Source: a bacterium
GTDB lineage: Bacteria; Electryoneota; RPQS01; DYHQ01
NCBI GenBank assembly: GCA_030622545.1
Contig: JAUXGA010000002.1
Coordinates: 124,001-188,000, forward strand
Reading direction: 5' to 3'
Length of the DNA: 64,000 nt
A model generated the notes under the pieces. The model made no database searches, was not told where the DNA came from, and saw nothing but the letters and a program-made list of their open reading frames with translations. Positions 1 through 64,000 of the stretch are shown here, one piece after another (the stretch's first letter is position 1; each line of letters begins with the position of its first letter). Both the position numbers and the translations under genes were made by a program.

Positions 1-2047
1 CGTAGAATTCGTTCAGCTTCCCTGTAGGATTCATAGCGGTCGAAACATAAACAGCACTGGTGTCCGGCTTGTAAAAAAGCATTACCGAAACACCTGAAAA
101 CTCATCGAAGGCGCTCGCAACGAACAACATGCTGTCAGCGTTTCCATCAGCGACGGGATCATGGAGTAGCAGGGGAGGTTCGTTTTGGCCGATGATGATA
201 AAATTCATATGAGACTCATCGAGGACACTGGGTCTCTCAACACTTCGAACGCGCATACGCGCTGCAGCCGTTCCGGGTCCCGTAGCCGGCCAAATTTGCC
301 AACAGGTTTCCCATGCGGCTGTAGAAAGGTATTCCCAATCAGGCCCTGGCCAGTTTCGATTTAAATAAAACCGAACGCTGTCTGACGGAGGCAAACCTTC
401 ACCTGTCCAGTAGATGTCTTCATTATCGCCTTCAGTCCAGATTTCCTGTCCAACAGGAACCCATAGTGTTAGATGGGGGTCGGAGATGGAAAAGTCGCCG
501 TCTGAAGAATCACGGATAGACGGATCATGAGTGCTGACGATCCGAATCCGCGCATTGGATGTCGCTGGAGCACTGACCTCCCACGATTCGACCCCATCAT
601 TGGGCGTATCGGTAAAGAGAGATTCCCATTCACCGGATGGATAATCACGATTCAGGGAGATGTCTACGTTGCCGCCCGCGCCGGAGTTCCAGAGAATATC
701 ATAAGCTAATCCCCAGAACCAGTTTTCACCGCCATTCGGAGAGGTAATCGTGATATAGGGATCTGTGATTGTGAAATCTGCATCTGACGAGTCCCGTGCG
801 GCACCATGAGAATCACCCACAATCCGAATCCGGCAGTTTTCAGATGTCGGATCCGTCACAAGCCACGGCTCTTCACCGTCATTGGAGGTGCCTGAAAAGA
901 GCATCTCCCAACCTCCGGTTGGATAATCGCGGTTGATGCTGATGGTAACGCCGCCATCCAGAGCGTCACTGTCCCAGTAAATCGTATCGGTCGCGCCGAC
1001 ATACCACGTTTCTCCTCCATTCGGATCGATGACAGTAATCGAAGGAGCAGGGTGCAGGAAGTCCATAAGAACCGGCAGATGATCCGAAGCTCGATAAAGC
1101 GCATCTGCTATCGTCTGTCCTTCTGGGATTACGGGTGGGTCGTTGATGTTTTCATTTGGACAGTGAAGGCCATCATTTCCATACGCCCAATAGGTCGAAG
1201 TCAGACATTCGAACTCACCGGCAGCAAGGAAAGCTTCCGATGAAAGGATTTGGTCGAAACGATCATCCAGTCCGCCTGTAGCTCCTATATCATTTGGATC
1301 TGGAGCGTCCATTCGTGTGGACTGCGTATGCATGGTAGCAAAACTACAGTTATTGTTCCAACCACCGGGAGTGCTGATCGGGTCGAAACTACGTCCCGAG
1401 TTGTCCGTCTCTGACCCAATGAGTTTTTGATAGCCGAGGTCATCGCTGGAATAGCAATTGAAATCGCCCACAACAAGGAAGTCGGATCCGTCAGGAAGCG
1501 CGTTGAGATAATTTCGAAGAACGGTGGCTTCTACGAGGCGTTTGTCCTCATCTTCAGAAGTGTTTCCCGCTTTAAGGTGCAGGGAATAGACCCGGAACTC
1601 CCCGGTGGCATCCGTACCTTTGGGTTTCAACACATACTCGCTGATATCACGGCGCGGCGTCGAAAGTTGCTGCGTGGAGACATACGTCACAGTACTTGCT
1701 CTGTAGAAACAGGCATTATCGGTATAAGTCCCGTCCGTCCAAGGGACCAACAACCATTCGCCGGGTTCGACATAGTTCAGAATATCGTTTAAGAACTGGT
1801 TGACTTCAGATGAACTTTTCTGTTCCTGAGTCACGACAATATCCACATCCAGCGCTCCGAAAATCGTTCGAAAAGCCGGAATGCGCACGCCGCAGGTGCT
1901 GCCGCAGAAATTCAATACATTATAAGTCGTAATATGCAATGTATCAGTGTTTTGAGCTCTAACAGCCGAGGATAATGCAAATACCAGCAGTATCGCAACT
2001 GCCATCTGAAGGAAGGAAGAATATACAAAGTGATTTCTACGTTTCAT
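1..2047 (-). CDS. Secreted endonuclease/exonuclease/phosphatase-family protein, C-terminus beyond window
   Basis: The reverse strand is open from an ATG at 2047 to the window edge, giving at least 682 residues with the C-terminus missing. GAGGA lies four bases before the ATG. Residues 1-31 form a signal peptide ending SAVRA. Residues about 37-335 match the EEP nuclease/phosphatase fold: YNVLNF near the start, GDFN at 194-197 and SDHLPV at 321-326, which carry the Asp/Asn and Asp-His catalytic residues. Three Ig-like modules of about 95 residues follow, opening with PNGGETW, PNGGENW and the degenerate VGQEIW, a type common in secreted multidomain proteins of uncultured bacteria. The protein is likely an extracellular nuclease or phosphodiesterase; the substrate cannot be read from sequence. 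It is transcribed divergently from hsp20. A C-terminal sorting domain may lie outside the window. Confidence 0.85.
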   Translation of the reverse strand, partial: MKRRNHFVYSSFLQMAVAILLVFALSSAVRAQNTDTLHITTYNVLNFCGSTCGVRIPAFRTIFGALDVDIVVTQEQKSSSEVNQFLNDILNYVEPGEWLLVPWTDGTYTDNACFYRASTVTYVSTQQLSTPRRDISEYVLKPKGTDATGEFRVYSLHLKAGNTSEDEDKRLVEATVLRNYLNALPDGSDFLVVGDFNCYSSDDLGYQKLIGSETDNSGRSFDPISTPGGWNNNCSFATMHTQSTRMDAPDPNDIGATGGLDDRFDQILSSEAFLAAGEFECLTSTYWAYGNDGLHCPNENINDPPVIPEGQTIADALYRASDHLPVLMDFLHPAPSITVIDPNGGETWYVGATDTIYWDSDALDGGVTISINRDYPTGGWEMLFSGTSNDGEEPWLVTDPTSENCRIRIVGDSHGAARDSSDADFTITDPYITITSPNGGENWFWGLAYDILWNSGAGGNVDISLNRDYPSGEWESLFTDTPNDGVESWEVSAPATSNARIRIVSTHDPSIRDSSDGDFSISDPHLTLWVPVGQEIWTEGDNEDIYWTGEGLPPSDSVRFYLNRNWPGPDWEYLSTAAWETCWQIWPATGPGTAAARMRVRSVERPSVLDESHMNFIIIGQNEPPLLLHDPVADGNADSMLFVASAFDEFSGVSVMLFYKPDTSAVYVSTAMNPTGKLNEFY

Positions 2048-2134
2048 CTTTTCCTCATTGAATTCTGTCAATCATTCGGAAGTACATCTGACCCACGTTG
2101 TCATACAGGTTTCAGCCAGTTCGCACTATCTAAC

Positions 2135-2163
2135 AATTTACTTCTAAGATAGCAAGAATGCAA
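2135..2163 (-). promoter_or_regulatory. Putative sigma70-type promoter of the EEP nuclease gene
   Basis: On the reverse strand TTGCAT and TAAATT are separated by 17 bp, giving a leader of about 80 nt before the ATG at 2047. The same layout recurs in front of many genes in this window. Confidence 0.5.
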
Positions 2164-2205
2164 GGAAAAATATGCAGCGTCGCATTTTAATTGCAGTGAA
2201 GTCAC

Positions 2206-2234
2206 TTGCAATTAATCAGTGAAGTGTTTATATT
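2206..2234 (+). promoter_or_regulatory. Putative promoter of the hsp20-lon run
   Basis: TTGCAA, a 17 bp spacer, then TATATT, about 115 nt upstream of the hsp20 ATG. No CIRCE element (TTAGCACTC-N9-GAGTGCTAA) is visible, so HrcA control is not supported; a dedicated heat-shock sigma factor cannot be ruled out. Confidence 0.5.
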
Positions 2235-2350
2235 TTTTAGATTAGAAAATGCGCGAGCATGCCGTATTCGCTGTCGAGAGTGATGGATGTAGGAAGTCAC
2301 CCTCGTCAATTTTTAACTATTTGATAATTAGCTAATAACAGGAAGTAAAC

Positions 2351-2824
2351 ATGCAAACCGAGTTAATCTCCCACACGGATGTGCCCCTTCAGGTTGCGGG
2401 GAATGAGGAAGATTTTGAATTCCATTTTCGCCATTTCTTCCGAATGAGAGGCCCCAAACTTATGGCCGCCGATCAGAGGTGGCTCCCTCCGACGGACTTG
2501 TTTGAAACTCAGGACGCCCTCGTGCTTGTCATGGACATTGCGGGGATTAACCGTCAAGATGTATCCGTAAAAATCGAAGGGCATACTCTGACTATTCAGG
2601 GGATTCGGCGGGAGTTTTCGAAATATCCGAAGAGGAATTACTATCTAATGGAAATCGATTTTGGGCCTTTTGAGCGGCGATTCCAGTTGCCGTGGCTGGT
2701 GGATGAAGAGAAAATAGAAGCACGTTATTCCGACGGTTTTTTGGAGGTGCTGATGCCGAAACAGGCTTCAGAATCTTCGACAGGCTCGGTTCATATCACA
2801 CCGAAGGAGGATGATAATGGCTGA
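2351..2824 (+). CDS. Small heat shock protein, Hsp20/alpha-crystallin family
   Basis: 157 residues. The alpha-crystallin domain covers roughly residues 50-150. It begins with LFETQDALVLVMDIAGI, a classic Hsp20 beta-strand pair, and includes YLMEIDFGPFERRFQLP and a GFLEVLMPK strand. Family members are ATP-independent holdases that keep unfolding proteins soluble in the cytoplasm. The N-terminal arm of about 45 residues is short and there is no obvious C-terminal IxI motif. AGGAAG precedes the ATG. The stop codon overlaps the start of lon by 8 bases, so holdase and protease are translationally coupled, which fits a proteostasis operon. Confidence 0.93.
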   Translation: MQTELISHTDVPLQVAGNEEDFEFHFRHFFRMRGPKLMAADQRWLPPTDLFETQDALVLVMDIAGINRQDVSVKIEGHTLTIQGIRREFSKYPKRNYYLMEIDFGPFERRFQLPWLVDEEKIEARYSDGFLEVLMPKQASESSTGSVHITPKEDDNG

Positions 2825-5216
2825 CCAGAATAATACGATTGCACCGCCGCCCGGAGCGACACCTCCTCCCCCCGGAGAAAAACCGGATGTCCTTGTTATC
2901 CCTGAGGTGCTTCCCGCGTTGCTGCTCAGCGAGGTTATCATCTTTCCGAATGTCATCGTGCCGCTGGTTGTCACGGATGAACGCATGGTCAAGCTGATCA
3001 ACGATGCGTTGAGTGGGTCGAAGATTGTCGCGACGTTCGCCCGGATTGTTAATCCTGAAGGCACGGAAGTCGAGAATCAGTTTTATGATGTCGGGACCGC
3101 GGTTCAGATTTTGAAAATGTTCCGGGTTCCGGATGGGTCTGTTCGTCTGTTAGTGCAAGGATTGTCGCGCATCCGGCGAGTGGAAGTAGCCAGCACCGAC
3201 CCTTACCTGATTGTGCAAGTCGAGGTCCTGCAGTTTGACCGGCGTCGGAGTCTAAAGGTTCAGGCGCTGATGCGCGCGATTTCGGATGAGTTTCACCGGG
3301 TCATCGACTACTCCACGCATATTCCGGATGAAGTGAAAATCGCGACGTATAATATTACAGACCCGGCGGTTCTTGGCGATATTGTCGTTTCGAATCTCAA
3401 TATCAAGCTTGAACAGAAGCAGGATGTTCTTCAGACATTCAACCTCGAAGAGAGGCTTGTCAAAGTCGCAAATCTGGTTCATCATGAGTTAAAACTTCTC
3501 CAGCTCGGTTCCAAAATTCAGACTGAAGTTGAAGGCGAAATGGAGAAGAACCAGCGTGAATATTTCCTTCGCGAGCAGTTGAAAGCGATTCGCCGGGAAT
3601 TGGGAGAAGAAGAGGATGCCAGCGCGGAACTCCTGGAACTGGAAAAACAGATTATGGAATCCGGCATGTCTGAAGAGGCTCAGGAAGTCGCGCTTAAGGA
3701 ATTGAATCGTCTAAAACGAATGAGCGTGGCATCTGCGGAGTACACGGTGTCACGGACCTATGTCGAATGGCTCATCGCGCTGCCCTGGGCGAAATCATCG
3801 GAAGACACGCTGGATATTAATCACGCAGAGAAAATTCTGAATGAAGATCATTACGGGCTCGAAGATGTCAAAGAACGCATCCTTGAATTCTTAGCGGTGC
3901 GCAAGCTGAAGCAAACCATGAAAGGGCCGATTTTGTGTTTCGTCGGGCCGCCCGGAGTGGGGAAGACATCATTGGGGCGTTCCATCGCGCGGGCGATGGA
4001 ACGGAAATTCAGCCGAATGTCATTGGGCGGAATGCGCGATGAAGCGGAGATTCGCGGCCACCGCCGAACCTATATCGGCGCATTGCCGGGGCGTATTATT
4101 CAATCGCTTCGACGCGCGGAAGTCAACAATCCGGTGGTGATGCTCGACGAAATCGATAAGCTCGGTCAGGACTTCCGAGGCGACCCGGCATCCGCGCTTT
4201 TGGAAGTACTCGACCCGGAACAGAATTTCAGTTTTCAGGATCACTATCTGGACGTGCAGTTCGACCTTTCGCGGGTGATGTTCATCACGACAGCGAATGA
4301 TATCGCAACGATTCCGTCACCACTTCGAGATAGGATGGAAATTCTTCAACTGTCAGGCTATATCAGGCAGGAGAAAGTCGAGATTGCCAAACACTATCTG
4401 GTTCCCCGTCAACTTGATGAGAATGGTCTGAAAAAAACCCACCTGCATTTCACCACCAAAGGATTGGAAGCCATCGTCTCTCTCCATACTCGTGAAGCGG
4501 GTGTCCGCAAATTAGAACAACGGATTGCCGCCGTCTGCCGGAAAGTCGCTCGAAATCTTTCTCAGAAAAAAGCGAAGAAAGTCACCATCACTCCCAAGAA
4601 CATCGGGGATTATCTGGGGGTTCCGAGATGGCTGGAAGACAAAGCGTCGAAGAAACCGGAAATCGGTCGCGCAACTGGACTCGCATGGACGCCCGTCGGC
4701 GGAGATATTCTCGCTATCGAATCGACTTGGATGCCGGGAGCCCGCGCGTTGCAAGTCACCGGGCAATTGGGTGATGTGATGAAAGAAAGTGCCTCGATTG
4801 CGCTGTCGTATTTACGAGCGAATGCCGAGAAATTCGGAATGGCGGAGGACGTGCTCAAACGCCGTGATATTCACATTCATGTGCCGGAAGGAGCCACGCC
4901 GAAAGACGGTCCATCCGCCGGAATTACCTTATGCACGTCGTTGGCATCCCTGTTTTTGAATGTGCCGGTGCGTAATGATGTCGCCCTGACCGGTGAAATC
5001 ACACTGCGTGGCCGCGTACTTCCCATAGGGGGACTGCGAGAAAAAGCCGTCGCGGCGCGCCGCGCCGACATCCGTGAAATCATTCTTCCTCGGCGAAATG
5101 AAAAAGACCTGCAGGATATTCCGGAGAATATTCGCGAGCAAATGAAATTTACCTTCGTTGATCGCATCGACGAAGTTCTCGAGCACGCTCTGCTCAAACG
5201 AAGCGATGAGTGTTAA
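2817..5216 (+). CDS. lon: ATP-dependent Lon protease
   Basis: 799 residues, the usual length for bacterial LonA. The ATG at 2817 is chosen because GGAGG (2806-2810) lies six bases before it; the ATG at 2811 abuts that site. Order: a proline-rich N-terminal tail, the LON substrate-binding domain (about 20-215), coiled helical region, the AAA+ module with Walker [10 protein letters not shown] at 377, then the protease domain with catalytic Ser700 in DGPSAG and Lys743 in GLREKA. The 43-residue Ser-Lys spacing equals that of E. coli Lon (S679/K722). It degrades damaged and regulatory proteins in the cytoplasm. It overlaps hsp20 at its start and comF at its end. Confidence 0.97.
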
Positions 5217-5883
5217 TTTCCAACTGCGCCGATTGCTGTTCTGGGATTTTTTCTTTCCTCCGATTTGTTCGCTATGTGACCGTTCTCTCGAAAGGGACGA
5301 TATTCTTTTCTGCGGTCATTGCCTGGACACATGCGAGATTGCCCATGCGGTCGATTTACCGCCCTTCCGGCAGGTTGACCGTCCCAGTGCCGCCTTCCTG
5401 ATGCATCATCACCCCAAAGACCCTGTTCGAGCTCTCGTGCACGCGCTGAAATATGACGGCCATCGAGTTCTCGCAAGCTCAATGGCGCAGCGATGGAGTT
5501 TGACGATTCCGGCAGATATTCGCGAACAGGAAGCGACGTGGATTCCGGTGCCGCAATACTGGGCGAGAGGATGGCAGCGCGGCTTCAGTCAGAGCGCGCT
5601 TCTGGCAAAAGCCCTGCAAAAAGAATTAGGTTTTTCTTTGGAGCTGAAACTACTGCGACGTGTTCGGCATACACGTTCGCAGGTTCATCTGACCCCTCCG
5701 CAACGCCGGGAGAACGTGAAAGGTGCGTTCCGGATTTCGAAAGGTTGCGAAATTCCTGAGCGCGTTATTTTGCTTGATGATGTGATGACCACCGGAGCGA
5801 CAATGGAAGAATGTGCGCGGACGCTCAAAAAAGCAGGAGTGAAATGGGTGGGCGCAGTCGCTTTCGCCCGCGCGAAACCATGA
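5206..5883 (+). CDS. ComF family phosphoribosyltransferase-like protein
   Basis: 225 residues from the ATG at 5206, which overlaps the end of lon by 11 bases; an upstream in-frame ATG at 5158 lies deep inside lon and is unlikely. A CSLC/CGHC zinc-finger pair fills residues 18-42, and the C-terminal half is a PRTase fold with [14 protein letters not shown], the PRPP-binding loop. ComF relatives take part in natural transformation (ssDNA uptake and recombination) in some bacteria, but most homologues have no tested role. The gene lies in the lon run with no competence genes nearby, so a DNA-uptake role is inferred only from family. Confidence 0.88.
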
Positions 5884-5953
5884 TGCGTGGTTCGAGAAGG
5901 TATTCTGTGGAACTTCTCGGGTAATTCGATGTTTATCTATTAGGGTCAAATAG

Positions 5954-6037
5954 TCGCCGAGGCAGATCCCCTGATCTGCCCGGAATGTTAATAAACCAAA
6001 CGACAAATTATCGCGCGTAACCCGGCCGGAAAAAAAA
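5954..6037. repeat. Dispersed palindromic element: short hairpin unit plus right arm of the long element
   Basis: 5954-5988 is a compact unit, TCGCCGAG, then a stem GGCAGAT/ATCTGCC, then CCGGAATG. 6010-6037 is the right arm of the long element (TATCGCGCGTAACCCGGCCGG followed by As, in two pieces here). The element ends 11 bases before the start codon of the next gene, and its GGAAAA tail is the only purine-rich stretch available as a ribosome site. Confidence 0.7.
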
Positions 6038-6048
6038 CGGATCGAAAT

Positions 6049-9000
6049 TTGAAACACTATTTCCTGTTCCTACTCACTTTACTGTTTGGCGCGCAATGCC
6101 TGCATGCCGAAACATATGTGCCGGGTGAATTGCTTGTGAAGTTGATGATGGCTCCCCGGAGTCTGATGCAAGCTCAGGTATCGGTTGCGGGTGTGAGTCG
6201 CATTGATTCGCTGCTGCAGTCTGACAGAGTGGAGGCAACGCTTGCCTTGCCGGAATTTCGAGAAACGATTCCGGAATTGAATCGCGCTTTACTTCTGCGC
6301 TTTCCGGACGATGTTGATATCGAAGCGGAGATGCGGCGGCTCGAAGGACAAGTGGGAATCGAGTGGGTAAGTTTCAATCATATTTTTCATGCGAGCTACA
6401 CTCCGAATGACAGCGGATTTGCATCGCAATGGTATCTGCCGGTTATCGAAGCGCAAGCGGCTTGGGATATCACGCGGGGTGATACGTCGGTGATTATCGG
6501 CATCATCGATACCGGAATTGATTATACGCACCCAGACCTGATGTCGAATCTCTGGCGCAATACAGCGGAGATTTCCGGCAACGGAATTGACGATGATAAT
6601 AACGGTTTTATCGATGATACGATAGGATGGGATTTCGTAGATGCGCCATCCTTTCCAACCGGAGGCGATGATCTCGTACGGGACGCTGACCCGATGGATG
6701 AAATGGGGCATGGAACGTTTGTTGCCGGTGTCGCAAGTGCGGTGACGGATAATGAAATCGGCGTGGCGTCTATCGGTTTTCGCTGTCGCATCATGTGTCT
6801 TCGCGCGGGGAATTCACAAGGATGGCTTGAAGAAGACGATGTCGCGGCGGCGCTTCTCTACGCGATGAACAACGGCGCGGGTGTGGTGAACATGAGTTTC
6901 GGTGACGTGGCTGCATCGCCGCTGCTGAGCGAAACCGTGCGCCTCGTGCATGATGCGGGAGTGGTGCTCACCGGTTCCGCAGGGAATAGTCATACGAGTA
7001 CGATTCACTATCCGTCAGGATACAGCGAAGTCATTTGCGTCGGCGCGAGCAATCAGAATGATCAGCGCGCGTCTTTTTCCAATTACGGCCCTTGGGTGGA
7101 TGTATTCGCGCCGGGGACAGACATTCTTTCGACGGAACTCGGCGGAACCGTCGGCACGTGGAACGGACTGAATCAAGGCACAAGCTACACCTCGCCGATG
7201 GTCGCGGGTCTGGTGGGACTTCTTTTAAGCGCCAATCCGCTGTTGACTCCGGAACAGGTGTTGAATCTGCTTCGTCAAACGGCGGATGATTTGTATCCCG
7301 CAGGTTGGGATAGTTCGGCGACACACGGACGCATCAATGCGCGCCGCGCTCTGGAAAACGCCGGCTTCACTTCCGGCGTTGTCGCGCGGATTATCTCCCC
7401 TCAATCCGATGAAGGCTTCTCTGCACCTTTTGAAGTGATTGGAACCGCTGCCGGGCCTGCATTGAATAGTTGGAAACTGCTATGGGGAATAGGTGAGAAT
7501 CCTATCGAGTGGGAAACGGTTTCCGAAAGCGATGAACGAGTGATTGAAGGTATGCTCGGTGAAGTGGCGGTGCCTGATGAGGATGTCGTGATTGCAGTGC
7601 GCCTTGAAGTCGAAGCGGTGAATGGAACGATGTCCATCGATCACATTCATCTTTTTGTGGATCATTCCCCGCCGAATATTCTGGAGATGAATGTTCAGAA
7701 AATGCTCGATGCTGCTCATTTCGGAGAGCTTATCCAAATCAAGACCGACGATATTACCTCGGCGACGCTCATTCTGACGAATGCTGCGGGAGATTCGGTG
7801 CGCAAGGATTTTGGATACGTATCGAATTCTCACACCGTCTTTCTTTCGCAGACTGATTTCCCCGGTGTCTGGAATTACCGAGCGCTTTGCACGAACCGCG
7901 CCGGGCAGATGGTTTGGAGTGATGAGAAAACTTTTTTTATCACCGACCCGCCTTTTGCATCGAATTTCTGGACAGATGAAGCCACCAGTCTTCTTCCGGG
8001 GCACTTGCTCGCGACGCCGACGGATTTCGACAATGACGGTCGGCCGGAAATTTTCATGAATCAATTCGACAACGGCGCTTATGATGACCTACGCATTTTC
8101 GAATGGACGGGTTCTGATTTTGATGACGTGGGAAATTCCTACGGCTTGATGATACCGCAGGGCATCGGCGATTATGACAGTGACGGCCTTATTGAATTTT
8201 TAGGTCGCGCCTATAATATTACATACATTTTCGAACAAGAGGCCGTCGGTCATTTTCCGGATTCGCTTCAGTGGCGAGACACCACCGGTTACTATGCCTA
8301 TGACCTGCTCGATATCGATACGCTCGATGGTCAGACGGAACTTTTGGCGTGGCGCAGTTTCGATGGAGAAGAACGTTACGCGCTTTACCGAATGGACGCG
8401 GGGCCGGAAGCGGTTCTTCTGGATACCTTTCCCAATCCTTCTGAAGGATACAATCAACTGGGGCCGCCGTATGTTCTCGTCGGCGACTTTGATAGCGACG
8501 GTTTGACCGATTTCTTGTACGGCGATTATGACGGCGACGTCATCTTTTGCGAATATCAGTCTGACGGACAAATCACAGCTCCGTGGCATGTTCGACTTCC
8601 CTATGAAGATGCGACAAATTGGATGGCGGCGGGAGACGCCGACGGAGATGGTGAAATTGAATTCATGGCGGGATGCCGTTTCGACGGTGAAGGCGGAACG
8701 GAGAGTCAGGTGCGCGCGCGTCACTGGGAATATTTCATTTTTCATCGAGCGGCGAACGACTCGTTTGTGCCGGTCGATACGATTCTTGTGCTTGGCGCGG
8801 AGTCTCCGCGTGATCATGACGCAGCAGTGGCGGCGGGAGATATTGACGGAGACGGGCGCGACGAATTTCTGATAGCGGCGTTTCCTGATTTGTATATTAT
8901 CGACTATGAACCATTTTCCGGTCGCTATGTTCCCGCCGGATATTTTACTCCGTGCGAGAACAACGCGATACTAATCTGCGACTGGAATGACAACGGCATA

Positions 9001-10215
9001 GATGAGTTTTTCTTCGGCGATGGTAATGTGTGGCGGCGAGCGGAAGCAGCGGGAGCAGGAACGCGACCTCTTCCGCCTGTGGGATTGGAAGGTCAGCCGC
9101 TGGCAGCTCATGAGATTTCACTCACATGGCGCTCGGTTGCGGGCGCGGATTCATATCGAGTGTGGCAGGGAGAGACGAGCTCAGAGCTTAGTGTTTTCCT
9201 TCAAACAACGGATACAACCGCTTTCATCTCGAATCTGTCTGAAGATGTCGAATACATCTATGCGGTGACAACGATTGACCATGATTACCCGGAGCAGGAG
9301 AGCGCGTTCTCGTCGTTTGTGACGGTCATCGCCAATCAGCCACCGACTGTTGAGCATCAGGCGAGTTTTGTTGCGCCGCATTTCGTTCGTGTGAACTTTT
9401 CCGAAGCGATGGGGCCTTCGATTCGCCAGCAGCATTCTTATATTCTTGATGACGGTCGCATGCCGCGTGTGATTACAACCGCGGAAGGCGAGCGAGTTGC
9501 GTTCGTGGAATTTGAAGAGGGTTTTTCGCCGCGGTCGTACCGGATGGAGCTTCGCGCTCTTCGCGATGCGCAGAATTCCCCTTTGCCTGTCGACAGTGGT
9601 TGGGTGGAGTTTACAGTCGAGGAAGAACCGCCCGTAGGACCTTACATCGCGTCGCTGGAGATTCTAAGCCCGACATCTCTTACGCTCAGTTACTCTGAAC
9701 CGATGAGTGATTCTGTTTTGGATACGTCGAATTACCGAATGTCTCCTATGGGTAGAATCATTTCGATTCAGTCTCTGGAAGCGGATTTGAGCCGGCTGCA
9801 ACTTGGTTTGGACGAGCGTTGGCCGGTGGGAGCGGTCGGTCGCAGTGTGAGTCTGCATGTGACTGGCGTGAGCAGTGCGGAAGGTGTTGCTCTGGATTCA
9901 GCGAACGGCATCGCGTACATTGAAGCCGTCGCTTCGGACCTTGACGGTATTTATGTTTATCCCAATCCCTATAAAGGCGTGGGCGCAAATGGAACGAATT
10001 GCGTGATGTTTGCCGGATTGACTTTGGACGCAAGTGTGTATATCTTTACACTGCACGGTCGCCTTGTGAAAAAACTCGAAGGCGTGAATTCCGCCGGGGG
10101 ACTTCCGTGGTGTTTGAGTGACGAGAATGACAATGCTGTCGCCTCCGGGATTTATTTGTACACGGTGATGGACAACAAGCAAACTCGCCGCGGTAAATTT
10201 GCTGTGATGCGATGA
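6049..10215 (+). CDS. Giant secreted subtilisin-like serine protease with FG-GAP repeats and sorting domain
   Basis: 1388 residues from a TTG at 6049; no in-frame ATG or GTG lies nearby upstream. Signal peptide is residues 1-20 (ending LHAE), then an inhibitor-like propeptide to about 130. The S8 domain shows Asp in IIDTGIDYTHPDL (about 153), His in GHGTFVAG (221) and Ser in GTSYTSP (379). Next come Ig-like strands and five FG-GAP/VCBS-like calcium loops between about 660 and 990 (DFDNDGRPE, DYDSDGLIE, DFDSDGLTD, DADGDGEIE, DIDGDGRDE), which probably form a beta propeller, then an FnIII module and Ig-like units. The end is a type IX-like sorting domain from VYPNPYKG to the basic RRGKFAVMR. 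Likely exported and surface-attached or released; substrate unknown. It overlaps coaE by four bases. Confidence 0.93.
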   Translation: MKHYFLFLLTLLFGAQCLHAETYVPGELLVKLMMAPRSLMQAQVSVAGVSRIDSLLQSDRVEATLALPEFRETIPELNRALLLRFPDDVDIEAEMRRLEGQVGIEWVSFNHIFHASYTPNDSGFASQWYLPVIEAQAAWDITRGDTSVIIGIIDTGIDYTHPDLMSNLWRNTAEISGNGIDDDNNGFIDDTIGWDFVDAPSFPTGGDDLVRDADPMDEMGHGTFVAGVASAVTDNEIGVASIGFRCRIMCLRAGNSQGWLEEDDVAAALLYAMNNGAGVVNMSFGDVAASPLLSETVRLVHDAGVVLTGSAGNSHTSTIHYPSGYSEVICVGASNQNDQRASFSNYGPWVDVFAPGTDILSTELGGTVGTWNGLNQGTSYTSPMVAGLVGLLLSANPLLTPEQVLNLLRQTADDLYPAGWDSSATHGRINARRALENAGFTSGVVARIISPQSDEGFSAPFEVIGTAAGPALNSWKLLWGIGENPIEWETVSESDERVIEGMLGEVAVPDEDVVIAVRLEVEAVNGTMSIDHIHLFVDHSPPNILEMNVQKMLDAAHFGELIQIKTDDITSATLILTNAAGDSVRKDFGYVSNSHTVFLSQTDFPGVWNYRALCTNRAGQMVWSDEKTFFITDPPFASNFWTDEATSLLPGHLLATPTDFDNDGRPEIFMNQFDNGAYDDLRIFEWTGSDFDDVGNSYGLMIPQGIGDYDSDGLIEFLGRAYNITYIFEQEAVGHFPDSLQWRDTTGYYAYDLLDIDTLDGQTELLAWRSFDGEERYALYRMDAGPEAVLLDTFPNPSEGYNQLGPPYVLVGDFDSDGLTDFLYGDYDGDVIFCEYQSDGQITAPWHVRLPYEDATNWMAAGDADGDGEIEFMAGCRFDGEGGTESQVRARHWEYFIFHRAANDSFVPVDTILVLGAESPRDHDAAVAAGDIDGDGRDEFLIAAFPDLYIIDYEPFSGRYVPAGYFTPCENNAILICDWNDNGIDEFFFGDGNVWRRAEAAGAGTRPLPPVGLEGQPLAAHEISLTWRSVAGADSYRVWQGETSSELSVFLQTTDTTAFISNLSEDVEYIYAVTTIDHDYPEQESAFSSFVTVIANQPPTVEHQASFVAPHFVRVNFSEAMGPSIRQQHSYILDDGRMPRVITTAEGERVAFVEFEEGFSPRSYRMELRALRDAQNSPLPVDSGWVEFTVEEEPPVGPYIASLEILSPTSLTLSYSEPMSDSVLDTSNYRMSPMGRIISIQSLEADLSRLQLGLDERWPVGAVGRSVSLHVTGVSSAEGVALDSANGIAYIEAVASDLDGIYVYPNPYKGVGANGTNCVMFAGLTLDASVYIFTLHGRLVKKLEGVNSAGGLPWCLSDENDNAVASGIYLYTVMDNKQTRRGKFAVMR

Positions 10216-10832
10216 CGGCGCGTGATTGTTTTCTGATTGGATTGACTGGCTCTCCGGGCACAGGAAAATCCACGGTCGCAGAGCTTTTAGCGGCGAAAGG
10301 CGCGGCGGTTATTTCCGGAGACGAACTCGGGCGGCGAGTGCTGCGCGAGTTCCCGGAACTGAAAGACGCTCTGCGCGCACGCTACGGTGATGAAATCTTT
10401 ACAGCGCGAGGAGCTCTCAAGCGACGCGCTTTGGGGCGAATCGTTTTCACCCGGAATGGAGAAGCCGCTTGGCTCAACGCGCTGATGTTTCCGAAAATCT
10501 ATGAACTGCTTCAGCGAGATATCCGGAAGTTTTGCCGAAAACATCGCGTTCTTGTTTTTGATGCGGCGATGATTTTCGAATGGGGAATCGAGAAAGAATT
10601 CGATTCAATCTGGGTGGTTACCGCACCCGAAGAACTTGCGAATGTGCGTCTGAGGAACAGCGGTCGTCTCTCACCAAATGAAATCCGCATGCGGATGCAG
10701 GCACAGCTTTCACCGGAAGAAAAAGCGCGCCGCGCCGATGTGGTGCTTCCCAATATAGGAAATCGAAAGCAATTGCAGCAATCTGTCAATCGTATCTGGA
10801 AAAGCGAGGGTTTATCTCGACTCACTTCATAA
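10212..10832 (+). CDS. coaE: Dephospho-CoA kinase
   Basis: 206 residues. It catalyses the last step of coenzyme A synthesis, phosphorylating the 3'-hydroxyl of dephospho-CoA with ATP. The N-terminal P-loop is GSPGTGKST, followed by the family's ISGDELGRRV (usually DxD/DxLxR-like) and the LID region with RLRNSGRLSPNEIRMR. VFDAAMIFEWG corresponds to the family's LFE segment. Start ATGA overlaps the TGA of the preceding protease gene, implying coupled translation in spite of unrelated function. Length fits bacterial CoaE. Confidence 0.93.
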   Translation: MTARDCFLIGLTGSPGTGKSTVAELLAAKGAAVISGDELGRRVLREFPELKDALRARYGDEIFTARGALKRRALGRIVFTRNGEAAWLNALMFPKIYELLQRDIRKFCRKHRVLVFDAAMIFEWGIEKEFDSIWVVTAPEELANVRLRNSGRLSPNEIRMRMQAQLSPEEKARRADVVLPNIGNRKQLQQSVNRIWKSEGLSRLTS

Positions 10833-10851
10833 ACGAAAAGGTAAGAAATCT

Positions 10852-12714
10852 ATGCTTCGCTCATATCGTTTTTTAAGCCTTGTCCTTCTGTGGGCTCTGC
10901 CCGTTTTTGCCGGAGAAACGGAACCCTATTCTCTCAATCAGTATCTGAATGCCCAATGGGCGCGAGGCGCTGACTTTTCGGCACACAGTCAGGATGTTCT
11001 CTTCACAACGAATATCACCGGTGTTTCTCAGTTGTGGAGCGTGAAGATTACAGGAGGCTGGCCGACTCAAATTACGTTTGAAGAGGACGGCGTTTCTTCG
11101 GGAGTTTGCTCTCCAACGGATCTGAATACGCTGTTGGTTTCAGCAGATCGCGGAGGTAATGAACGCCATCAGTTCTATTTTGTTGACATCCGCGGTGGCG
11201 TGTGGGAAAGATTGACGAAAGATGATAATGCGATTTATCGCTTCGGAGGGTGGACGCGTGACGGACGTAAAATCGCTTATACATCAAATGAGCGTGAACC
11301 TTCTGTTTTTGATACGTACGTGCTCGATGTCGCGACGAGAGAAGCGACTATGATTCACAAGGGCGATGGCTGGTGGGTGGCATCCGGCTGGTCTCCCGAT
11401 GGTCGCTATCTTGCGCTGCAGAAGCTCCAGTCGAATTCCAACAATGACTTATTTCTCTACGACACATTGTCAGCGGATGTCAGATTAATGACGCCGCATG
11501 AAGGCGATGCTCTCTTTTCAAGTCCGCGATGGATGCCGGAAAGCAATGCTTTCTATTTTAGATCGAATTTAGGTCGTGATTTCATCGGACTTGCAAAGAT
11601 GGAGGCGGACAGCGCGAAGCTCGAATGGGTTGAAACACCTGATTGGAATGTCGAGATGGCGGATGTGTCGCGCGATGGACAGTATCGCGTCTGGACAGTG
11701 AACGTCGATGGCTACTCGGAATTTCATTTGTTGAATATGCTGACGGGAAAACGTGTTCAACCTTACCGGCTTCCCAAGGGTATTATTCGCAATGTAAAAT
11801 TCTCGCCGGATTCAAGATGGCTCTTTGTGACGTTCACGCCGGGAAAAGCGCCTGAAAATGTTTATATGTATTTGATTGAGAAGGATTGGTTTTCCGCAAT
11901 CACGCACAGTGCTACAGGTGGTGTTAATCCCGAAACATTTATTGTGCCGGAGCTTGTTCACTATGAAACATTCGACGGGCGGCAGATTCCAGCTTTTCTC
12001 TATAAGCCAAAGCACGTGAAAGGGAAGATGCCGGTGATTTATTATGTTCACGGTGGGCCGGAATCTCAAGCGCGTCCGAAATTCCGCGGACTGTTCCAAT
12101 ATTTCTTAAATCGTGGATATGCGGTTTTCATGCCGAACGTTCGCGGCTCGACCGGTTATGGTCGCACGTACATGCAGATGGACAACATCGCCGGTCGGAT
12201 GGACGGGATTAAGGATGTCGAATACGGAGCGCGGTGGCTCGCTTCGCAAAAGGATGTGGATGCGAAGAAGCTGATTATTTACGGCGGCAGTTACGGCGGG
12301 TTCTCGGTGCTTTCGTCGATGGTTACGTATCCCAAGCGATGGGCTGCGGGAGTGGATGTCGTCGGGATTTCCAATTTCGTCACGTTCCTCGAAAATACAG
12401 GCCCGTGGCGCAGAGCGATGCGCGAAGCGGAGTATGGAAGTCTGGCGAATGACCGGGAATTCCTGCAGCAAATTTCACCGCTAACGCATATCGATAAAAT
12501 CCAAGCGCCGCTTTTCATTATCCAGGGAGCGAATGACTCGCGTGTGCCGAAGACGGAAAGCGATCAGATTTACGAGGCCGTGAAAGCTCGCGGCATTCCA
12601 ACAGAGTATCTCCTATTCGACGACGAAGGACACGGTGTCAAAAAACTTCCGAACAAGATTCACGCTTACACGAAGATGCTCGAATTCTTAGATAAGCATG
12701 TGTTGGAGAAATAG
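10852..12714 (+). CDS. Exported S9 family prolyl oligopeptidase-like peptidase
   Basis: 620 residues with a signal peptide at 1-20 (ALPVFAG). Residues about 25-340 form a PD40/TolB-type beta propeller (GWSPDGRYLAL, VKFSPDSRWLF). The C-terminal alpha/beta-hydrolase holds the triad: Ser in GGSYGGF (about 482), Asp in GANDSRVP and His in DEGHGV. Such S9 enzymes cleave short peptides or act as aminopeptidases, and the signal peptide places this one in the periplasm or outside. It could process peptides released by the secreted proteases encoded nearby; that link is inference. It starts 19 bases after coaE and ends at a hairpin terminator. Confidence 0.92.
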   Translation: MLRSYRFLSLVLLWALPVFAGETEPYSLNQYLNAQWARGADFSAHSQDVLFTTNITGVSQLWSVKITGGWPTQITFEEDGVSSGVCSPTDLNTLLVSADRGGNERHQFYFVDIRGGVWERLTKDDNAIYRFGGWTRDGRKIAYTSNEREPSVFDTYVLDVATREATMIHKGDGWWVASGWSPDGRYLALQKLQSNSNNDLFLYDTLSADVRLMTPHEGDALFSSPRWMPESNAFYFRSNLGRDFIGLAKMEADSAKLEWVETPDWNVEMADVSRDGQYRVWTVNVDGYSEFHLLNMLTGKRVQPYRLPKGIIRNVKFSPDSRWLFVTFTPGKAPENVYMYLIEKDWFSAITHSATGGVNPETFIVPELVHYETFDGRQIPAFLYKPKHVKGKMPVIYYVHGGPESQARPKFRGLFQYFLNRGYAVFMPNVRGSTGYGRTYMQMDNIAGRMDGIKDVEYGARWLASQKDVDAKKLIIYGGSYGGFSVLSSMVTYPKRWAAGVDVVGISNFVTFLENTGPWRRAMREAEYGSLANDREFLQQISPLTHIDKIQAPLFIIQGANDSRVPKTESDQIYEAVKARGIPTEYLLFDDEGHGVKKLPNKIHAYTKMLEFLDKHVLEK

Positions 12715-12735
12715 CCTGTGGATTTCTTTGGAGTG

Positions 12736-12767
12736 AAAAAGCCTCGGCAAAATTGTCGAGGCTTTTT
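12736..12767. terminator. Bidirectional rho-independent terminator
   Basis: AAAAA, stem GCCTCG (12741-12746), loop, CGAGGC (12757-12762), TTTTT. It closes the forward lon-S9 run and also lies downstream of the convergent P5C dehydrogenase gene. Confidence 0.85.
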
Positions 12768-12794
12768 ATCGAATCTACCGAGAAACTGCACTAA

Positions 12795-12816
12795 CCGACG
12801 CGCTCCCGCGTGTTGG
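12795..12816. repeat. Hairpin with TCCC loop (second small repeat family)
   Basis: A 9 bp stem with G-T wobbles, CCGACGCGC / GCGTGTTGG, around a TCCC loop. A hairpin of identical geometry and similar core (GACGC-TCCC-GTGTT) but different outer stem lies at 62882-62903. Confidence 0.5.
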
Positions 12817-12832
12817 AAAGCTCCTGTAAAAA

Positions 12833-14380
12833 TTAAAACCTCTCCGTCACCGATTTCGCTTGGGTGAAGAGCAGGAGGTAGTCACGACCGCCGGCTTTGG
12901 AATCGGTACCGCTCATGTTGAAGCCGCCAAACGGCTGCGCACCGACAAGCGCTCCCGTGCATTTGCGGTTTAAATAAAGATTGCCGACATGGAAGTCGCG
13001 TCGGGCGATTTCGAGATGTTCCCTATCGTTGGAATAGAGCGCGCCGGTTAGTCCATAGATGGTGTTGTTCGCGTACTCAAGCCCTTGTTTGAAATCCTTG
13101 ACTTTGGAACAAGCCAGCACCGGCCCAAAAATTTCTTCCTGAAAAATGCGCGCATCCGAACTGATATTTCCAAAGATGGTCGGTTTGATAAACCAGCCGC
13201 CTGACGGTCCTTTTTCTCCGCCGATTAGCAGTTTGCCTTCTTTTTTACCGATGTCAATGTAGCCCATGATTTTATTGAACGCAGCTTCATCGACGACCGG
13301 GCCTAAGTAGTTGCCGTAGTCTTTCGTGTTACCGATGGTCATTTTTTTCGTCATATCCACGACTCGCTGGGTGACCTCATCGTAGAGTTTTTCATGGATG
13401 ATGGCGCGGGAACACGCCGAACATTTCTGTCCTTGAAATCCGAAAGCGGCCGTATAGATTCCCAGCGCGGCATCTTCGGGATCCGCGGATTCATCCACGA
13501 CGATACAATCCTTGCCGCCCATTTCGAGGATGGTGCGCTTGACCCAGATTTGTCCGGGAGCGATTTCCGCCGCTAATTTGTGAATGTGGAGGCCGACTTC
13601 CATCGAACCCGTAAAGGAGATGTAGCGCGTTTGCGGATGACCGACGATGGTATCTCCAATCGCGCCGCCGGGTCCGGGCAGGAAATTCAAAACGCCTTTG
13701 GGCAATCCGGCTTCTTCCATTAATTCGAAGAATTTCCACGCGACGAACGGCGATGCCGACGCGGGCTTGAGCACGACGGTGTTTCCGGCGACAAGAGAAG
13801 CGGTTGTCATACCGACGAGAATCGCCAGTGGGAAATTCCACGGAGGAATAACCGCGCCGACGCCGAGCGGCAGGTAGGCCAATGATTGTTCTTCGCCGGA
13901 GATGTCCGTGAGAGGCTGAGGCTCGGCAAGCCTCATCATTTCCCTTGCGTAGAACTCCATGAAATCGATGGCTTCAGCGGTATCGCCATCGGCTTCCGCC
14001 CAATTCTTGCCGACTTCGAGCACCATTGCGGCCGAGAATTCATGCTTGCGACGGCGCATTAAGGCAGCGGCTCTCAGCAGGATTCGCGCTCGCGCCTCAG
14101 GCGATACATGGCTCCATTCAGGAAAATGTCGGGCGGCGGTTTCGATAGCCTCAAGGGCGGATTCTTTTGTGCCTTTTACGAAAGTGGCGATGGTTTGGCT
14201 GGTTTGCGCGGGATTGAAACGGGCGAAGGTCTGGCCTGTGGTTTTGCGCTGGCCGTCAATCACAATCGGCCATTCCCGGCCAAGTTCTGACTGGACTTTC
14301 TCCAAGGCTTCCTGGAATGCCTTTCGATTTGCCGTAACGGAAAAGTCGGTGAGAGGTTCGTTGCGAAATTCAGGTAACAT
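12833..14380 (-). CDS. pruA: L-glutamate gamma-semialdehyde (1-pyrroline-5-carboxylate) dehydrogenase
   Basis: 515 residues from the ATG at 14380 (MLPEFRNEP), the standard length for stand-alone P5C dehydrogenase. The open frame extends upstream to 14548, but a promoter at 14427-14455 lies inside that extension. The enzyme oxidises glutamate semialdehyde to glutamate with NAD+, the second step of proline breakdown and also used in ornithine/arginine use. The aldehyde dehydrogenase fold shows SFTGSMEVG for NAD, the general base Glu in LEMGGKD and the nucleophile Cys320 in GQKCSACSR. No proline dehydrogenase is next to it. Confidence 0.94.
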   Translation of the reverse strand: MLPEFRNEPLTDFSVTANRKAFQEALEKVQSELGREWPIVIDGQRKTTGQTFARFNPAQTSQTIATFVKGTKESALEAIETAARHFPEWSHVSPEARARILLRAAALMRRRKHEFSAAMVLEVGKNWAEADGDTAEAIDFMEFYAREMMRLAEPQPLTDISGEEQSLAYLPLGVGAVIPPWNFPLAILVGMTTASLVAGNTVVLKPASASPFVAWKFFELMEEAGLPKGVLNFLPGPGGAIGDTIVGHPQTRYISFTGSMEVGLHIHKLAAEIAPGQIWVKRTILEMGGKDCIVVDESADPEDAALGIYTAAFGFQGQKCSACSRAIIHEKLYDEVTQRVVDMTKKMTIGNTKDYGNYLGPVVDEAAFNKIMGYIDIGKKEGKLLIGGEKGPSGGWFIKPTIFGNISSDARIFQEEIFGPVLACSKVKDFKQGLEYANNTIYGLTGALYSNDREHLEIARRDFHVGNLYLNRKCTGALVGAQPFGGFNMSGTDSKAGGRDYLLLFTQAKSVTERF

Positions 14381-14426
14381 GGTTCGTCCCAAAGATTTTG
14401 GTTGGTAAGTTTCTTGATTTGATGCT

Positions 14427-14455
14427 AAAATAAGAGAAATATCCATCATTTGCAA
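14427..14455 (-). promoter_or_regulatory. Putative pruA promoter
   Basis: Reverse strand TTGCAA, 17 bp, TATTTT, placing transcription start about 40 nt before the ATG at 14380. It supports that start over the longer frame. Confidence 0.5.
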
Positions 14456-14678
14456 GCGTACTTTGGCAACCGATTGCCGGAGGTTATTTCGTGCCAAAAA
14501 GCCTTGAGAATGTAAAATCATAATCCCTGAATTCGCTTTGATATTCAATGATTTGCAAGGCGCGCAAAAAGTTCAAAAATTCCCGGAAACTTTTTGGTAG
14601 GGTTCGGCGTCAAAAGCATTGAAAGTGACGGTCCTTGCTGCGGAGTGACCCGCGCCTATCAACCATAGAGGAGGTATC

Positions 14679-15710
14679 ATGAACCGCAGGTATCCGGTTT
14701 TGATTCTCGGCATTCTGCTCATCGGAGTGGGAGTCGTCATTGCAGTGGGAGCTTTCGCAAAAGACTCTAAGGTGACGAGCAAGGCGTTCTTAGGGGTTGT
14801 TTTGGATGAAGTTACGAGCGAAGTCGCCAAGGAATACGGCGCCACATCCGGAGGCGCTTTGATTCAAGAAGTGACCAGCCGCTCTGCCGCGAAGAAAGCG
14901 GGTCTCAGAGCAAATGACATCATCATCAAGTTCGACGGGAAAAGCATCGGTGATCCGGATGATTTGCGGAAGGCGCTTAAAAGCAAGAGTCCCGGCGATG
15001 AAGTAGAGCTGACTTTCCTCCGAGGAGGAACGCAGAAGACTACTGACGTCGAATTGGGGAAGCGCAAATCGAAGCAGATTGTCATGAAGTACAAAGGCGA
15101 CGATGACGACACGTTCATTCACTCGCGCGGAGCATATAAATCCCTGAAAAGCAAAAAGGGTTCCAAGCACGCCTATGCGGGAATTCATCTGCAGGAACTG
15201 AGCGAAGGTCTGGCGAAATATTTTGAGACCAAAGAGGGGGTCCTTATTTCCGATGTCGAAAAAGACAGCCCGGCTGAGAAAGCTGGAATGGAAGCTGGCG
15301 ATGTCGTTATTAGCATTGACGGAAAATCAACCGAAGATATCGGCGACGTTCAAAAACTCGTTCGGAAGCATGAACCCGGAGAAAAAGCTAAGTTTGAAGT
15401 TATTCGGAAGGGCAGGAAGAAGACCATTAATGTGGAGCTGGGTGAATCGAAAGAAAGCAAGCACTTCGGGTGGATAGGTGCTCCAGGCGGTACGATGATG
15501 GTTTTTGACGATGAAGAGTTGGAAGAATTCCCCGGCGATCTCGAACATTTCTTTCATGACTTTAACTTTGACGAGTTCAAAGATGATGTAGATGATATAC
15601 GAATTAATTTGCAGCGCGATTTGAAACCGCAACTCGATGAACTAAAAGCGCAGCTCCAAGAACTTAAGGAAGAACTCCAGCAACTCAAAAAAGAGAAATT
15701 CGGAGAATAA
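14679..15710 (+). CDS. Membrane-anchored protein with two PDZ domains and a C-terminal coiled coil
   Basis: 343 residues behind GAGGAGG. Residues 7-27 are a single hydrophobic segment (signal anchor or uncleaved signal). PDZ 1 spans about 35-125 (FLGVVLDEV, SAAKKAGLRANDIIIKFDG) and PDZ 2 about 160-255 (AGIHLQEL, SPAEKAGMEAGDVVISIDG), each like the PDZ of HtrA/DegP. There is no trypsin-like protease domain. The last 60 residues are acidic, then a heptad-rich coiled coil (LKAQLQELKEELQQLK). It probably scaffolds or senses C-termini of envelope proteins; family function is not established. It ends at a strong terminator, so it looks monocistronic. Confidence 0.85.
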   Translation: MNRRYPVLILGILLIGVGVVIAVGAFAKDSKVTSKAFLGVVLDEVTSEVAKEYGATSGGALIQEVTSRSAAKKAGLRANDIIIKFDGKSIGDPDDLRKALKSKSPGDEVELTFLRGGTQKTTDVELGKRKSKQIVMKYKGDDDDTFIHSRGAYKSLKSKKGSKHAYAGIHLQELSEGLAKYFETKEGVLISDVEKDSPAEKAGMEAGDVVISIDGKSTEDIGDVQKLVRKHEPGEKAKFEVIRKGRKKTINVELGESKESKHFGWIGAPGGTMMVFDDEELEEFPGDLEHFFHDFNFDEFKDDVDDIRINLQRDLKPQLDELKAQLQELKEELQQLKKEKFGE

Positions 15711-15719
15711 ACAATTGCT

Positions 15720-15788
15720 TCACGCCGCGATTTTGGAGGGTTTGAAGGTAGCCTCCCCTGAACCTTCTTGCACCTCCGCGCGGCGTGA
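15720..15788. other. Inverted repeat after the PDZ gene
   Basis: TCACGCCGCG (15720-15729) and CGCGGCGTGA (15779-15788) are perfect 10 bp inverted repeats enclosing 49 bases, which contain a second imperfect pair (GGAGGGTTTGAAGG / CCTTC-type). It could extend the 3' structure of the PDZ transcript upstream of the terminator. Confidence 0.6.
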
Positions 15789-15801
15789 GTTTATTTAAAT
15801 G

Positions 15802-15836
15802 CGGCTGCAGCCGGAAACGAGCTGCAGCCGTTTTTT
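15802..15836 (+). terminator. Rho-independent terminator
   Basis: CGGCTGCAG (15802-15810), 11-base loop, CTGCAGCCG (15822-15830), then TTTTTT. Terminates the two-PDZ gene. Confidence 0.88.
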
Positions 15837-15840
15837 AGTA

Positions 15841-15914
15841 CCGCCGAGCCGGGTTCAGCGCTCTATACCTTACCGCTGTGCGAGGACGCTATCGCGCGTA
15901 ACCCGGCCGGAATT
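15841..15914. repeat. Long copy of the dispersed palindromic element
   Basis: Left arm CCGCCGAGCCGGGTTCAGC, right arm GCGCGTAACCCGGCCGGAA. The arms pair as an 11 bp stem with one bulged A, plus an inner GCGC/GCGC, around about 40 bases. It ends 35 bases before the Nudix start codon. Confidence 0.8.
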
Positions 15915-15949
15915 TTATGTTTTTGAAGTATTCTAATAGGAGCTCTTAA

Positions 15950-16393
15950 ATGAAAGCTACGATACAGTGTCCGCACTGCGGGGGCGCGATAGAGACTTTC
16001 CGCAATCCCTATCCGACTGCGGATATTCTGTTTTATCGCCCCGGTGAGGTTTTGCTCATTCGCCGGAAGAATCCGCCTGCAGGGTGGGCTTTACCCGGCG
16101 GTTTCATCGATTACGGCGAATCCGCGGAAGACGCCGCTAAGCGAGAAGCTCAAGAGGAAACAGGTTTGACCGTTCGGAACATGCAGCAGTTTCGCGTCTA
16201 TTCCAAGCCGGGTCGCGATCCGCGGTTTCACACGTTGACCGTGGTTTTTATCGCGGAACCGGAAGGGGAATTATGTGCCGGTGATGATGCATCGGAAGCG
16301 CAATGGTTCCGTTTGAACGATTTGCCAACGCCCATCGCTTTTGATCACGCCGGAATTATCGCTGACGTGCAAAAAGCGGGTCAAATTCAATAA
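15950..16393 (+). CDS. Nudix hydrolase with N-terminal zinc-ribbon motif
   Basis: 147 residues. A CPHCGG motif opens the protein (residues 6-11) but only one CxxC is present, so a full zinc ribbon is uncertain. The Nudix box runs from GGFIDYGESAEDAAKREAQE to the following ETGL (about 53-76), matching Gx5Ex7REUxEExGU. Nudix enzymes hydrolyse nucleoside diphosphates linked to another group; the N-terminal layout resembles ADP-ribose/NADH pyrophosphatase relatives, but the substrate is not determined. AGGAG lies nine bases before the ATG. It stands between two copies of the palindromic element. Confidence 0.88.
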   Translation: MKATIQCPHCGGAIETFRNPYPTADILFYRPGEVLLIRRKNPPAGWALPGGFIDYGESAEDAAKREAQEETGLTVRNMQQFRVYSKPGRDPRFHTLTVVFIAEPEGELCAGDDASEAQWFRLNDLPTPIAFDHAGIIADVQKAGQIQ

Positions 16394-16470
16394 TCCTTTC
16401 ATTTTTTCCTACCGATTTAGTTCTCACCTTTCATTTGCGTTAATGCGAGCAAAAGTGCATATTGTGGTTG

Positions 16471-16650
16471 TCTCCGCCGAGCCGGGTTGTAGGGGCTGAC
16501 CCACGTGTCTGCCCACAAGGTTTATACGTATTGATAATCACGGGCGCACACTTGGGAACGCCCCTACACGACGGATTCTGATACGGGCGCACACACGGGG
16601 AGCGCCCCTACGTCTCGCTGTGCTATCGCGCGTAACCCGGCCGGAATTTT
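16471..16650. repeat. Composite repeat: long palindromic element with nested GTAGGGGC/GCCCCTAC hairpins
   Basis: The outer arms match the other long copies (TCCGCCGAGCCGGGTT at left, CGCGTAACCCGGCCGGAA at right). Between them lie GTAGGGGC (16489-16496) and two GCCCCTAC (16560-16567, 16604-16611), each tied to its own hairpin (GGGC...GCCC; GGGCG...CGCCC; GGGCGC...GCGCCC). One repeat family has apparently entered another. It ends 17 bases before the next start codon. Confidence 0.75.
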
Positions 16651-16667
16651 CAACCCTCGGATTTTTT

Positions 16668-18704
16668 ATGCGCTTTAGGCAAATACGAGCGATTTATACA
16701 AAAGAGATGCGTGATATTCTTCGGGATAGGCGCACTCTTTTTGTCATGATTATCCTTCCGATTCTCCTCTATCCGCTGCTCATGATCGGTGTGTTGCAGC
16801 TCTCCGTTTTGCAGGCGAAGAAGCTTCGGAAAGAACCGGCGAAGGTTGTGCTTGTCGGGGCAAGAGGACCGGTGGATATTTACAGAACGCTCGACTCGTC
16901 TCAGACCATTGAACTAACATCCGTCCTGAACTGGCAACAAGCGTTGAGTGACGGAGAACTTCATGCCGCCGTCGAAATTCCGCCGGGTTTCGCGGACAGC
17001 ATCGAAGCGAAACAAGCGACGTTTCTGACCATTCATTATAACGCGGCTAAAGAACGTTCGCAGGAAGCGAAAACGAAAATCGAGTACGCGCTCGAGCACT
17101 ATCAGGAATCGATAGTCACGAAACGTTTTGAAGCATTGGCGGTCGATACATCGCTGCTTCATCCTTTTGCGACGCGGCTCGAAAATGTTGCGACCAGCGA
17201 GGAGATGTCGGGATTTTTTCTTGGGAAATTCTTAGGCTACCTCCTGATTATCATGGCGATGTTAGGCGCGTTTTATCCGGCGATTGATTTGACCGCCGGA
17301 GAAAAAGAGCGCGGCACCATGGAAACGCTGCTCGTTTCCCCCGCGCGGCGCGGCGAAATTGTCTATGGAAAATTTTTCGCGATTCTTTCCGTTTCGATTG
17401 TAACGACACTTCTGAATCTTGGGTCGATGGGCGTGACGTTTTCGTGGGGCATGCAGCAAATCGCGCCGCAGATGGGCTCGGAATCTCTTGGATTTGGCAT
17501 CACCGCGGCGGCGCTGGCGTCGATTGCTCTGATTTTACTTCCCATGGCTGTTTTTTTCAGTGCAATTTGCATGGCTGTTGCGACACCGGCACGCAGCTAT
17601 AAAGAAGGGCAGAATTTGCTGACGCCGCTTTATATGGTCGTGATTCTGCCTGCGATTGTCTCCGTGCTGCCGGGAGTGGAAATCTCACCAACCCTTGCCG
17701 TTATCCCCATCGTAAATGTTTCCCTTTTAACCAAAGAGTTTTTGGTGGGGCACTATCCGCTTGTGGAAATAGCGTTGACTTTTTTATCGTCCTGTTTAAT
17801 CGCCGTTATGGCGCTGAGCTGGGCGGTAAGTCAGTTTCGAAGCGAGACCGTGCTGTTCCGGCATGCCGAAGATATTCGCTGGTCTCCTTTCCGCAGGCCG
17901 ATTGTTCCGAGAACTTTTCCCAGCAGCGCCGGAGCACTTTTTCTCTATTTCGTTGTTCTCATTCTGGTATTTTTCGTGGGAGGGAAATGGCAAAGCGCGA
18001 GTCTTCTTCCGGGACTCTTCAAGACGGAAGTGTTGTTGATTCTTCTGCCACCGATTATAGTGCTTGTATGGGGACGGTATGATATACGTCGCGCGTTGGG
18101 TCTTGTCAAACCTGCTCCAATGGTGTGGATTCCGACAATCATTTTCATGGTTGGTGGATGGCTCTTGGCGGTCGAAATCGCCGCGCTGCAGAATCTGGTA
18201 TTCCCCTATCCGGAAGAATTTCAATCCTTTTTTGAGGGATTGTTTAAGCAATTGAACAGCCTGCCGCTGTTGCAGGCGATAGCCGTCATTGCGTTCCTTC
18301 CCGCGATTTGCGAAGAATTGCTTTGCAGGGGTTTTCTATTGCGGGCATGGCTCCCTCGATTAGGAAAGACGCGCGCAATTATCGCTGTCGCAGTTGTTTT
18401 CGGTGTGCTTCATCTGGATCCCTATCGTCTGCTTACAACGGCATTCTTAGGCTTTTTATTGACGGTTTTAGCTGTGGAAACGGGCTCGATTTTCCCGGCA
18501 ATGCTCGGGCATGCTCTGATTAATGGGAGTACGTTTTTCATCCTGCGACAAGAAGATGTTCTGGGCGGCTCAGCAGGATTATCATTGGAAGAAGAGCTTC
18601 TGCCATGGTATCTTGTTGTCGGCGCAATGCTGCTCTTCGCCTTAGGTTGGTGGTGGCTTAAAAAAGTAACCGGAGCGGACAAACAAATCGCTGAGCCGGA
18701 TTAA
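16668..18704 (+). CDS. ABC-2 type (NatB-like) permease fused to a CPBP/CAAX intramembrane protease domain
   Basis: 678 residues from the ATG at 16668; an upstream GTG at 16620 would translate the palindromic element and is rejected. Residues 1-400 match ABC-2/NatB permeases: a first membrane span at about 27-48, a large external loop, then five or six spans with the GEKERGTMETLL signature near 210. Residues about 540-650 carry CPBP motifs: EELLCR, FGVLHLD and HALIN, the Glu-Glu/Arg and His residues of the metal-binding site. The permease half needs an ATPase partner, yet none is adjacent. Its role could be export of ions or small molecules coupled to membrane proteolysis; this is inference. 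Confidence 0.88.
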   Translation: MRFRQIRAIYTKEMRDILRDRRTLFVMIILPILLYPLLMIGVLQLSVLQAKKLRKEPAKVVLVGARGPVDIYRTLDSSQTIELTSVLNWQQALSDGELHAAVEIPPGFADSIEAKQATFLTIHYNAAKERSQEAKTKIEYALEHYQESIVTKRFEALAVDTSLLHPFATRLENVATSEEMSGFFLGKFLGYLLIIMAMLGAFYPAIDLTAGEKERGTMETLLVSPARRGEIVYGKFFAILSVSIVTTLLNLGSMGVTFSWGMQQIAPQMGSESLGFGITAAALASIALILLPMAVFFSAICMAVATPARSYKEGQNLLTPLYMVVILPAIVSVLPGVEISPTLAVIPIVNVSLLTKEFLVGHYPLVEIALTFLSSCLIAVMALSWAVSQFRSETVLFRHAEDIRWSPFRRPIVPRTFPSSAGALFLYFVVLILVFFVGGKWQSASLLPGLFKTEVLLILLPPIIVLVWGRYDIRRALGLVKPAPMVWIPTIIFMVGGWLLAVEIAALQNLVFPYPEEFQSFFEGLFKQLNSLPLLQAIAVIAFLPAICEELLCRGFLLRAWLPRLGKTRAIIAVAVVFGVLHLDPYRLLTTAFLGFLLTVLAVETGSIFPAMLGHALINGSTFFILRQEDVLGGSAGLSLEEELLPWYLVVGAMLLFALGWWWLKKVTGADKQIAEPD

Positions 18705-18727
18705 GCTTGCGCAACCCGGTCGGAATT
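18689..18727. repeat. Short degenerate copy of the palindromic element across a stop codon
   Basis: CGCTGAGCCGGATT then AAGCTTGCGC then AACCCGGTCGGAATT. The arms still pair with one A-C mismatch. The left arm encodes the last residues (AEPD) and the TAA stop of the preceding gene. Confidence 0.65.
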
Positions 18728-18756
18728 CTAAAAAGGAAATAGTTCGGAGGATGTGT

Positions 18757-19989
18757 TTACTTCGCGCGGCGGAAATCGCGAAAAGTCCAACCCCACAAAC
18801 CGACCAGCGCCGCAAGTGCGCCGAAAATTGCGTAAATCTTCGGCATCGAAATCCATTCGGCGATGATGCCGGTCAGCGTCGTGCTCAGAGCCGTCAGACC
18901 GACAACAGCTAAGTTAATCATGCTGAAAATGCGGCCCTGCATTCGCGGCTCCACGGTTTCCTGAATCAGCGTAGTGCGTGGGATGACAATGAAGGGAATA
19001 AAGAGGGAGTGTATGAAGATAACGATGAAAGTTGTCCAGAGTTTGGTTGTCCACATCAACGGGATATAAGTTAGTCCGTCGATAATCATCGCGACGAGAA
19101 TCGTGCGGCCTTTCGGAAGCCGTTTGCCGTAACGGTGTATAAAGATGCTCCCGATAATGACTCCTGAAGCGAATGCCACTTCGATAATCGCCATGCCTCC
19201 GGGGCCGTGATGAAGATAATCGCGAACATAAATGGGAAGACCGACGATGGACGGTCCCATGATAAATATGTTGTCAACTGCGGTGATTAGAAGGAGCCCG
19301 CGCAGACGACCATCGTTCATGGCAAATTTCAACCCGTCCTGCAAATCTCGAAAAGCCGACGGTCGAGTTTCGACATCCGGACTTACAGCCTGCGCACTGT
19401 CGCGGGTTTTTTTAATAAAAAGAAGGCACGTAAAGGAAGCTAAATAGGTGAGAGCGTCAATATAAAACAACCCTTCCACGCGGAGCACCGGCAGAGCGGC
19501 TGCTGCGACTAACGGCCCGATGAGCCACGACAGACTCATCGAACTCTGCACCAGCGAATTCGCCTGTGTGAGTTTGTTCTTTGGCACAAGTTCCGGCACG
19601 AGAGCGTCGCGGGCGGGGCGGGAAATCGTTGTAAAAATCGCGATGGCGAAAGCGAACAGACCGAGGTGAATTCCTGAAAGATAACCCGCCGCTAAAAGCA
19701 GCGGGATACCTAGCACGAGGCCTGCGCGAATGAGGTCCGCAAGCATCATCAATTTTCGCCGGTCGAAACGATCAACTAAGACTCCGGCGAAAAGTCCGAA
19801 AAAAATCGCAGGCAAAAATTGTGCGGAACCTAAGAGTCCTGTAGCAGCACGCGAACCGGTGAGGTCGTAGATAAGCCAGAGGAGAGCGATCCAGTGGATG
19901 GAATCGCCGCCGGAAGAAATAAACCCGGAAAGCCATAGAGGAAAGAGCCTGCCGGGAAAAATATTTTTAACTTTTTCAGTGAGCGACAT
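18757..19989 (-). CDS. MFS transporter (EntS-like exporter group)
   Basis: 410 residues, about 12 hydrophobic spans. The N-terminal half carries LFAGVLVDRFDRRKLM, the MFS loop 2-3 motif, and ISRPARDALVPELVPKNKL typical of the MFS_3 enterobactin-exporter-like group. Substrate is unknown. The ATG at 19989 lies 12 bases after the stop of the upstream subtilase gene, so both are probably one transcript from the promoter at 21760-21788. No clear ribosome site is seen, which fits translational coupling. Confidence 0.88.
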   Translation of the reverse strand: MSLTEKVKNIFPGRLFPLWLSGFISSGGDSIHWIALLWLIYDLTGSRAATGLLGSAQFLPAIFFGLFAGVLVDRFDRRKLMMLADLIRAGLVLGIPLLLAAGYLSGIHLGLFAFAIAIFTTISRPARDALVPELVPKNKLTQANSLVQSSMSLSWLIGPLVAAAALPVLRVEGLFYIDALTYLASFTCLLFIKKTRDSAQAVSPDVETRPSAFRDLQDGLKFAMNDGRLRGLLLITAVDNIFIMGPSIVGLPIYVRDYLHHGPGGMAIIEVAFASGVIIGSIFIHRYGKRLPKGRTILVAMIIDGLTYIPLMWTTKLWTTFIVIFIHSLFIPFIVIPRTTLIQETVEPRMQGRIFSMINLAVVGLTALSTTLTGIIAEWISMPKIYAIFGALAALVGLWGWTFRDFRRAK

Positions 19990-20001
19990 GGCGGCGAAAA
20001 T

Positions 20002-21690
20002 TTACTTGATTAAGACGACTTTACCCACAGCTTGGCCTTTCATTCCATCGAAACGCCCGAAATAAATCCCTGATGACAGGTGGGTCGTTTGAAACGGAAC
20101 GCTATGAGACCCAGCGCTCCATTGTTTTTGTGAGATGTGAGCGACGGTGCGTCCGAGAATGTCTGTGATAGTGAAAGAGCCTAACTCGCTGTGTGGAATT
20201 TCGATGGTCCATGTTGCGACACTATTGACGGGATTCGGATAGGCGCTGATAAGTATCCGTTTGTATGGTGTCAAATCTTCATGCAGTGGTGCCGCTGAGA
20301 CGTAATCCAGCGCCGCGATGCCATCGGGAATACCCCAGCCGTAGTCGTTGTCGGGAGAATTGGCTTGGCTTGCTGTCATGAGCAGCGCTTCTCTTAGCTG
20401 CATCGGCGTCCAGTCCGGGTGAGCTTCCAAAAGCAAAACGCATATCCCCGCGATAATCGGCGTGGACAACGACGTTCCCGAAACTCTTGCATAATCATCC
20501 GGGCCATGCCACGGCACAGCCGCGTAGGTTTCGACTCCCTGCGCGCAGATTTCGGGTTTCGTTCGTCCGTCATACGACGGGCCGGGCGACGAAAAATAGC
20601 TGATGACTCCAAAACTGTCCACAGCGCCCACGGCAATGACTGAATCGGCATCGGCCGGAGCGATAATATGCTCCCATTCCGACTGGCGACTGTTGCCCGC
20701 GGCTGTGCAAACGACGATTCCACGCGAGACGGCGATATCGACCGCGATGGTGGTGACGGCTGTATTTCCATCCATATCTTCAAAGGTGTACCAGTCGGTG
20801 TAGCCGAGAGAAGAAGAGACGACGTCAGCGCCGAGGTCTTCAGCCCACTCCAAACCCGCCACGTAGTAGTCTTCTTCTATAGGAGTTTCACTGCGAACAT
20901 CTTCCGTTTTTGCGCAGATGAGGTCGGCTCCGAAAGCAGGGCCATAGAGAGCGCTGTCTCGCTTTCCCGCCGCAACTGAAAGAGTTGCCGTACCATGATT
21001 ATGTTGAGAGACCGTATCCTGACCTTGTTCATTCCAGACGATGGAATCCGTATTGATGAAATCCCATGTGGCGATAACATGAGCACTGTCGAAGACATCA
21101 TGCTCAAGATAGAAACCTGTATCGAGGAGACACAATCGAATTCCCTCACCGGTTAATCCGCGCGCGTGCATGGCAGGCACATTGCACTGCTCGAGTTGCG
21201 TGTAGGACGGCCCGTAAGTAAAATCGTCGAGGTGATGTGTGTTTCTTTCTTCCGGCTGTTCGCCATGAATGGTGATATTGCGATGACAGGGATAGTACTT
21301 TGCCACGGGTTGAATTTTGGAAACGAAGGGGAGTCTTTCGATATTTCTCAGAATATCGGAATCAGCCTCGATGCTGACGGCATTGAGCCACCGGCTGGTG
21401 AAGCGCAGTTTCGCGCCACAAGCAACAACAGATTCGACGTAATTCGACGCAACCGGCAAATCATATTCATCAACGAGAGCCGGGAGAACTTTCGCGCGCC
21501 GCCAGCGAGCGTGAGCATTCAGGTTGGAACGAACGTCATGCAGAGCAGTTCGGAGCTCAGTGCCGCTGATTCCTTTATCTTTGAAAAACACCCAGTAGGC
21601 TTGAGTACAGTCTGCGCTTTTTAGTGGAGCAGCCCCGGCTAGACTTGCACAAACCAAAGGAAAAATCATGAATCTTGTTATGATGCTCAT
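20002..21690 (-). CDS. Secreted subtilisin-like protease with C-terminal sorting domain
   Basis: 562 residues from the ATG at 21690, chosen because AAGGAG precedes it and the signal peptide MSIITRFMIFPLVCASLAGA starts there; the frame runs on to 21723. A propeptide reaches about residue 150. The S8 catalytic residues are Asp in LLDTGFYLEHD, His in HNHGTATLSV and Ser in GTSLSTP. The C-terminus from SAYPNPVNS to GKVVLIK is a type IX-like sorting domain. Together with the 1388-residue subtilase it forms part of a secreted protease set. Its promoter is back to back with that of the 21892 gene. Confidence 0.92.
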   Translation of the reverse strand: MSIITRFMIFPLVCASLAGAAPLKSADCTQAYWVFFKDKGISGTELRTALHDVRSNLNAHARWRRAKVLPALVDEYDLPVASNYVESVVACGAKLRFTSRWLNAVSIEADSDILRNIERLPFVSKIQPVAKYYPCHRNITIHGEQPEERNTHHLDDFTYGPSYTQLEQCNVPAMHARGLTGEGIRLCLLDTGFYLEHDVFDSAHVIATWDFINTDSIVWNEQGQDTVSQHNHGTATLSVAAGKRDSALYGPAFGADLICAKTEDVRSETPIEEDYYVAGLEWAEDLGADVVSSSLGYTDWYTFEDMDGNTAVTTIAVDIAVSRGIVVCTAAGNSRQSEWEHIIAPADADSVIAVGAVDSFGVISYFSSPGPSYDGRTKPEICAQGVETYAAVPWHGPDDYARVSGTSLSTPIIAGICVLLLEAHPDWTPMQLREALLMTASQANSPDNDYGWGIPDGIAALDYVSAAPLHEDLTPYKRILISAYPNPVNSVATWTIEIPHSELGSFTITDILGRTVAHISQKQWSAGSHSVPFQTTHLSSGIYFGRFDGMKGQAVGKVVLIK

Positions 21691-21759
21691 TTGATGCTCC
21701 TTTTCGATGATTTCTCTGAACATTCCTCTGCCAGAAAGATGTAACTCGTGTCTCTACTT

Positions 21760-21788
21760 AAATTACGAAAAGTCTTGCTTAGAAGCAA
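21760..21788 (-). promoter_or_regulatory. Putative promoter of the subtilase-MFS transcript
   Basis: Reverse strand TTGCTT, 17 bp, TAATTT, giving a leader of about 60 nt. Its -35 box ends four bases from the -35 box of the divergent promoter at 21793. Confidence 0.5.
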
Positions 21789-21792
21789 ACCC

Positions 21793-21821
21793 TTGCACCA
21801 TCTGAGAATTTTGCGTATATT
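21793..21821 (+). promoter_or_regulatory. Putative promoter of the 21892-28114 transcript
   Basis: TTGCAC, 17 bp, TATATT. The predicted start near 21828 lies upstream of the ATG at 21892 and downstream of the ATG at 21748, so it supports the shorter protein. Confidence 0.6.
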
Positions 21822-21891
21822 GGTAGAGAAGTTTCATGGGCGAATGAAAGTCGTCTATGTATATAACATATCGCATCACGAGCACAGGCGA

Positions 21892-24663
21892 ATGAAGAAA
21901 CAAAAACACACGCGAATTCGGGGATATATAGCTACCTTTTTCCTGATGATTGTCTTCTCCGGTTTTCAACCGCTTTGGGCGACTGACGGCCCGCCTGTCG
22001 GGCGCGGCTCGGTGCGACCGGCGATTGCTAATCCGAACATTCAGAATCGAGTTCACCGCGCAGGCGAACTCTGGATGAATTTTACCAACTACGGCTATTT
22101 CGGAAACTTTTCTATCTGGGGAGGACAGGGAATGGACGACCCGGAATATCCGGGACAGTGGGCGCCCCAGTGTGAGTTTCCCGGTGGAATGGATGTGCAA
22201 TATCTCTTTCAGGGAGCGCTCTGGATCGGAGCCCTTATCCTTGAAGAAGGCTATGAATACCCGCGCGTTTCCACGGGGACGGACGGTTGGCAATCTCCTC
22301 GGATCATTGAATTCTGGCCCGGCGAAGGAAGCGCTGGGCGAATCACGGAACGTTCCACGAGACCCGGCGCTTACAACCGGCTCGGCGAATTCGTGACTGA
22401 CTCCATGGCGATATCTGATCAGGATTTCGTCATCACCTATACCGATACATTGACGGATCCTTTCTGGGTGGAAGATGATCATTTCGTGGGAGACAGACAT
22501 GCGCCGCTCGGACTTAAAATTATTCAAAAATCGTATTCCTGGTCCAACAATTACGCTCGCGATTTTATTATTATCGATTACGAAATAGAAAATATCGCGT
22601 CGAAATATCTGAAGAATCTCTATATCGGATTCTATATTGATGCCGATGTGGGAGCGGAGTGGGAGCAGCCGCATTGGTTTGAGGATGACATCTGCGGCTT
22701 CCAACGCTACTACTATTTTGAACGTCCCGACGGTGAACCGGACAGTGTGACGATTAACGTCGCTTGGATTGCGGACAATGACGGGCGTCCCTATGAGGTT
22801 TTCTCCGGAAGCGATTTTACCAGTCCGCAAGTGACAGGCTCGCGTGTAGTTCGCGCACCGAATCCGCGCCTGAGGACGAGTTTCAACTGGTGGATTTCCA
22901 ACCCTACCTCGGATTTGGATTTCGGGCCGTCATGGCGGGATGATGGTGCGAGGGGGGAGTGGACCCGAAGTTACGGCACTCCGATTGGGGACGCGAGAAA
23001 ATATTTCATTTTGTCCAACCGGGAATTTGACTATGATCAGGTGCGAGTGGATAGACCCGATTACATCGCTGCTAACTCGCAGAGTTTTATCAATCCAATC
23101 ACGGGTGAATTGGAAGTTCATGAATGGCGGATTCCAGGGCAAGATGATGCGACTCCGCCTGATTTGACCTCCGACTTGGCGGACGGCTACGACACGCGCT
23201 ACCTGCTTTCATGGGGGCCTTTGGGTATTTTTGATTACATTGATCTCGCAGGAAACCGAATTTATCGTTTGAATCCCGGCGAAAAATTCAATATGACGGT
23301 GGCGTACGTCGGCGGAAGAAATTTTCATAATTTTAATGACCCTCAGACGCCGGGGCCGATTGATCCGAACAAGTTTGATTTTTCCGGCCTGCGCTACGCA
23401 GCGGCATGGGCGGCGCGAGTGTATGACAATCCGATGGCGGATACGGACAGGGATGGATGGTTCGGAGAAGATGTCGGCACGGACGGACTCTATGCGCGGG
23501 AAGTCGGTGACAGTGTGATTTATTTCGGAGTGTTTCAAGGAATTTATCCGGGAGCGGATGAAGACGGAACCGAGAGAAACGGCCGATTGGATATCGGAGA
23601 GGACAATCTCATTCCTTCGGATCTGATTATCCGGCATCCAAAGTTTGGAACGCTGGATTTTGGCTGGATGAATGGCAACGGTGTCTTGGATGAAGGGGAC
23701 GGTATTCCGGATTTCACAGGGCCGCCTCCTCCGCCGGTGCCCGCACTTTTGCAGCCTCACCCGGCGTATCCGAACATGTATAATGTCGGCGGTCTGGCTT
23801 ATGAAATTCAAGGCCGCGATATTGTGCTGCGCTGGTCAAAAAATTCTTCAGAAGATCCGGAATACAGCGATCCTTTTTCCGATATTCAGGATTTTGAAGG
23901 GTACAGTATTTACATGGCCAACGAGAGTCAGGAGAATGCGTATTCGCTTTTGGCCGCGTACGACCGGGTGGATTGGGCTTATTTTTCGGATATCGATTGT
24001 CTGGTGACGATTCCTGACACGCGCGAATTTGCTCCGGCAGATACCAGTTTTGCAGGGCAGACTTTCTACCGAAAACCGGTGGGTCGCAATACGGGTTTCA
24101 GCGAAATCCAGCTTGATGATTCGACGTATGAGTATCGCATCCGCAACGCGGCTCCGTTTTTCCCGCGCTGGTATGCAGTGTCAGCTCACGATTTTGGCGA
24201 CCCGTACACCGCAACTCCCCCGCAAGAAACGGCAAAATCCTCCAACGCTATTCTTGTCGCGCCGTCAGGGGATAGAAGTAAGCGTGTGGGAGTGGTGCCG
24301 AATCCTTATCGAGCTTATCTGGATTACACGACGAACCATTCGGGTGGTCTTCGGTGGGAAAATCAAGATGACGGCACGGAAGAATTTTTTCCGCAAACAG
24401 ACCGCCGCCTCGAGTTTATCAACCTGCCTGACAAATGCCTGATTCGTGTTTTCACGGTCTCCGGAGATATCGTTGCGATTATTCCTCACAATCTGGCTGG
24501 GGATAAAAATATCGGCTGGCGTTCTCCCAGCAGCGAACGTTGGGATTTGAATTCCCGGAACACGCAGCAGGTGGTGTCGGGACTCTATCTTTTCAGTGTG
24601 CAGGATTATTCGGAAGAAAATTACGGTAATATTGATGTTGGCAAATTCGTGATTATTCGATAG
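21892..24663 (+). CDS. Large secreted protein of unknown function with sorting-like C-terminus
   Basis: 923 residues from the ATG at 21892, where a signal peptide starts (MKKQKHTRIRGY, hydrophobic to about residue 27, ending PLWA). I do not recognise a catalytic domain. The protein is rich in aromatic residues, Asp and Gly. Near residues 600-650 it has DTDRDGWFGEDVG and a DENDGIPD-like acidic stretch that could bind calcium, and an FnIII-like part follows (DIVLRWSKNSSEDPEY). The C-terminal 100 residues start with VVPNPYRAY and end GKFVIIR, like a type IX sorting domain. The frame extends up to 21748 but that lies upstream of the promoter. It precedes a C25 peptidase gene by 22 bases. Confidence 0.85.
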   Translation: MKKQKHTRIRGYIATFFLMIVFSGFQPLWATDGPPVGRGSVRPAIANPNIQNRVHRAGELWMNFTNYGYFGNFSIWGGQGMDDPEYPGQWAPQCEFPGGMDVQYLFQGALWIGALILEEGYEYPRVSTGTDGWQSPRIIEFWPGEGSAGRITERSTRPGAYNRLGEFVTDSMAISDQDFVITYTDTLTDPFWVEDDHFVGDRHAPLGLKIIQKSYSWSNNYARDFIIIDYEIENIASKYLKNLYIGFYIDADVGAEWEQPHWFEDDICGFQRYYYFERPDGEPDSVTINVAWIADNDGRPYEVFSGSDFTSPQVTGSRVVRAPNPRLRTSFNWWISNPTSDLDFGPSWRDDGARGEWTRSYGTPIGDARKYFILSNREFDYDQVRVDRPDYIAANSQSFINPITGELEVHEWRIPGQDDATPPDLTSDLADGYDTRYLLSWGPLGIFDYIDLAGNRIYRLNPGEKFNMTVAYVGGRNFHNFNDPQTPGPIDPNKFDFSGLRYAAAWAARVYDNPMADTDRDGWFGEDVGTDGLYAREVGDSVIYFGVFQGIYPGADEDGTERNGRLDIGEDNLIPSDLIIRHPKFGTLDFGWMNGNGVLDEGDGIPDFTGPPPPPVPALLQPHPAYPNMYNVGGLAYEIQGRDIVLRWSKNSSEDPEYSDPFSDIQDFEGYSIYMANESQENAYSLLAAYDRVDWAYFSDIDCLVTIPDTREFAPADTSFAGQTFYRKPVGRNTGFSEIQLDDSTYEYRIRNAAPFFPRWYAVSAHDFGDPYTATPPQETAKSSNAILVAPSGDRSKRVGVVPNPYRAYLDYTTNHSGGLRWENQDDGTEEFFPQTDRRLEFINLPDKCLIRVFTVSGDIVAIIPHNLAGDKNIGWRSPSSERWDLNSRNTQQVVSGLYLFSVQDYSEENYGNIDVGKFVIIR

Positions 24664-24685
24664 ACGTTGTTCGAGGAGAAAACTC

Positions 24686-27600
24686 ATGAAAACGTTGCGA
24701 GAAGTATTCATCTTCTGTCTTTTGGTCATTATAATGGCATCGGCTGCGTTTGCCGCGGAAACGCAGACTGCAAGCTTCAGCTTTCAGGCTTCTGATTTTG
24801 TTTTTAAGAAGGTTGATGGATTTGATGCTGTTTATTTGAAGGGCGGAGAGATTTCCGACGAAATCGGGAAACCTCAGCTTCCGGTTTCCCAGCTTAAAAT
24901 CGCGTTGCCTGCCGGAGCTCAAGTAGAGCGCGTTGAAATCGTTCGGTTGAATTATAAACCGGTAGATGGAAATTATCAACTGTTTCCTGCGCAGCCGCCA
25001 CGAATTTTATCGATGGAAAGCGATGTCTCTTTCGTTGCTCCAGATGCGAATGTGTATGCTTCGAACAATTGGTATCCGGCTCGAGTTGTGGACACAGATG
25101 CGCCGCAGCTTACAGCGTGCGGAGATATTGTTTTGTTGACGGTGCGAGTTATTCCGATTCAATACCGACCCGCATCGAAGCAATTGCGCATGCTTACAGA
25201 TTTGAATTTAAATGTTCAATATTCTGTGCAGCCTTCTGCGCGCATAGCAACGCCCGCCGTTCAGAAGATAGCGGGAGTTCTCTCCGAAGAGAAATCAACT
25301 CCACCGCGTGAGTTGCGTGATCTCTCCGAGCTTAAGCAGTACGTCATTATCACCAGCAGCAGTCTCTCTTCTACCTTCGAGCCTTTGCTCGATTGGAAGC
25401 GCAAGAAAGGATTGCCGGATACGCTTGTGACAACCGAATGGATTTACGCTAACTATACGGGGCGTGATCCGCAGGAGCAGATTCGCCATTTCTTGCAGGA
25501 CAAGTATGAGGATTGGGGAATTCAATGGCTTCTGCTTGGGGGAGATGTGAATGTTGTTCCTGATCGAATTGCCTGGGCGATGGAAAGTGAGGCGGGATTT
25601 TATCCGAATATTGAAGATGACCTCAGCGCCGACCTATATTATTCTGCGCTGGATGGCGACTGGGATGCAAACGCCAATTCGAAATTTGGCGAAGTGGACG
25701 ATGATGTGGATTTGATGCCGGAGATTTTCGTCGGTCGTGCACCCGTGGAAAATGCGACGGAAGCCGAAGCGTTCGTCAATAAAATTCTTACCTATGAAAA
25801 AACTCCAGACGTCACCTATCAGCGAGACGCTCTTTTCTTCGCGGAGATTCTTTGGTCAAGTCCCTATACGAATTCAGGGATTTTGAAGGATATGATTGAT
25901 GAGGAGTCCATGCCGCCTCGATTCGACCCGATTACGAAACTCTATGAACACGACGGTAATGAATCGCCCACGTCCGTGATTAATGCGATTGAAGACGGCA
26001 GGACTTTTTTGAATCATGGAGGGCACGCCAATTACAGCGTCATGGGCGCGGGTACCGGCTATCTTGATCACAGCGATATGGATAATCTTTATAATCCGGG
26101 GAAATACGGGATAATGTTTTCGATTGGTTGCTGGTCCGCAGCGATTGACTATAATTGTATAGCGGAACATTTCGTCACCAACCCGGATGGCGGCGGCATC
26201 GGTTTCGTGGGCAATTCGCGTTACGGTTGGGGCTCGCCGGGAAATCCGGGACTGGGTTATTCTGAAATTATGGACCGCCGGTTCTTCTCTTCGATATTCA
26301 ACGATGAACTTGTGCAACCCGGTCTGGCTCTGGCGGCAGTGAAAGCGTATTACATTCCTTATTCGCAGACGGAAAATGTCTATCGCTGGCATCAGTATCA
26401 GTTGAACCTGTTGGGCGAACCTGAGATGCCGATGTGGACGGATATTCCGGGAAGCATCACGGCGGATTTCCCCGAAGCTATTCTGACCGGCTCGCAGCTT
26501 TTCGTGGTGACGGTCGAAGACGCAGGTGGCGCGCCGTTCTTGGGAGCGAGAGTGTGCGTCATGATGGAAACTGATGTTTACGAAGTCGCCGCGACCGATG
26601 CAGCGGGACAAGCGTCATTCACCATTGCTCCGGTTTCTCCGGGCGCTTTGGATGTAACCGTCACCGCGCACAATTTTTTGCCGTTTGAGGGCACAGCTAC
26701 CGTAGCATCGGCGGGAAGTTATTTAGCGGTTTCGGGATACGATTTTGCAGGTCAAAATGCGAACGGTTTCTTAGAACCCGGCGAGACAGTCGTTCTTTCT
26801 TTAACAGTAAAAAATCTGGGAATCCTGGCCGCTACGAATGTTTCTGTGACGGTAACGGATAATGATCCTTTCCTCCAGATTTCAGCGCAGGACAGCAGTT
26901 TTGGTGATTTGGCTCCCGGCGAGGAAACGACAGTAACGGATTTCCTGACTTTTGAGATTAATGATACATGTGCGAACGGTCTCGGCGGTCGCTTCGATTT
27001 GGAAATCACGAATGACGCGCTCGAAATATTTCCCGCGACAATCGGTCTTGTGATTTCTACTCCGATGTTGGCATATGCATCGCATAGTGCAGTGAATTCC
27101 AGTGACCACACTTTTCCTGAACCGGATGATAGTGTTGATTTGACGGTCACCATCAGTAATGACGGTTTGATGGATGCCGAAAACGCTCAAGTCGTCCTGA
27201 CATCCAGCGATGCTTACATTGACTTCATTGACAGTACGTTTGCGATTGGAGCACTTCCGTCTGCTCAGACGGGAAACGGAACATTTCTGTTTGAAATTGA
27301 TCCGACCTGTCCGATTCCTCATTTTGCATTGATTGATGTTGCGCTCAGTGATGGCGTTTATGAATTCGTTGACAGTTTCTATGTGAGTATCGGCGCGGTC
27401 GGGCTTTCGGATGATATGGAAGAGGGCGAAATACTATGGACGCACAGCGGCACGGGAGATTTGTGGCATCGCAGCCAGCGTAATTGTCATTCGGATTCCA
27501 CGAGCTGGTACTGCGGCAATGAAGGTGCGGGCGAGTATGACAACGATATGGAAGCTAATTTGACGAGTGCAGCTTTTCAGGTTGCAGCGAATTCGATGTT

Positions 27601-28114
27601 CGGTTTCTGGTGTCAGTATGACTTCACGACCTACGGTGTGGATGGATGCTATGTTGAGCTTACCGATAACGGTGGAGCGGACTGGCAGACTCTTTCGTAT
27701 ATCGGCAGCGGCGGTGCGCTTCCCGATTCGCTTCTGAATATCGGTAATCAATGGGTGAAGTATAATTTCTCGCTCGATGATTATCCGACAGGGCAGACGG
27801 TGCAAATTCGTTTTCGTTTCAAGAGCGACAATGAAGACGTAGCGGAAGGATTTTATCTGGATGATGTCGTCGTGACGGCACTGGTGAATTCACCGGTGAA
27901 CGATTTAACTATTCGATTGGATGGAGATGACGCGGTGCTGAGTTGGACGACTCCTGTTGGCGCGGATTCGTATCAGATTTATCGCAGCGCAGCCCCGATT
28001 TTCGAACCGTCCGGCGCGCCCTTCGCAACCTCCATATCAACCGAATGGAAAGATACCAACGTCCTCCTCAATCCCGGCCCGTATTTTTATTTGGTTGTTG
28101 CCGTGAGGGAATAG
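24686..28114 (+). CDS. Gingipain-like C25 cysteine peptidase, secreted
   Basis: 1142 residues, with signal peptide 1-23 (MASAAFAAE). A C25 propeptide-like region follows (about 25-200, with GGEISDEIGKPQLPV). The C25 domain starts near 215 (YVIITSSSL) and holds the catalytic His447 in NHGGHANY and Cys482 in SIGCWSAA. Further on are two CARDB-like Ig modules marked by GFLEPGETVVLSLTVKN, a MAM/jelly-roll-like region (about 910-1050) and an FnIII-like end. No YPNP-type sorting domain is visible at the C-terminus, which stops at LVVAVRE, so its export or anchoring route differs or is incomplete. Likely an extracellular endopeptidase; specificity unknown. Confidence 0.92.
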   Translation: MKTLREVFIFCLLVIIMASAAFAAETQTASFSFQASDFVFKKVDGFDAVYLKGGEISDEIGKPQLPVSQLKIALPAGAQVERVEIVRLNYKPVDGNYQLFPAQPPRILSMESDVSFVAPDANVYASNNWYPARVVDTDAPQLTACGDIVLLTVRVIPIQYRPASKQLRMLTDLNLNVQYSVQPSARIATPAVQKIAGVLSEEKSTPPRELRDLSELKQYVIITSSSLSSTFEPLLDWKRKKGLPDTLVTTEWIYANYTGRDPQEQIRHFLQDKYEDWGIQWLLLGGDVNVVPDRIAWAMESEAGFYPNIEDDLSADLYYSALDGDWDANANSKFGEVDDDVDLMPEIFVGRAPVENATEAEAFVNKILTYEKTPDVTYQRDALFFAEILWSSPYTNSGILKDMIDEESMPPRFDPITKLYEHDGNESPTSVINAIEDGRTFLNHGGHANYSVMGAGTGYLDHSDMDNLYNPGKYGIMFSIGCWSAAIDYNCIAEHFVTNPDGGGIGFVGNSRYGWGSPGNPGLGYSEIMDRRFFSSIFNDELVQPGLALAAVKAYYIPYSQTENVYRWHQYQLNLLGEPEMPMWTDIPGSITADFPEAILTGSQLFVVTVEDAGGAPFLGARVCVMMETDVYEVAATDAAGQASFTIAPVSPGALDVTVTAHNFLPFEGTATVASAGSYLAVSGYDFAGQNANGFLEPGETVVLSLTVKNLGILAATNVSVTVTDNDPFLQISAQDSSFGDLAPGEETTVTDFLTFEINDTCANGLGGRFDLEITNDALEIFPATIGLVISTPMLAYASHSAVNSSDHTFPEPDDSVDLTVTISNDGLMDAENAQVVLTSSDAYIDFIDSTFAIGALPSAQTGNGTFLFEIDPTCPIPHFALIDVALSDGVYEFVDSFYVSIGAVGLSDDMEEGEILWTHSGTGDLWHRSQRNCHSDSTSWYCGNEGAGEYDNDMEANLTSAAFQVAANSMFGFWCQYDFTTYGVDGCYVELTDNGGADWQTLSYIGSGGALPDSLLNIGNQWVKYNFSLDDYPTGQTVQIRFRFKSDNEDVAEGFYLDDVVVTALVNSPVNDLTIRLDGDDAVLSWTTPVGADSYQIYRSAAPIFEPSGAPFATSISTEWKDTNVLLNPGPYFYLVVAVRE

Positions 28115-28167
28115 GAGAACTTGAATTTCATCTAACCGCGACCAGAGGTCACGGGTAATATTATTAG

Positions 28168-28206
28168 AAAAAGCCCGAAGATTTCAAATATCTTCGGGCT
28201 TTTTTG
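28168..28206. terminator. Bidirectional rho-independent terminator
   Basis: AGCCCGAAGAT (28172-28182) and ATCTTCGGGCT (28190-28200), flanked by AAAA and TTTTTT. It serves both the C25 gene and the convergent nifJ. Confidence 0.9.
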
Positions 28207-28226
28207 TGAATTACAGTTCTATCTGA

Positions 28227-31200
28227 TTACGACGTCGCACCTTCAGCTACAGGAGCAGGTTTTTCCGGAGCGGCTTCGGTTTCGATGTCGTATTTCATTT
28301 GAGCGAGTTGCTCGTAGAAGCGCCAGCGAGCTTGCGCGTCTTTTTGAGCGAGATTCATCAGGCGTTTGGCTTCGTCAGGTTTGCTCTTGGTGAGCATCTT
28401 GAAGCGTGTTTCCATATACATCCATTGCTCGACTGGAATCTTGGGCGGCTTGGAATCGAGTTGTAAGGGATTCAATCCTTTCAACACCCGCCGCGGATCA
28501 TAGCGATAGAGCAGCCACGCGCCGCTGTCCACAGTCGCTTTCTGGTTTTCCATTCCCTTGGACATATCAATGCCGTGTGCGATGCAGTGACAGTACGCGA
28601 TGATCAGTGACGGCCCCGGATAACTCTCGGCTTCGATGAATGCTTTCAGCGTCTGTAAATCATTCGCGCCCATCGCAATCTGCGCGACATAAACATCGCC
28701 GTAACTCATCGCCATCAATCCCAAATCTTTGCGCGTCGTCGGTTTGCCGCCCGCGGCAAATTTCGCTACCGCACCCATCGGCGTCGCTTTCGAACATTGC
28801 CCTCCGGTGTTGGAATAGACGCCCGTGTCCAGCACGAGCAAATTCACGTCGCGTCCTTGCGCAAGGACGTGGTCGAGACCTCCATAGCCGATGTCATACG
28901 CCCAGCCATCGCCGCCGATTCCCCATACGCTTTTACGCACGAAGAAATCCGCGACACTGAGCAGGTGACGCGCGTCAGCGGAATCCATGCGATTCAGCTT
29001 TTCCTTTAACGCCTGGACACGTTCGCGCTGAGCGATAATTTCCGCTTCGGTCGTTTGAGCAGCCTCGAGCAATCCACCGGCGAGTTCATCTCCAATTGTA
29101 CCGGCGAGTTTTTTCAGCAACTCGGTGGCGTACTGGCGGTGTTTATCAATCGTCAAACGGAAGCCAAAGGAGAATTCGGCGGTATCTTCAAACAGAGAAT
29201 TGTTCCATGTCGGGCCGCGCCCATCCGCGTTCACGCACCACGGCGTCGTCGGGAGATTTCCTCCATAGATGGATGAACAGCCGGTCGCATTGCCCATAAT
29301 CGCGCGGTCACCGAAGAGCTGGCTTAAGAGTTTCACATAGGGAGTTTCGCCGCAACCGGCACAAGCTCCGGAATACTCGAAGAGCGGCTGCAGGAATTGC
29401 GAACCCTTAATCGTATTAATCCTAATTTTCCCGCGGTCCATTTCAGGCAGATTCAGGAAGAAAGCGTAGTTCTCTCGCTCAGCCATACGCAGAGGCGGCT
29501 GCGGTTCCATATTAATCGCTTTCCGACTTGGATCGGTTTTGCTCTTCGCGGGACAGACTTCAACGCAGAGCTGGCAACCGGTGCAATCCTCAGGGGCGAC
29601 TTGCAGAGAATATTTGTGACCGGGGAACTCCTTGCCTCGGTAATTGGTTGATTTAAATGTTGCCGGAGCGTTCGCGAGGTTTTCAGCCGGATAGGCCTTC
29701 TGGCGAATCGCCGCGTGAGGACAAACCATCACACATTTTCCGCACTGAATACAAATCTCCGAATCCCAGACAGGAATCTCAAGAGCGATGTTGCGCTTTT
29801 CCCATTGAGTCGTTGCGACGGGGAATGTGCCGTCAATCGGCATCGCGCTCGAAGGAATCTCGTCGCCTTTACCGACGATAATTTTTGCCAGAACGTTCTT
29901 GACGAATTCCGGCGCTTCGTCGGGTACGACTGGAGGTCGCGCGAACGTGCTTGTGACGCTCGCCGAGATTTTCACTTCATGAAGATTGGCAACCGCGTTG
30001 TCCACCGCGGCGAAATTCATCTGAACAATCTGATCCCCGCGAGCTCCCCACGTTTTCTTGATGGAATTCTTGATAGCGTCGATGGATTTATCTTTCGGGA
30101 GAACGCCTGAAAGCGCGAAGAAGCAGGTCTGCATAATTGTATTCACGCGATTGCCCATTCCCACATCGCGCGCGACTTTGTAAGCGTCGATAACGTAGAA
30201 CTTCATCTTCTTCGCAATAAGCTGCTGCTGAACTTCGCGAGGCAATGTGTCCCACACTTTATCCGAGGGCGATTGCGTGTTGAGCAGGAAGGTCGCACCT
30301 TCCACGGCGGTTTCGAGCATGTCATAGCGTTCCAAAAAGAAGGCCTGATGACACGCGACGAAATTCGCTTTGTCAACAAGGTAGATTGAGCGAATAGGGC
30401 GCGGACCAAATCGCAAATGAGAAACTGTGATGGCTCCGGCTTTTTTGGAATCATAAACGAAGTACCCTTGCGCGTAGTTGGCGGTTTCTTCACCGATAAT
30501 CTTAATCGAGTTCTTGTTCGCGCTGACCGTACCGTCGCTGCCGAGTCCATAGAACATGCCGCGGAAGACATCATCCGATTCGACGGAAAACGTCGGGTCG
30601 TAATCAAGACTGGTGTGCGTGACATCTTCGTTGATGCCGACGGTAAAATGGTTTTTCGGTGTGGCTTTGGCAAGTTCATCCAAAACAGCCTTGACCATCG
30701 CCGGAGTGAATTCCTTCGAGCTCAAACCATAACGCCCGCCGATAATCCGAGGAGAGGCGGCGAAGGGAAGTGTCCCGCTTGTGCTGGTTTCTGCGATGGC
30801 GGTAATCACATCTTGATAGAGCGGCTCGCCGATAGCGCCGGGTTCTTTCGTGCGGTCTAAGACGGCGATGGATTTGACCGTCTTCGGCAACGCTTCGATA
30901 AAATGCTTCACCGAGAAAGGCCGATAGAGACGCACCTTTAGAACTCCGACTTTTTCGCCTTTTTCAGCAAGCCATTCGATAGTTTCCTGCGCAGTTTCCG
31001 CAGCGGAACCCATCAGGATGATAACTCGTTCGGCATCAGGTGCGCCAACATAATCGAAGAGATGATAGCGGCGACCGACGCGCTCGGCGAATTTGTCCAT
31101 CATCTCCTGAACGATATCCGGGGTGGCCAGATAGAATGGATTGGCATTTTCACGCGTCTGGAAAAACACATCCGGATTTTGCGATGAACCACGCAGTACC

Positions 31201-31838
31201 GGTTTGTCGGGAGTCATGCGCCGCGCGCGATGGGCTTGCACGAGTTCATCTGTAAGCAGATGACGCATATCGTCAGGTTCGAGCGCTTCAATTTTCTGAA
31301 CTTCGTGCGACGAGCGGAAACCATCGAAGAAGTGAAGAAACGGGACACGGGATTTAAGCGATGCCGCCTGAGCGATAAGTGCCAAATCCATGACTTCCTG
31401 TATTGAGTTGGACGAGAGCAAAGCGAATCCTGTCGAACGACAGGCCATCACATCGCTGTGGTCTCCGAAGATGGAAAGCGCGTGCGTGGCGACAGTCCGC
31501 GCGGAGATATGAAACACGGTCGGCATCAATTCACCGGCAATCTTGAACATCGTGGGAATCATCAGGAGTAATCCCTGAGACGCCGTGAACGTCGAGGTTA
31601 AAGCGCCGGTTTGGAGCGCTCCATGGAGGGATGCAGCCGCGCCGGCTTCGCTTTGCATTTCCTGCACGATGGGCACCGTTCCCCAGATATTCTTCAGACC
31701 GGCAGCGGCCCATTCATCAGCATGTTCACCCATATTGGACGATGGCGTGATGGGATAAATCGCGCAGATTTCGTTTGTTCTGAAAGCAGTATAGGCCGCT
31801 GCTTCGTTCCCGTCAATTGTGATTTGATTTTTTGCCAT
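28227..31838 (-). CDS. nifJ: Pyruvate:ferredoxin (flavodoxin) oxidoreductase
   Basis: 1203 residues, the full length of single-chain PFOR. It converts pyruvate and CoA to acetyl-CoA and CO2, reducing ferredoxin or flavodoxin. Domain I starts with AYTAFRTNEICAIYPITPSS. A two-cluster ferredoxin insert near 690-770 has CIQCGKCVMVCPH and CTGCQLCVEVCPA. The TPP half has GACAGCGETPYVKL, GNATGCSSIYGG and the Mg/TPP motif GDGWAYDIGYGG. GGAG precedes the ATG by eight bases. It indicates anaerobic central metabolism and could take electrons to or from the same ferredoxin pool as other redox enzymes. Confidence 0.97.
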   Translation of the reverse strand: MAKNQITIDGNEAAAYTAFRTNEICAIYPITPSSNMGEHADEWAAAGLKNIWGTVPIVQEMQSEAGAAASLHGALQTGALTSTFTASQGLLLMIPTMFKIAGELMPTVFHISARTVATHALSIFGDHSDVMACRSTGFALLSSNSIQEVMDLALIAQAASLKSRVPFLHFFDGFRSSHEVQKIEALEPDDMRHLLTDELVQAHRARRMTPDKPVLRGSSQNPDVFFQTRENANPFYLATPDIVQEMMDKFAERVGRRYHLFDYVGAPDAERVIILMGSAAETAQETIEWLAEKGEKVGVLKVRLYRPFSVKHFIEALPKTVKSIAVLDRTKEPGAIGEPLYQDVITAIAETSTSGTLPFAASPRIIGGRYGLSSKEFTPAMVKAVLDELAKATPKNHFTVGINEDVTHTSLDYDPTFSVESDDVFRGMFYGLGSDGTVSANKNSIKIIGEETANYAQGYFVYDSKKAGAITVSHLRFGPRPIRSIYLVDKANFVACHQAFFLERYDMLETAVEGATFLLNTQSPSDKVWDTLPREVQQQLIAKKMKFYVIDAYKVARDVGMGNRVNTIMQTCFFALSGVLPKDKSIDAIKNSIKKTWGARGDQIVQMNFAAVDNAVANLHEVKISASVTSTFARPPVVPDEAPEFVKNVLAKIIVGKGDEIPSSAMPIDGTFPVATTQWEKRNIALEIPVWDSEICIQCGKCVMVCPHAAIRQKAYPAENLANAPATFKSTNYRGKEFPGHKYSLQVAPEDCTGCQLCVEVCPAKSKTDPSRKAINMEPQPPLRMAERENYAFFLNLPEMDRGKIRINTIKGSQFLQPLFEYSGACAGCGETPYVKLLSQLFGDRAIMGNATGCSSIYGGNLPTTPWCVNADGRGPTWNNSLFEDTAEFSFGFRLTIDKHRQYATELLKKLAGTIGDELAGGLLEAAQTTEAEIIAQRERVQALKEKLNRMDSADARHLLSVADFFVRKSVWGIGGDGWAYDIGYGGLDHVLAQGRDVNLLVLDTGVYSNTGGQCSKATPMGAVAKFAAGGKPTTRKDLGLMAMSYGDVYVAQIAMGANDLQTLKAFIEAESYPGPSLIIAYCHCIAHGIDMSKGMENQKATVDSGAWLLYRYDPRRVLKGLNPLQLDSKPPKIPVEQWMYMETRFKMLTKSKPDEAKRLMNLAQKDAQARWRFYEQLAQMKYDIETEAAPEKPAPVAEGATS

Positions 31839-31962
31839 TTTGCGACTCCAAATTCCTATGTCTCTCGCGTCAGTTCACCTTAGAAGACGCTGTAAATTAA
31901 GTAGATAGGCTTGAAAGGTATTTTAAGCAAGCCTTGTGAACTTCTTCTCAAATAAACATACT

Positions 31963-31991
31963 AATATACGAAACTTCTTTCAATAAATCAA
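31963..31991 (-). promoter_or_regulatory. Putative nifJ promoter
   Basis: Reverse strand TTGATT, 17 bp, TATATT, with a leader of about 118 nt. The gap 31839-32183 otherwise holds only AT-rich DNA and the divergent promoter at 32102. Confidence 0.6.
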
Positions 31992-32101
31992 GTGTTGTTT
32001 CCCCCTTTATTCTTGCCTTTAATATTGGTGCTAATACCTTATATTCTGTATGTTCTGTGCGAGGAACGTTGCGGGTAAAATCACACCCTGAAACGGACTA
32101 C

Positions 32102-32130
32102 TTGCTTTTCACCTATGAAAATCCTAATTT
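32102..32130 (+). promoter_or_regulatory. Putative promoter of the enoyl-CoA hydratase gene
   Basis: TTGCTT, 17 bp, TAATTT, with a leader of about 47 nt. These are the same two hexamers as in the reverse promoter at 21760-21788. Confidence 0.5.
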
Positions 32131-32183
32131 ACCTGTAGCTAATAATTGGAAACAAATATACAAAAATTAACCCTAAGGAGAAC

Positions 32184-32969
32184 ATGATGAACTATGAGTG
32201 CCTGCTCTGGGACGTGAAGGAGCGAATTGCGCTGGTGACATTTAACCGTCCGAAAGTCTTAAATGCCTTGAATCCGCAGGTCATCACCGAACTGGATGAT
32301 GTATGCACGCGTGTGGAATCGGATGATTCCATCGGTGCATTGATTCTGACCGGCAGCGGCGACAAAGCTTTCGTCGCTGGAGCGGATATCAAGTTTCTGT
32401 CAACGCTGAATCCTGTCGGAGGGCGGGATTTCTGCCGCCGGGGACAAAAGGTATGCGACCGTCTGGCGGGAATGTCCAAACCAGTTATCGCGGCGGTCAA
32501 CGGTTTTGCGCTGGGGGGAGGCTGCGAAGTTGCGATGGCGTGCCATATGCGCGTTGCATCCGAAACGGCGAAATTCGGTCAGCCCGAGGTGAAGCTCGGT
32601 ATCATTCCCGGTTACGCAGGGACGCAGCGTTTGCCGAGATTGATTGGACTCGGGCGCGCGCTGGAATGGCTGCTGACCGCCAACATGATGGACGCGGCGG
32701 AAGCGTACCGCATCGGACTGGTCAACCGTGTCACATCCCCGGAAGAATTGATCCCAACCGCCCGCAAAATCGCTGAAAGTATTTTGAAAGTCGGTCCGGT
32801 TGCAGCGCGTTACACGTTGGAGGCCGCGCGCAAAGGCGTGGAGATGTCTTTCGAAGATGCGCAGAACCTCGAAGCGACCCTCTTTGGTCTTGCGATTTCC
32901 ACAGCCGACGCCAAAGAGGGTCTGGCCGCCTTCATCGATAAAAGACCCGCGAAATTTCAGGGGAAGTAG
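32184..32969 (+). CDS. Enoyl-CoA hydratase/isomerase family protein (crotonase)
   Basis: 261 residues. The crotonase fold shows the oxyanion-hole motif AFVAGADIKF, the GFALGGGCEVAMAC helix with the first catalytic Glu, and PEVKLGIIPGYAGTQRL with the second. Both glutamates are kept, so hydration of trans-2-enoyl-CoA (fatty acid oxidation or butyrate-type pathways) is likely. AAGGAG lies three bases before the ATG at 32184 and six before a second in-frame ATG at 32187, so either may be used. No other beta-oxidation gene is adjacent. The next gene is an unrelated barrel. Confidence 0.9.
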   Translation: MMNYECLLWDVKERIALVTFNRPKVLNALNPQVITELDDVCTRVESDDSIGALILTGSGDKAFVAGADIKFLSTLNPVGGRDFCRRGQKVCDRLAGMSKPVIAAVNGFALGGGCEVAMACHMRVASETAKFGQPEVKLGIIPGYAGTQRLPRLIGLGRALEWLLTANMMDAAEAYRIGLVNRVTSPEELIPTARKIAESILKVGPVAARYTLEAARKGVEMSFEDAQNLEATLFGLAISTADAKEGLAAFIDKRPAKFQGK

Positions 32970-32993
32970 AAGAATCGAGCATGCTTGTGCGGT

Positions 32994-33013
32994 GTTGGCT
33001 GCTTGCAGCCGAC
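32994..33013. other. Short perfect-spacing hairpin between crotonase and barrel genes
   Basis: GTTGGCTGC, TT, GCAGCCGAC: nine pairs including one G-T wobble. No T-run follows, so it is not a standard terminator. It may affect the mRNA between the two genes. Confidence 0.5.
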
Positions 33014-33032
33014 CCTAATCAGATAAGGCAAT

Positions 33033-33725
33033 ATGATGAAAAGAAAAGTCCCATTCATATACTTCGCTTGCTTGCTGCTCATCGCCTCGACAGCTTTCGC
33101 CCAGCGAGGTTTGTTTGATACTGAAAAACCGCCGCCACCGCGTCCCGTATCGATGATTGGCGCGTTTGGTGGCGTTAACCTCGCTTTTATCTCGGTTGAT
33201 CCGAATGAAGGTTTGGATTTGCGGATGCGCCCCCGTCCCATCGCCGGCGTTGCGTGGCTGCTGCCGCTTGGGAATCCGAAGAATCAATTGCAGCTCGAGC
33301 TGGCGTACGTCGGCAAGGGCGTGGAGAATATCTTTGGAGACACGACAGAAACGATTGCGCTGGATTATCTCTGCGTCTCGCCGATGCTGCACCTGAATGT
33401 CGGCAAGCAACCGGGCTTTTTCCTGCGCGCCGGGCCGGAGGTGGGCTGGCTTTTCCAAAGCAAATTGACAGTTGACACCACCGGCGAGCAATCGAATATT
33501 GACACAGACGAACTCTATTCGAATCTCGATGTCGGTCTTAAAGTCGGAGCCGGTTTCAACCTTCGATTAACGCGCAGGCTGCATTCGCAGGTGAATGTCA
33601 CCTACAGTATCGGTCTGGTGGATATTCTGACGGGAAAAAACACGGGCGATGTTTTTTATGTGACCCGCGGCCTGCAAATTCACGCGGGCTTCTTCATCCC
33701 GTTGCGAATGAAAGAGAAACAGTAG
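33033..33725 (+). CDS. PorT-like outer membrane beta-barrel protein
   Basis: 230 residues with a signal peptide at 1-23 (IASTAFAQ). After a proline-rich linker (EKPPPPRP) the chain alternates hydrophobic and polar residues in beta-hairpin pattern (IGAFGGVNLAFISV, LQLELAYVGKGV, FFLRAGPEVGWLFQ, LKVGAGFNLRL), ending with an aromatic/basic strand. This fits the outer-membrane barrel domain called PorT-like, about eight strands. PorT itself is a type IX secretion component, but the fold is shared by many unrelated barrels, so a secretion role is not supported by sequence alone. Confidence 0.8.
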   Translation: MMKRKVPFIYFACLLLIASTAFAQRGLFDTEKPPPPRPVSMIGAFGGVNLAFISVDPNEGLDLRMRPRPIAGVAWLLPLGNPKNQLQLELAYVGKGVENIFGDTTETIALDYLCVSPMLHLNVGKQPGFFLRAGPEVGWLFQSKLTVDTTGEQSNIDTDELYSNLDVGLKVGAGFNLRLTRRLHSQVNVTYSIGLVDILTGKNTGDVFYVTRGLQIHAGFFIPLRMKEKQ

Positions 33726-33765
33726 ACACTTGGTAGTGCCGCACGGCAGTGCGCTTGAAAAACAA

Positions 33766-33800
33766 TCGCCGCGGTGAATCCCCAGATTCACCCGGAATGT
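33766..33800. repeat. Compact hairpin unit related to the one at 5954
   Basis: TCGCCGCG, stem GGTGAAT / ATTCACC around CCCCAG, then CGGAATG. Flanks and centre match 5954-5988 while the stem sequence differs with base pairing kept. An imperfect GTGCCGCACGGCA hairpin lies just upstream at 33736-33748. Confidence 0.7.
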
Positions 33801-33836
33801 TGTGTGTTTTGCATCGTGAAATCGCCTTGCCATCGT

Positions 33837-33865
33837 TTGCATTTTCACGGGGGAAATGGTATATT
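33837..33865 (+). promoter_or_regulatory. Putative promoter of the zinc-ribbon miniprotein
   Basis: TTGCAT, 17 bp, TATATT, predicted start near 33872, giving a leader of about 45 nt. Confidence 0.6.
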
Positions 33866-33918
33866 ATCGCCATTGTACCAAAGCATGAGTATTATCATTT
33901 CAAAATGAAGGTTGAGAT

Positions 33919-34122
33919 ATGATGCAAGGAAGACGCGGAGATGGTTCCGGACAAGGAGGCAGGGGGGAGGGACAGGGAAGAGGACAAGGCGGTCGAGGTT
34001 CCATCGGCAAATGCGTCTGCCCGGATTGCGGCGCGACCACGCCCAAGCAGGCTGGTGTTCCCTGCAATGCCACGAAATGCCCCTCGTGCGGCAAACCAAT
34101 GATGCGACAAACCGAAAGCTGA
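33919..34122 (+). CDS. Gly/Arg-rich miniprotein with C-terminal zinc ribbon
   Basis: 67 residues. The first 28 are almost only Gly, Arg, Gln and Ser in RGG-like units (GRGQGGRG). The rest holds CVCPDCG and, after PCNATK, CPSCG, a zinc ribbon with five to six cysteines. Gly-rich miniproteins with CxxC pairs are often found beside iron-sulfur and nitrogenase-cofactor-like genes in anaerobes, but no function is established. It has its own promoter and a terminator behind it, then an IscU/NifU-like gene. RGG repeats suggest nucleic-acid contact; this is inference. A second in-frame ATG at 33922 is also possible. Confidence 0.75.
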   Translation: MMQGRRGDGSGQGGRGEGQGRGQGGRGSIGKCVCPDCGATTPKQAGVPCNATKCPSCGKPMMRQTES

Positions 34123-34181
34123 TTTGACCACGACGTCTTCACCTGAACAAGAAATCCCGCGTACACAGCTTGTCAGTTGGG

Positions 34182-34210
34182 CCTATCCTACAAGAGAGGA
34201 TAGGTCTTTT
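34182..34210 (+). terminator. Rho-independent terminator
   Basis: CCTATCCT (34182-34189), 7-base loop, AGGATAGG (34197-34204), then TCTTTT. It separates the miniprotein from the scaffold gene, so the latter needs another promoter or read-through; I see no convincing one in 34211-34350. Confidence 0.8.
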
Positions 34211-34359
34211 ATCTCTTGAATTTGTGATAATTATTTATTACGTTTACTGGTTAATTGTTTCTGTCACACTCCCCTACGGGCTGGCTCTGCCTGCCCGACA
34301 TCACACAGCATTCGCAGAAACAGTATATAAATCGAGTCGTCAATTCATCAGGTGGAGAT

Positions 34360-34773
34360 ATGGCTGAGACAGCTCAGGAAAGACTGCTGCAGGAATCGGG
34401 ATATTCCAAGACAGCGATTCGTTATTTTATCGAGCGCGAGCATGTCGGGCAGCTTCCCGATGCCACAACGACCGTTTCCTACAAGGGGCCTTGCGGGGAT
34501 GTGATGGACTTCATGCTCAAGATTGACGGCGATACCATCACGGACGTTCGCTTCGATGCTATCGGCTGCGCGGCGTCGTTCGCCAGCGGGGAAGCGCTGT
34601 CGCGGCTCGTGGAGGGAATGACGTTGGAAGACGCCGAACATGTGACCGAGCATGATATTCTAAACCACCTCGGTCTCCTGCCCGACGAAAAAATCCATTG
34701 CACCAAACTCGCCGTCCGCACCTTCCGCCGAGCGCTCTATAAGTATCTATTGGAAATGGAAGGGCAGTCGTAA
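34360..34773 (+). CDS. IscU/NifU-like iron-sulfur cluster scaffold protein
   Basis: 137 residues from the ATG at 34360 behind GGTGGAG; the frame extends to 34255 without a ribosome site. The three cluster-binding cysteines sit in GPCGDVMDF, AIGCAASFASGEAL and IHCTKLAVRTF, in the order of NifU N-terminal/IscU proteins. Such proteins assemble [2Fe-2S] or [4Fe-4S] clusters from sulfide supplied by a cysteine desulfurase and pass them to apoproteins. No iscS/nifS is in the window. The neighbour upstream is a zinc-ribbon miniprotein, and the Fe-S-rich formate dehydrogenase lies 8 kb downstream. Confidence 0.87.
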   Translation: MAETAQERLLQESGYSKTAIRYFIEREHVGQLPDATTTVSYKGPCGDVMDFMLKIDGDTITDVRFDAIGCAASFASGEALSRLVEGMTLEDAEHVTEHDILNHLGLLPDEKIHCTKLAVRTFRRALYKYLLEMEGQS

Positions 34774-34784
34774 GGGGAATTGAT

Positions 34785-36263
34785 TTGGAATTTATTGAAA
34801 CAATCATAGAGTTCCTGAAGAGACCTGGAATCTGGGAAGCATTTTGGGCAGCGATCTTTGCCGGTATAGTTTTTGGACTATGGAAACTCATATTTGGAAA
34901 GCGGCGGCGTCCGCCGGAACCTCCATTAAGCATCACTATAAACTATAATTATCGGGATGGCGTTGCTGAATCGCCAAAGAAAGAAGTACGAGACGCGTTT
35001 CTGCGGGGTCTTCGTAGCCATAGCGATGGTGATTTTAGCAGCGCGATTAAACACTTTTCTGAGGCCCTTAATTACGAAGATGAGCCAGAGAAAAGAGGTG
35101 CATTATATCTTCAGATAGGTAATACCCTCTCTTTTCTTCGCCAATATAATCGAGCACATGAGGCTTATACTAATGCGCTGAGAGAGTCAGAAAGAGCAGG
35201 TAGCTCTGATGGAATTGGTTCTGCGTTGGGTAGTATCGCTAATACTTACAGAGACAGACTTGCTTCAGATGTTACCCAGCGAGGGGAAAATGTGCAAAGA
35301 GCCGTCCAACACTATGCCCGTGCTTTAAAGATGTTTCGCAAAGAAGAGCATCCAGTTCAGTATGCGGCTACTCAAAACAATATAGGACTTGCTTTGATGG
35401 ATCTTCTTTCGGCAACACCAGAGGAGCGAGCGGGTAATATCCGAGAGGCGATCGACTATTATAGGTTGTCGCTGGAGATTCATAAGAAAGACGAATATCC
35501 AGTTCGGTATGCAGTAACCAAGAACAATATAGGGAATGCCTATTTGAATTTGCCTTCTTCGACATTGGAAGAGCGGACTGAAAATTTTCGCAAGGCGATT
35601 GAATGTTATAAGGCGGCATTGGAGATCAGGAAGAAGGACGAGTATCCGGCTGACTTTGCGATGACCCAAAACAATATAGGATTTGCTTACGCAAATCTTC
35701 CTTCGGCGACGGCAGAAGAGCGTGAGGTGAATGTTCGCAAGGCGATTGAATGTTATAAGGCGGCATTGGAGATCAGGAAGAAAGATGAGTATCCCACTGG
35801 ATACGCCACAGTCCAAAACAATCTTGGGATTGCTTTTAGAAACCTTTCTTCAGCCACATCAGAGGAGCGAGCCTCGAATATTCAGAAGGCGATAGCATGC
35901 TTTCAGGCGGCGCTGGAGATTCACAAGAAAGACGAGTATCCAGTTGAGTATGCCATGACCCAGAACAATCTGGGGACTTCATATGGAAGTCTACCTTCAA
36001 CCACTTCTGAGGAGAAGGCAGGGAATATTCGCAAGGCGATAGCGTATTACAAAGCAGCGCTGGAGATATGGGAAAAGGATAAGTATCCACAATACTTCTG
36101 TATGGCTGCCGAAAACCTTGGAAAGGGACTATTGCAGATTGGAGATACGGAAGCTTGCCATTGGCTAAAAGAAGCGTATGCTTTACGAGAGTTTCTGCCG
36201 GATCAAGGCAAAAGACTTGAGAGTTTAATCGAAGAGTTTTGTAAGGATAAAGTAAATGAGTGA
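34785..36263 (+). CDS. Membrane-anchored TPR protein with 49-residue repeats
   Basis: 492 residues from a TTG at 34785 behind AGGGGA. One membrane span lies at about 18-40 with a basic flank (GKRRRPPEP), so the body is probably cytoplasmic. After a canonical TPR stretch (about 70-130) come repeats of 49 residues with a core of EYP..YA.TQNNIG.AY.NL then EER..NIRKAIECYKAALEI. DNA copies are close: a 47 bp run starting at 35589 recurs exactly at 35736, showing recent duplication. Arg/Lys use of AGA and AAG and a lower GC content differ from the neighbours. The function is likely a protein-protein scaffold; partner unknown. Confidence 0.85.
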   Translation: MEFIETIIEFLKRPGIWEAFWAAIFAGIVFGLWKLIFGKRRRPPEPPLSITINYNYRDGVAESPKKEVRDAFLRGLRSHSDGDFSSAIKHFSEALNYEDEPEKRGALYLQIGNTLSFLRQYNRAHEAYTNALRESERAGSSDGIGSALGSIANTYRDRLASDVTQRGENVQRAVQHYARALKMFRKEEHPVQYAATQNNIGLALMDLLSATPEERAGNIREAIDYYRLSLEIHKKDEYPVRYAVTKNNIGNAYLNLPSSTLEERTENFRKAIECYKAALEIRKKDEYPADFAMTQNNIGFAYANLPSATAEEREVNVRKAIECYKAALEIRKKDEYPTGYATVQNNLGIAFRNLSSATSEERASNIQKAIACFQAALEIHKKDEYPVEYAMTQNNLGTSYGSLPSTTSEEKAGNIRKAIAYYKAALEIWEKDKYPQYFCMAAENLGKGLLQIGDTEACHWLKEAYALREFLPDQGKRLESLIEEFCKDKVNE

Positions 36264-37593
36264 TGAAGAAAAAGTGGGGAAGACGGGCGAGGAAGAACAG
36301 CTTAGCCTGAGGGAAACTTTTCGCATTTTATTCAAAGCGTCGAAGGGTTTCTGGTTGGTGAACATCATCAACTTCGGGGACGGTATTGCCTATTTCGGAG
36401 TGCTGACGTTGCTGACGATGTTCCTGCATGGAGAGGTCGGTTTTTCGGATCAGATGACCGGCATCAGCGTTTCAGTCTTTACGGGACTCGTGACGCTGTT
36501 CATGCTCGGCGGCGGGTTCATTTCCGATAAGTTAGGCGTGCGGCGAACATTGACATTGACGGTTACGATGATTGGTTTCGGGCGTGTGCTGCTGGTGCTG
36601 TCTCCGGTCGGCTTTTTCGGGCTGTCGCCGCAAGTATGTTCGTGGGTGGCGCTGATTATCATGGCGATGGGCGAAGGCATCATTCAACCCGCGCTTTACG
36701 CAGGCGTGAAAGAATATACCGACCCGCGCACCGCCACCATCGGCTACAGCGTGCTCTATTCCATCATGAATCTTGGCATCGTTGCTGAGAACTTCGCCTC
36801 GCCTTTTATACGCGGAGAATTCGGCATCAGCGGCGTTTATTGGGTGTGCATCTTCGTCACAGGTCTTATGCTGATATCGCAAACGACGCTCTTTACGAAG
36901 CGCGTGGAAGAGAAAGACCGGGTTATGGTCGACGTGCCGAAAGACACAGGCCCGAAGCTCACGCTCGTGCAAAAGATGAAAGAATTGCCTTTTTTAGACC
37001 CACGTTTCTTATTCTTCATTTTCGTTCTGCTTCCTGTCAGGACGCTCTTCGCGCATCAATGGTTGACACTTCCGCACTATGTCATGCGCGCTTTCCCGGA
37101 AGCGATTGGAGCCAGATATGAATGGTTCCAAGGGTTGAATCCGTTTATCATCGTTATCTTTGTACCCCTCATCGCGGCGTTCACGCGAAAGGTTAGTGTG
37201 CTCACGATGATGATTATCGGCACGACGCTGTCCGCCGCTGTAACATTTATTCTTGTACCCGGACCGCATCTTAGCACATTGATTCTTTACGTCGTATTCT
37301 TTGCGCTGGGGGAAGCGGTCTGGTCGTCGCGGTTTTTGGAATACGTCGCCGATATTGCTCCCGCCGGAAAAGTTGGCGCGTATATGGGCATCGCCGGTGT
37401 TCCATGGTTTATGGCGAAGTTCGTAACGGGCTTTTATTCCGGGTTCATGCTGGAAAGATTCTGCCCTGAGGGCGGACCGTTCGATACCGGAACCATGTGG
37501 CTGTTTTACGGCATTATCGCTTGTATCACCCCCATTGGACTCATCGCTGCACGCAAATGGGTTGGCAAGGGCGTTCCTGAGATAGCGAGGTAA
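36256..37593 (+). CDS. MFS transporter
   Basis: 445 residues with 12 predicted spans. FISDKLGVRRTL (about 98-109) is the MFS loop 2-3 motif. The family assignment beyond MFS is uncertain; the GEGIIQPALYAGVKEYTDPR stretch resembles peptide (POT-like) transporters, but ExxER is not seen. The ATG overlaps the TPR gene end by eight bases, so the two are co-translated. A hydrophilic acidic N-terminus of about 30 residues precedes the first span. Substrate not inferable. Confidence 0.87.
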   Translation: MSDEEKVGKTGEEEQLSLRETFRILFKASKGFWLVNIINFGDGIAYFGVLTLLTMFLHGEVGFSDQMTGISVSVFTGLVTLFMLGGGFISDKLGVRRTLTLTVTMIGFGRVLLVLSPVGFFGLSPQVCSWVALIIMAMGEGIIQPALYAGVKEYTDPRTATIGYSVLYSIMNLGIVAENFASPFIRGEFGISGVYWVCIFVTGLMLISQTTLFTKRVEEKDRVMVDVPKDTGPKLTLVQKMKELPFLDPRFLFFIFVLLPVRTLFAHQWLTLPHYVMRAFPEAIGARYEWFQGLNPFIIVIFVPLIAAFTRKVSVLTMMIIGTTLSAAVTFILVPGPHLSTLILYVVFFALGEAVWSSRFLEYVADIAPAGKVGAYMGIAGVPWFMAKFVTGFYSGFMLERFCPEGGPFDTGTMWLFYGIIACITPIGLIAARKWVGKGVPEIAR

Positions 37594-37616
37594 TCGCATT
37601 TCTACAAAATGATTCA

Positions 37617-38381
37617 ATGAATATAATTCTCATCGGATTTCTGGCAAGTTTAGCCGCAGGTCTGGCAACAGGAGTAGGTGCGCTTCCGGCGCTCTTTATT
37701 CGTCGTGTGACCGACCGGACGATGGATATTCTGCTCGGCGGCGCAGCGGGCGTGATGCTCGCGGCGACATCTTTCTCGCTGATTGTTCCCGGTATCGATG
37801 TAGGCAATCGAATGTGGCCGGGATGGGGTATCTGGATTGTCGTTTTGGGGATGGCGGTCGGAGCGGTTTTTCTTGATCGTGCGGACAAATGGCTGCCGCA
37901 TGAGCACTTCGTAAAAGGCCATGAAGGACCGTCGAGCAGACTGCGGAAAATTTGGCTGTTCATTATCGCGATTACGATTCATAATTTCCCCGAAGGGTTG
38001 GCCGTCGGAGTCGGTTTCGGTGCGGGGGATTTTGGTTCGGCGACGAGTTTGGCTATCGGCATCGGTTTGCAGAATATGCCGGAAGGTTTAGCGGTCGCAT
38101 TGCCGCTGATGAGTGAAGGTTACAGCCGGTGGAAAGCGATTGGCATCGCAACTTTGACAGGCCTTGTCGAGCCAATTGGAGGGCTTTTAGGTGTCGGAGC
38201 GGTGACAGCGTTTCAGCCGATTCTTCCGTTTGGACTGGCCTTTGCCGCGGGCGCGATGCTGTTCGTTATCAGTGACGAAATCATTCCCGAAACCCACACA
38301 CGAGGATATGCGCGATTGGCGACATTTGGAGTTATCGTCGGTTTTCTGATTATGATGGTACTCGATAATTTGTTAGGATAG
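37617..38381 (+). CDS. ZIP family divalent metal transporter
   Basis: 254 residues, eight spans. The two signature metal-binding helices are IHNFPEGLAVGVGFG and GLQNMPEGLAVALPL, carrying the His/Asn-Pro-Glu residues of the ZIP channel centre. A His/Asp loop (DKWLPHEHFVKGHEGP) sits between spans 3 and 4. ZIP proteins import Zn2+, Fe2+ or Mn2+ to the cytoplasm; the GufA/ZupT subgroup fits best. It lies 23 bases after the MFS gene and 46 bases before a small gene leading the molybdenum-cofactor set. Confidence 0.9.
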   Translation: MNIILIGFLASLAAGLATGVGALPALFIRRVTDRTMDILLGGAAGVMLAATSFSLIVPGIDVGNRMWPGWGIWIVVLGMAVGAVFLDRADKWLPHEHFVKGHEGPSSRLRKIWLFIIAITIHNFPEGLAVGVGFGAGDFGSATSLAIGIGLQNMPEGLAVALPLMSEGYSRWKAIGIATLTGLVEPIGGLLGVGAVTAFQPILPFGLAFAAGAMLFVISDEIIPETHTRGYARLATFGVIVGFLIMMVLDNLLG

Positions 38382-38427
38382 TACGGTGTAATGAAAATCC
38401 CAAACAACAGTTATATCTGGAGGAAAG

Positions 38428-38583
38428 ATGAAAGAATTGATTCTTACGATCAACGGAACCGAAATCAAGACGAACGAATTCGTTACGAAGATTATTACCA
38501 ATGTCATGACGGGTGTTGTTGAATCGCTGAAATTGGATGAAGCGCCTAAAGACATCGTTTTCGCACTTTCTGAGAAGTCATAA
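38428..38583 (+). CDS. Small conserved-looking protein of 51 residues next to mobA
   Basis: 51 residues behind a strong GGAGG. It starts MKELILTINGTEI, then NEFVTKIITNVMTGVVESL, and ends in a short acidic strand (KDIVFALSEKS), so a beta-alpha-beta miniprotein is predicted. I recall similar small proteins near molybdenum-cofactor genes of anaerobes but cannot name a family. It lies 12 bases upstream of mobA, so it is most likely in the same transcript. No cysteines are present, so a metal-binding role is unlikely. Confidence 0.7.
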   Translation: MKELILTINGTEIKTNEFVTKIITNVMTGVVESLKLDEAPKDIVFALSEKS

Positions 38584-38595
38584 GCAGGCGGCCAC

Positions 38596-39153
38596 ATGGT
38601 TCGGTTGCCTGCCTACATTTTGGCCGGTGGTGAAAGCCGACGCTATGGGCAGGACAAAACGCTTCTGTCGTGGGATGGCGAGCCTCTCATTTTGCGAACT
38701 GTGCGAACGGCGCAGAAGGCAGCATCTGATGTGAAAATCGTCGCCCGCGCTCGAGATAAATTTGAATTCGTGGGCGTCCCGGTGCTTCTGGATGTCGTCG
38801 AACGCGTGGGGCCGTTAGGAGGATTGCTGACGGCTTTAGAAGATTGTCCCGGCGAACGGTGTCTTATTCTGGCCAGCGATATGCCCTACTTGACGGAGGA
38901 ATGGCTGTGTAAACTCTGCGATATTCGGGAAGATACGCCTGTAATCTTCTCACAGTTCTCGAAAGGTGCCGAGCCGCTTTGCGCGGTCTATTCCAAGGCA
39001 ACACTGCCGTTTTGGTGGGAACAGTATCGCAGCAAAAACTTCAGCCTTCAAAAAGGAATTCAGCGATTGGGCGGTATGCAGGTCGAGTTTAAAGATGAAC
39101 TCGAATCGCATCCGCCTTTTTTCAATTTGAATGAACCGAATGCACTCCCATAG
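38596..39153 (+). CDS. mobA: Molybdenum cofactor guanylyltransferase
   Basis: 185 residues. It transfers GMP from GTP to Mo-molybdopterin to make the bis-MGD cofactor used by formate dehydrogenases. The nucleotidyltransferase signature ILAGGESRRYGQDKTLL is at residues 7-23, with ASDMPYLT (metal/GTP site) near 95. The length is normal. It starts 12 bases after the 51-residue gene and is followed by mobB, then the formate dehydrogenase operon, whose catalytic subunit needs bis-MGD. Confidence 0.93.
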   Translation: MVRLPAYILAGGESRRYGQDKTLLSWDGEPLILRTVRTAQKAASDVKIVARARDKFEFVGVPVLLDVVERVGPLGGLLTALEDCPGERCLILASDMPYLTEEWLCKLCDIREDTPVIFSQFSKGAEPLCAVYSKATLPFWWEQYRSKNFSLQKGIQRLGGMQVEFKDELESHPPFFNLNEPNALP

Positions 39154-39174
39154 CTCAGATTATCAGGCAGAGAA

Positions 39175-39663
39175 TTGAAAAGATTGCACATCATTGGACG
39201 CCACAATTCAGGTAAGACGACGCTGATACTCCGGCTTATTCCAGCGCTTAAGGAGCGTGGTCTTCGCGTGGGTGTTTTAAAGCACGCGCCGGGTATTCAG
39301 AGCTTTGAAGGGGAGAGTGATTCTGCGCGTTTTGCAAAAGCAGGAGCGGATTTTACAGGGTTAGTGGGACGTCACGGCGGAGCGATTTACCTTCCTGAGT
39401 TGACGGAAATTTCTCAGTGGGAAAAGGTTGTCGAACATTTTTTCCCACAGGTGGATTTGCTGCTCGTAGAGGGCTATAAATCGGCGTCGGGAACCAAGAT
39501 CGAAGTCTGGCATGATGGCTTATCCGAACCACCGGTTAGCAAATCAGAGGAACCTCCGCTGTTTTTTGTCAGTAAGGTTTCTTTGATGCCGGAAATACAA
39601 TCCTTATCTCCAGATGACATAGATTCCATTGCTGAACAAATCCAGCGGTGGTGGAAGAGCTGA
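39175..39663 (+). CDS. mobB: Molybdopterin-guanine dinucleotide biosynthesis adaptor, MobB
   Basis: 162 residues from a TTG at 39175 (AGGCAGAG upstream). The Walker A motif GRHNSGKTT is at residues 7-15 and LLVEGYKSA supplies the later conserved segment of the MobB P-loop family. MobB binds GTP and helps MobA insert GMP into the cofactor. It is separated from mobA by 21 bases and ends at a strong hairpin terminator, so the mob unit and fdh unit are transcribed separately. Confidence 0.92.
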   Translation: MKRLHIIGRHNSGKTTLILRLIPALKERGLRVGVLKHAPGIQSFEGESDSARFAKAGADFTGLVGRHGGAIYLPELTEISQWEKVVEHFFPQVDLLLVEGYKSASGTKIEVWHDGLSEPPVSKSEEPPLFFVSKVSLMPEIQSLSPDDIDSIAEQIQRWWKS

Positions 39664-39736
39664 ACAGAGAGGCATTCCGAAGGCAAAAGACCTTTTATGG
39701 CGAAATTGTGAAGAGTTCGGGAGGTATCTCAAGTTT

Positions 39737-39772
39737 TTAAGCTGTTAGGAGCACCTAACAGCTTAATTTTAT
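39737..39772 (+). terminator. Rho-independent terminator after mobB
   Basis: TTAAGCTGTTAGG (39737-39749), AGCA loop, CCTAACAGCTTAA (39754-39766), then TTTTAT: a perfect 13 bp stem. Confidence 0.9.
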
Positions 39773-39793
39773 ATAAAATACTCGATTTTTTAC

Positions 39794-39822
39794 TTGACAC
39801 ATAAGCTCTAAAGTGTTATATT
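39794..39822 (+). promoter_or_regulatory. Strong promoter of the formate dehydrogenase operon
   Basis: TTGACA, exactly 17 bp, TATATT, the best match to the consensus in the window; predicted start near 39829. Confidence 0.75.
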
Positions 39823-39825
39823 TTA

Positions 39826-39839
39826 TGAAATATATTTCA
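39826..39839. promoter_or_regulatory. Perfect 14 bp palindrome at the transcription start: candidate operator
   Basis: TGAAATATATTTCA is its own reverse complement and covers the predicted +1. This is a usual place for a repressor site. The regulator is not identified; it does not match Fnr (TTGATnnnnATCAA) or a standard Fur box. Confidence 0.5.
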
Positions 39840-39858
39840 CAAAGGACGGTTTTTATTT

Positions 39859-39960
39859 ATGGCCATTAAGGACTTAACAGGTTCTTTTTGCCATATTTGT
39901 GAGCGAATCCAAACTTCATATAAAATTATAACGGGAGTCGACTATGTCAACTGGGCGTAA
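39859..39960 (+). CDS. Possible 33-residue leader peptide of the fdh operon
   Basis: An ATG at 39859, with AAAGGACGG about nine bases before it, opens 33 codons: MAIKDLTGS, then FCHICERIQ, ending VDYVNWA. The stop overlaps the start of the next gene (39944) by 17 bases in another frame. It has a CxxC pair and lies between the promoter and the first large gene, where a regulatory or coupling upORF would be. It could also be chance; no homologue is known to me. Confidence 0.4.
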   Translation: MAIKDLTGSFCHICERIQTSYKIITGVDYVNWA

Positions 39961-40567
39961 GGTCGTTTTTATCCTTTTGATCGGATCGCTTTGGGGAATG
40001 CTCGAAATCCTGATTTGGGATGTCTGGCAGCTTCAAGGTTGGTCGCACGCGGCAATGGTGCTGGCTATTGGCGCACTCTTCTGTCTTGCCTTGGGGAGGC
40101 GAGTTCTGGATTTTGTCGGGAGTAGTATTGCCATTGCACTCGTAGCGTGTTTCTACAAATTTTTCAGTGTTGCTTTTTTTGCCTGCCAGATGTCGGGAGT
40201 CCTGGCTCTCGCCGCTTCCTTCGAAATTTTTGCACTGCTCTCGAAAAAGTATGTGGGGAGTGAGAATGGACTTAGACCTTTCCTGATCGGACTCCTGACC
40301 GTTTATCCTGCGTTTGTTGCGTTCACGATTCTCGTCGCTTTTGTGGGCTTGGAACCCAATTGGGCTGCAGCGGGTTGGTCACGCGTTCTGCCGTTCCTTG
40401 GATGGCCGGCGGTGGTGGCTTCGATAGGCGGTGCCCTTAGTTGTGTCGCGGGTTGGAGAGTGGGAGCGCGCCTTCATCACCCGGAATTGGTGGCTCGCTG
40501 GACGGTTGCAGTTCCTGCAGTTGTCGTGCTCTGGGGAGTCGCTGTTCTGCACGCCTGGGGCATCTAA
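39944..40567 (+). CDS. Unknown integral membrane protein, first large gene of the fdh operon
   Basis: 207 residues behind GGAG, with about six hydrophobic spans: VFILLIGSLWGMLEILIW, AAMVLAIGALFCLAL, SIAIALVACFYKFF, the CQMSGVLALAASFEIF span, PFLIGLLTVYPAFVAF and AVPAVVVLWGVAVL. I do not recognise a family. There are few histidines (three in the C-terminal third), so it is not an obvious cytochrome b subunit of formate dehydrogenase. Its position at the head of fdhD-fdhE-fdhA-fdhB suggests a role in membrane attachment, quinone contact, or transport of formate or metal; all are inference. It ends 19 bases before fdhD. Confidence 0.75.
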   Translation: MSTGRKVVFILLIGSLWGMLEILIWDVWQLQGWSHAAMVLAIGALFCLALGRRVLDFVGSSIAIALVACFYKFFSVAFFACQMSGVLALAASFEIFALLSKKYVGSENGLRPFLIGLLTVYPAFVAFTILVAFVGLEPNWAAAGWSRVLPFLGWPAVVASIGGALSCVAGWRVGARLHHPELVARWTVAVPAVVVLWGVAVLHAWGI

Positions 40568-40586
40568 GTAATAATCCAATCCTTCG

Positions 40587-41417
40587 GTGGCTCAATTACC
40601 CGTGGACAGCTCTCGAACATACCCCGTTCTTCGGATTTCCCCCAGCAGCGCGCGGGCGAAAACAGCCCCGGATAGTATCGCCGTAGAGTACACGCTTACC
40701 ATTCGTGTGAACGGTCAGGAAGTGGTGGGCATGCATTGCTCGCCGAGTGAACTGGCCGAACTCACAGCGGGATTTTTATACGGCGAAGCCATTCTTCAGG
40801 ATGCCCGCCAGCTTGATGAGCTGACCGTGGATGTGCCTCACGGCCAAGTGAATGTAATGCTTAAGGAAGATTTGGTACCGCTGACGGCGCTGGCGAAAAA
40901 AAGAATTCAAACCCTGACTTCCGCTTGCGGACGCGCCGTTACTTTCAGTCGCTCTTTGGATGCCGTATCGCTGTCGACCATGAAGGTCGGGGAGAAGCCG
41001 CTGATGTCCCCCAAACGTCTGGCCGCAATCATGAACGACTTCATGCGGGAATCCCGGCTATTAGACGGCACCGGCTGCATGCACCGGTGCGCGATTATCG
41101 ACGGCGAACAGATTGTCTATGCCGCTCAGGATATCGGACGGCATAATGCGATGGACAAAGTCATCGGCCATCTCGTGCTCACGGAAAAACTTCTCTCGCG
41201 TCCTTATATAGCGATTGCCACCGGTAGAATTTCATCGGACATTGCGCAGAGAGCGGCGATGGCTCAGATTCCGATGCTTGTTTCTCGAGCGGCGCCCACA
41301 TCGCGTGCGGTGGATTTGGCGGATTCCGTCGGTTTGACACTTATAGGTTTTGCACGGGGGGAGCGGATGAATGTGTACACGCATCCCCGAAGACTTATTG
41401 AAGATGATCTAACTTGA
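40587..41417 (+). CDS. fdhD: Formate dehydrogenase sulfurtransferase FdhD
   Basis: 276 residues from a GTG at 40587 without a clear ribosome site. FdhD moves sulfur from a cysteine desulfurase to the bis-MGD cofactor and is required for formate dehydrogenase activity. Family motifs are ELTAGFLYGEAI, the loop TSACGRAVTF and the segments TGCMHRCAII, QDIGRHNAMDKVIG and GRISSDIAQRA, the last being cofactor-binding residues. The loop that holds two cysteines in E. coli FdhD (CxxC) has only one here, with Arg-Ala-Val following, a variation I believe occurs in other anaerobes too. Confidence 0.92.
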   Translation: MAQLPVDSSRTYPVLRISPSSARAKTAPDSIAVEYTLTIRVNGQEVVGMHCSPSELAELTAGFLYGEAILQDARQLDELTVDVPHGQVNVMLKEDLVPLTALAKKRIQTLTSACGRAVTFSRSLDAVSLSTMKVGEKPLMSPKRLAAIMNDFMRESRLLDGTGCMHRCAIIDGEQIVYAAQDIGRHNAMDKVIGHLVLTEKLLSRPYIAIATGRISSDIAQRAAMAQIPMLVSRAAPTSRAVDLADSVGLTLIGFARGERMNVYTHPRRLIEDDLT

Positions 41418-41426
41418 GATATTAAT

Positions 41427-42320
41427 GTGAAAACTGATTGCTCGAATATCGCTGATGAGGGAAAAACATTCTCGCTGTCGGATTCTCTTGAAGAGCGGGA
41501 GGGAATTTCTCCGGAGTATCTTCGGTTGCAGGAAGCGCTTTCCGAATTTCGCAGCCTCGAAGTGAAATCAGACGCTTTAACACCGGAAGATTTTCCATCA
41601 TTAGCAACGGCGAATGAAGCTGTCCTGCAGAAGCGAAGTCTTATCACCGCAGCGAAGCTCGTTCCTCGTCCAAAGGCTCTTCGCGATAGTCTGAAGAGAT
41701 TGCTAAAGGCGCTGTCGGGGCATGCTCAGCTCCCCGATTCCTTTTCGAACTGGACTGAAGCATCCGCTGCAGCTATCGAGGATTGGTTCTGCGCTTCTGT
41801 GAAGAGAGATGACGCGCGGCTTTCGGAAATCGCGAAAACTTCGCAGCAGGATTCAGAGCTTCTCCTATGGGTTGGCCGCGAGTTGGCCAAGCCTTTTTTC
41901 CAGCGCTACAGTCGAACGATTCCCAAAGAGAGCTTGCAGAAGTGGAATCAGGGAGCGTGTCCGTGTTGCGGGGGACCGCCGAAGATGGCACGGTTGGAAA
42001 AAGAAACCGGACGGCGGTATTTGTGGTGCGAACTTTGTGCGATTGAGTGGGCTTTCAACCGCATTCAATGTCCATTCTGCGACAATAAGGATGCGAAACA
42101 GCTCGGCAATCTCGAACCCGAGGGATGGGAAATCTATCGCATTGCTGTCTGTGAACTGTGCAAAGGTTATCTTCGCACCATTGACGAACGCAAACTCCCG
42201 GAAGAGAGTGTCGCTGGTTTAGAAAAAGAAGAAATCGCGACGCTTCATTTGTGTTTTATTGCTGAACGTGAAGGTTATCATTTGCCGACTATCGCATTTC
42301 AAGATAAAAATCAGTCATAG
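41427..42320 (+). CDS. fdhE: Formate dehydrogenase accessory protein FdhE
   Basis: 297 residues from a GTG at 41427. The C-terminal half carries four CxxC pairs: CPCCGG, CELC, CPFC and CELC, as in E. coli FdhE, where they bind a rubredoxin-like iron. FdhE acts in maturation of respiratory, exported formate dehydrogenases before Tat transport. The N-terminal 150 residues are helical with no cysteine besides C5. Its presence agrees with the Tat signal on the catalytic subunit encoded next. Confidence 0.92.
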   Translation: MKTDCSNIADEGKTFSLSDSLEEREGISPEYLRLQEALSEFRSLEVKSDALTPEDFPSLATANEAVLQKRSLITAAKLVPRPKALRDSLKRLLKALSGHAQLPDSFSNWTEASAAAIEDWFCASVKRDDARLSEIAKTSQQDSELLLWVGRELAKPFFQRYSRTIPKESLQKWNQGACPCCGGPPKMARLEKETGRRYLWCELCAIEWAFNRIQCPFCDNKDAKQLGNLEPEGWEIYRIAVCELCKGYLRTIDERKLPEESVAGLEKEEIATLHLCFIAEREGYHLPTIAFQDKNQS

Positions 42321-42355
42321 TCTTACAATCTTTTCACAAATCAGAGAGGTTGTTT

Positions 42356-45300
42356 ATGAAACTCACACGGCGAGAGTTTCTGATGTCAACGGGCGCCTTG
42401 GCGATGGGAGGGGTTTTGATCAAGATTGGTCTGGACCTCAGTCCTTCGGTGGCCTTTGCGGAAGCTCTCAAAACACGGTATTCGGAGGAAAGCACCACAA
42501 TCTGCCCCTATTGCGGAGTCGGTTGTGGTTTAATTGTTTCCTCGATTAACCGTAAAGTCATCAATGTCGAAGGTGATCCCGACCATCCCATCAACGAAGG
42601 GGCGCTCTGCTGCAAGGGGCAGTCCCTCTATCAGGTTGCCAACAGCGACCGACGGCTTGACAAGGTACTCTATCGCGCGCCTATGAGTACCGAGTGGGAA
42701 GAAAAATCCTGGGAGTGGGCAATTGACCGCATCGCGATGAATATCAAGAAAACGCGCGACGCTCACTTCATCAAGAAAGACAAAAAAGGGCGTGTCGTCA
42801 ATCGCGTCGAAGCCATTGCCGGTCTCGGCGGCGCGGCACTCGATAACGAGGAATGCTACCTCTACGGCAAACTTGCTCGCGCGATGGGCGTGGTTTACCT
42901 CGAGCATCAGGCTCGGATATGACACTCGGCCACCGTCGCCGGTCTGGCGACATCTTTCGGCCGAGGCGCGATGACCAATCATTGGATTGACATCGGCAAC
43001 TCAGATTGTATCATGATTATCGGCTCCAATGCCGCTGAAAATCACCCGCTGTCGTTCAAATGGGTGATGAGAGCGATGGATAAGGGAGCCAAACTCATCC
43101 ACGTAGATCCCCGCTTCACTCGCACATCTTCCAAAGCAAATATCTACGCTCCCCTGCGTTCCGGCTCCGACATCGCGTTCATCGGCGCACTCATTCGTTA
43201 CATTATCGAGAACAAACTCTACCATGAAGAGTACGTTCGCGAGTACACGGATGGCGCGTTCCTTGTCGACTCGAAATTCGACTTCAACGATGGTCTATTC
43301 TCTGGCTTTGTTGCCGCCAAACCTACCTATGATAAGAAAAAAGGCGGCTGGAATTACCAGATGGACGCTGAGGGAAATCCGAAACTGGATAAATCACTGC
43401 AGGATCCGCGTTGCGTGTTGCAGCTCATGAAGAAGCATTACGCGCAGTACACGCCGGAGAAGATGAGCGAAGTCACCGGTATGCCGAAGGAGAAATTCCT
43501 TGAGATTGCCAAGTGTTTTTGTGCCACCGGCAAAGCTGGCAAAGCCGCTACCATTATGTATGCGATGGGCACGACCCAACATACCTATGGCAGTCAGAAT
43601 GTGCGTAGCTATGCGGTGCTTCAGTTGCTGCTTGGGAATATCGGTGTAGCCGGAGGCGGCATCAACGCTTTGCGCGGCGAATCGAATGTGCAGGGTTCAA
43701 CCGACTACGCGCTTCTCTTTCACATTCTCCCCGGCTACTTGAAAACACCGCGGGCGAATAATGCATCGCTGAAGGCGTATCACGACAAATGGACGCCAAA
43801 AGCGATGGGCGGCGACAAGAGCGCCAACTGGTGGCAGCACACCCCGAAGTATATGGTGAGCTTCCTGAAAGCTTACTGGGGAGACCATGCCACGAAAGCC
43901 AACGAGTTCGACTATCATTACCTGCCGAAGCTCGACGAGAACACCAACTACTCGCACATTGCGCTTTTCGAAGCGATGCACGAGGGTGATGTAAAGGGTC
44001 TTTTCCTGATGGGTCAGAATCCAGCCGTGGGCGGACCGAATGCCCGTAAAGAGCGCAAGGCTCTCGAGGAGCTGGACTGGATGGTCGCAGCGGACCTTTG
44101 GATGACCGATACGATGGAGTTTTGGAAGAGACCGGAAGCGGATCCGAAGAAGATTAAGACTGAAGTCTTCGCGCTTCCCGCGGCAGGTTCCGTCGAAAAG
44201 GAAGGTTCCATTGTGAACTCGGGTCGCTGGATGCAGTGGCGTTACAAGGCCGCTGAGCCGCCGGGTGTGGCGCGTACCGACTCGTGGATGCTCGGCCAGA
44301 TTTTTACAAAGCTTCGGGAAGAGTATAAAAAAGGCGGCGTGTTCCCGGATCCCATTGTCAATCTTTCATGGAACTACGGCGGTGGAGAGGAACCGGATGT
44401 TCATCTTGTTGCTAAGGAATGCAACGGCTATGCGATGGATAGTTACACGCACAAAGATACGGTTGTGAAAAAAGGTCAGCAAATTCCATCCTTTGCATGG
44501 CTTAAGGATGACGGCACGACTTGCAGCGGAAACTGGCTCTATTGCGGCAGCTACACCGAAAAAGGCAACATGGCAGCCCGGCGTGTGAGAGAAGATGCGC
44601 CGAACAACATCGGGCTCTTTCCGCAGTGGGCATGGTGCTGGCCGGTCAATCGCCGGATTATCTACAACCGCGCGTCAGTTGATTTGACAGGCAAACCTTG
44701 GAATTCCGAGAAGCCGGTCGTTCGCTGGGATGCGGGGAAGAAGAAATGGATCGGCGATGTGCCCGACGGCGGTTGGGCTCCGGGAACGAAGTTCGCGTTT
44801 ATTATGCTTCCTTCCGGTCATGCCCGGCTCTTCGGGGATCCGCTTAAGGATGGTCCGTTCCCGACGCATTATGAGCCAGTCGAAAGTCCGGTACGAAACG
44901 CACTCTATTCTCAGCAGACTAACCCCGTTATCAAGATGTGGGCCGGAGCGATGGACGAATTGGGAGATGCGAGTAAGTTCCCCATCATCGGCACAACCTA
45001 TCGTGTAGTCGAACACTGGCAGGCGGGTCAGATGACACGAAATCTGACCTGGCTTTCGGAGTTGATGCCGGATATGTTCATCGAGCTGTCTCACGAATTA
45101 GCGGATGAAAAAGGCATCAAGAATGGAGACAGGGTGCGTGTGACATCTGCGCGCGGCGGCATCTCGGCATACGCTGTGGTGACGCACCGCTTCAAACCCT
45201 TCAAGATGAACGGGCACGTTAAGCACCAGATAGGCATACCTTGGCATTGGGGATATTCCGGAATTGCCGTGGGAGACAGTGCCAATATTCTAACCCCGCA

Positions 45301-45370
45301 TGTCGGTGACGCCAATACCATGATCCCCGAGTACAAGGCGTTCCTGTGCGACGTTGAGAAGGAGGCGTAA
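42356..45370 (+). CDS. fdhA: Formate dehydrogenase catalytic subunit, selenocysteine-containing, Tat-exported
   Basis: 1004 residues read through an in-frame TGA at 42920-42922, which is selenocysteine 189 in the context HQARI-U-HSATVAGLA, the invariant active-site context of Sec formate dehydrogenases. A plain ORF caller splits it into 42350-42922 and 42971-45370. The ATG at 42356 follows AGAGAGG. The Tat signal LTRREFLMSTGALAMGG opens the protein, then the [4Fe-4S] site CPYCGVGCGLI with CCKG, and the bis-MGD domains to a C-terminal molydopterin-binding barrel (PDMFIELSHELADEKGI, NGDRVRVTS). It oxidises formate to CO2 at the outer face of the inner membrane. Length matches FdnG/FdhA. It is followed by fdhB after one base. 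Confidence 0.97.
42923..42965 (+). promoter_or_regulatory. Bacterial SECIS element
   Basis: Directly after the TGA, CTCGGCC (42925-42931) pairs with GGCCGAG (42959-42965), and GTCGCC (42935-42940) pairs with GGCGAC (42946-42951), leaving the loop GGTCT. The GGUCU apical loop is the same as that of the E. coli fdhF SECIS bound by SelB. Confidence 0.93.
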
Positions 45371-45371
45371 G

Positions 45372-46199
45372 ATGGCTGATAATGCTTTCCTTTATGACGG
45401 AAGTCTTTGCATCGCCTGTCGCAGTTGTCAGGTGGCTTGTAAACAATGGAATTATCTCCCCGGCGAAAAAACGAAATTCTTTGCCAAAGCAGGTGGTTAT
45501 CAGAATCCGTCTGATCTGTCGTCTATCACCTGGTGCATCGTCAGATTCTACGAGATTATGAAAGATGACGAGGTGGAATGGCTCTTCCGGCGTAACCACT
45601 GTTTCCATTGCACGGACGCAGCGTGCATTAAGGCGTGCCCGGTGGAACCGGTGAAGGCGATGACGCGTCATCCGAAATTCGGTACTGTCTTCGTCAATCA
45701 AGATCTCTGCATTGCCTGTGGAGCCTGTGAAGAGTACTGTCCGTTCGGTGTTCCTCATGTTGATGAGAATTTGGTGAAAGCGCGCAAATGCACCGCCTGT
45801 TATGATCGTGTAGCGAACGGTTTGCTTCCTGCGTGTGCGACAACGTGTCCTACCAAGGCGATTCGGTATGGAACGATGGATGAAATTCTGGCGATTGCCT
45901 CCGCCCGGACAAAGGTGTTGCAGAAAGAAGGATTCAAACCTGTCATGTACGGGAAGAAGCAGTTAGGCGGCTTGCATTCAATGCTGCTGCTTCCGGAGAA
46001 ACTTGATTACTACACGGATCTGCCTGCGAATCCGAAGATTTCGAGAGATCTGGGTTCGCTCGAGCAGCCAACAAAAGCGATGCCGTCTATGTCATTGGGC
46101 GTTGCATCACTGGGGCTGGCGGTCGTTGCGATTGAGAAACTACGTCAGCGGCGCAACAGCCTTATGACGAAGAAACTGGAAGAGGTTGAGAGCGACTAA
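45372..46199 (+). CDS. fdhB: Formate dehydrogenase iron-sulfur subunit
   Basis: 275 residues from the ATG at 45372 behind GGAGG at 45361. Four [4Fe-4S] motifs lie in order: CIACRSCQVACK, CFHCTDAACIKACP, CIACGACEEYCP and CTACYDR with CATTCP. It carries electrons from the selenium/molybdenum subunit to a membrane or soluble acceptor. Near the C-terminus about 17 hydrophobic residues (MSLGVASLGLAVVAIEKL) could anchor it in the membrane, as in FdnH, but the stretch is short. No gamma subunit (cytochrome b) follows; the operon ends at a terminator 25 bases on. Confidence 0.95.
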   Translation: MADNAFLYDGSLCIACRSCQVACKQWNYLPGEKTKFFAKAGGYQNPSDLSSITWCIVRFYEIMKDDEVEWLFRRNHCFHCTDAACIKACPVEPVKAMTRHPKFGTVFVNQDLCIACGACEEYCPFGVPHVDENLVKARKCTACYDRVANGLLPACATTCPTKAIRYGTMDEILAIASARTKVLQKEGFKPVMYGKKQLGGLHSMLLLPEKLDYYTDLPANPKISRDLGSLEQPTKAMPSMSLGVASLGLAVVAIEKLRQRRNSLMTKKLEEVESD

Positions 46200-46223
46200 G
46201 CTGCACATCTGCAAGTAAACAGA

Positions 46224-46257
46224 AACCCGGTTCCTTTCGAGGGACCGGGTTTTTTAT
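46224..46257. terminator. Rho-independent terminator of the fdh operon
   Basis: AACCCGGTTCC (46224-46234), 7-base loop, GGACCGGGTT (46242-46251) and a T-run. The AA on the other side lets it also work for the convergent reverse genes. Confidence 0.88.
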
Positions 46258-46277
46258 ATTTCATGGATATGATTGTC

Positions 46278-46838
46278 TTAGGTAACCAAAACCTGTTCAG
46301 GCGCTGTTGGTTTGATAGTTACTTCAGGCTCCTCGACACACAGGAATTTTCGGCAGAGGTCATCGAGGACTTTCTGGCGGGCTTCAATCAGTTTCGGCTG
46401 ATTCTCAATCCGTTCGGCTGTACGGTGGTAGATCCATTCATAAGCCAAAATCTGTTCGGGCTCAGGTGGGAAACAAAGGAGTTCGCTTGTGATTTTAGAT
46501 AGTGAGGAAAAGGCAAAATCTTTCGACAGTCGAATGACGAGCTCCCATTCTGTCAATGAGTCCGCCGTCAAATCAAAACGTCCAGCCAGTTGGAAGCAGC
46601 GTTTTTCGATGAGCATCGACTGCAGAATGATGAAGTTTTGAATGAAGAGACGCTCGGGATTAAAAGGTTCAGCGGGAGTAGCCTCGCGTTTTGTGATTCG
46701 GAATAAACCGTTTTCGCTTTGACCTTCGACTTGCTGCACGCCAGCGTAGATAACAGACTGGCGGACGTCGCGTGCGGCTTGCGCAAGAGATGCATGGAGC
46801 TTGTGCCGCTTTATAAACTTGGCGGTGACATGCCACAT
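46278..46838 (-). CDS. Hypothetical protein, possibly the 3' part of a frameshifted gene
   Basis: 186 codons with no recognisable domain. The composition is coding-like (helical, rich in Gln, Leu, Glu, Phe). The start is doubtful: the ATG at 46838 has no ribosome site, and the same frame stays open and protein-like up to a TGA at 46926 without a start codon. Another frame between 46981 and about 46905 also reads like a coiled coil (QQRELATK, RERLIDEINRR) and follows directly on the aminotransferase stop. A frameshift near 46905-46925 in an older, longer gene would explain both. No function can be given. Confidence 0.4.
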   Translation of the reverse strand: MWHVTAKFIKRHKLHASLAQAARDVRQSVIYAGVQQVEGQSENGLFRITKREATPAEPFNPERLFIQNFIILQSMLIEKRCFQLAGRFDLTADSLTEWELVIRLSKDFAFSSLSKITSELLCFPPEPEQILAYEWIYHRTAERIENQPKLIEARQKVLDDLCRKFLCVEEPEVTIKPTAPEQVLVT

Positions 46839-46981
46839 CTGAGTATTGACCAGAACGGTAGCCTGCGGCTGAGAAACCGCTGTCGCAACCCACTGGGCCT
46901 CCGATTGATTTCGTCGATTAATCGCTCACGCTGAGTCTGAAGAGAGAGACTCTTGGTAGCAAGCTCGCGTTGCTGCGGAAA

Positions 46982-48145
46982 TTATGAGTCCGCTCTCAGA
47001 AGCGTCTTTACTTTTTCTGAAATCTTCTGAGGACGGATAGTCGGAGAGATACGAACGGGTTTCGTTTTGTGTACGATTTTTATAAGGGTATCACAGATAT
47101 AATCCACCTGTTCTTCTTTCAATCGGGGAGAAGAGGGAAGATGGATGCCTCTTTTTGACAGGTTTTCGGTTATGGGCAGGTGAAGTGTCGGATCGTGATA
47201 AATCGGCATCTTGTAAACCGGGAAAAAGAAGGGGCGCGTATCGATTCCCGCTTCGCTAAGCTTTGCTCGAACTTCATCGCGGCGGGAAACTAACGCAGAG
47301 AACATCCAGCAAATGTCATCTGCCCAATCTTGAGGACGCGCCAGTTCGATTTCAGGAAGTGACGCCAAACGCTCTGTGTACCAGCGAGACAGGCGTTGCT
47401 TTGCTGCGAGAATTTCGTGTACGCGTTCGAGCTGAGCAAGCCCGATGGCTGCTGTTAGATTTGTCATCCGATAGTTGTATCCGAGCAAATCGTGCCAGTA
47501 GGTAACGGTGGGACTGACTCCCTGTCCCCGATAGCGAGAAATAAGCTCGGCAAGGTCATCGTCATTGGTGGTGACGATGCCGCCTTCCCCGGTCGTAAGA
47601 ATTCTGTTGCCGAAAAAGCTGAACGTGCCAATCGTTCCAATACTTCCGACTGGACGCCCCAATACTCGCGCGCCATGAGCTTCTGCGGCGTCTTCCACGA
47701 CCCACAATCCGTATTTCTGGGAGAGAGGGAGGATTCGATTCATGCGCGCGGGACGTCCATAGAGATGTACGGCGATGATTCCGCGCGTCCGCTTTGTGAT
47801 GTGCTTCTCGATATCATCCGGAGCTACGGTCCACGACGCTGCATCGGAGTCCACGAAAACAGGTGTGGCTCCCGTGAAAGTGACAGCGTTCGCTGTTGCG
47901 ATAGGCGTCAGGGCAGGCAGGATGACTTCATCGCCTGATTTACTTCCGAGAGCCAGCAGCGCCAGATGAAGAGCGGTCGTCCCATTGCATGTGGCGAGGG
48001 CGTAGCGCGTTTTTACCCATCTCGCGAATGAATTCTCGAACTGGGCAAGGTAGTCGCCTTTTGAAGAAATCCAACCTGAGCGAAAGGCATCGAGGAGATA
48101 GTCTTCTTCCAATTGACTAAGGTCAGGCTCGTAAATAGGAATCAT
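46982..48145 (-). CDS. DegT/DnrJ/EryC1/StrS family protein lacking the PLP lysine
   Basis: 387 residues from the ATG at 48145 (MIPIYEPDLSQLE); a TTG at 48163 in the same frame is possible. The fold type I PLP-enzyme signature is clear: ATCNGTTALHLAL, VVEDAAEAHGA and FSFFGNRILTTGEGG. In the last motif the residue that normally forms the Schiff base with PLP is Lys (GNK-x-x-TTGEGG), but here codon AGA gives Arg. Family members aminate keto sugars for surface polysaccharides; without the Lys the normal reaction is not expected. No other sugar-nucleotide gene is adjacent. Confidence 0.85.
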   Translation of the reverse strand: MIPIYEPDLSQLEEDYLLDAFRSGWISSKGDYLAQFENSFARWVKTRYALATCNGTTALHLALLALGSKSGDEVILPALTPIATANAVTFTGATPVFVDSDAASWTVAPDDIEKHITKRTRGIIAVHLYGRPARMNRILPLSQKYGLWVVEDAAEAHGARVLGRPVGSIGTIGTFSFFGNRILTTGEGGIVTTNDDDLAELISRYRGQGVSPTVTYWHDLLGYNYRMTNLTAAIGLAQLERVHEILAAKQRLSRWYTERLASLPEIELARPQDWADDICWMFSALVSRRDEVRAKLSEAGIDTRPFFFPVYKMPIYHDPTLHLPITENLSKRGIHLPSSPRLKEEQVDYICDTLIKIVHKTKPVRISPTIRPQKISEKVKTLLRADS

Positions 48146-48165
48146 GGCGATGCGCGATTTCAATT

Positions 48166-48382
48166 TCTTGCGAAGGAAGATGGGAAGTCATGCGTTCGAT
48201 TAATCGCACGCAATCCCCTATATCGCTATGGAAATCGGCAAAGGTTGTGCCACAGTCCGACCCTGAGCGATGTGTTTGTATTTCAGGACTATCGATTGGG
48301 AGAGAGGGGGGAGGTAGAATACGGAATCGCGTAGAAAATGCCTAGAGGATATCCCAAACATACCATAGAAGAATCTGCGAAT
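48166..48382. other. Intergenic stretch with no recognised feature
   Basis: About 220 bases upstream of the DegT-type gene. I see no ORF with a ribosome site, no hairpin terminator and no promoter matching the window's consensus on the reverse strand, so how the DegT-type gene is transcribed remains open. Confidence 0.5.
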
Positions 48383-48460
48383 GTCTCCGCCGAGCCGGGT
48401 TCAGCGCTGATGCCCGTTTGATATACGATAAGCTTTATCGCGCGTAACCCGGCCGGAAAT
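48383..48460. repeat. Long copy of the dispersed palindromic element
   Basis: Left arm TCCGCCGAGCCGGGTTCAGC with inner GCGC; right arm TATCGCGCGTAACCCGGCCGG then AAA. Almost identical arms to the copy at 15841-15914, with a different centre. Confidence 0.8.
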
Positions 48461-48533
48461 TTATGTTATAGCGTTAGATGTATCAATTTGTCGAATTCAT
48501 AAGTCACCTCCACTAACCAATACGCGACGAGAC

Positions 48534-48565
48534 AAGAAAAGGGCTCGACCAAAATGGTCGAGCCC
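48534..48565 (-). terminator. Rho-independent terminator of the 986-residue protein gene
   Basis: Read on the reverse strand: GGGCTCGACC, ATTTT, GGTCGAGCCC, then TTTTC. The stem covers 48541-48565. Confidence 0.9.
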
Positions 48566-48617
48566 TGTAAGTTATTGGCTATTTGATTTCTGAAGGATCA
48601 ACTCAGAACTTACTCGC

Positions 48618-51578
48618 CTATCGCTCGATCTTCTTGAGTGTTTGAATTTTAGCCTTCGTCTTTATCGAGGTGCTGCGTGTTTCCGGCGAGTCCGGTGTAT
48701 CTATCAGATCGCTCGGTATCTCCTTCTTGGCAGTCGGAATCAGGTCTGACTTGAGGAAAGTCTTCACCTTGCGACCGTCATCAACCTTGAACGCAGGACT
48801 GGTTGTCGGCCACTGCTGGTCAATCCTCATGTCACTCAACAGTTCTTTAAGTGGACCAGTGTTGTGGTAATTCACCACAGTCGGCGGAGAAGTTGGCGGT
48901 TCCACAGGTATAATGAGTGACGGAGTTGCCTCACAGCCGCCTGTGACATGGTAGAACTTCTTGGCGTCTCCACTTGTCCCGTCGTAGTACTCCTGAGTCC
49001 CCATCGCGACACTTCCAAGGTAATTGTAGGTCCCAGTGTAGGGACTGTCAGCTTCTGCGTAGACATGGTAGTACGGCTGGTTTCCGACATCGGTCCAGTG
49101 AATCATCACAGTGTCCTGAGTGCCGTCGGTGTCATAGGAGTAGCAGGTAACATCAACCAGCTCTACAGGTACGCACGAACAATCGAGTGCACGCAGCATC
49201 TGATCGCCGTAACCCGTGGAATCGTCTATGACCCAGTCAATCGTGCCTGGTGTTTCAAGAGGCCATCCCAGCCAACCGCGTTGCGGACCCGTTGTAAGCG
49301 TGTCAAATATGAAAGCTTCCATTTCCGGATCCTCGGAGTTGTCACGGTTTCGAGTGAAGATGTAGAAGACGCTATCCGTAATCTCTACGCAATTCGGAAT
49401 CTTTGCATAGACCCAATACCAACTACCGGTATCGTTGCAGGCATCCGTACCAAGGTTCCAACTGGTACCAACATCGTCGCTAGACCACAGCAAATTGCCC
49501 GGCTCGCCGGCAAATTCGTTATACACTTCGACAACGATATCTTCGTGGATGTCATTCGGCCAGTAATCGGGTGGGTCGCCCAACATGTTCGAGACTCCAA
49601 CCATCGCAGCGCCAAGGAAGTATGAAGATGGATAGTCAGGATTCACGAAGCGCACACCGAAGCGAGCCCACCAGGCCCCAGGGAAGTAACTGCCTACTTC
49701 GATAATACCGTCGTCATAAACAATCGAGCCCGGATAGGGACCCATGATGTCAACATGGTAGTGGTCTCCCGGCGCGCCTGCAGGCAGATAAGTCGGGCCT
49801 GACGCCGCGATATCCTGAGCTTCGAAGTAATAGCCATACTTGTTACAGGCTTCCACATTCGGAATGGTGCCTTCATAAAGATCCACACATCCCGGAACAG
49901 CAGTCATCGCAACCGAATTCCAGGTGTGCGTGACATCATCGGCATACCAGAGAACCACACTGGATAAGTCGTCGTTGACATCGGTCACTGTCGCCGTGAT
50001 ATGAACACTGGCGTTGAAAGTATCCGACTTGTGCTCATGTAAAATCACAGGCGGCGCTTGCTCCATCGAGTCCACTCGAATGTCGTCAATGAGCCAAAAG
50101 TCTGCATCCGCTCCTTCATAATAGAACCAAAGCGAAATGCTGTCGGAATCCGAATTGACAAAATAGTAGTCAACATCTGTAAAGGAATTCGAACCCGAAA
50201 TAGGAATATCGGCAACCCAGCGGATTAACGTATCGTTGGGTGAGGAATACCATAAGCTATGGTCCACAGCTAACCAGCCATAGTGGGTTCGGTCAGCCCA
50301 TTTGACTTTCAGTCCTCCACCGGTGTTGCTGATGTTTGGCGTGACAAGAAAATCCATGGCCGTACATCCGGGTGCCGTATAGAGATGTCCCATGGCATCA
50401 TTGGCGTAATCACAATTATTATACCACCGGTGCCAGAAGTCATTGTCGGTGCTGAGCGTGCACCCCATGACTTGACCCAAGGAATCCAGGGGCCATGCTA
50501 TTCCCCAATCGCCTGAATCCTCTAAATAGGGATCGGGAAAGTTTGGATCGCAGAAGTTTTCCAGCCAGTGATTGTCGGTCCCTTGCAGATTGAGCTCAAC
50601 CATCTCTGTACCACCTACCCCGTCGTGAGTAAATGTCAGATCAGCTGAGGTAACCGACGCCGTAACATTCGTCGAACAGCCAACACCGAGGGCATATGTC
50701 CCACCCGATGGAAGAACGAGGGGCGTCGGATCGATAGGCCACCAGAAATTAAATGGGAGCGTACTGGCGATAGTATTAATCGTGAGGCTTGACCCGCCAG
50801 TGTTTTCCATCTCCACCGTATCATAAACAACTTCAGCGAGCTCAAGTTGATGGCCATCGGCGAGAGCGTGACCGAACCACAAGCTGTCACTACAAAGCTC
50901 GAGTTGACCCCCTTGGGATGGACCGGTGTAGCGGCCGAATGCATCGATCATGTTGTAACCAACATCCCTAGGCAGCCAGGTCGGTATTATCCGATTCCAA
51001 AGATCCCAGTGTTCCTCCCATGCAGTAGGAAGCAGATGGTAGAAGTTGGTGCAACAGGGAATATTATCCTCGCCGTTCATAACCCAACTGCCCCCGTGTT
51101 CGAGATTCTGAATGACGACGATGAAGTCGCGGTAAAGAGTACAAGGGGCGGCCAGTGCAAATGGACTATAGTACACAAAACCTACCTCCATCGAGTCCCA
51201 ATTGCCGTCAGTGGCAGTGTTGTAATCACCGGTATACTTCTGTGTGCCCATAGCATCGCAAACAACCGCACCGCCCGGACAGGTCGTAGATGTCACCGTG
51301 CCGTCATCCTCGTAAATGAGGATTCGGAAGTCAAATTCCCACGGTTCAGTTCCAACGGCACGCCCGGTCCAGAAACCCACCGAATCCACAATGAAGGAGT
51401 CCTGAGTGGTTGGGAAGAGCTTCTCCGCCCATTCGTCACCAGTATCAAAGCCATAAAGCTGTCTCTCTGGGGTCCAAGTCCAATGCCGAAGCCACTCGCC
51501 TTGTCCATACGTCAGACTCGGTAACACCATCAGAGTGGTAAGTACCAAACCAATTAAAAGTGCGCGTTTACTAAACAT
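48618..51578 (-). CDS. Large secreted protein with Ig-like (ASH/choice-of-anchor) module, unknown function
   Basis: 986 residues behind AGGAGG. Signal peptide is residues 1-25 (LPSLTYGQ). Residues about 225-330 look like an ASH/choice-of-anchor beta module (VEMENTGGSSLTINTI, LTFTHDGVGGTEMVEL). Later come jelly-roll/MAM-like stretches (WLIDDIRVDS) and an Ig-like unit at about 515-580. Cysteines are frequent, often paired, which suits extracytoplasmic disulfides. No YPNP sorting domain is present; the last 60 residues are charged (Lys/Thr/Ser-rich, KTKAKIQTLKKIER). The leader is unusually long (about 234 nt). I cannot assign a function. Confidence 0.85.
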   Translation of the reverse strand: MFSKRALLIGLVLTTLMVLPSLTYGQGEWLRHWTWTPERQLYGFDTGDEWAEKLFPTTQDSFIVDSVGFWTGRAVGTEPWEFDFRILIYEDDGTVTSTTCPGGAVVCDAMGTQKYTGDYNTATDGNWDSMEVGFVYYSPFALAAPCTLYRDFIVVIQNLEHGGSWVMNGEDNIPCCTNFYHLLPTAWEEHWDLWNRIIPTWLPRDVGYNMIDAFGRYTGPSQGGQLELCSDSLWFGHALADGHQLELAEVVYDTVEMENTGGSSLTINTIASTLPFNFWWPIDPTPLVLPSGGTYALGVGCSTNVTASVTSADLTFTHDGVGGTEMVELNLQGTDNHWLENFCDPNFPDPYLEDSGDWGIAWPLDSLGQVMGCTLSTDNDFWHRWYNNCDYANDAMGHLYTAPGCTAMDFLVTPNISNTGGGLKVKWADRTHYGWLAVDHSLWYSSPNDTLIRWVADIPISGSNSFTDVDYYFVNSDSDSISLWFYYEGADADFWLIDDIRVDSMEQAPPVILHEHKSDTFNASVHITATVTDVNDDLSSVVLWYADDVTHTWNSVAMTAVPGCVDLYEGTIPNVEACNKYGYYFEAQDIAASGPTYLPAGAPGDHYHVDIMGPYPGSIVYDDGIIEVGSYFPGAWWARFGVRFVNPDYPSSYFLGAAMVGVSNMLGDPPDYWPNDIHEDIVVEVYNEFAGEPGNLLWSSDDVGTSWNLGTDACNDTGSWYWVYAKIPNCVEITDSVFYIFTRNRDNSEDPEMEAFIFDTLTTGPQRGWLGWPLETPGTIDWVIDDSTGYGDQMLRALDCSCVPVELVDVTCYSYDTDGTQDTVMIHWTDVGNQPYYHVYAEADSPYTGTYNYLGSVAMGTQEYYDGTSGDAKKFYHVTGGCEATPSLIIPVEPPTSPPTVVNYHNTGPLKELLSDMRIDQQWPTTSPAFKVDDGRKVKTFLKSDLIPTAKKEIPSDLIDTPDSPETRSTSIKTKAKIQTLKKIER

Positions 51579-51650
51579 AAAAACCTCCTAAAAAATCTAC
51601 TGCCTCTCTCAACTTTCGTCAATTGACTAATTATTCCCAAATTTTTATTT

Positions 51651-51669
51651 GCTAAAGCTCTGCTTTAGC
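51651..51669. other. Perfect hairpin in the long leader of the 986-residue protein
   Basis: GCTAAAGC, TCT, GCTTTAGC: an 8 bp perfect stem about 75 nt upstream of the reverse-strand ATG. On that strand an A/T-rich run follows, but it is not a clean T-tail. Confidence 0.5.
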
Positions 51670-51818
51670 GCTTCCTATGTCATGTATTAACAACGCATTA
51701 GAGCCAAAGTTATCTCAATGCATGAACTTGTTTTAAAAAGTTGTCATCCTAACATACTTAATGAAAATGATTTACGGCATTAAGAGCAACTGTTTTGTAG
51801 AATCCCTCAAACCGGCTA

Positions 51819-51847
51819 AATATAGTAATCTTCATGCAAAAAGTCAA
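51819..51847 (-). promoter_or_regulatory. Putative promoter of the 986-residue protein gene
   Basis: Reverse strand TTGACT, 17 bp, TATATT. Predicted start near 51812, which gives a 5' leader of roughly 234 nt. Confidence 0.6.
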
Positions 51848-52173
51848 CTAAAAATATAGGTGCCAGATGATTTTTCTTGTTCGTTTTTTAAGGATTAATC
51901 GGCTTATAAGTGTTTATAAATATTATTGAAAGGACTATTCTATTTGCTTTAATCCATCGGTAGCCAAATTCACACCCCCTTGCCAACGCCTCCTCTCTCT
52001 ATTCGGGCAATCACCGATTTCCCTAAATAATGACGAAGTGACGCATTGGCAACTTATTAAGTAAGGAATAATCGTGCCAATCTGGTGGATTCCAGAATTG
52101 CTGAGAGTTGCGAAACCTGCAGCTTGTCTAAGACGTTCAAAGTAAAGCTTTCTGCAAAAAGTGGACTTATCGT
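51848..52173. other. AT-rich intergenic stretch
   Basis: About 325 bases before the small barrel gene. I see no ORF, no strong hairpin and no good promoter in it, only AT-rich runs around 51890-51945. Confidence 0.5.
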
Positions 52174-52629
52174 ATGATGTCGCGTTTCTGGATTTTCATG
52201 TTAATTGTCGTTTTCTTCAGTTTCCCGCGTATAGGATGGGGTTCGCGGGATTTTGGAATGGGAATTTTGTTGGGTCAGCCGTCTGGCATAAAGGCAACTT
52301 TTTCCCTCCAAAAACGTATCCATCTGGATTTTACGGCCGCTTGGTCCTGGAATGATTGGATGCTGGTCATGGGAGACTGCAAATTTGAAGACTACATCAG
52401 TCCGTGGTCTTTGTACTGGCGCTGGTATTACGGGCTTGGAGCTTATGGCGGCATTTCCAACGATTCTGACAGAGAAGCTGTTTTGGGCGTGAGAGTGCCG
52501 ATTGGGGTAAGCTATCAATTTCCATATACTTCATTAGAAGTGTTCGGAGAACTGGTTCCCGCGATGCAAATTATCGAAGAAACGCGTGGACGGTTTCATT
52601 ACGGTGTGGGCATCCTTATATGGTTGTAG
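52174..52629 (+). CDS. Small exported beta-barrel-like protein
   Basis: 151 residues with a signal peptide at 1-23 (MMSRFWIFMLIVVFFSF to GWGS). The mature part resembles small outer-membrane barrel proteins of uncultured bacteria: FGMGILLGQPSGIKATFSL, LDFTAAWSW, YYGLGAYGGI, GVRVPIGVSYQF, FELVPAMQI and a last strand HYGVGILIWL ending in aromatic/aliphatic residues as usual for BAM recognition. About eight strands fit. Function unknown. The ribosome site is weak. It precedes the methylmalonyl-CoA mutase gene, which has its own promoter. Confidence 0.75.
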   Translation: MMSRFWIFMLIVVFFSFPRIGWGSRDFGMGILLGQPSGIKATFSLQKRIHLDFTAAWSWNDWMLVMGDCKFEDYISPWSLYWRWYYGLGAYGGISNDSDREAVLGVRVPIGVSYQFPYTSLEVFGELVPAMQIIEETRGRFHYGVGILIWL

Positions 52630-52651
52630 GAGCCGCGCAGACAAATAGGGC

Positions 52652-52679
52652 TTGACATTCCGCTGAAAAGCGTTATATT
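52652..52679 (+). promoter_or_regulatory. Putative promoter of the methylmalonyl-CoA mutase gene
   Basis: TTGACA, 16 bp, TATATT, with predicted start near 52686 and a leader of about 46 nt. Confidence 0.6.
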
Positions 52680-52731
52680 CTTCAGTGATTCCTTGAATTA
52701 AAACGAATGGTTCCCGATAGATAGGTTGAAA

Positions 52732-54402
52732 ATGACACCTCTGGAAAAATTGCTGGCAAGTCGCCGGGCTTGGGAAAAAGCCTACCATGATAAAGGAGGG
52801 ATTCCCGCAGGCAAGAAATTCCGTACGACGTCTTCGGTTGAAGTTCCGCCGCTTGTCTGGCCTGAAGAGCCAGCACTTGCCGCTGACTATAATGAGAAGC
52901 TCGGGTTTCCGGGGCAATTTCCTTTTACGCGCGGTGTTCATGCGAGCATGTATCGCGGGAAGCTGTGGACGATGAGGCAATTTTCGGGTTTCGCCACGCC
53001 AGAGGAGACAAATAAGCGCTATAAATATCTGTTAGAGAGCGGCGGAACGGGTTTATCTGTTGCGTTTGATTTGCCGACGCTGATGGGACGCGATGCCGAT
53101 GATCCGATGTCCTGCGGAGAGGTCGGAAAGTGTGGAGTCGCCATCTCATCTCTAAAGGATATGGAGACGCTTTTCCAAGATATTCCGTTGGGCAAGATTA
53201 CGACTTCGATGACGATTAATGCTCCGGCGGCGATTATCTGGGCGATGTTCATTGCCGCCGCGGAGAATCAGGGATGGAAACGAACTGAACTTGGCGGAAC
53301 GACTCAGAACGATATCCTGAAAGAATACATCGCACAAAAAGAATTCATCTATCCGCCTGAGCCGTCTGTGAAACTTGTCGTGGATACGATTGAATTCGCA
53401 GCGCGCGAGATGCCGAAATGGAATCCGGTTTCCATCAGTGGTTATCATATCCGCGAAGCGGGCAGCACGGCCGTGCAGGAGTTGGCATTCACACTGGCCG
53501 ATGGAATGGCTTACGTTGATGCGACGCTCGAGCGCGGCCTCGAAATTGATGAATTCGCACCGCGTTTGAGTCTGTTTTTCAATTCTCATCTGGATTTCTT
53601 TGAGGAGATTGGAAAATTCCGCGCCGCCCGGCGAATCTGGGCGAAGAAAATGCGGGATAAATATAATGCGAAGAATGACCGGTCGCTTCTATGCCGCTTC
53701 CATACTCAAACAGCAGGATGCAGCCTGACAGCTCAACAGCCGGAAAATAATCTCATGCGCGTGGCTTATCAGGCGCTGGCGGGAGTCTTGGGCGGAACGC
53801 AGTCCTTACACTGCAATTCGATGGATGAAACACTGGCTTTGCCGTCTGAAAAGGCGGTGAAACTGTCTCTGCGCACGCAGCAGATTGTCGCGCATGAAAT
53901 TCTTGCCGGAATGCCAATTGACCCTCTCGGCGGCAGTTATTTTGTCGAGGCGGTCACGGACGCGATGGAGGAAGGAGCCGAGGATTACTTCCAGCGAATT
54001 GATGCGTTGGGCGGAGTGGTTCCGGCGATTGAAGCGGGCTTTTTCCAGAAGGAAATCGCAAAGGCTGCGTTTACATATCAAAAGGAAATCGAAAATAACG
54101 AACGGATTATCGTCGGTGTTAATGACTATGTCGAAGATGACGGACAGCTCGAAATCCCGATTCTGAAAATTGAGGAAGATGAAGTCGGCCAGGTACAGAA
54201 CCGGAAACTGACCGAATTGAAAAAGCACCGGGATAAAAAGCGCGCGCAGGAATGTATGGATAATATCAAAGCCGCGACGGAAAAGGGCGAGAATGTGATG
54301 CCGCATCTAATCGATGGAGCGCATGCGTACTGCACATTGGGCGAGATGGTGGACGTTATGGCGGAAGTTTATTCGGTGTACGAAGAGCCGGCTTTTTTCT
54401 AA
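52732..54402 (+). CDS. Methylmalonyl-CoA mutase, large (substrate-binding) chain
   Basis: 556 residues from the ATG at 52732 (a TTG at 52726 is in frame). This is the size of the stand-alone catalytic chain used by archaea and many bacteria, which works with a separate B12-binding chain not in the window. Motifs: [11 protein letters not shown]-like ([14 protein letters not shown]), [54 protein letters not shown], and [20 protein letters not shown], the last holding the substrate and cobalamin contact residues. It interconverts succinyl-CoA and R-methylmalonyl-CoA (propionate routes). The very close ethylmalonyl and isobutyryl mutases cannot be fully excluded. Confidence 0.93.
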
Positions 54403-54428
54403 TGACACGTGAAAATAATGGGGAATTC

Positions 54429-54466
54429 AAGAAGCCAATTCCGTTTGGGCGGAATCGGCTTTCTTC
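54429..54466 (+). terminator. Rho-independent terminator after the mutase gene
   Basis: AAGAAGCCAATTCCG, TTTGGG, CGGAATCGGCTTTCTT: a stem with one mismatch and a T-rich end, 27 bases after the stop. Confidence 0.75.
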
Positions 54467-54501
54467 TCGTAAAGAACTGCTTGACTTTTGCTATGAAAAA
54501 G

Positions 54502-54579
54502 GCTCGCCGAGCCGGGTTCAGCACAATGCAAGCTTTTTGATTCATCGAGATAGTCGAATGTGCGTAACCCGGCCGGAAT
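54502..54579. repeat. Long copy of the dispersed palindromic element next to the tRNA promoter
   Basis: Left arm CTCGCCGAGCCGGGTTCAGC, right arm TGCGTAACCCGGCCGGAA. It ends six bases before the -35 box of the tRNA operon. A degenerate left arm alone (TCGCCGAGACGGGTTTC) lies between tRNA-Arg and tRNA-His at 54729-54745. Confidence 0.8.
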
Positions 54580-54584
54580 ACAAC

Positions 54585-54613
54585 TTGACTTTTACCGAAA
54601 GAAATGATATATT
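54585..54613 (+). promoter_or_regulatory. Promoter of the tRNA-Arg/His/Glu cluster
   Basis: TTGACT, 17 bp, TATATT, with a predicted start about 18 nt before tRNA-Arg. As tRNA genes need a promoter close by, this anchors the consensus used for the other promoters. Confidence 0.75.
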
Positions 54614-54637
54614 TTAAGGATTAGTGAAGATGGATTT

Positions 54638-54711
54638 GCGCCCGTAGCTCAATTGGATAGAGCAACAGCCTTCTAAGCTGTGGGTTGAAGGTTCGAGTCC
54701 TTTCGGGCGCA
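54638..54711 (+). tRNA. tRNA-Arg (anticodon UCU)
   Basis: Acceptor GCGCCCG / CGGGCGC, D stem GCTC / GAGC, anticodon stem ACAGC / GCTGT with loop CTTCTAA (anticodon TCT), T arm GAAGG TTCGAGT CCTTT, discriminator A. CCA is not encoded. Confidence 0.95.
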
Positions 54712-54770
54712 CAGCCTGAAAGGCAACGTCGCCGAGACGGGTTTCTTTGCAAGGCGCGATTGATATCATG

Positions 54771-54847
54771 GTGGTTGTAGCTCAGTTGGTTAGAGCGTCT
54801 GACTGTGGCTCAGAAGGTCGGGGGTTCAAATCCCCTCAGCCACCCCA
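54771..54847 (+). tRNA. tRNA-His (anticodon GUG)
   Basis: Acceptor GTGGTTG / CAGCCAC with a G at 54770 that can serve as the extra G-1 opposite C73. Anticodon stem TCTGA / TCAGA with loop CTGTGGC (anticodon GTG). T arm GGGGG TTCAAAT CCCCT. CCA is encoded at 54845-54847. Confidence 0.95.
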
Positions 54848-54850
54848 TTT

Positions 54851-54922
54851 GGCCCCATCGTCTAACGGTTAGGACATAAGGTTTTCGACCTTATAATGGG
54901 GGTTCGATTCCCCCTGGGGTCA
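54851..54922 (+). tRNA. tRNA-Glu (anticodon UUC)
   Basis: Acceptor GGCCCCA / TGGGGTC, D stem GTCT / GGAC, anticodon stem TAAGG / CCTTA with loop TTTTCGA (anticodon TTC), T loop TTCGATT, discriminator A. It lies four bases after tRNA-His and CCA is not encoded. Confidence 0.95.
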
Positions 54923-55022
54923 CAAGAGTCTTTCATTGGTCGCATAGTAAGTTGTGTCCTATGGCGTTTCACGCTGTGAGCCCAAGGCTGAGGACATAAG
55001 CTAAAAGAAAAAGGGGATTCTT

Positions 55023-56147
55023 ATGACAGAGCAGATTGAACAGAAGCGGCTAGTTGGCGTGCTGGCGGCTCACGACAGTAAGCGGAAGAATGATTCTTTA
55101 GCCAGTGTATTCAGAATACTTTATAAGATCAATTCAGAATGGCTTAAGAAGTTCCATTTTGTTTTTACGGGAGGGACTTTCGACCGCATAGTACTCCCCA
55201 CAGATGTAGGCAGAACTAAAGTAGATGAGAAGGAGTTTATACCGATCGCCAGAAAAGATGAACAAGACGAAGAGATTCCAAAGGACTTAGAAGAACTGAT
55301 GAAGAAAGAAAGAAAATATGGTGTATCAGTGGATAGTGCACTCGGCGCACAAAACGCTATCATGTGTAATTCAACTCGTCTTCCGAAGTTTAGAGAAGGC
55401 GGGGTCACCCTTTTGTCCTATTTGGTTGTGCAGCAAAAGATTAGTATAGTTATGCCATTTCTTGATCCGCACACTACGCATTGGCTACATCCCGAGAATC
55501 TTGCTCTGATGCGGTTATGTGATTTTTGGAAGGCCAAGCGATTAATGAACACTGGGTCAGTAGAGAAGTGGTTTGTCAATGAGGCAGAGACGGATTCGAA
55601 GCAGAACCGAGAATATTGTCCACCTGACTTGGTGCTTAATAGTAGCGGGGCGCGCGCACTACGAGAAGATCACGGCAATTGTAAAGAGATAAAGATTACG
55701 AAAGTGCTAAACCGTCCCACGGAGTGGCCCCGCTCAATTGACGAAATTGGGGAAATGACGATAGCTCTGATCGCCCACGATGGTATGAAGGAAGAAATGG
55801 TCGATTTTGTGAAGAAATACAGGAGAGTGTTGGAAAGATTTAATCGCATTCTGGCAACAGGAGATACTGGCAGAAAGGTAAAGGAGGCTGCCGGAGAGCT
55901 GAAGGTCTTTCCCTACAGGCCCGGGCCAGAGGGCGGTGATATTCAGATTGCAACAGAGGCTTTGTATGATCAGTGTCACGCCGTGATCTTCTTTACTAAT
56001 CCTCTTCGTCCCCACCCGCACCCTGAGGATATTCGAACTCTCTTCGCTGTGTGTATGATCCAGGACAAAATTGAGATACTCGCAAATGACATACATGCAA
56101 GGAGATGGATGGATCGGCTTGCAGAGAAGTTAGGGATCAGGTTGTAA
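55023..56147 (+). CDS. Tandem methylglyoxal-synthase-like protein
   Basis: 374 residues behind AAGGGGA. Two regions resemble methylglyoxal synthase (MGS). The C-terminal one (about 244-370) keeps the active site: ALIAHDGMKEEM, ILATGDTGRK, GPEGGDIQIA (catalytic Asp) and NPLRPHPHPEDIRTL (His and Asp). The N-terminal one (about 8-190) has GVLAAHDSKRK, FVFTGGTFDRI and DPHTTHWLHPENLALMRLCD, but its GGD is replaced by EGGVTLL and it carries an insertion of about 60 residues. MGS makes methylglyoxal from dihydroxyacetone phosphate, bypassing lower glycolysis. The gene stands alone after the tRNAs, with AT-richer codon use, and the next gene is an aldolase that makes dihydroxyacetone phosphate. Confidence 0.8.
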   Translation: MTEQIEQKRLVGVLAAHDSKRKNDSLASVFRILYKINSEWLKKFHFVFTGGTFDRIVLPTDVGRTKVDEKEFIPIARKDEQDEEIPKDLEELMKKERKYGVSVDSALGAQNAIMCNSTRLPKFREGGVTLLSYLVVQQKISIVMPFLDPHTTHWLHPENLALMRLCDFWKAKRLMNTGSVEKWFVNEAETDSKQNREYCPPDLVLNSSGARALREDHGNCKEIKITKVLNRPTEWPRSIDEIGEMTIALIAHDGMKEEMVDFVKKYRRVLERFNRILATGDTGRKVKEAAGELKVFPYRPGPEGGDIQIATEALYDQCHAVIFFTNPLRPHPHPEDIRTLFAVCMIQDKIEILANDIHARRWMDRLAEKLGIRL

Positions 56148-56409
56148 TGGTAATGCGCAAGCCATTGGACTATTCAAGGCTAGAGGACCGCTTTCGGTAG
56201 AAGTTACTACATTGGTGTCACCGACAGTTTCATGCGTGATATGTTTAGACGGGCTTCGGAATGGCGCATTAATGCGACAGAAGAGGAAGCCTGTCTTTTG
56301 TATTTAGTATAAGTTTGTCGCATCCTTTTGTTATTATTTTTCTTGAGCGTGCTTAAACCGGGAATGCGTCCTACTTTGAAGATATTAGTACTTTCTCTGC
56401 ATTTTTTAG
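56148..56409. other. Intergenic stretch with one short palindrome
   Basis: No ORF is supported. CGCATTAATGCG (56265-56276) is a perfect 12 bp palindrome about 150 bases upstream of the aldolase promoter; its role is unknown. Confidence 0.45.
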
Positions 56410-56438
56410 TTGCATCTTAGAGTTTTTATGTATATATT
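56410..56438 (+). promoter_or_regulatory. Putative promoter of the aldolase gene
   Basis: TTGCAT, 17 bp, TATATT, predicted start near 56445 and leader of about 58 nt. Confidence 0.65.
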
Positions 56439-56502
56439 AAAAAGAAGTCTCGGTCAATGAATCGAGACAGTTCTTTAATTAAATGTTTTCATTAGACTTT
56501 TT

Positions 56503-57573
56503 ATGCGATTGTCGAGCAGCATTGAGGAGTTACTCGGTCCAGAAGCGAAAGACCTGCTCGAGTACTCCTGCAAGGGTATCCTCAAAGAGGAGCTACACTT
56601 GCCCGGTCCGGACTTTGTGGACCGTGTTTTTATTCATACAGATCGCCCTGCAAATGTTTTAAATAACCTACAGCGGATTTTCAACGCTGGGCGTTTAGCG
56701 GGCACCGGTTATGTTTCATGTCTACCCGTGGATCAGGGAATTGAACACAGCGCGGCATACTCCTTTGAACCTAATCCAATCTATTTTGATCCAGAGAACA
56801 TCGTTAAGCTGGCGGTTGAAGGTGGCTGTAATATTGTTGGCTCCACGCTTGGCGTTTTGGGTATGATGTCCCGCAAATACGCTCACAAGATTCCTTTCCT
56901 CGTCAAGCTGAATCACAACGAGCTGTTAACCTATCCAAATAAGTACGACCAGATTGAATTCGGCAGTGTTGATCAAGCGTTTGACCTTGGCGCGGCCGCT
57001 GTGGGCGCCACTGTCTACTATGGTTCCGATGAAAGTGCGCGGCAGATTCAGGAAGTGCGCGAAATTTTCGAATACGCTCATGAATTGGGGATGGTGACCG
57101 TGCTCTGGGCTTATTTAAGAAATCCTGCATTTAAAACTTCCGAAAAAGACTACCATGTTTCCGCTGACCTCACTGGTCAGGCGAATCATTTGGCGGCGAC
57201 TATCCAAGCAGATATTGTCAAGCAGAAGCAGCCCGAGAACGACGGCGGATTCCGTGCGCTGAAGTTCAGCAAGATCCCCAAAGATAAGTTCTATAATAAA
57301 CTGGTGCCGAATCACCCGATTGAGTGGACGCGCTGGCAGGTAGTAAACTGCTATATGGGACGGATTGGTCTGATAAACTCGGGAGGCGCTTCCTTAGGCA
57401 AGGGTGAAAAAGACCTAGCCAAGGTAGTAAAAAAGGCGGTCATTAATAAGCGTGCAGGCGGCATGGGCCTCATCACGGGGCGCAAGGCCTTCCAGAAGCC
57501 GCTGAAGGAGGGCATCGAGCTTTTAAACGCTGTCCAAGATGTCTATCTGTCAAAGGAGATTACCATAGCCTAA
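56503..57573 (+). CDS. fbaB: Fructose-bisphosphate aldolase, class I (DhnA/FbaB type)
   Basis: 356 residues. Class I aldolases split fructose 1,6-bisphosphate into dihydroxyacetone phosphate and glyceraldehyde 3-phosphate by a lysine Schiff base. The DhnA-type barrel shows [24 protein letters not shown] (with the Lys of strand 4), GATVYYGS and, for the Schiff-base Lys, the strand after ALKFSKIP-like residues. [16 protein letters not shown] binds phosphate. No ribosome site is seen before the ATG at 56503. The downstream Trm112-like gene follows after six bases. Confidence 0.93.
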
Positions 57574-57579
57574 AAGACC

Positions 57580-57801
57580 ATGCCGATTGATCCCAAATTC
57601 TTGTCGTTGCTGGCATGTCCGGTTACGCATTCTCCTTTAGTTGAAGATGGAGATTTTCTTGTTTCGACCGATAGTGAGACACGACGGCGCTATCGAGTCG
57701 AGAACGACATCCCCAACTTGCTGGTACCGGATTCGGAGGTGTTGAACGAAGCTGCTTGGCGTGAGATTATGAAACGACATGCCGTCGAAGTAAAATCGTA
57801 A
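57580..57801 (+). CDS. Trm112/UPF0434 family small protein
   Basis: 73 residues. The family consensus LACPxCKGPL appears as LACPVTHSPL, so the second cysteine of the usual pair is lost. RRRYRVENDIPNLL matches the conserved middle (YPIxDGIPxLL), and the end VEVKS is short. Trm112-type proteins activate methyltransferases in eukaryotes and archaea; bacterial roles are unclear. It is probably co-transcribed with the aldolase gene and ends just before a terminator. Confidence 0.82.
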   Translation: MPIDPKFLSLLACPVTHSPLVEDGDFLVSTDSETRRRYRVENDIPNLLVPDSEVLNEAAWREIMKRHAVEVKS

Positions 57802-57820
57802 TTACTTTTCAGAACACAAT

Positions 57821-57856
57821 AAAAAAGCCGCGCGAATAAACGACGCGGCTTTTTTT
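57821..57856. terminator. Bidirectional rho-independent terminator
   Basis: AAAAAAGCCGCG (57821-57832) and CGCGGCTTTTTTT (57844-57856), shared by the aldolase/Trm112 genes and the convergent lipoprotein gene. Confidence 0.92.
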
Positions 57857-57874
57857 GTATTCTTTGAGAAATAT

Positions 57875-58816
57875 CTATTGGTTTTTTGCGCTGTCGGTAA
57901 AATCGGGCAGGTATTTTTGCACCACCGCAAGCATGGCTTCATCAGAAGGAGCATCCGCTTCCAGAGTTTCTTCGAAGGCGACAACGGATTTGATTTGACG
58001 GTCGAAGCTGAATTCGAATTCGACGCGGCCCAATGTTTGACCGTTTCGTTTCGCGCGCACGATTGAAGTATTCCCGACTTCCCACGGCTTGTCTGCATTC
58101 GAGCGGAACGTGCGACCTCCGATAATGAGATTTATCATAGGGAAATTTTTTGCCAACGTGCTATCCAAAGCATCACCGCACGTAGATAAAACTATAAGCA
58201 AATCAGCTTTCTTGGCAAGTTTCGGAATCACCTGTTGTGCTGCGGTTATTGGATTTCGCACATGTACTCCCGGCAGAAGTTTAACGCTGTCGCTCCGCAT
58301 GATATTTTTCGGAGCGCATAAACCGACGAAAGCAACATCGAGACCTTTGATTTTTTTCATGACATACGGTGACGTCAGCGGTTTGCCGTTCGCTTCGATG
58401 TTGGCGGAAACGAAATCGAAGTTCGCCTCATTCTGTCTCTGTTCAAAAACGTCCAGACCTTTTTCGAGGTCTTCTTCGGAAATATTCACGACGGAAGCTT
58501 GCAGCTCATTGAGGGCGGCGATTTGCGCTTTGCCTTGTGTCGCCTCCGCTTCCGGACTGCCAAAAAGAAAGTTACCGGCGTCGCAGTACAACAATTGCGT
58601 ATCGTTCGCTCGAATTGTCTTCACGTGGTGTGCGCGTTTGAGGATACCGCCGCTGTTGTGCTTGCACCCGCAGCCTTCTAATTTGCCGTGAGTATCATTG
58701 GTATAGACAATCGTAATTCGTGTGCCTTCGCTGATTTCGGGTTTACCGCAGCCGATGAACGACGCGGCGAGAAGAAGGACTGTTGCAAGGTTCAGTTTTG
58801 AGAAATTGGAATGCAT
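57875..58816 (-). CDS. Metallophosphoesterase (5'-nucleotidase-like) lipoprotein with incomplete active site
   Basis: 313 residues. The lipobox LAASFIGC puts the acylated Cys at about 23, so it is a lipoprotein. The fold follows UshA/SoxB-like phosphoesterases: IVYTNDTHGKLEGCGC (metal Asp and His), YCDAGNFLFG (second Asp), then NISEEDLEKGLDVF where classical members have GNHE. STCGD and GGRTF stand where metal-binding His residues of the LSHxG and GGHxH motifs are expected. The catalytic C-terminal nucleotidase domain is also missing. It may bind rather than cleave a nucleotide, or use a different site. Confidence 0.82.
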   Translation of the reverse strand: MHSNFSKLNLATVLLLAASFIGCGKPEISEGTRITIVYTNDTHGKLEGCGCKHNSGGILKRAHHVKTIRANDTQLLYCDAGNFLFGSPEAEATQGKAQIAALNELQASVVNISEEDLEKGLDVFEQRQNEANFDFVSANIEANGKPLTSPYVMKKIKGLDVAFVGLCAPKNIMRSDSVKLLPGVHVRNPITAAQQVIPKLAKKADLLIVLSTCGDALDSTLAKNFPMINLIIGGRTFRSNADKPWEVGNTSIVRAKRNGQTLGRVEFEFSFDRQIKSVVAFEETLEADAPSDEAMLAVVQKYLPDFTDSAKNQ

Positions 58817-58883
58817 AAGCTTCGCCTTTATGAAGGTGATGCGGATGGTTTAAGCGCGTTTCTACGAGAACACGGCTATTGAT

Positions 58884-58911
58884 ATTTTACGAAATCCGCA
58901 GTATATTTCAA
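58884..58911 (-). promoter_or_regulatory. Putative promoter of the lipoprotein gene
   Basis: Reverse strand TTGAAA, 16 bp, TAAAAT, about 70 nt before the ATG at 58816. Confidence 0.4.
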
Positions 58912-59039
58912 AATGGAATTTGAGAGCTCGAAAGATTTTCATTTGCGGATGTCCTTTGATTTCCTTTGCCTAACATCGAGGGATTCCGAGAGAAGAGTTT
59001 TCTGCTTGAACAAGAACATTTTTTGAGCTTAGATTCTCC

Positions 59040-59068
59040 TTGACTTCTTTTAAGGAAATCGGTAAATT
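59040..59068 (+). promoter_or_regulatory. Putative promoter of the second C25 gene
   Basis: TTGACT, 17 bp, TAAATT, predicted start near 59075, about 50 nt before the ATG. The gap 58817-59125 holds this and the divergent promoter and nothing else I can see. Confidence 0.55.
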
Positions 59069-59125
59069 TATCTTAGCACAGTTTGGATATGAATGCTTCA
59101 GGTTTTGTTTTAAAAGGAGTTACCC

Positions 59126-62100
59126 ATGCGTAGAACTTACATCAGGGCACTGCTCGCCATCGCGTGGGGGTTGTTTTATCTGCCCTCTGTACTTGCTTCA
59201 GATACGGTGCCGTATGGCACGTCTCGCGGAGAATCACTGATGCCGCGAGTTGAGGTTCTAAATTCCCGGTTGGATGAGGTGCGATTACGATTGACGGTAA
59301 ACCCGGCTTCCGTTCCCTCGCAGATTGACTTGAGTGCAGGTGTGGCAGGATTATGGGGGCCGGTTGAGCCGGAGCAAATCGAATTGCCTCGAACGACATT
59401 TTTCGTCGCGATTGCTCATACCGGGACGCCGCAGCTCGAAATCGTGTCATGGAATTCGGAGCGCGTTCCTGCTCTGCCAGTGACGATGAACAACGAGCTC
59501 AGAGTGAGTGAGGCCGTGCGGCTCGGCGAGCCCGCGGTTCTGCGCGAAGCCCGGATTGTGCCCCTGACGATTTTTCCTGTGCAGTATGAAAACGAAGCAG
59601 AAGAAGCCAAGGTGCTCACTCAGGCCGAAATCGTCATTAGAACGGGGACAGATACAGGTGTGAATCCGCTTCTGAATGCACGCGGGCGTGTATCGAGTTC
59701 GTGGATTCCGGTCTATCAGAGCGTGGTAATTAATTGGCAAAATATCGATGGTCTGGACTCGCCGGAAGAACCGCATATTCTGATTATTTCTCCGGGCTAT
59801 TATACGGATGAATTGGAAGATTTTGTGACATGGAAAGAAAGAGCAGGTTATGTCGTTACGGTGGAGATGGAAGGGAATATTGGTGACGGTACTCCTGATG
59901 CAGGTGAATTGCATGACTATATTGTTGACCAATATAACAATCTGACCCCCACACCTGATTATTTGATTTTTGTGGGGAATGCTCAGCAACTTGCAGTTGA
60001 AATGCTACACACAGATGATCCAACGACTATTTTCAGTACAGAGAGTGTGCCCGGTTGGTACACCAACGAGAACTACTTTGTTGCTTTCGAAGGCGATGAT
60101 GTTTTTCCGGAGCTTTTCTTCGGTCGCTGGGTAGCAGGTACTACGGAAGAAGTGTTGAAAATTGCGCGGCGCAGCGTTTATCACGAACGTAATCCCTTTG
60201 GAACAAATCCGGATAATCTTGACTCCGTGCGTTTTTCCAAAGCTTCTGTAACCTCTGACACACAATATCCGTCGCAACCTCAGACGAAAAGATATGTGCG
60301 ACAGATGATGCTTGCTAGCGACTTTGCACATGTGGATACAGCGTTCGGAACGCACAATCCTCAATCATTGATTAATTGGCTTCGAGAAGGTCGGAATTAC
60401 GTCAACTATCGCGGCCCAGGTTGGTCGCAGGGTTGGTCGGGAATTAGTTTCTATACGGATGATATTCCCGATTTGAACAATTTCTGGAAATTGCCGATTG
60501 TCACAGGAATTGGGTGCGGTGCAGCATTGTTTGATGATTATCCTTATTGCTTCGGTCAACTCTGGATGACAGAGGGAACACTGAACCAACCCGAGGGTTC
60601 CGTCGGTTTTCTTGGGCCGTGCTGGAATACGCACACACGCTTTAATGATGTCTTAGATTCAACACTCTACGTCGCGATATTAGAGCACGAACTGCATCAA
60701 TTGATGCCGGCTCTTGTCGCAGGCAATTTGATGTTCTGGGATGTTTTCGAACCCTTCTTCACAATTGATCCGGACGTACGTGAAGTCACAGAAACATCCG
60801 TGCGGCAATATCTGTGTCTTTCCGACCCGTCGCTTCAGCTCTATACGAAAATCCCGCAGCGAATAAGCGTCAACCATCCGCTGGGGATTCCAACGGGAGT
60901 CGTGGACCTGCTCGTCAACGTTCCCAATCTGCAGGTACTCGGAATTGACAGTGTGAAAGTGTGCGCGTGGATAGAACCCGGTAACTTCGTCTTTGATTTT
61001 GCCACTCCCCAGCAGGAAAGTGTTATCCTGTCGCTGATGGTTCCTCCCACATCTGAGTCGGTCTGGTTGACCGTGACCGGAGATAATGTCCTGACATATC
61101 AATGGGAACTGCCGGTTTCGCCGGCGGAGGAATATCTGATTCACAATCAAGTTTTTCTGCGCGATACGACAAACGGCAACGATAACGGTCTTATTGAACC
61201 CGGCGAATCCATTGTTTGGGTCGAAGAAGGACTGAATATGGGAATGGAAACCGCCGATGATGTCACAGCAGTCTTACAGTGTGAAGATCCACGAGTGACA
61301 ATAAATCAGGATACCTCTTTGTTTGGCACAGTCGCGTCCTTTGATTCAGCAATCGGCTCTCCGCCTTTCGAGATTTCCATCTCGGATACTTGTCAGACAG
61401 AAGTTGTTTTAGAATTCCAAGTTGTCTGGAACAGCGCACATTATGGCCCTTGGGTGTCGAATGTTTTCATTCCACTTTCAGTGCCAGCGTTGGAGTTAGC
61501 TGAACTTTCTGTGACGGATTTGGGCGGTGGTCTTTGGGAACGCGGCGAAACAGCGAATGTAGAAGTGCAGATACAAAACACGGGAAGCGCTCCATTAGCT
61601 CCAGCGCAATACATACTGCGCGTTTCGGATCCTCTTATCACATTGATTGACTCAATTGCCGATGGAGGAGGTATCAATCCCGGAGAAACGATTTCTTTAG
61701 GCGAATCAGCTTTCCAGATGGCGGCCAGCGAATACACGCCGAGTGCTCATCCTGTTGGCATGACGATTCATGTCGCCGCTCAGCAGGGAACATATGTGCA
61801 TGAGCAGGATATTTCGGCGTCAACGAATGTGGGCGAAATCGGAGACGGTGACCCGATATCCGATGAACAGAATTACTACTGGGCATATGATTTGGCGGAT
61901 AATTTCTATACGGAACGTCCGGTGTATGACTGGATGGAAATTGCGCCGCAGGCCGGAGGGCCGGGCGATACGATTGATTTCACGGATAATGACGAAACGC
62001 GTCCTTTGGAAACGCCGTTCTCTTTTACATACTATGGAGAAGAGTTCGAGCATCTTTCGGTATCGAACGATGGGTGGGTTTGTCCGGGTATAACGACGCG

Positions 62101-62842
62101 AGCGGATTACAGCAATTCTCCTTTGCCTGATCCATCCGCCTGGAGTCCAGACGGGCTTATCGCCGTAATATGGGATGATTTATGGTATAGACATGGTGAA
62201 ACCGGACAGGTTGCGACCTACTATGACGCGGTCGGTGACAGGTTTATTGTGGAATGGTATCAAATCCGCTCTTTTGCGGGAACGTTCATGTACACATTCC
62301 AGATTCAACTCCTGAATCCGGAGACTCATCCGACTCCGACAGGAGATGCTATTTGGCTAATGCTCTACAATGACATCGCTACACCCGGTTTACGCATGGC
62401 AACTATCGGACTCGAAGATCCTTGGTCGGAAGATGGAATCACCTATGAACACAACGGCGACTACACACAGGGCGCGGCGGCCATTACGAACGGAAGCGTG
62501 ATTAAATTTACGACATCTCCTCCGGTGATGGTTTCCGCGGAAGTGAACCGGCCGGTTGTTCCGACCGAATTTACGCTGGCGCAGAACTATCCGAATCCCT
62601 TTAATCCTGAAACAACGATTGAATTTTCGTTGCCGCGCGCTTCACAAGTAACGCTGACAGTTTACAATTTATTAGGGCAGCGTGTGGCGACCCTGACGGA
62701 TGATTTCTATTCCGCTGGTGTGTACCATGTGCGCTGGAACGGCACCGGCACATTTGGCAATGCTGTCGGAAGCGGCGTCTATATCTACCACGCACAAACG
62801 GATTTCGGGAGTTTATCCCGAAAAATGATACTGCTGCGCTGA
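59126..62842 (+). CDS. C25 (gingipain) family secreted protein with altered catalytic site and sorting domain
   Basis: 1238 residues behind AAAGGAG. Signal peptide 1-25 (LPSVLAS), propeptide-like region to about 205, C25 domain from HILIISPGYY to about 590. Cys464 in GIGCGAAL matches the catalytic Cys. The expected His motif (GHG or HGGH) is NYRGPGWSQGW, with Pro431 where the His would be. CARDB-like modules (ETANVEVQIQNTGSAPL) and a jelly-roll region (SVSNDGWVCPG) follow. The C-terminus is a textbook type IX-like sorting domain: LAQNYPNPFNPETTIEFSL to SRKMILLR. So export is well supported, but peptidase activity is doubtful. Confidence 0.92.
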   Translation: MRRTYIRALLAIAWGLFYLPSVLASDTVPYGTSRGESLMPRVEVLNSRLDEVRLRLTVNPASVPSQIDLSAGVAGLWGPVEPEQIELPRTTFFVAIAHTGTPQLEIVSWNSERVPALPVTMNNELRVSEAVRLGEPAVLREARIVPLTIFPVQYENEAEEAKVLTQAEIVIRTGTDTGVNPLLNARGRVSSSWIPVYQSVVINWQNIDGLDSPEEPHILIISPGYYTDELEDFVTWKERAGYVVTVEMEGNIGDGTPDAGELHDYIVDQYNNLTPTPDYLIFVGNAQQLAVEMLHTDDPTTIFSTESVPGWYTNENYFVAFEGDDVFPELFFGRWVAGTTEEVLKIARRSVYHERNPFGTNPDNLDSVRFSKASVTSDTQYPSQPQTKRYVRQMMLASDFAHVDTAFGTHNPQSLINWLREGRNYVNYRGPGWSQGWSGISFYTDDIPDLNNFWKLPIVTGIGCGAALFDDYPYCFGQLWMTEGTLNQPEGSVGFLGPCWNTHTRFNDVLDSTLYVAILEHELHQLMPALVAGNLMFWDVFEPFFTIDPDVREVTETSVRQYLCLSDPSLQLYTKIPQRISVNHPLGIPTGVVDLLVNVPNLQVLGIDSVKVCAWIEPGNFVFDFATPQQESVILSLMVPPTSESVWLTVTGDNVLTYQWELPVSPAEEYLIHNQVFLRDTTNGNDNGLIEPGESIVWVEEGLNMGMETADDVTAVLQCEDPRVTINQDTSLFGTVASFDSAIGSPPFEISISDTCQTEVVLEFQVVWNSAHYGPWVSNVFIPLSVPALELAELSVTDLGGGLWERGETANVEVQIQNTGSAPLAPAQYILRVSDPLITLIDSIADGGGINPGETISLGESAFQMAASEYTPSAHPVGMTIHVAAQQGTYVHEQDISASTNVGEIGDGDPISDEQNYYWAYDLADNFYTERPVYDWMEIAPQAGGPGDTIDFTDNDETRPLETPFSFTYYGEEFEHLSVSNDGWVCPGITTRADYSNSPLPDPSAWSPDGLIAVIWDDLWYRHGETGQVATYYDAVGDRFIVEWYQIRSFAGTFMYTFQIQLLNPETHPTPTGDAIWLMLYNDIATPGLRMATIGLEDPWSEDGITYEHNGDYTQGAAAITNGSVIKFTTSPPVMVSAEVNRPVVPTEFTLAQNYPNPFNPETTIEFSLPRASQVTLTVYNLLGQRVATLTDDFYSAGVYHVRWNGTGTFGNAVGSGVYIYHAQTDFGSLSRKMILLR

Positions 62843-62881
62843 TACTTCGCCGGAATTTAATCGATTTTTATGACGTATTAG

Positions 62882-62903
62882 GCAGGACGCTCCCGTGTTC
62901 TGC
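62882..62903. repeat. Hairpin with TCCC loop, partner of 12795-12816
   Basis: GCAGGACGC, TCCC, GTGTTCTGC: nine pairs with two G-T wobbles, and an outer GGCAG...CTTGCC can pair around it. A possible partial right arm of the long element (TTCGCCGGAATTT) lies at 62848-62860. Confidence 0.5.
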
Positions 62904-62976
62904 GCTTGCCGCACATCGATAGTTCACCGCAAGACACATTTTTCAAAATAAAAATCCAAACAGGAGAGAGAAAAAA

Positions 62977-63369
62977 ATGGCGAAAAAATGGACTCCTTCC
63001 GAAGAAAAATTCCTTTTGGACAATTATGGCAAAGTGCCCATGAACGAACTTGCCGAGCGATTCGGCGTCACGAGGAAATCGATTTCAGCCAAGCTCGACA
63101 AATTGCGGGCGGCGTATGGTATAAAACCGGTTGCCTCACGGGAACGCGGTGTTGAACCGCTGCCGGTTTCGACACCTGCAAAGAAAGCAGCGGTTAAACC
63201 TGCTCCGCCGGCGCGCACTCCGCGACCACGCAAGCCGGTTCAAGCGGCTCCTCCAACGGAACCCGTTGACACATCCGCTTTCGGTTCGAAGGTGCCTTCC
63301 GGGTTGTTTATCAAAACCGACGAAGGATGGAAACCGATTCTCGTTGACAAAGACAAAATCACGCAGTAA
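62977..63369 (+). CDS. Small SANT/Myb- or HTH-like DNA-binding protein with Pro/Ala-rich linker
   Basis: 130 residues behind GGAGAGAG. Residues 4-50 (WTPSEEKFLLDNYGKVPM, then ELAERFGVTRKSISAKLDKL) match SANT/Myb-like or GcrA-like helix-turn-helix segments, with the recognition helix at VTRKSISAKLDKL. A basic Pro/Ala/Lys linker covers about 55-95. The end (GLFIKTDEGWKPILVDKDK) may form a short beta hairpin. It probably binds DNA as a nucleoid- or regulation-related factor; the target is unknown. It stands alone before a terminator. Confidence 0.75.
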   Translation: MAKKWTPSEEKFLLDNYGKVPMNELAERFGVTRKSISAKLDKLRAAYGIKPVASRERGVEPLPVSTPAKKAAVKPAPPARTPRPRKPVQAAPPTEPVDTSAFGSKVPSGLFIKTDEGWKPILVDKDKITQ

Positions 63370-63389
63370 AACATGAGACTGCTTATTTA

Positions 63390-63436
63390 CGGCGCTGCCG
63401 ATTCCTTTTTAGCGGTTTCGACGGCGCCGTTTTTTT
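63390..63436 (+). terminator. Rho-independent terminator
   Basis: ACGGCGC (63390-63396) pairs with GCGCCGT (63424-63430) around an inner CCG/CGG, followed by TTTTTT. Confidence 0.8.
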
Positions 63437-63448
63437 CAGGAATTGTTA

Positions 63449-64000
63449 ATGATGAATCACCGCCTTAAATCCATTGAAATTCTCTTAGAGAAAAATCCCA
63501 CAGAAGCTGAGTTGATTCTGCTGGGAAGTCTATCCGTTTGCTGGCTGAAGTCTCAAAATCCCGACGCCGTTGAGTTACTCCGAAACTATGAACGTCTAAG
63601 ATTACCGATGAATTCTCTACGCGAAGCAGCGTTGCAGCTTTTTCTTGTCGCGGGTTTTCAGGTATCGCTTGAAGCCTTTTTTCAAATAGAAGATGTGCTG
63701 CAAACGAAATTGACTTCGACTCGCGAACCGATTCAAGATGGCTCAGCAACTCGATGGCACGAACGAGGACTTGAGCTTCAAAGTAAAGTTTACGCGAGCA
63801 ACACCGAGAAGTTGCGCCGAAATTTAACTCGCCATTCGCCGGAGCTGGCAGATTGGACGGTTCTCGTGGGATACGGACTCGTGCTGTCGCGTCCGGGACT
63901 GGAAGCAGGATTGCGCGAGCTTCTGGAAGTCGCGGTGCTGACGGCAAATGGATTTCCGCGTCAGCTTCATTCTCATTTCCGCGGCGCGCTGAATTTGGGC
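63449..64000 (+). CDS. Carboxymuconolactone decarboxylase (CMD)/AhpD-like protein, C-terminus beyond window
   Basis: Open from the ATG at 63449 to the window edge, at least 184 residues. AGGA lies about nine bases before the start; a second ATG at 63452 is in frame. The first 60 residues are helical (MNHRLKSIEILLEK, LILLGSLSVCWLKSQN). Residues about 130-184 (SPELADWTVLVGYG, then LRELLEVAVLTANGFPRQLHSH) match the CMD helical unit. The AhpD redox CxxC is absent here (FPRQLHSH), so a peroxidase role is unlikely. Two CMD-like halves may be present, as in gamma-carboxymuconolactone decarboxylase, but the frame is cut off. Confidence 0.7.
   Translation, partial: MMNHRLKSIEILLEKNPTEAELILLGSLSVCWLKSQNPDAVELLRNYERLRLPMNSLREAALQLFLVAGFQVSLEAFFQIEDVLQTKLTSTREPIQDGSATRWHERGLELQSKVYASNTEKLRRNLTRHSPELADWTVLVGYGLVLSRPGLEAGLRELLEVAVLTANGFPRQLHSHFRGALNLG

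Follow-up and report, generated by a model that had tools for sequence, protein, structure and literature searches.

Gene arrangement around fdhA

The window, by which is meant the whole stretch of 64,000 nucleotides that was analysed, harbours the genes of a formate dehydrogenase (FDH) together with genes for its maturation, all located on the same (plus) strand. Upstream of fdhA are found a gene for a mobA-like guanylyltransferase (38596–39153; PF12804, with MobA as best NCBIfam match, below cut-off) and mobB (39175–39663; PF03205, TIGR00176 above cut-off), both connected to the Mo/W cofactor, followed by fdhD, encoding a sulfurtransferase for FDH maturation (40587–41417; PF02634 226 bits, TIGR00129 180 bits, above cut-off), and a gene for an fdhE-like maturation protein (41427–42320; PF24859 above cut-off, TIGR01562 59 bits and below cut-off). 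Downstream of fdhA lies fdhB, encoding an iron-sulfur beta subunit (45372–46199; Fer4_11, TIGR01582 197 bits, below the cut-off of 335), with its ATG behind the sequence AAGGAGG. FdhB contains a weak hydrophobic stretch near the C-terminus, and the comparison of 85 loci revealed a relative in 82.

Two further genes are situated in this region. Between mobB and fdhD (39944–40567) a protein of 207 aa is encoded, probably a membrane protein and of no known family, for which a match was found only in L024 among the loci compared. Behind fdhB, on the minus strand (46278–46838), lies a gene whose product of 186 aa matches no NCBIfam family, and a counterpart (45%) is likewise located behind fdhB in a genome of the same family (L020, L099).

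The gene fdhA itself (42356–45370, plus strand) consists of an open frame running from ATG at 42356 to TAA at 45368–45370, the sole interruption being a TGA at 42920–42922. This single in-frame UGA joins 42356–42919 and 42923–45370 into one alpha subunit of 1004 aa, with the UGA codon at residue 189. The earlier note had regarded the frames 42356–42922 and 42971–45370 as one gene, and this was confirmed since both TIGR01553 and the FdhA of Desulfovibrio vulgaris, an Sec enzyme of solved structure, cover the two flanks continuously. The match to TIGR01553 (formate dehydrogenase-N alpha) is a single one across residues 3–1002 with 1380.4 bits against a cut-off of 814.2, and the alignment with D. 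vulgaris FdhA (1203 bits over residues 1–1002) places the Sec of that enzyme exactly on residue 189. The protein contains the metal ligand of the FDH-N type (U189-H190), an N-terminal four-Cys 4Fe-4S motif (CPYCGVGC from residue 50, with Cys85/86; PF04879 65 bits) and a molybdopterin domain (PF00384) spanning residues 112–649, and it starts with a Tat-type leader, TRREFLM. The product of fdhA is thus an alpha subunit of the FDH-N type (TIGR01553), with a predicted catalytic role.

A cytochrome b gamma subunit (TIGR01583), by which a three-subunit membrane complex of the FDH-N kind would be recognised, gave no match in the 96% complete genome, while the E. coli control was positive. With a Tat-type leader on FdhA and no gamma subunit found in the genome, the genes fit a two-subunit FdhAB as in Desulfovibrio, with predicted export.

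The UGA codon and the Sec decoding machinery

To describe the codon at the Sec site an alignment-based table was used that comprises 80 database loci and the window. Opposite the UGA at 42920–42922, 68 other loci have TGA and 12 have TGC or TGT, giving TGA in 69, TGC in 7 and TGT in 5 of the 81 sequences and nothing else. The codon directly before it encodes Ile in every one of the 69 Sec genes but in only one of the 12 Cys genes, and since the window has Ile here its resemblance to the Sec type does not end with the UGA. The surrounding sequence RI-U-HSATVAGLA had been called invariant, which proved too strict; among the homologues S or A can stand in place of the G, the first A gives way to S, P or T, and the corresponding E. 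coli sequence is RV-U-HGP.

The genome to which the window belongs (2.66 Mb in 20 contigs, 96% complete) was searched for the genes needed to decode Sec, which the earlier note had expected elsewhere in the genome and whose absence would have spoken against its reading. All four were found, so that the machinery is complete: selA (C14:95164–96258, 447.6 bits), selB on the same contig (642 aa; TIGR00475 376 bits with a cut-off of 242), selC, the tRNA-Sec with a UCA anticodon (C14:119155–119249, 61.3 bits), and selD (C12:39058–39981, corresponding to L014:1414–2523, 364.8 bits). The gene selD also contains an in-frame UGA, located in the sequence HCAGUAS and followed by a two-part hairpin whose GGU triloop comes 21 nt after the UGA. 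As the selD hairpin also has a GGU loop, one SelB could serve both fdhA and selD.

These data bear on the possibility that a Cys codon (TGC or TGT) has become TGA by mutation or by a sequencing error, leaving a broken gene or an assembly artefact. The nearest relative, of the same family and with 77% identity, does have TGC at this site, and the assembly to which the window belongs is a draft in 20 contigs. The explanation is nevertheless very improbable, considering that 68 other loci share the TGA at this codon, that the preceding codon is of the Sec type, that the remaining frame is open and conserved across 1004 aa and that the genome combines a complete Sec machinery with a second UGA gene, selD. 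Even less credit can be given to the UGA being a true stop between two separate proteins of 188 and about 800 aa. Both parts do have start codons as mechanical open reading frames, but translation ending here would sever the molybdopterin domain exactly where the metal ligand sits, and the frame remains open and conserved through 42923–42970, upstream of the next ATG (HSATVAGLATSFGRGA).

The hairpin downstream of the UGA

When analysing the sequence following the UGA a putative SECIS hairpin was identified at 42925–42965 on the plus strand, with a lower helix (42925–42931 pairing with 42959–42965) and an upper helix (42935–42940 pairing with 42946–42951) that carries the apical loop GGUCU (42941–42945), the predicted contact of SelB. 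The loop begins 19 nt after the UGA, a spacing as in fdhF and fdnG of E. coli, and the proposal of a two-part hairpin with a GGUCU loop resembling that of E. coli fdhF was borne out, the loop and its distance from the UGA being those of fdhF. Published bSECIS criteria ask for a loop of 3–9 nt with G in the first two positions, an upper stem of 4–16 bp, 16–37 nt between UGA and loop and a folding energy of at most -7.5 kcal/mol (PMC13188914). With a loop of 5 nt (GGUCU), a stem of 6 bp, a spacing of 18 nt and -23.1 kcal/mol the hairpin falls inside all these limits.

The folding energy was considered as proof of a SECIS element and rejected, being unremarkable against dinucleotide shuffles (z = -1.17); 4.3% of controls with random synonymous codons were equal or better, and along fdhA the energy lies in the top 0.3% of positions. 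The covariation was used instead. It was studied in 29 Sec genes with loops of the GGU/AGU type, where 82% of the cells of the hairpin are paired compared to 29–60% in slid versions, and where 28 two-sided changes were observed against 9.8 expected from shuffles. The pair 18–30 (numbered from the U of the UGA) is formed in 29 of 29 genes, as C-G, U-A, G-C, G-U or U-G, and none of 100,000 permutations was as good, a figure by which the covariation is somewhat overstated owing to the kinship among the sequences. Positions 18 and 30 lie opposite one another in the upper stem and are the third bases of a Val and an Ala codon, and constraint on the protein cannot account for their covariation. In its middle part the lower helix is poorly conserved across the set, 21 of 27 distinct rows lacking pair 9–43. 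As evidence for the hairpin, the covariation in these alignments is stronger than the folding energy.

The loop sequence was also rejected as proof of Sec, as the Cys homologues L020 and L032 carry GGUCU as well. This is explained by GGTCT being located in the codons of Ala-Gly-Leu, so that the loop is partly forced.

Taken as one, the machinery genes, the pattern of exclusively TGA or Cys codons among the homologues and the covarying hairpin support the earlier note in its claim of selenocysteine in a formate dehydrogenase. With the whole decoding machinery in the genome and a signal hairpin right after the codon, the UGA at 42920 is very probably read as Sec. Decoding to a different amino acid, either through reassignment to Trp or through near-cognate readthrough, in which the hairpin plays no part, has nothing in its favour except the open frame and is highly implausible given Cys or Sec at the site in all homologues, a tRNA-Sec with UCA in the genome and covarying third positions in the upper stem.

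The locus is therefore almost certainly that of a selenocysteine-containing formate dehydrogenase of the FDH-N / Desulfovibrio FdhAB family, predicted from its sequence to be exported and to depend on Mo or W. In such an enzyme SelB carrying Sec-tRNA-Sec would bind the hairpin, which starts 2 nt past the UGA, and the ribosome would insert Sec, the selenium of which would ligate the presumed active-site metal. FdhB would then pass the electrons on, and MobA/MobB together with FdhD/FdhE, encoded just upstream, would build and insert the cofactor; the direction of catalysis is a part of this explanation that we infer.

Close relatives and a probable change from Sec to Cys

Matching positions and scores of the SelB hits suggest that L020 and L032 correspond to G025 and G031 of the phylum. 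A genome of the same family as the window (G025, probably the genome of L020) contains SelB but has an FdhA with Cys, 77% identical to that of the window, the codon at the Sec site being TGC (L020:627 and L099). Its fdhA retains a SECIS-like hairpin (-22.2 kcal/mol), and in the FDH tree its FdhA groups with the window with full support, the deeper forks being weak. This suggests that the gene probably represents a recent change from Sec to Cys with a relic SECIS, a pattern that Zhang et al. 2006 (PMC1794560) have reported for FdhA. Among 39 genomes of the window's phylum this FdhA was found in five, three of which have UGA, and SelB in 35, making Sec decoding common in the phylum. In the literature searched no paper was found on selenocysteine in this phylum.

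FdhA is present in 67 of 75 Sec-using bacteria (Zhang et al., PMC1794560). No bacterial selenoprotein is more widespread, so that an additional case makes little difference; the fdhA described here is a further example of a well-known selenoprotein, sound but ordinary. The FdhA of the window and that of G025, being 77% identical, do offer a natural Sec/Cys pair in which the contribution of Sec to the enzyme could be tested.

Other SECIS registers and SelB paralogues

Among the homologues a second SECIS register was observed in 40 Sec genes (L027, L029, L030, L035 and 36 other loci), in which a stem of 8 bp that hardly varies in sequence carries a GGC triloop, GCGGCUCU-GGC-AGAGUCGU. The stem-loop is situated ~16–34 nt downstream of the TGA and its loop 24 nt after it, 5 nt farther away than in the window. 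Some genomes encode two or three SelBs, which are found in separate deep and mostly well-supported clades. This is the case in the window's phylum for G010, G011, G013, G014, G015, G037 and G038, and for G056, G058, G060, G073, G075 and G077, the genomes of loci titled Deltaproteobacteria, Desulfobacteraceae, Desulfofervidaceae, etc. The paralogues G056b and G058b are without the usual switch I sequence. That the register follows the SelB clade was tried as an explanation and rejected, both registers occurring with single SelBs inside one large clade. It is conceivable, though rather unlikely, that one Sec codon is served in this gene family by two alternative SECIS registers, the GGU/AGU pentaloop 19 nt and the GGC triloop 24 nt after the UGA, with the deep SelB paralogues of some members of the window's phylum and of Desulfobacterota specialised by SECIS type. 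The literature searched contained no paper on multiple SelBs or alternative SECIS registers.

Comparison with known formate dehydrogenases

Among the closest known systems is the W-FdhAB of D. vulgaris (PDB 6SDR, 8CM4, 9QM0), whose alpha subunit can be aligned from end to end, including the Sec residue and the N-terminal leader. It is a two-subunit enzyme (PMC9774666), matching the gene order fdhA-fdhB of the window. The differences are that the window comes from another phylum and that its FdhB has the weak C-terminal hydrophobic stretch.

FdnG of E. coli (FDH-N, PDB 1KQF) belongs to the same family as FdhA of the window (974 bits), and fdnG likewise contains Sec, with an AGUCU loop 19 nt after the UGA and a similar helix layout (from NC_000913). 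FDH-N of E. coli, however, includes FdnI, a gamma subunit of the cytochrome b type, and none was found in the genome of the window. The enzyme encoded by fdhF of E. coli is a distant relation of FdhA of the window (188.6 bits). In the SECIS the GGUCU sequence and the position of the first loop base, 19 nt after the UGA, are identical (from NC_000913). The lower helix differs in sequence between the two, and the stem of the window is the more stable one (-23.1 compared to -14.2 kcal/mol).
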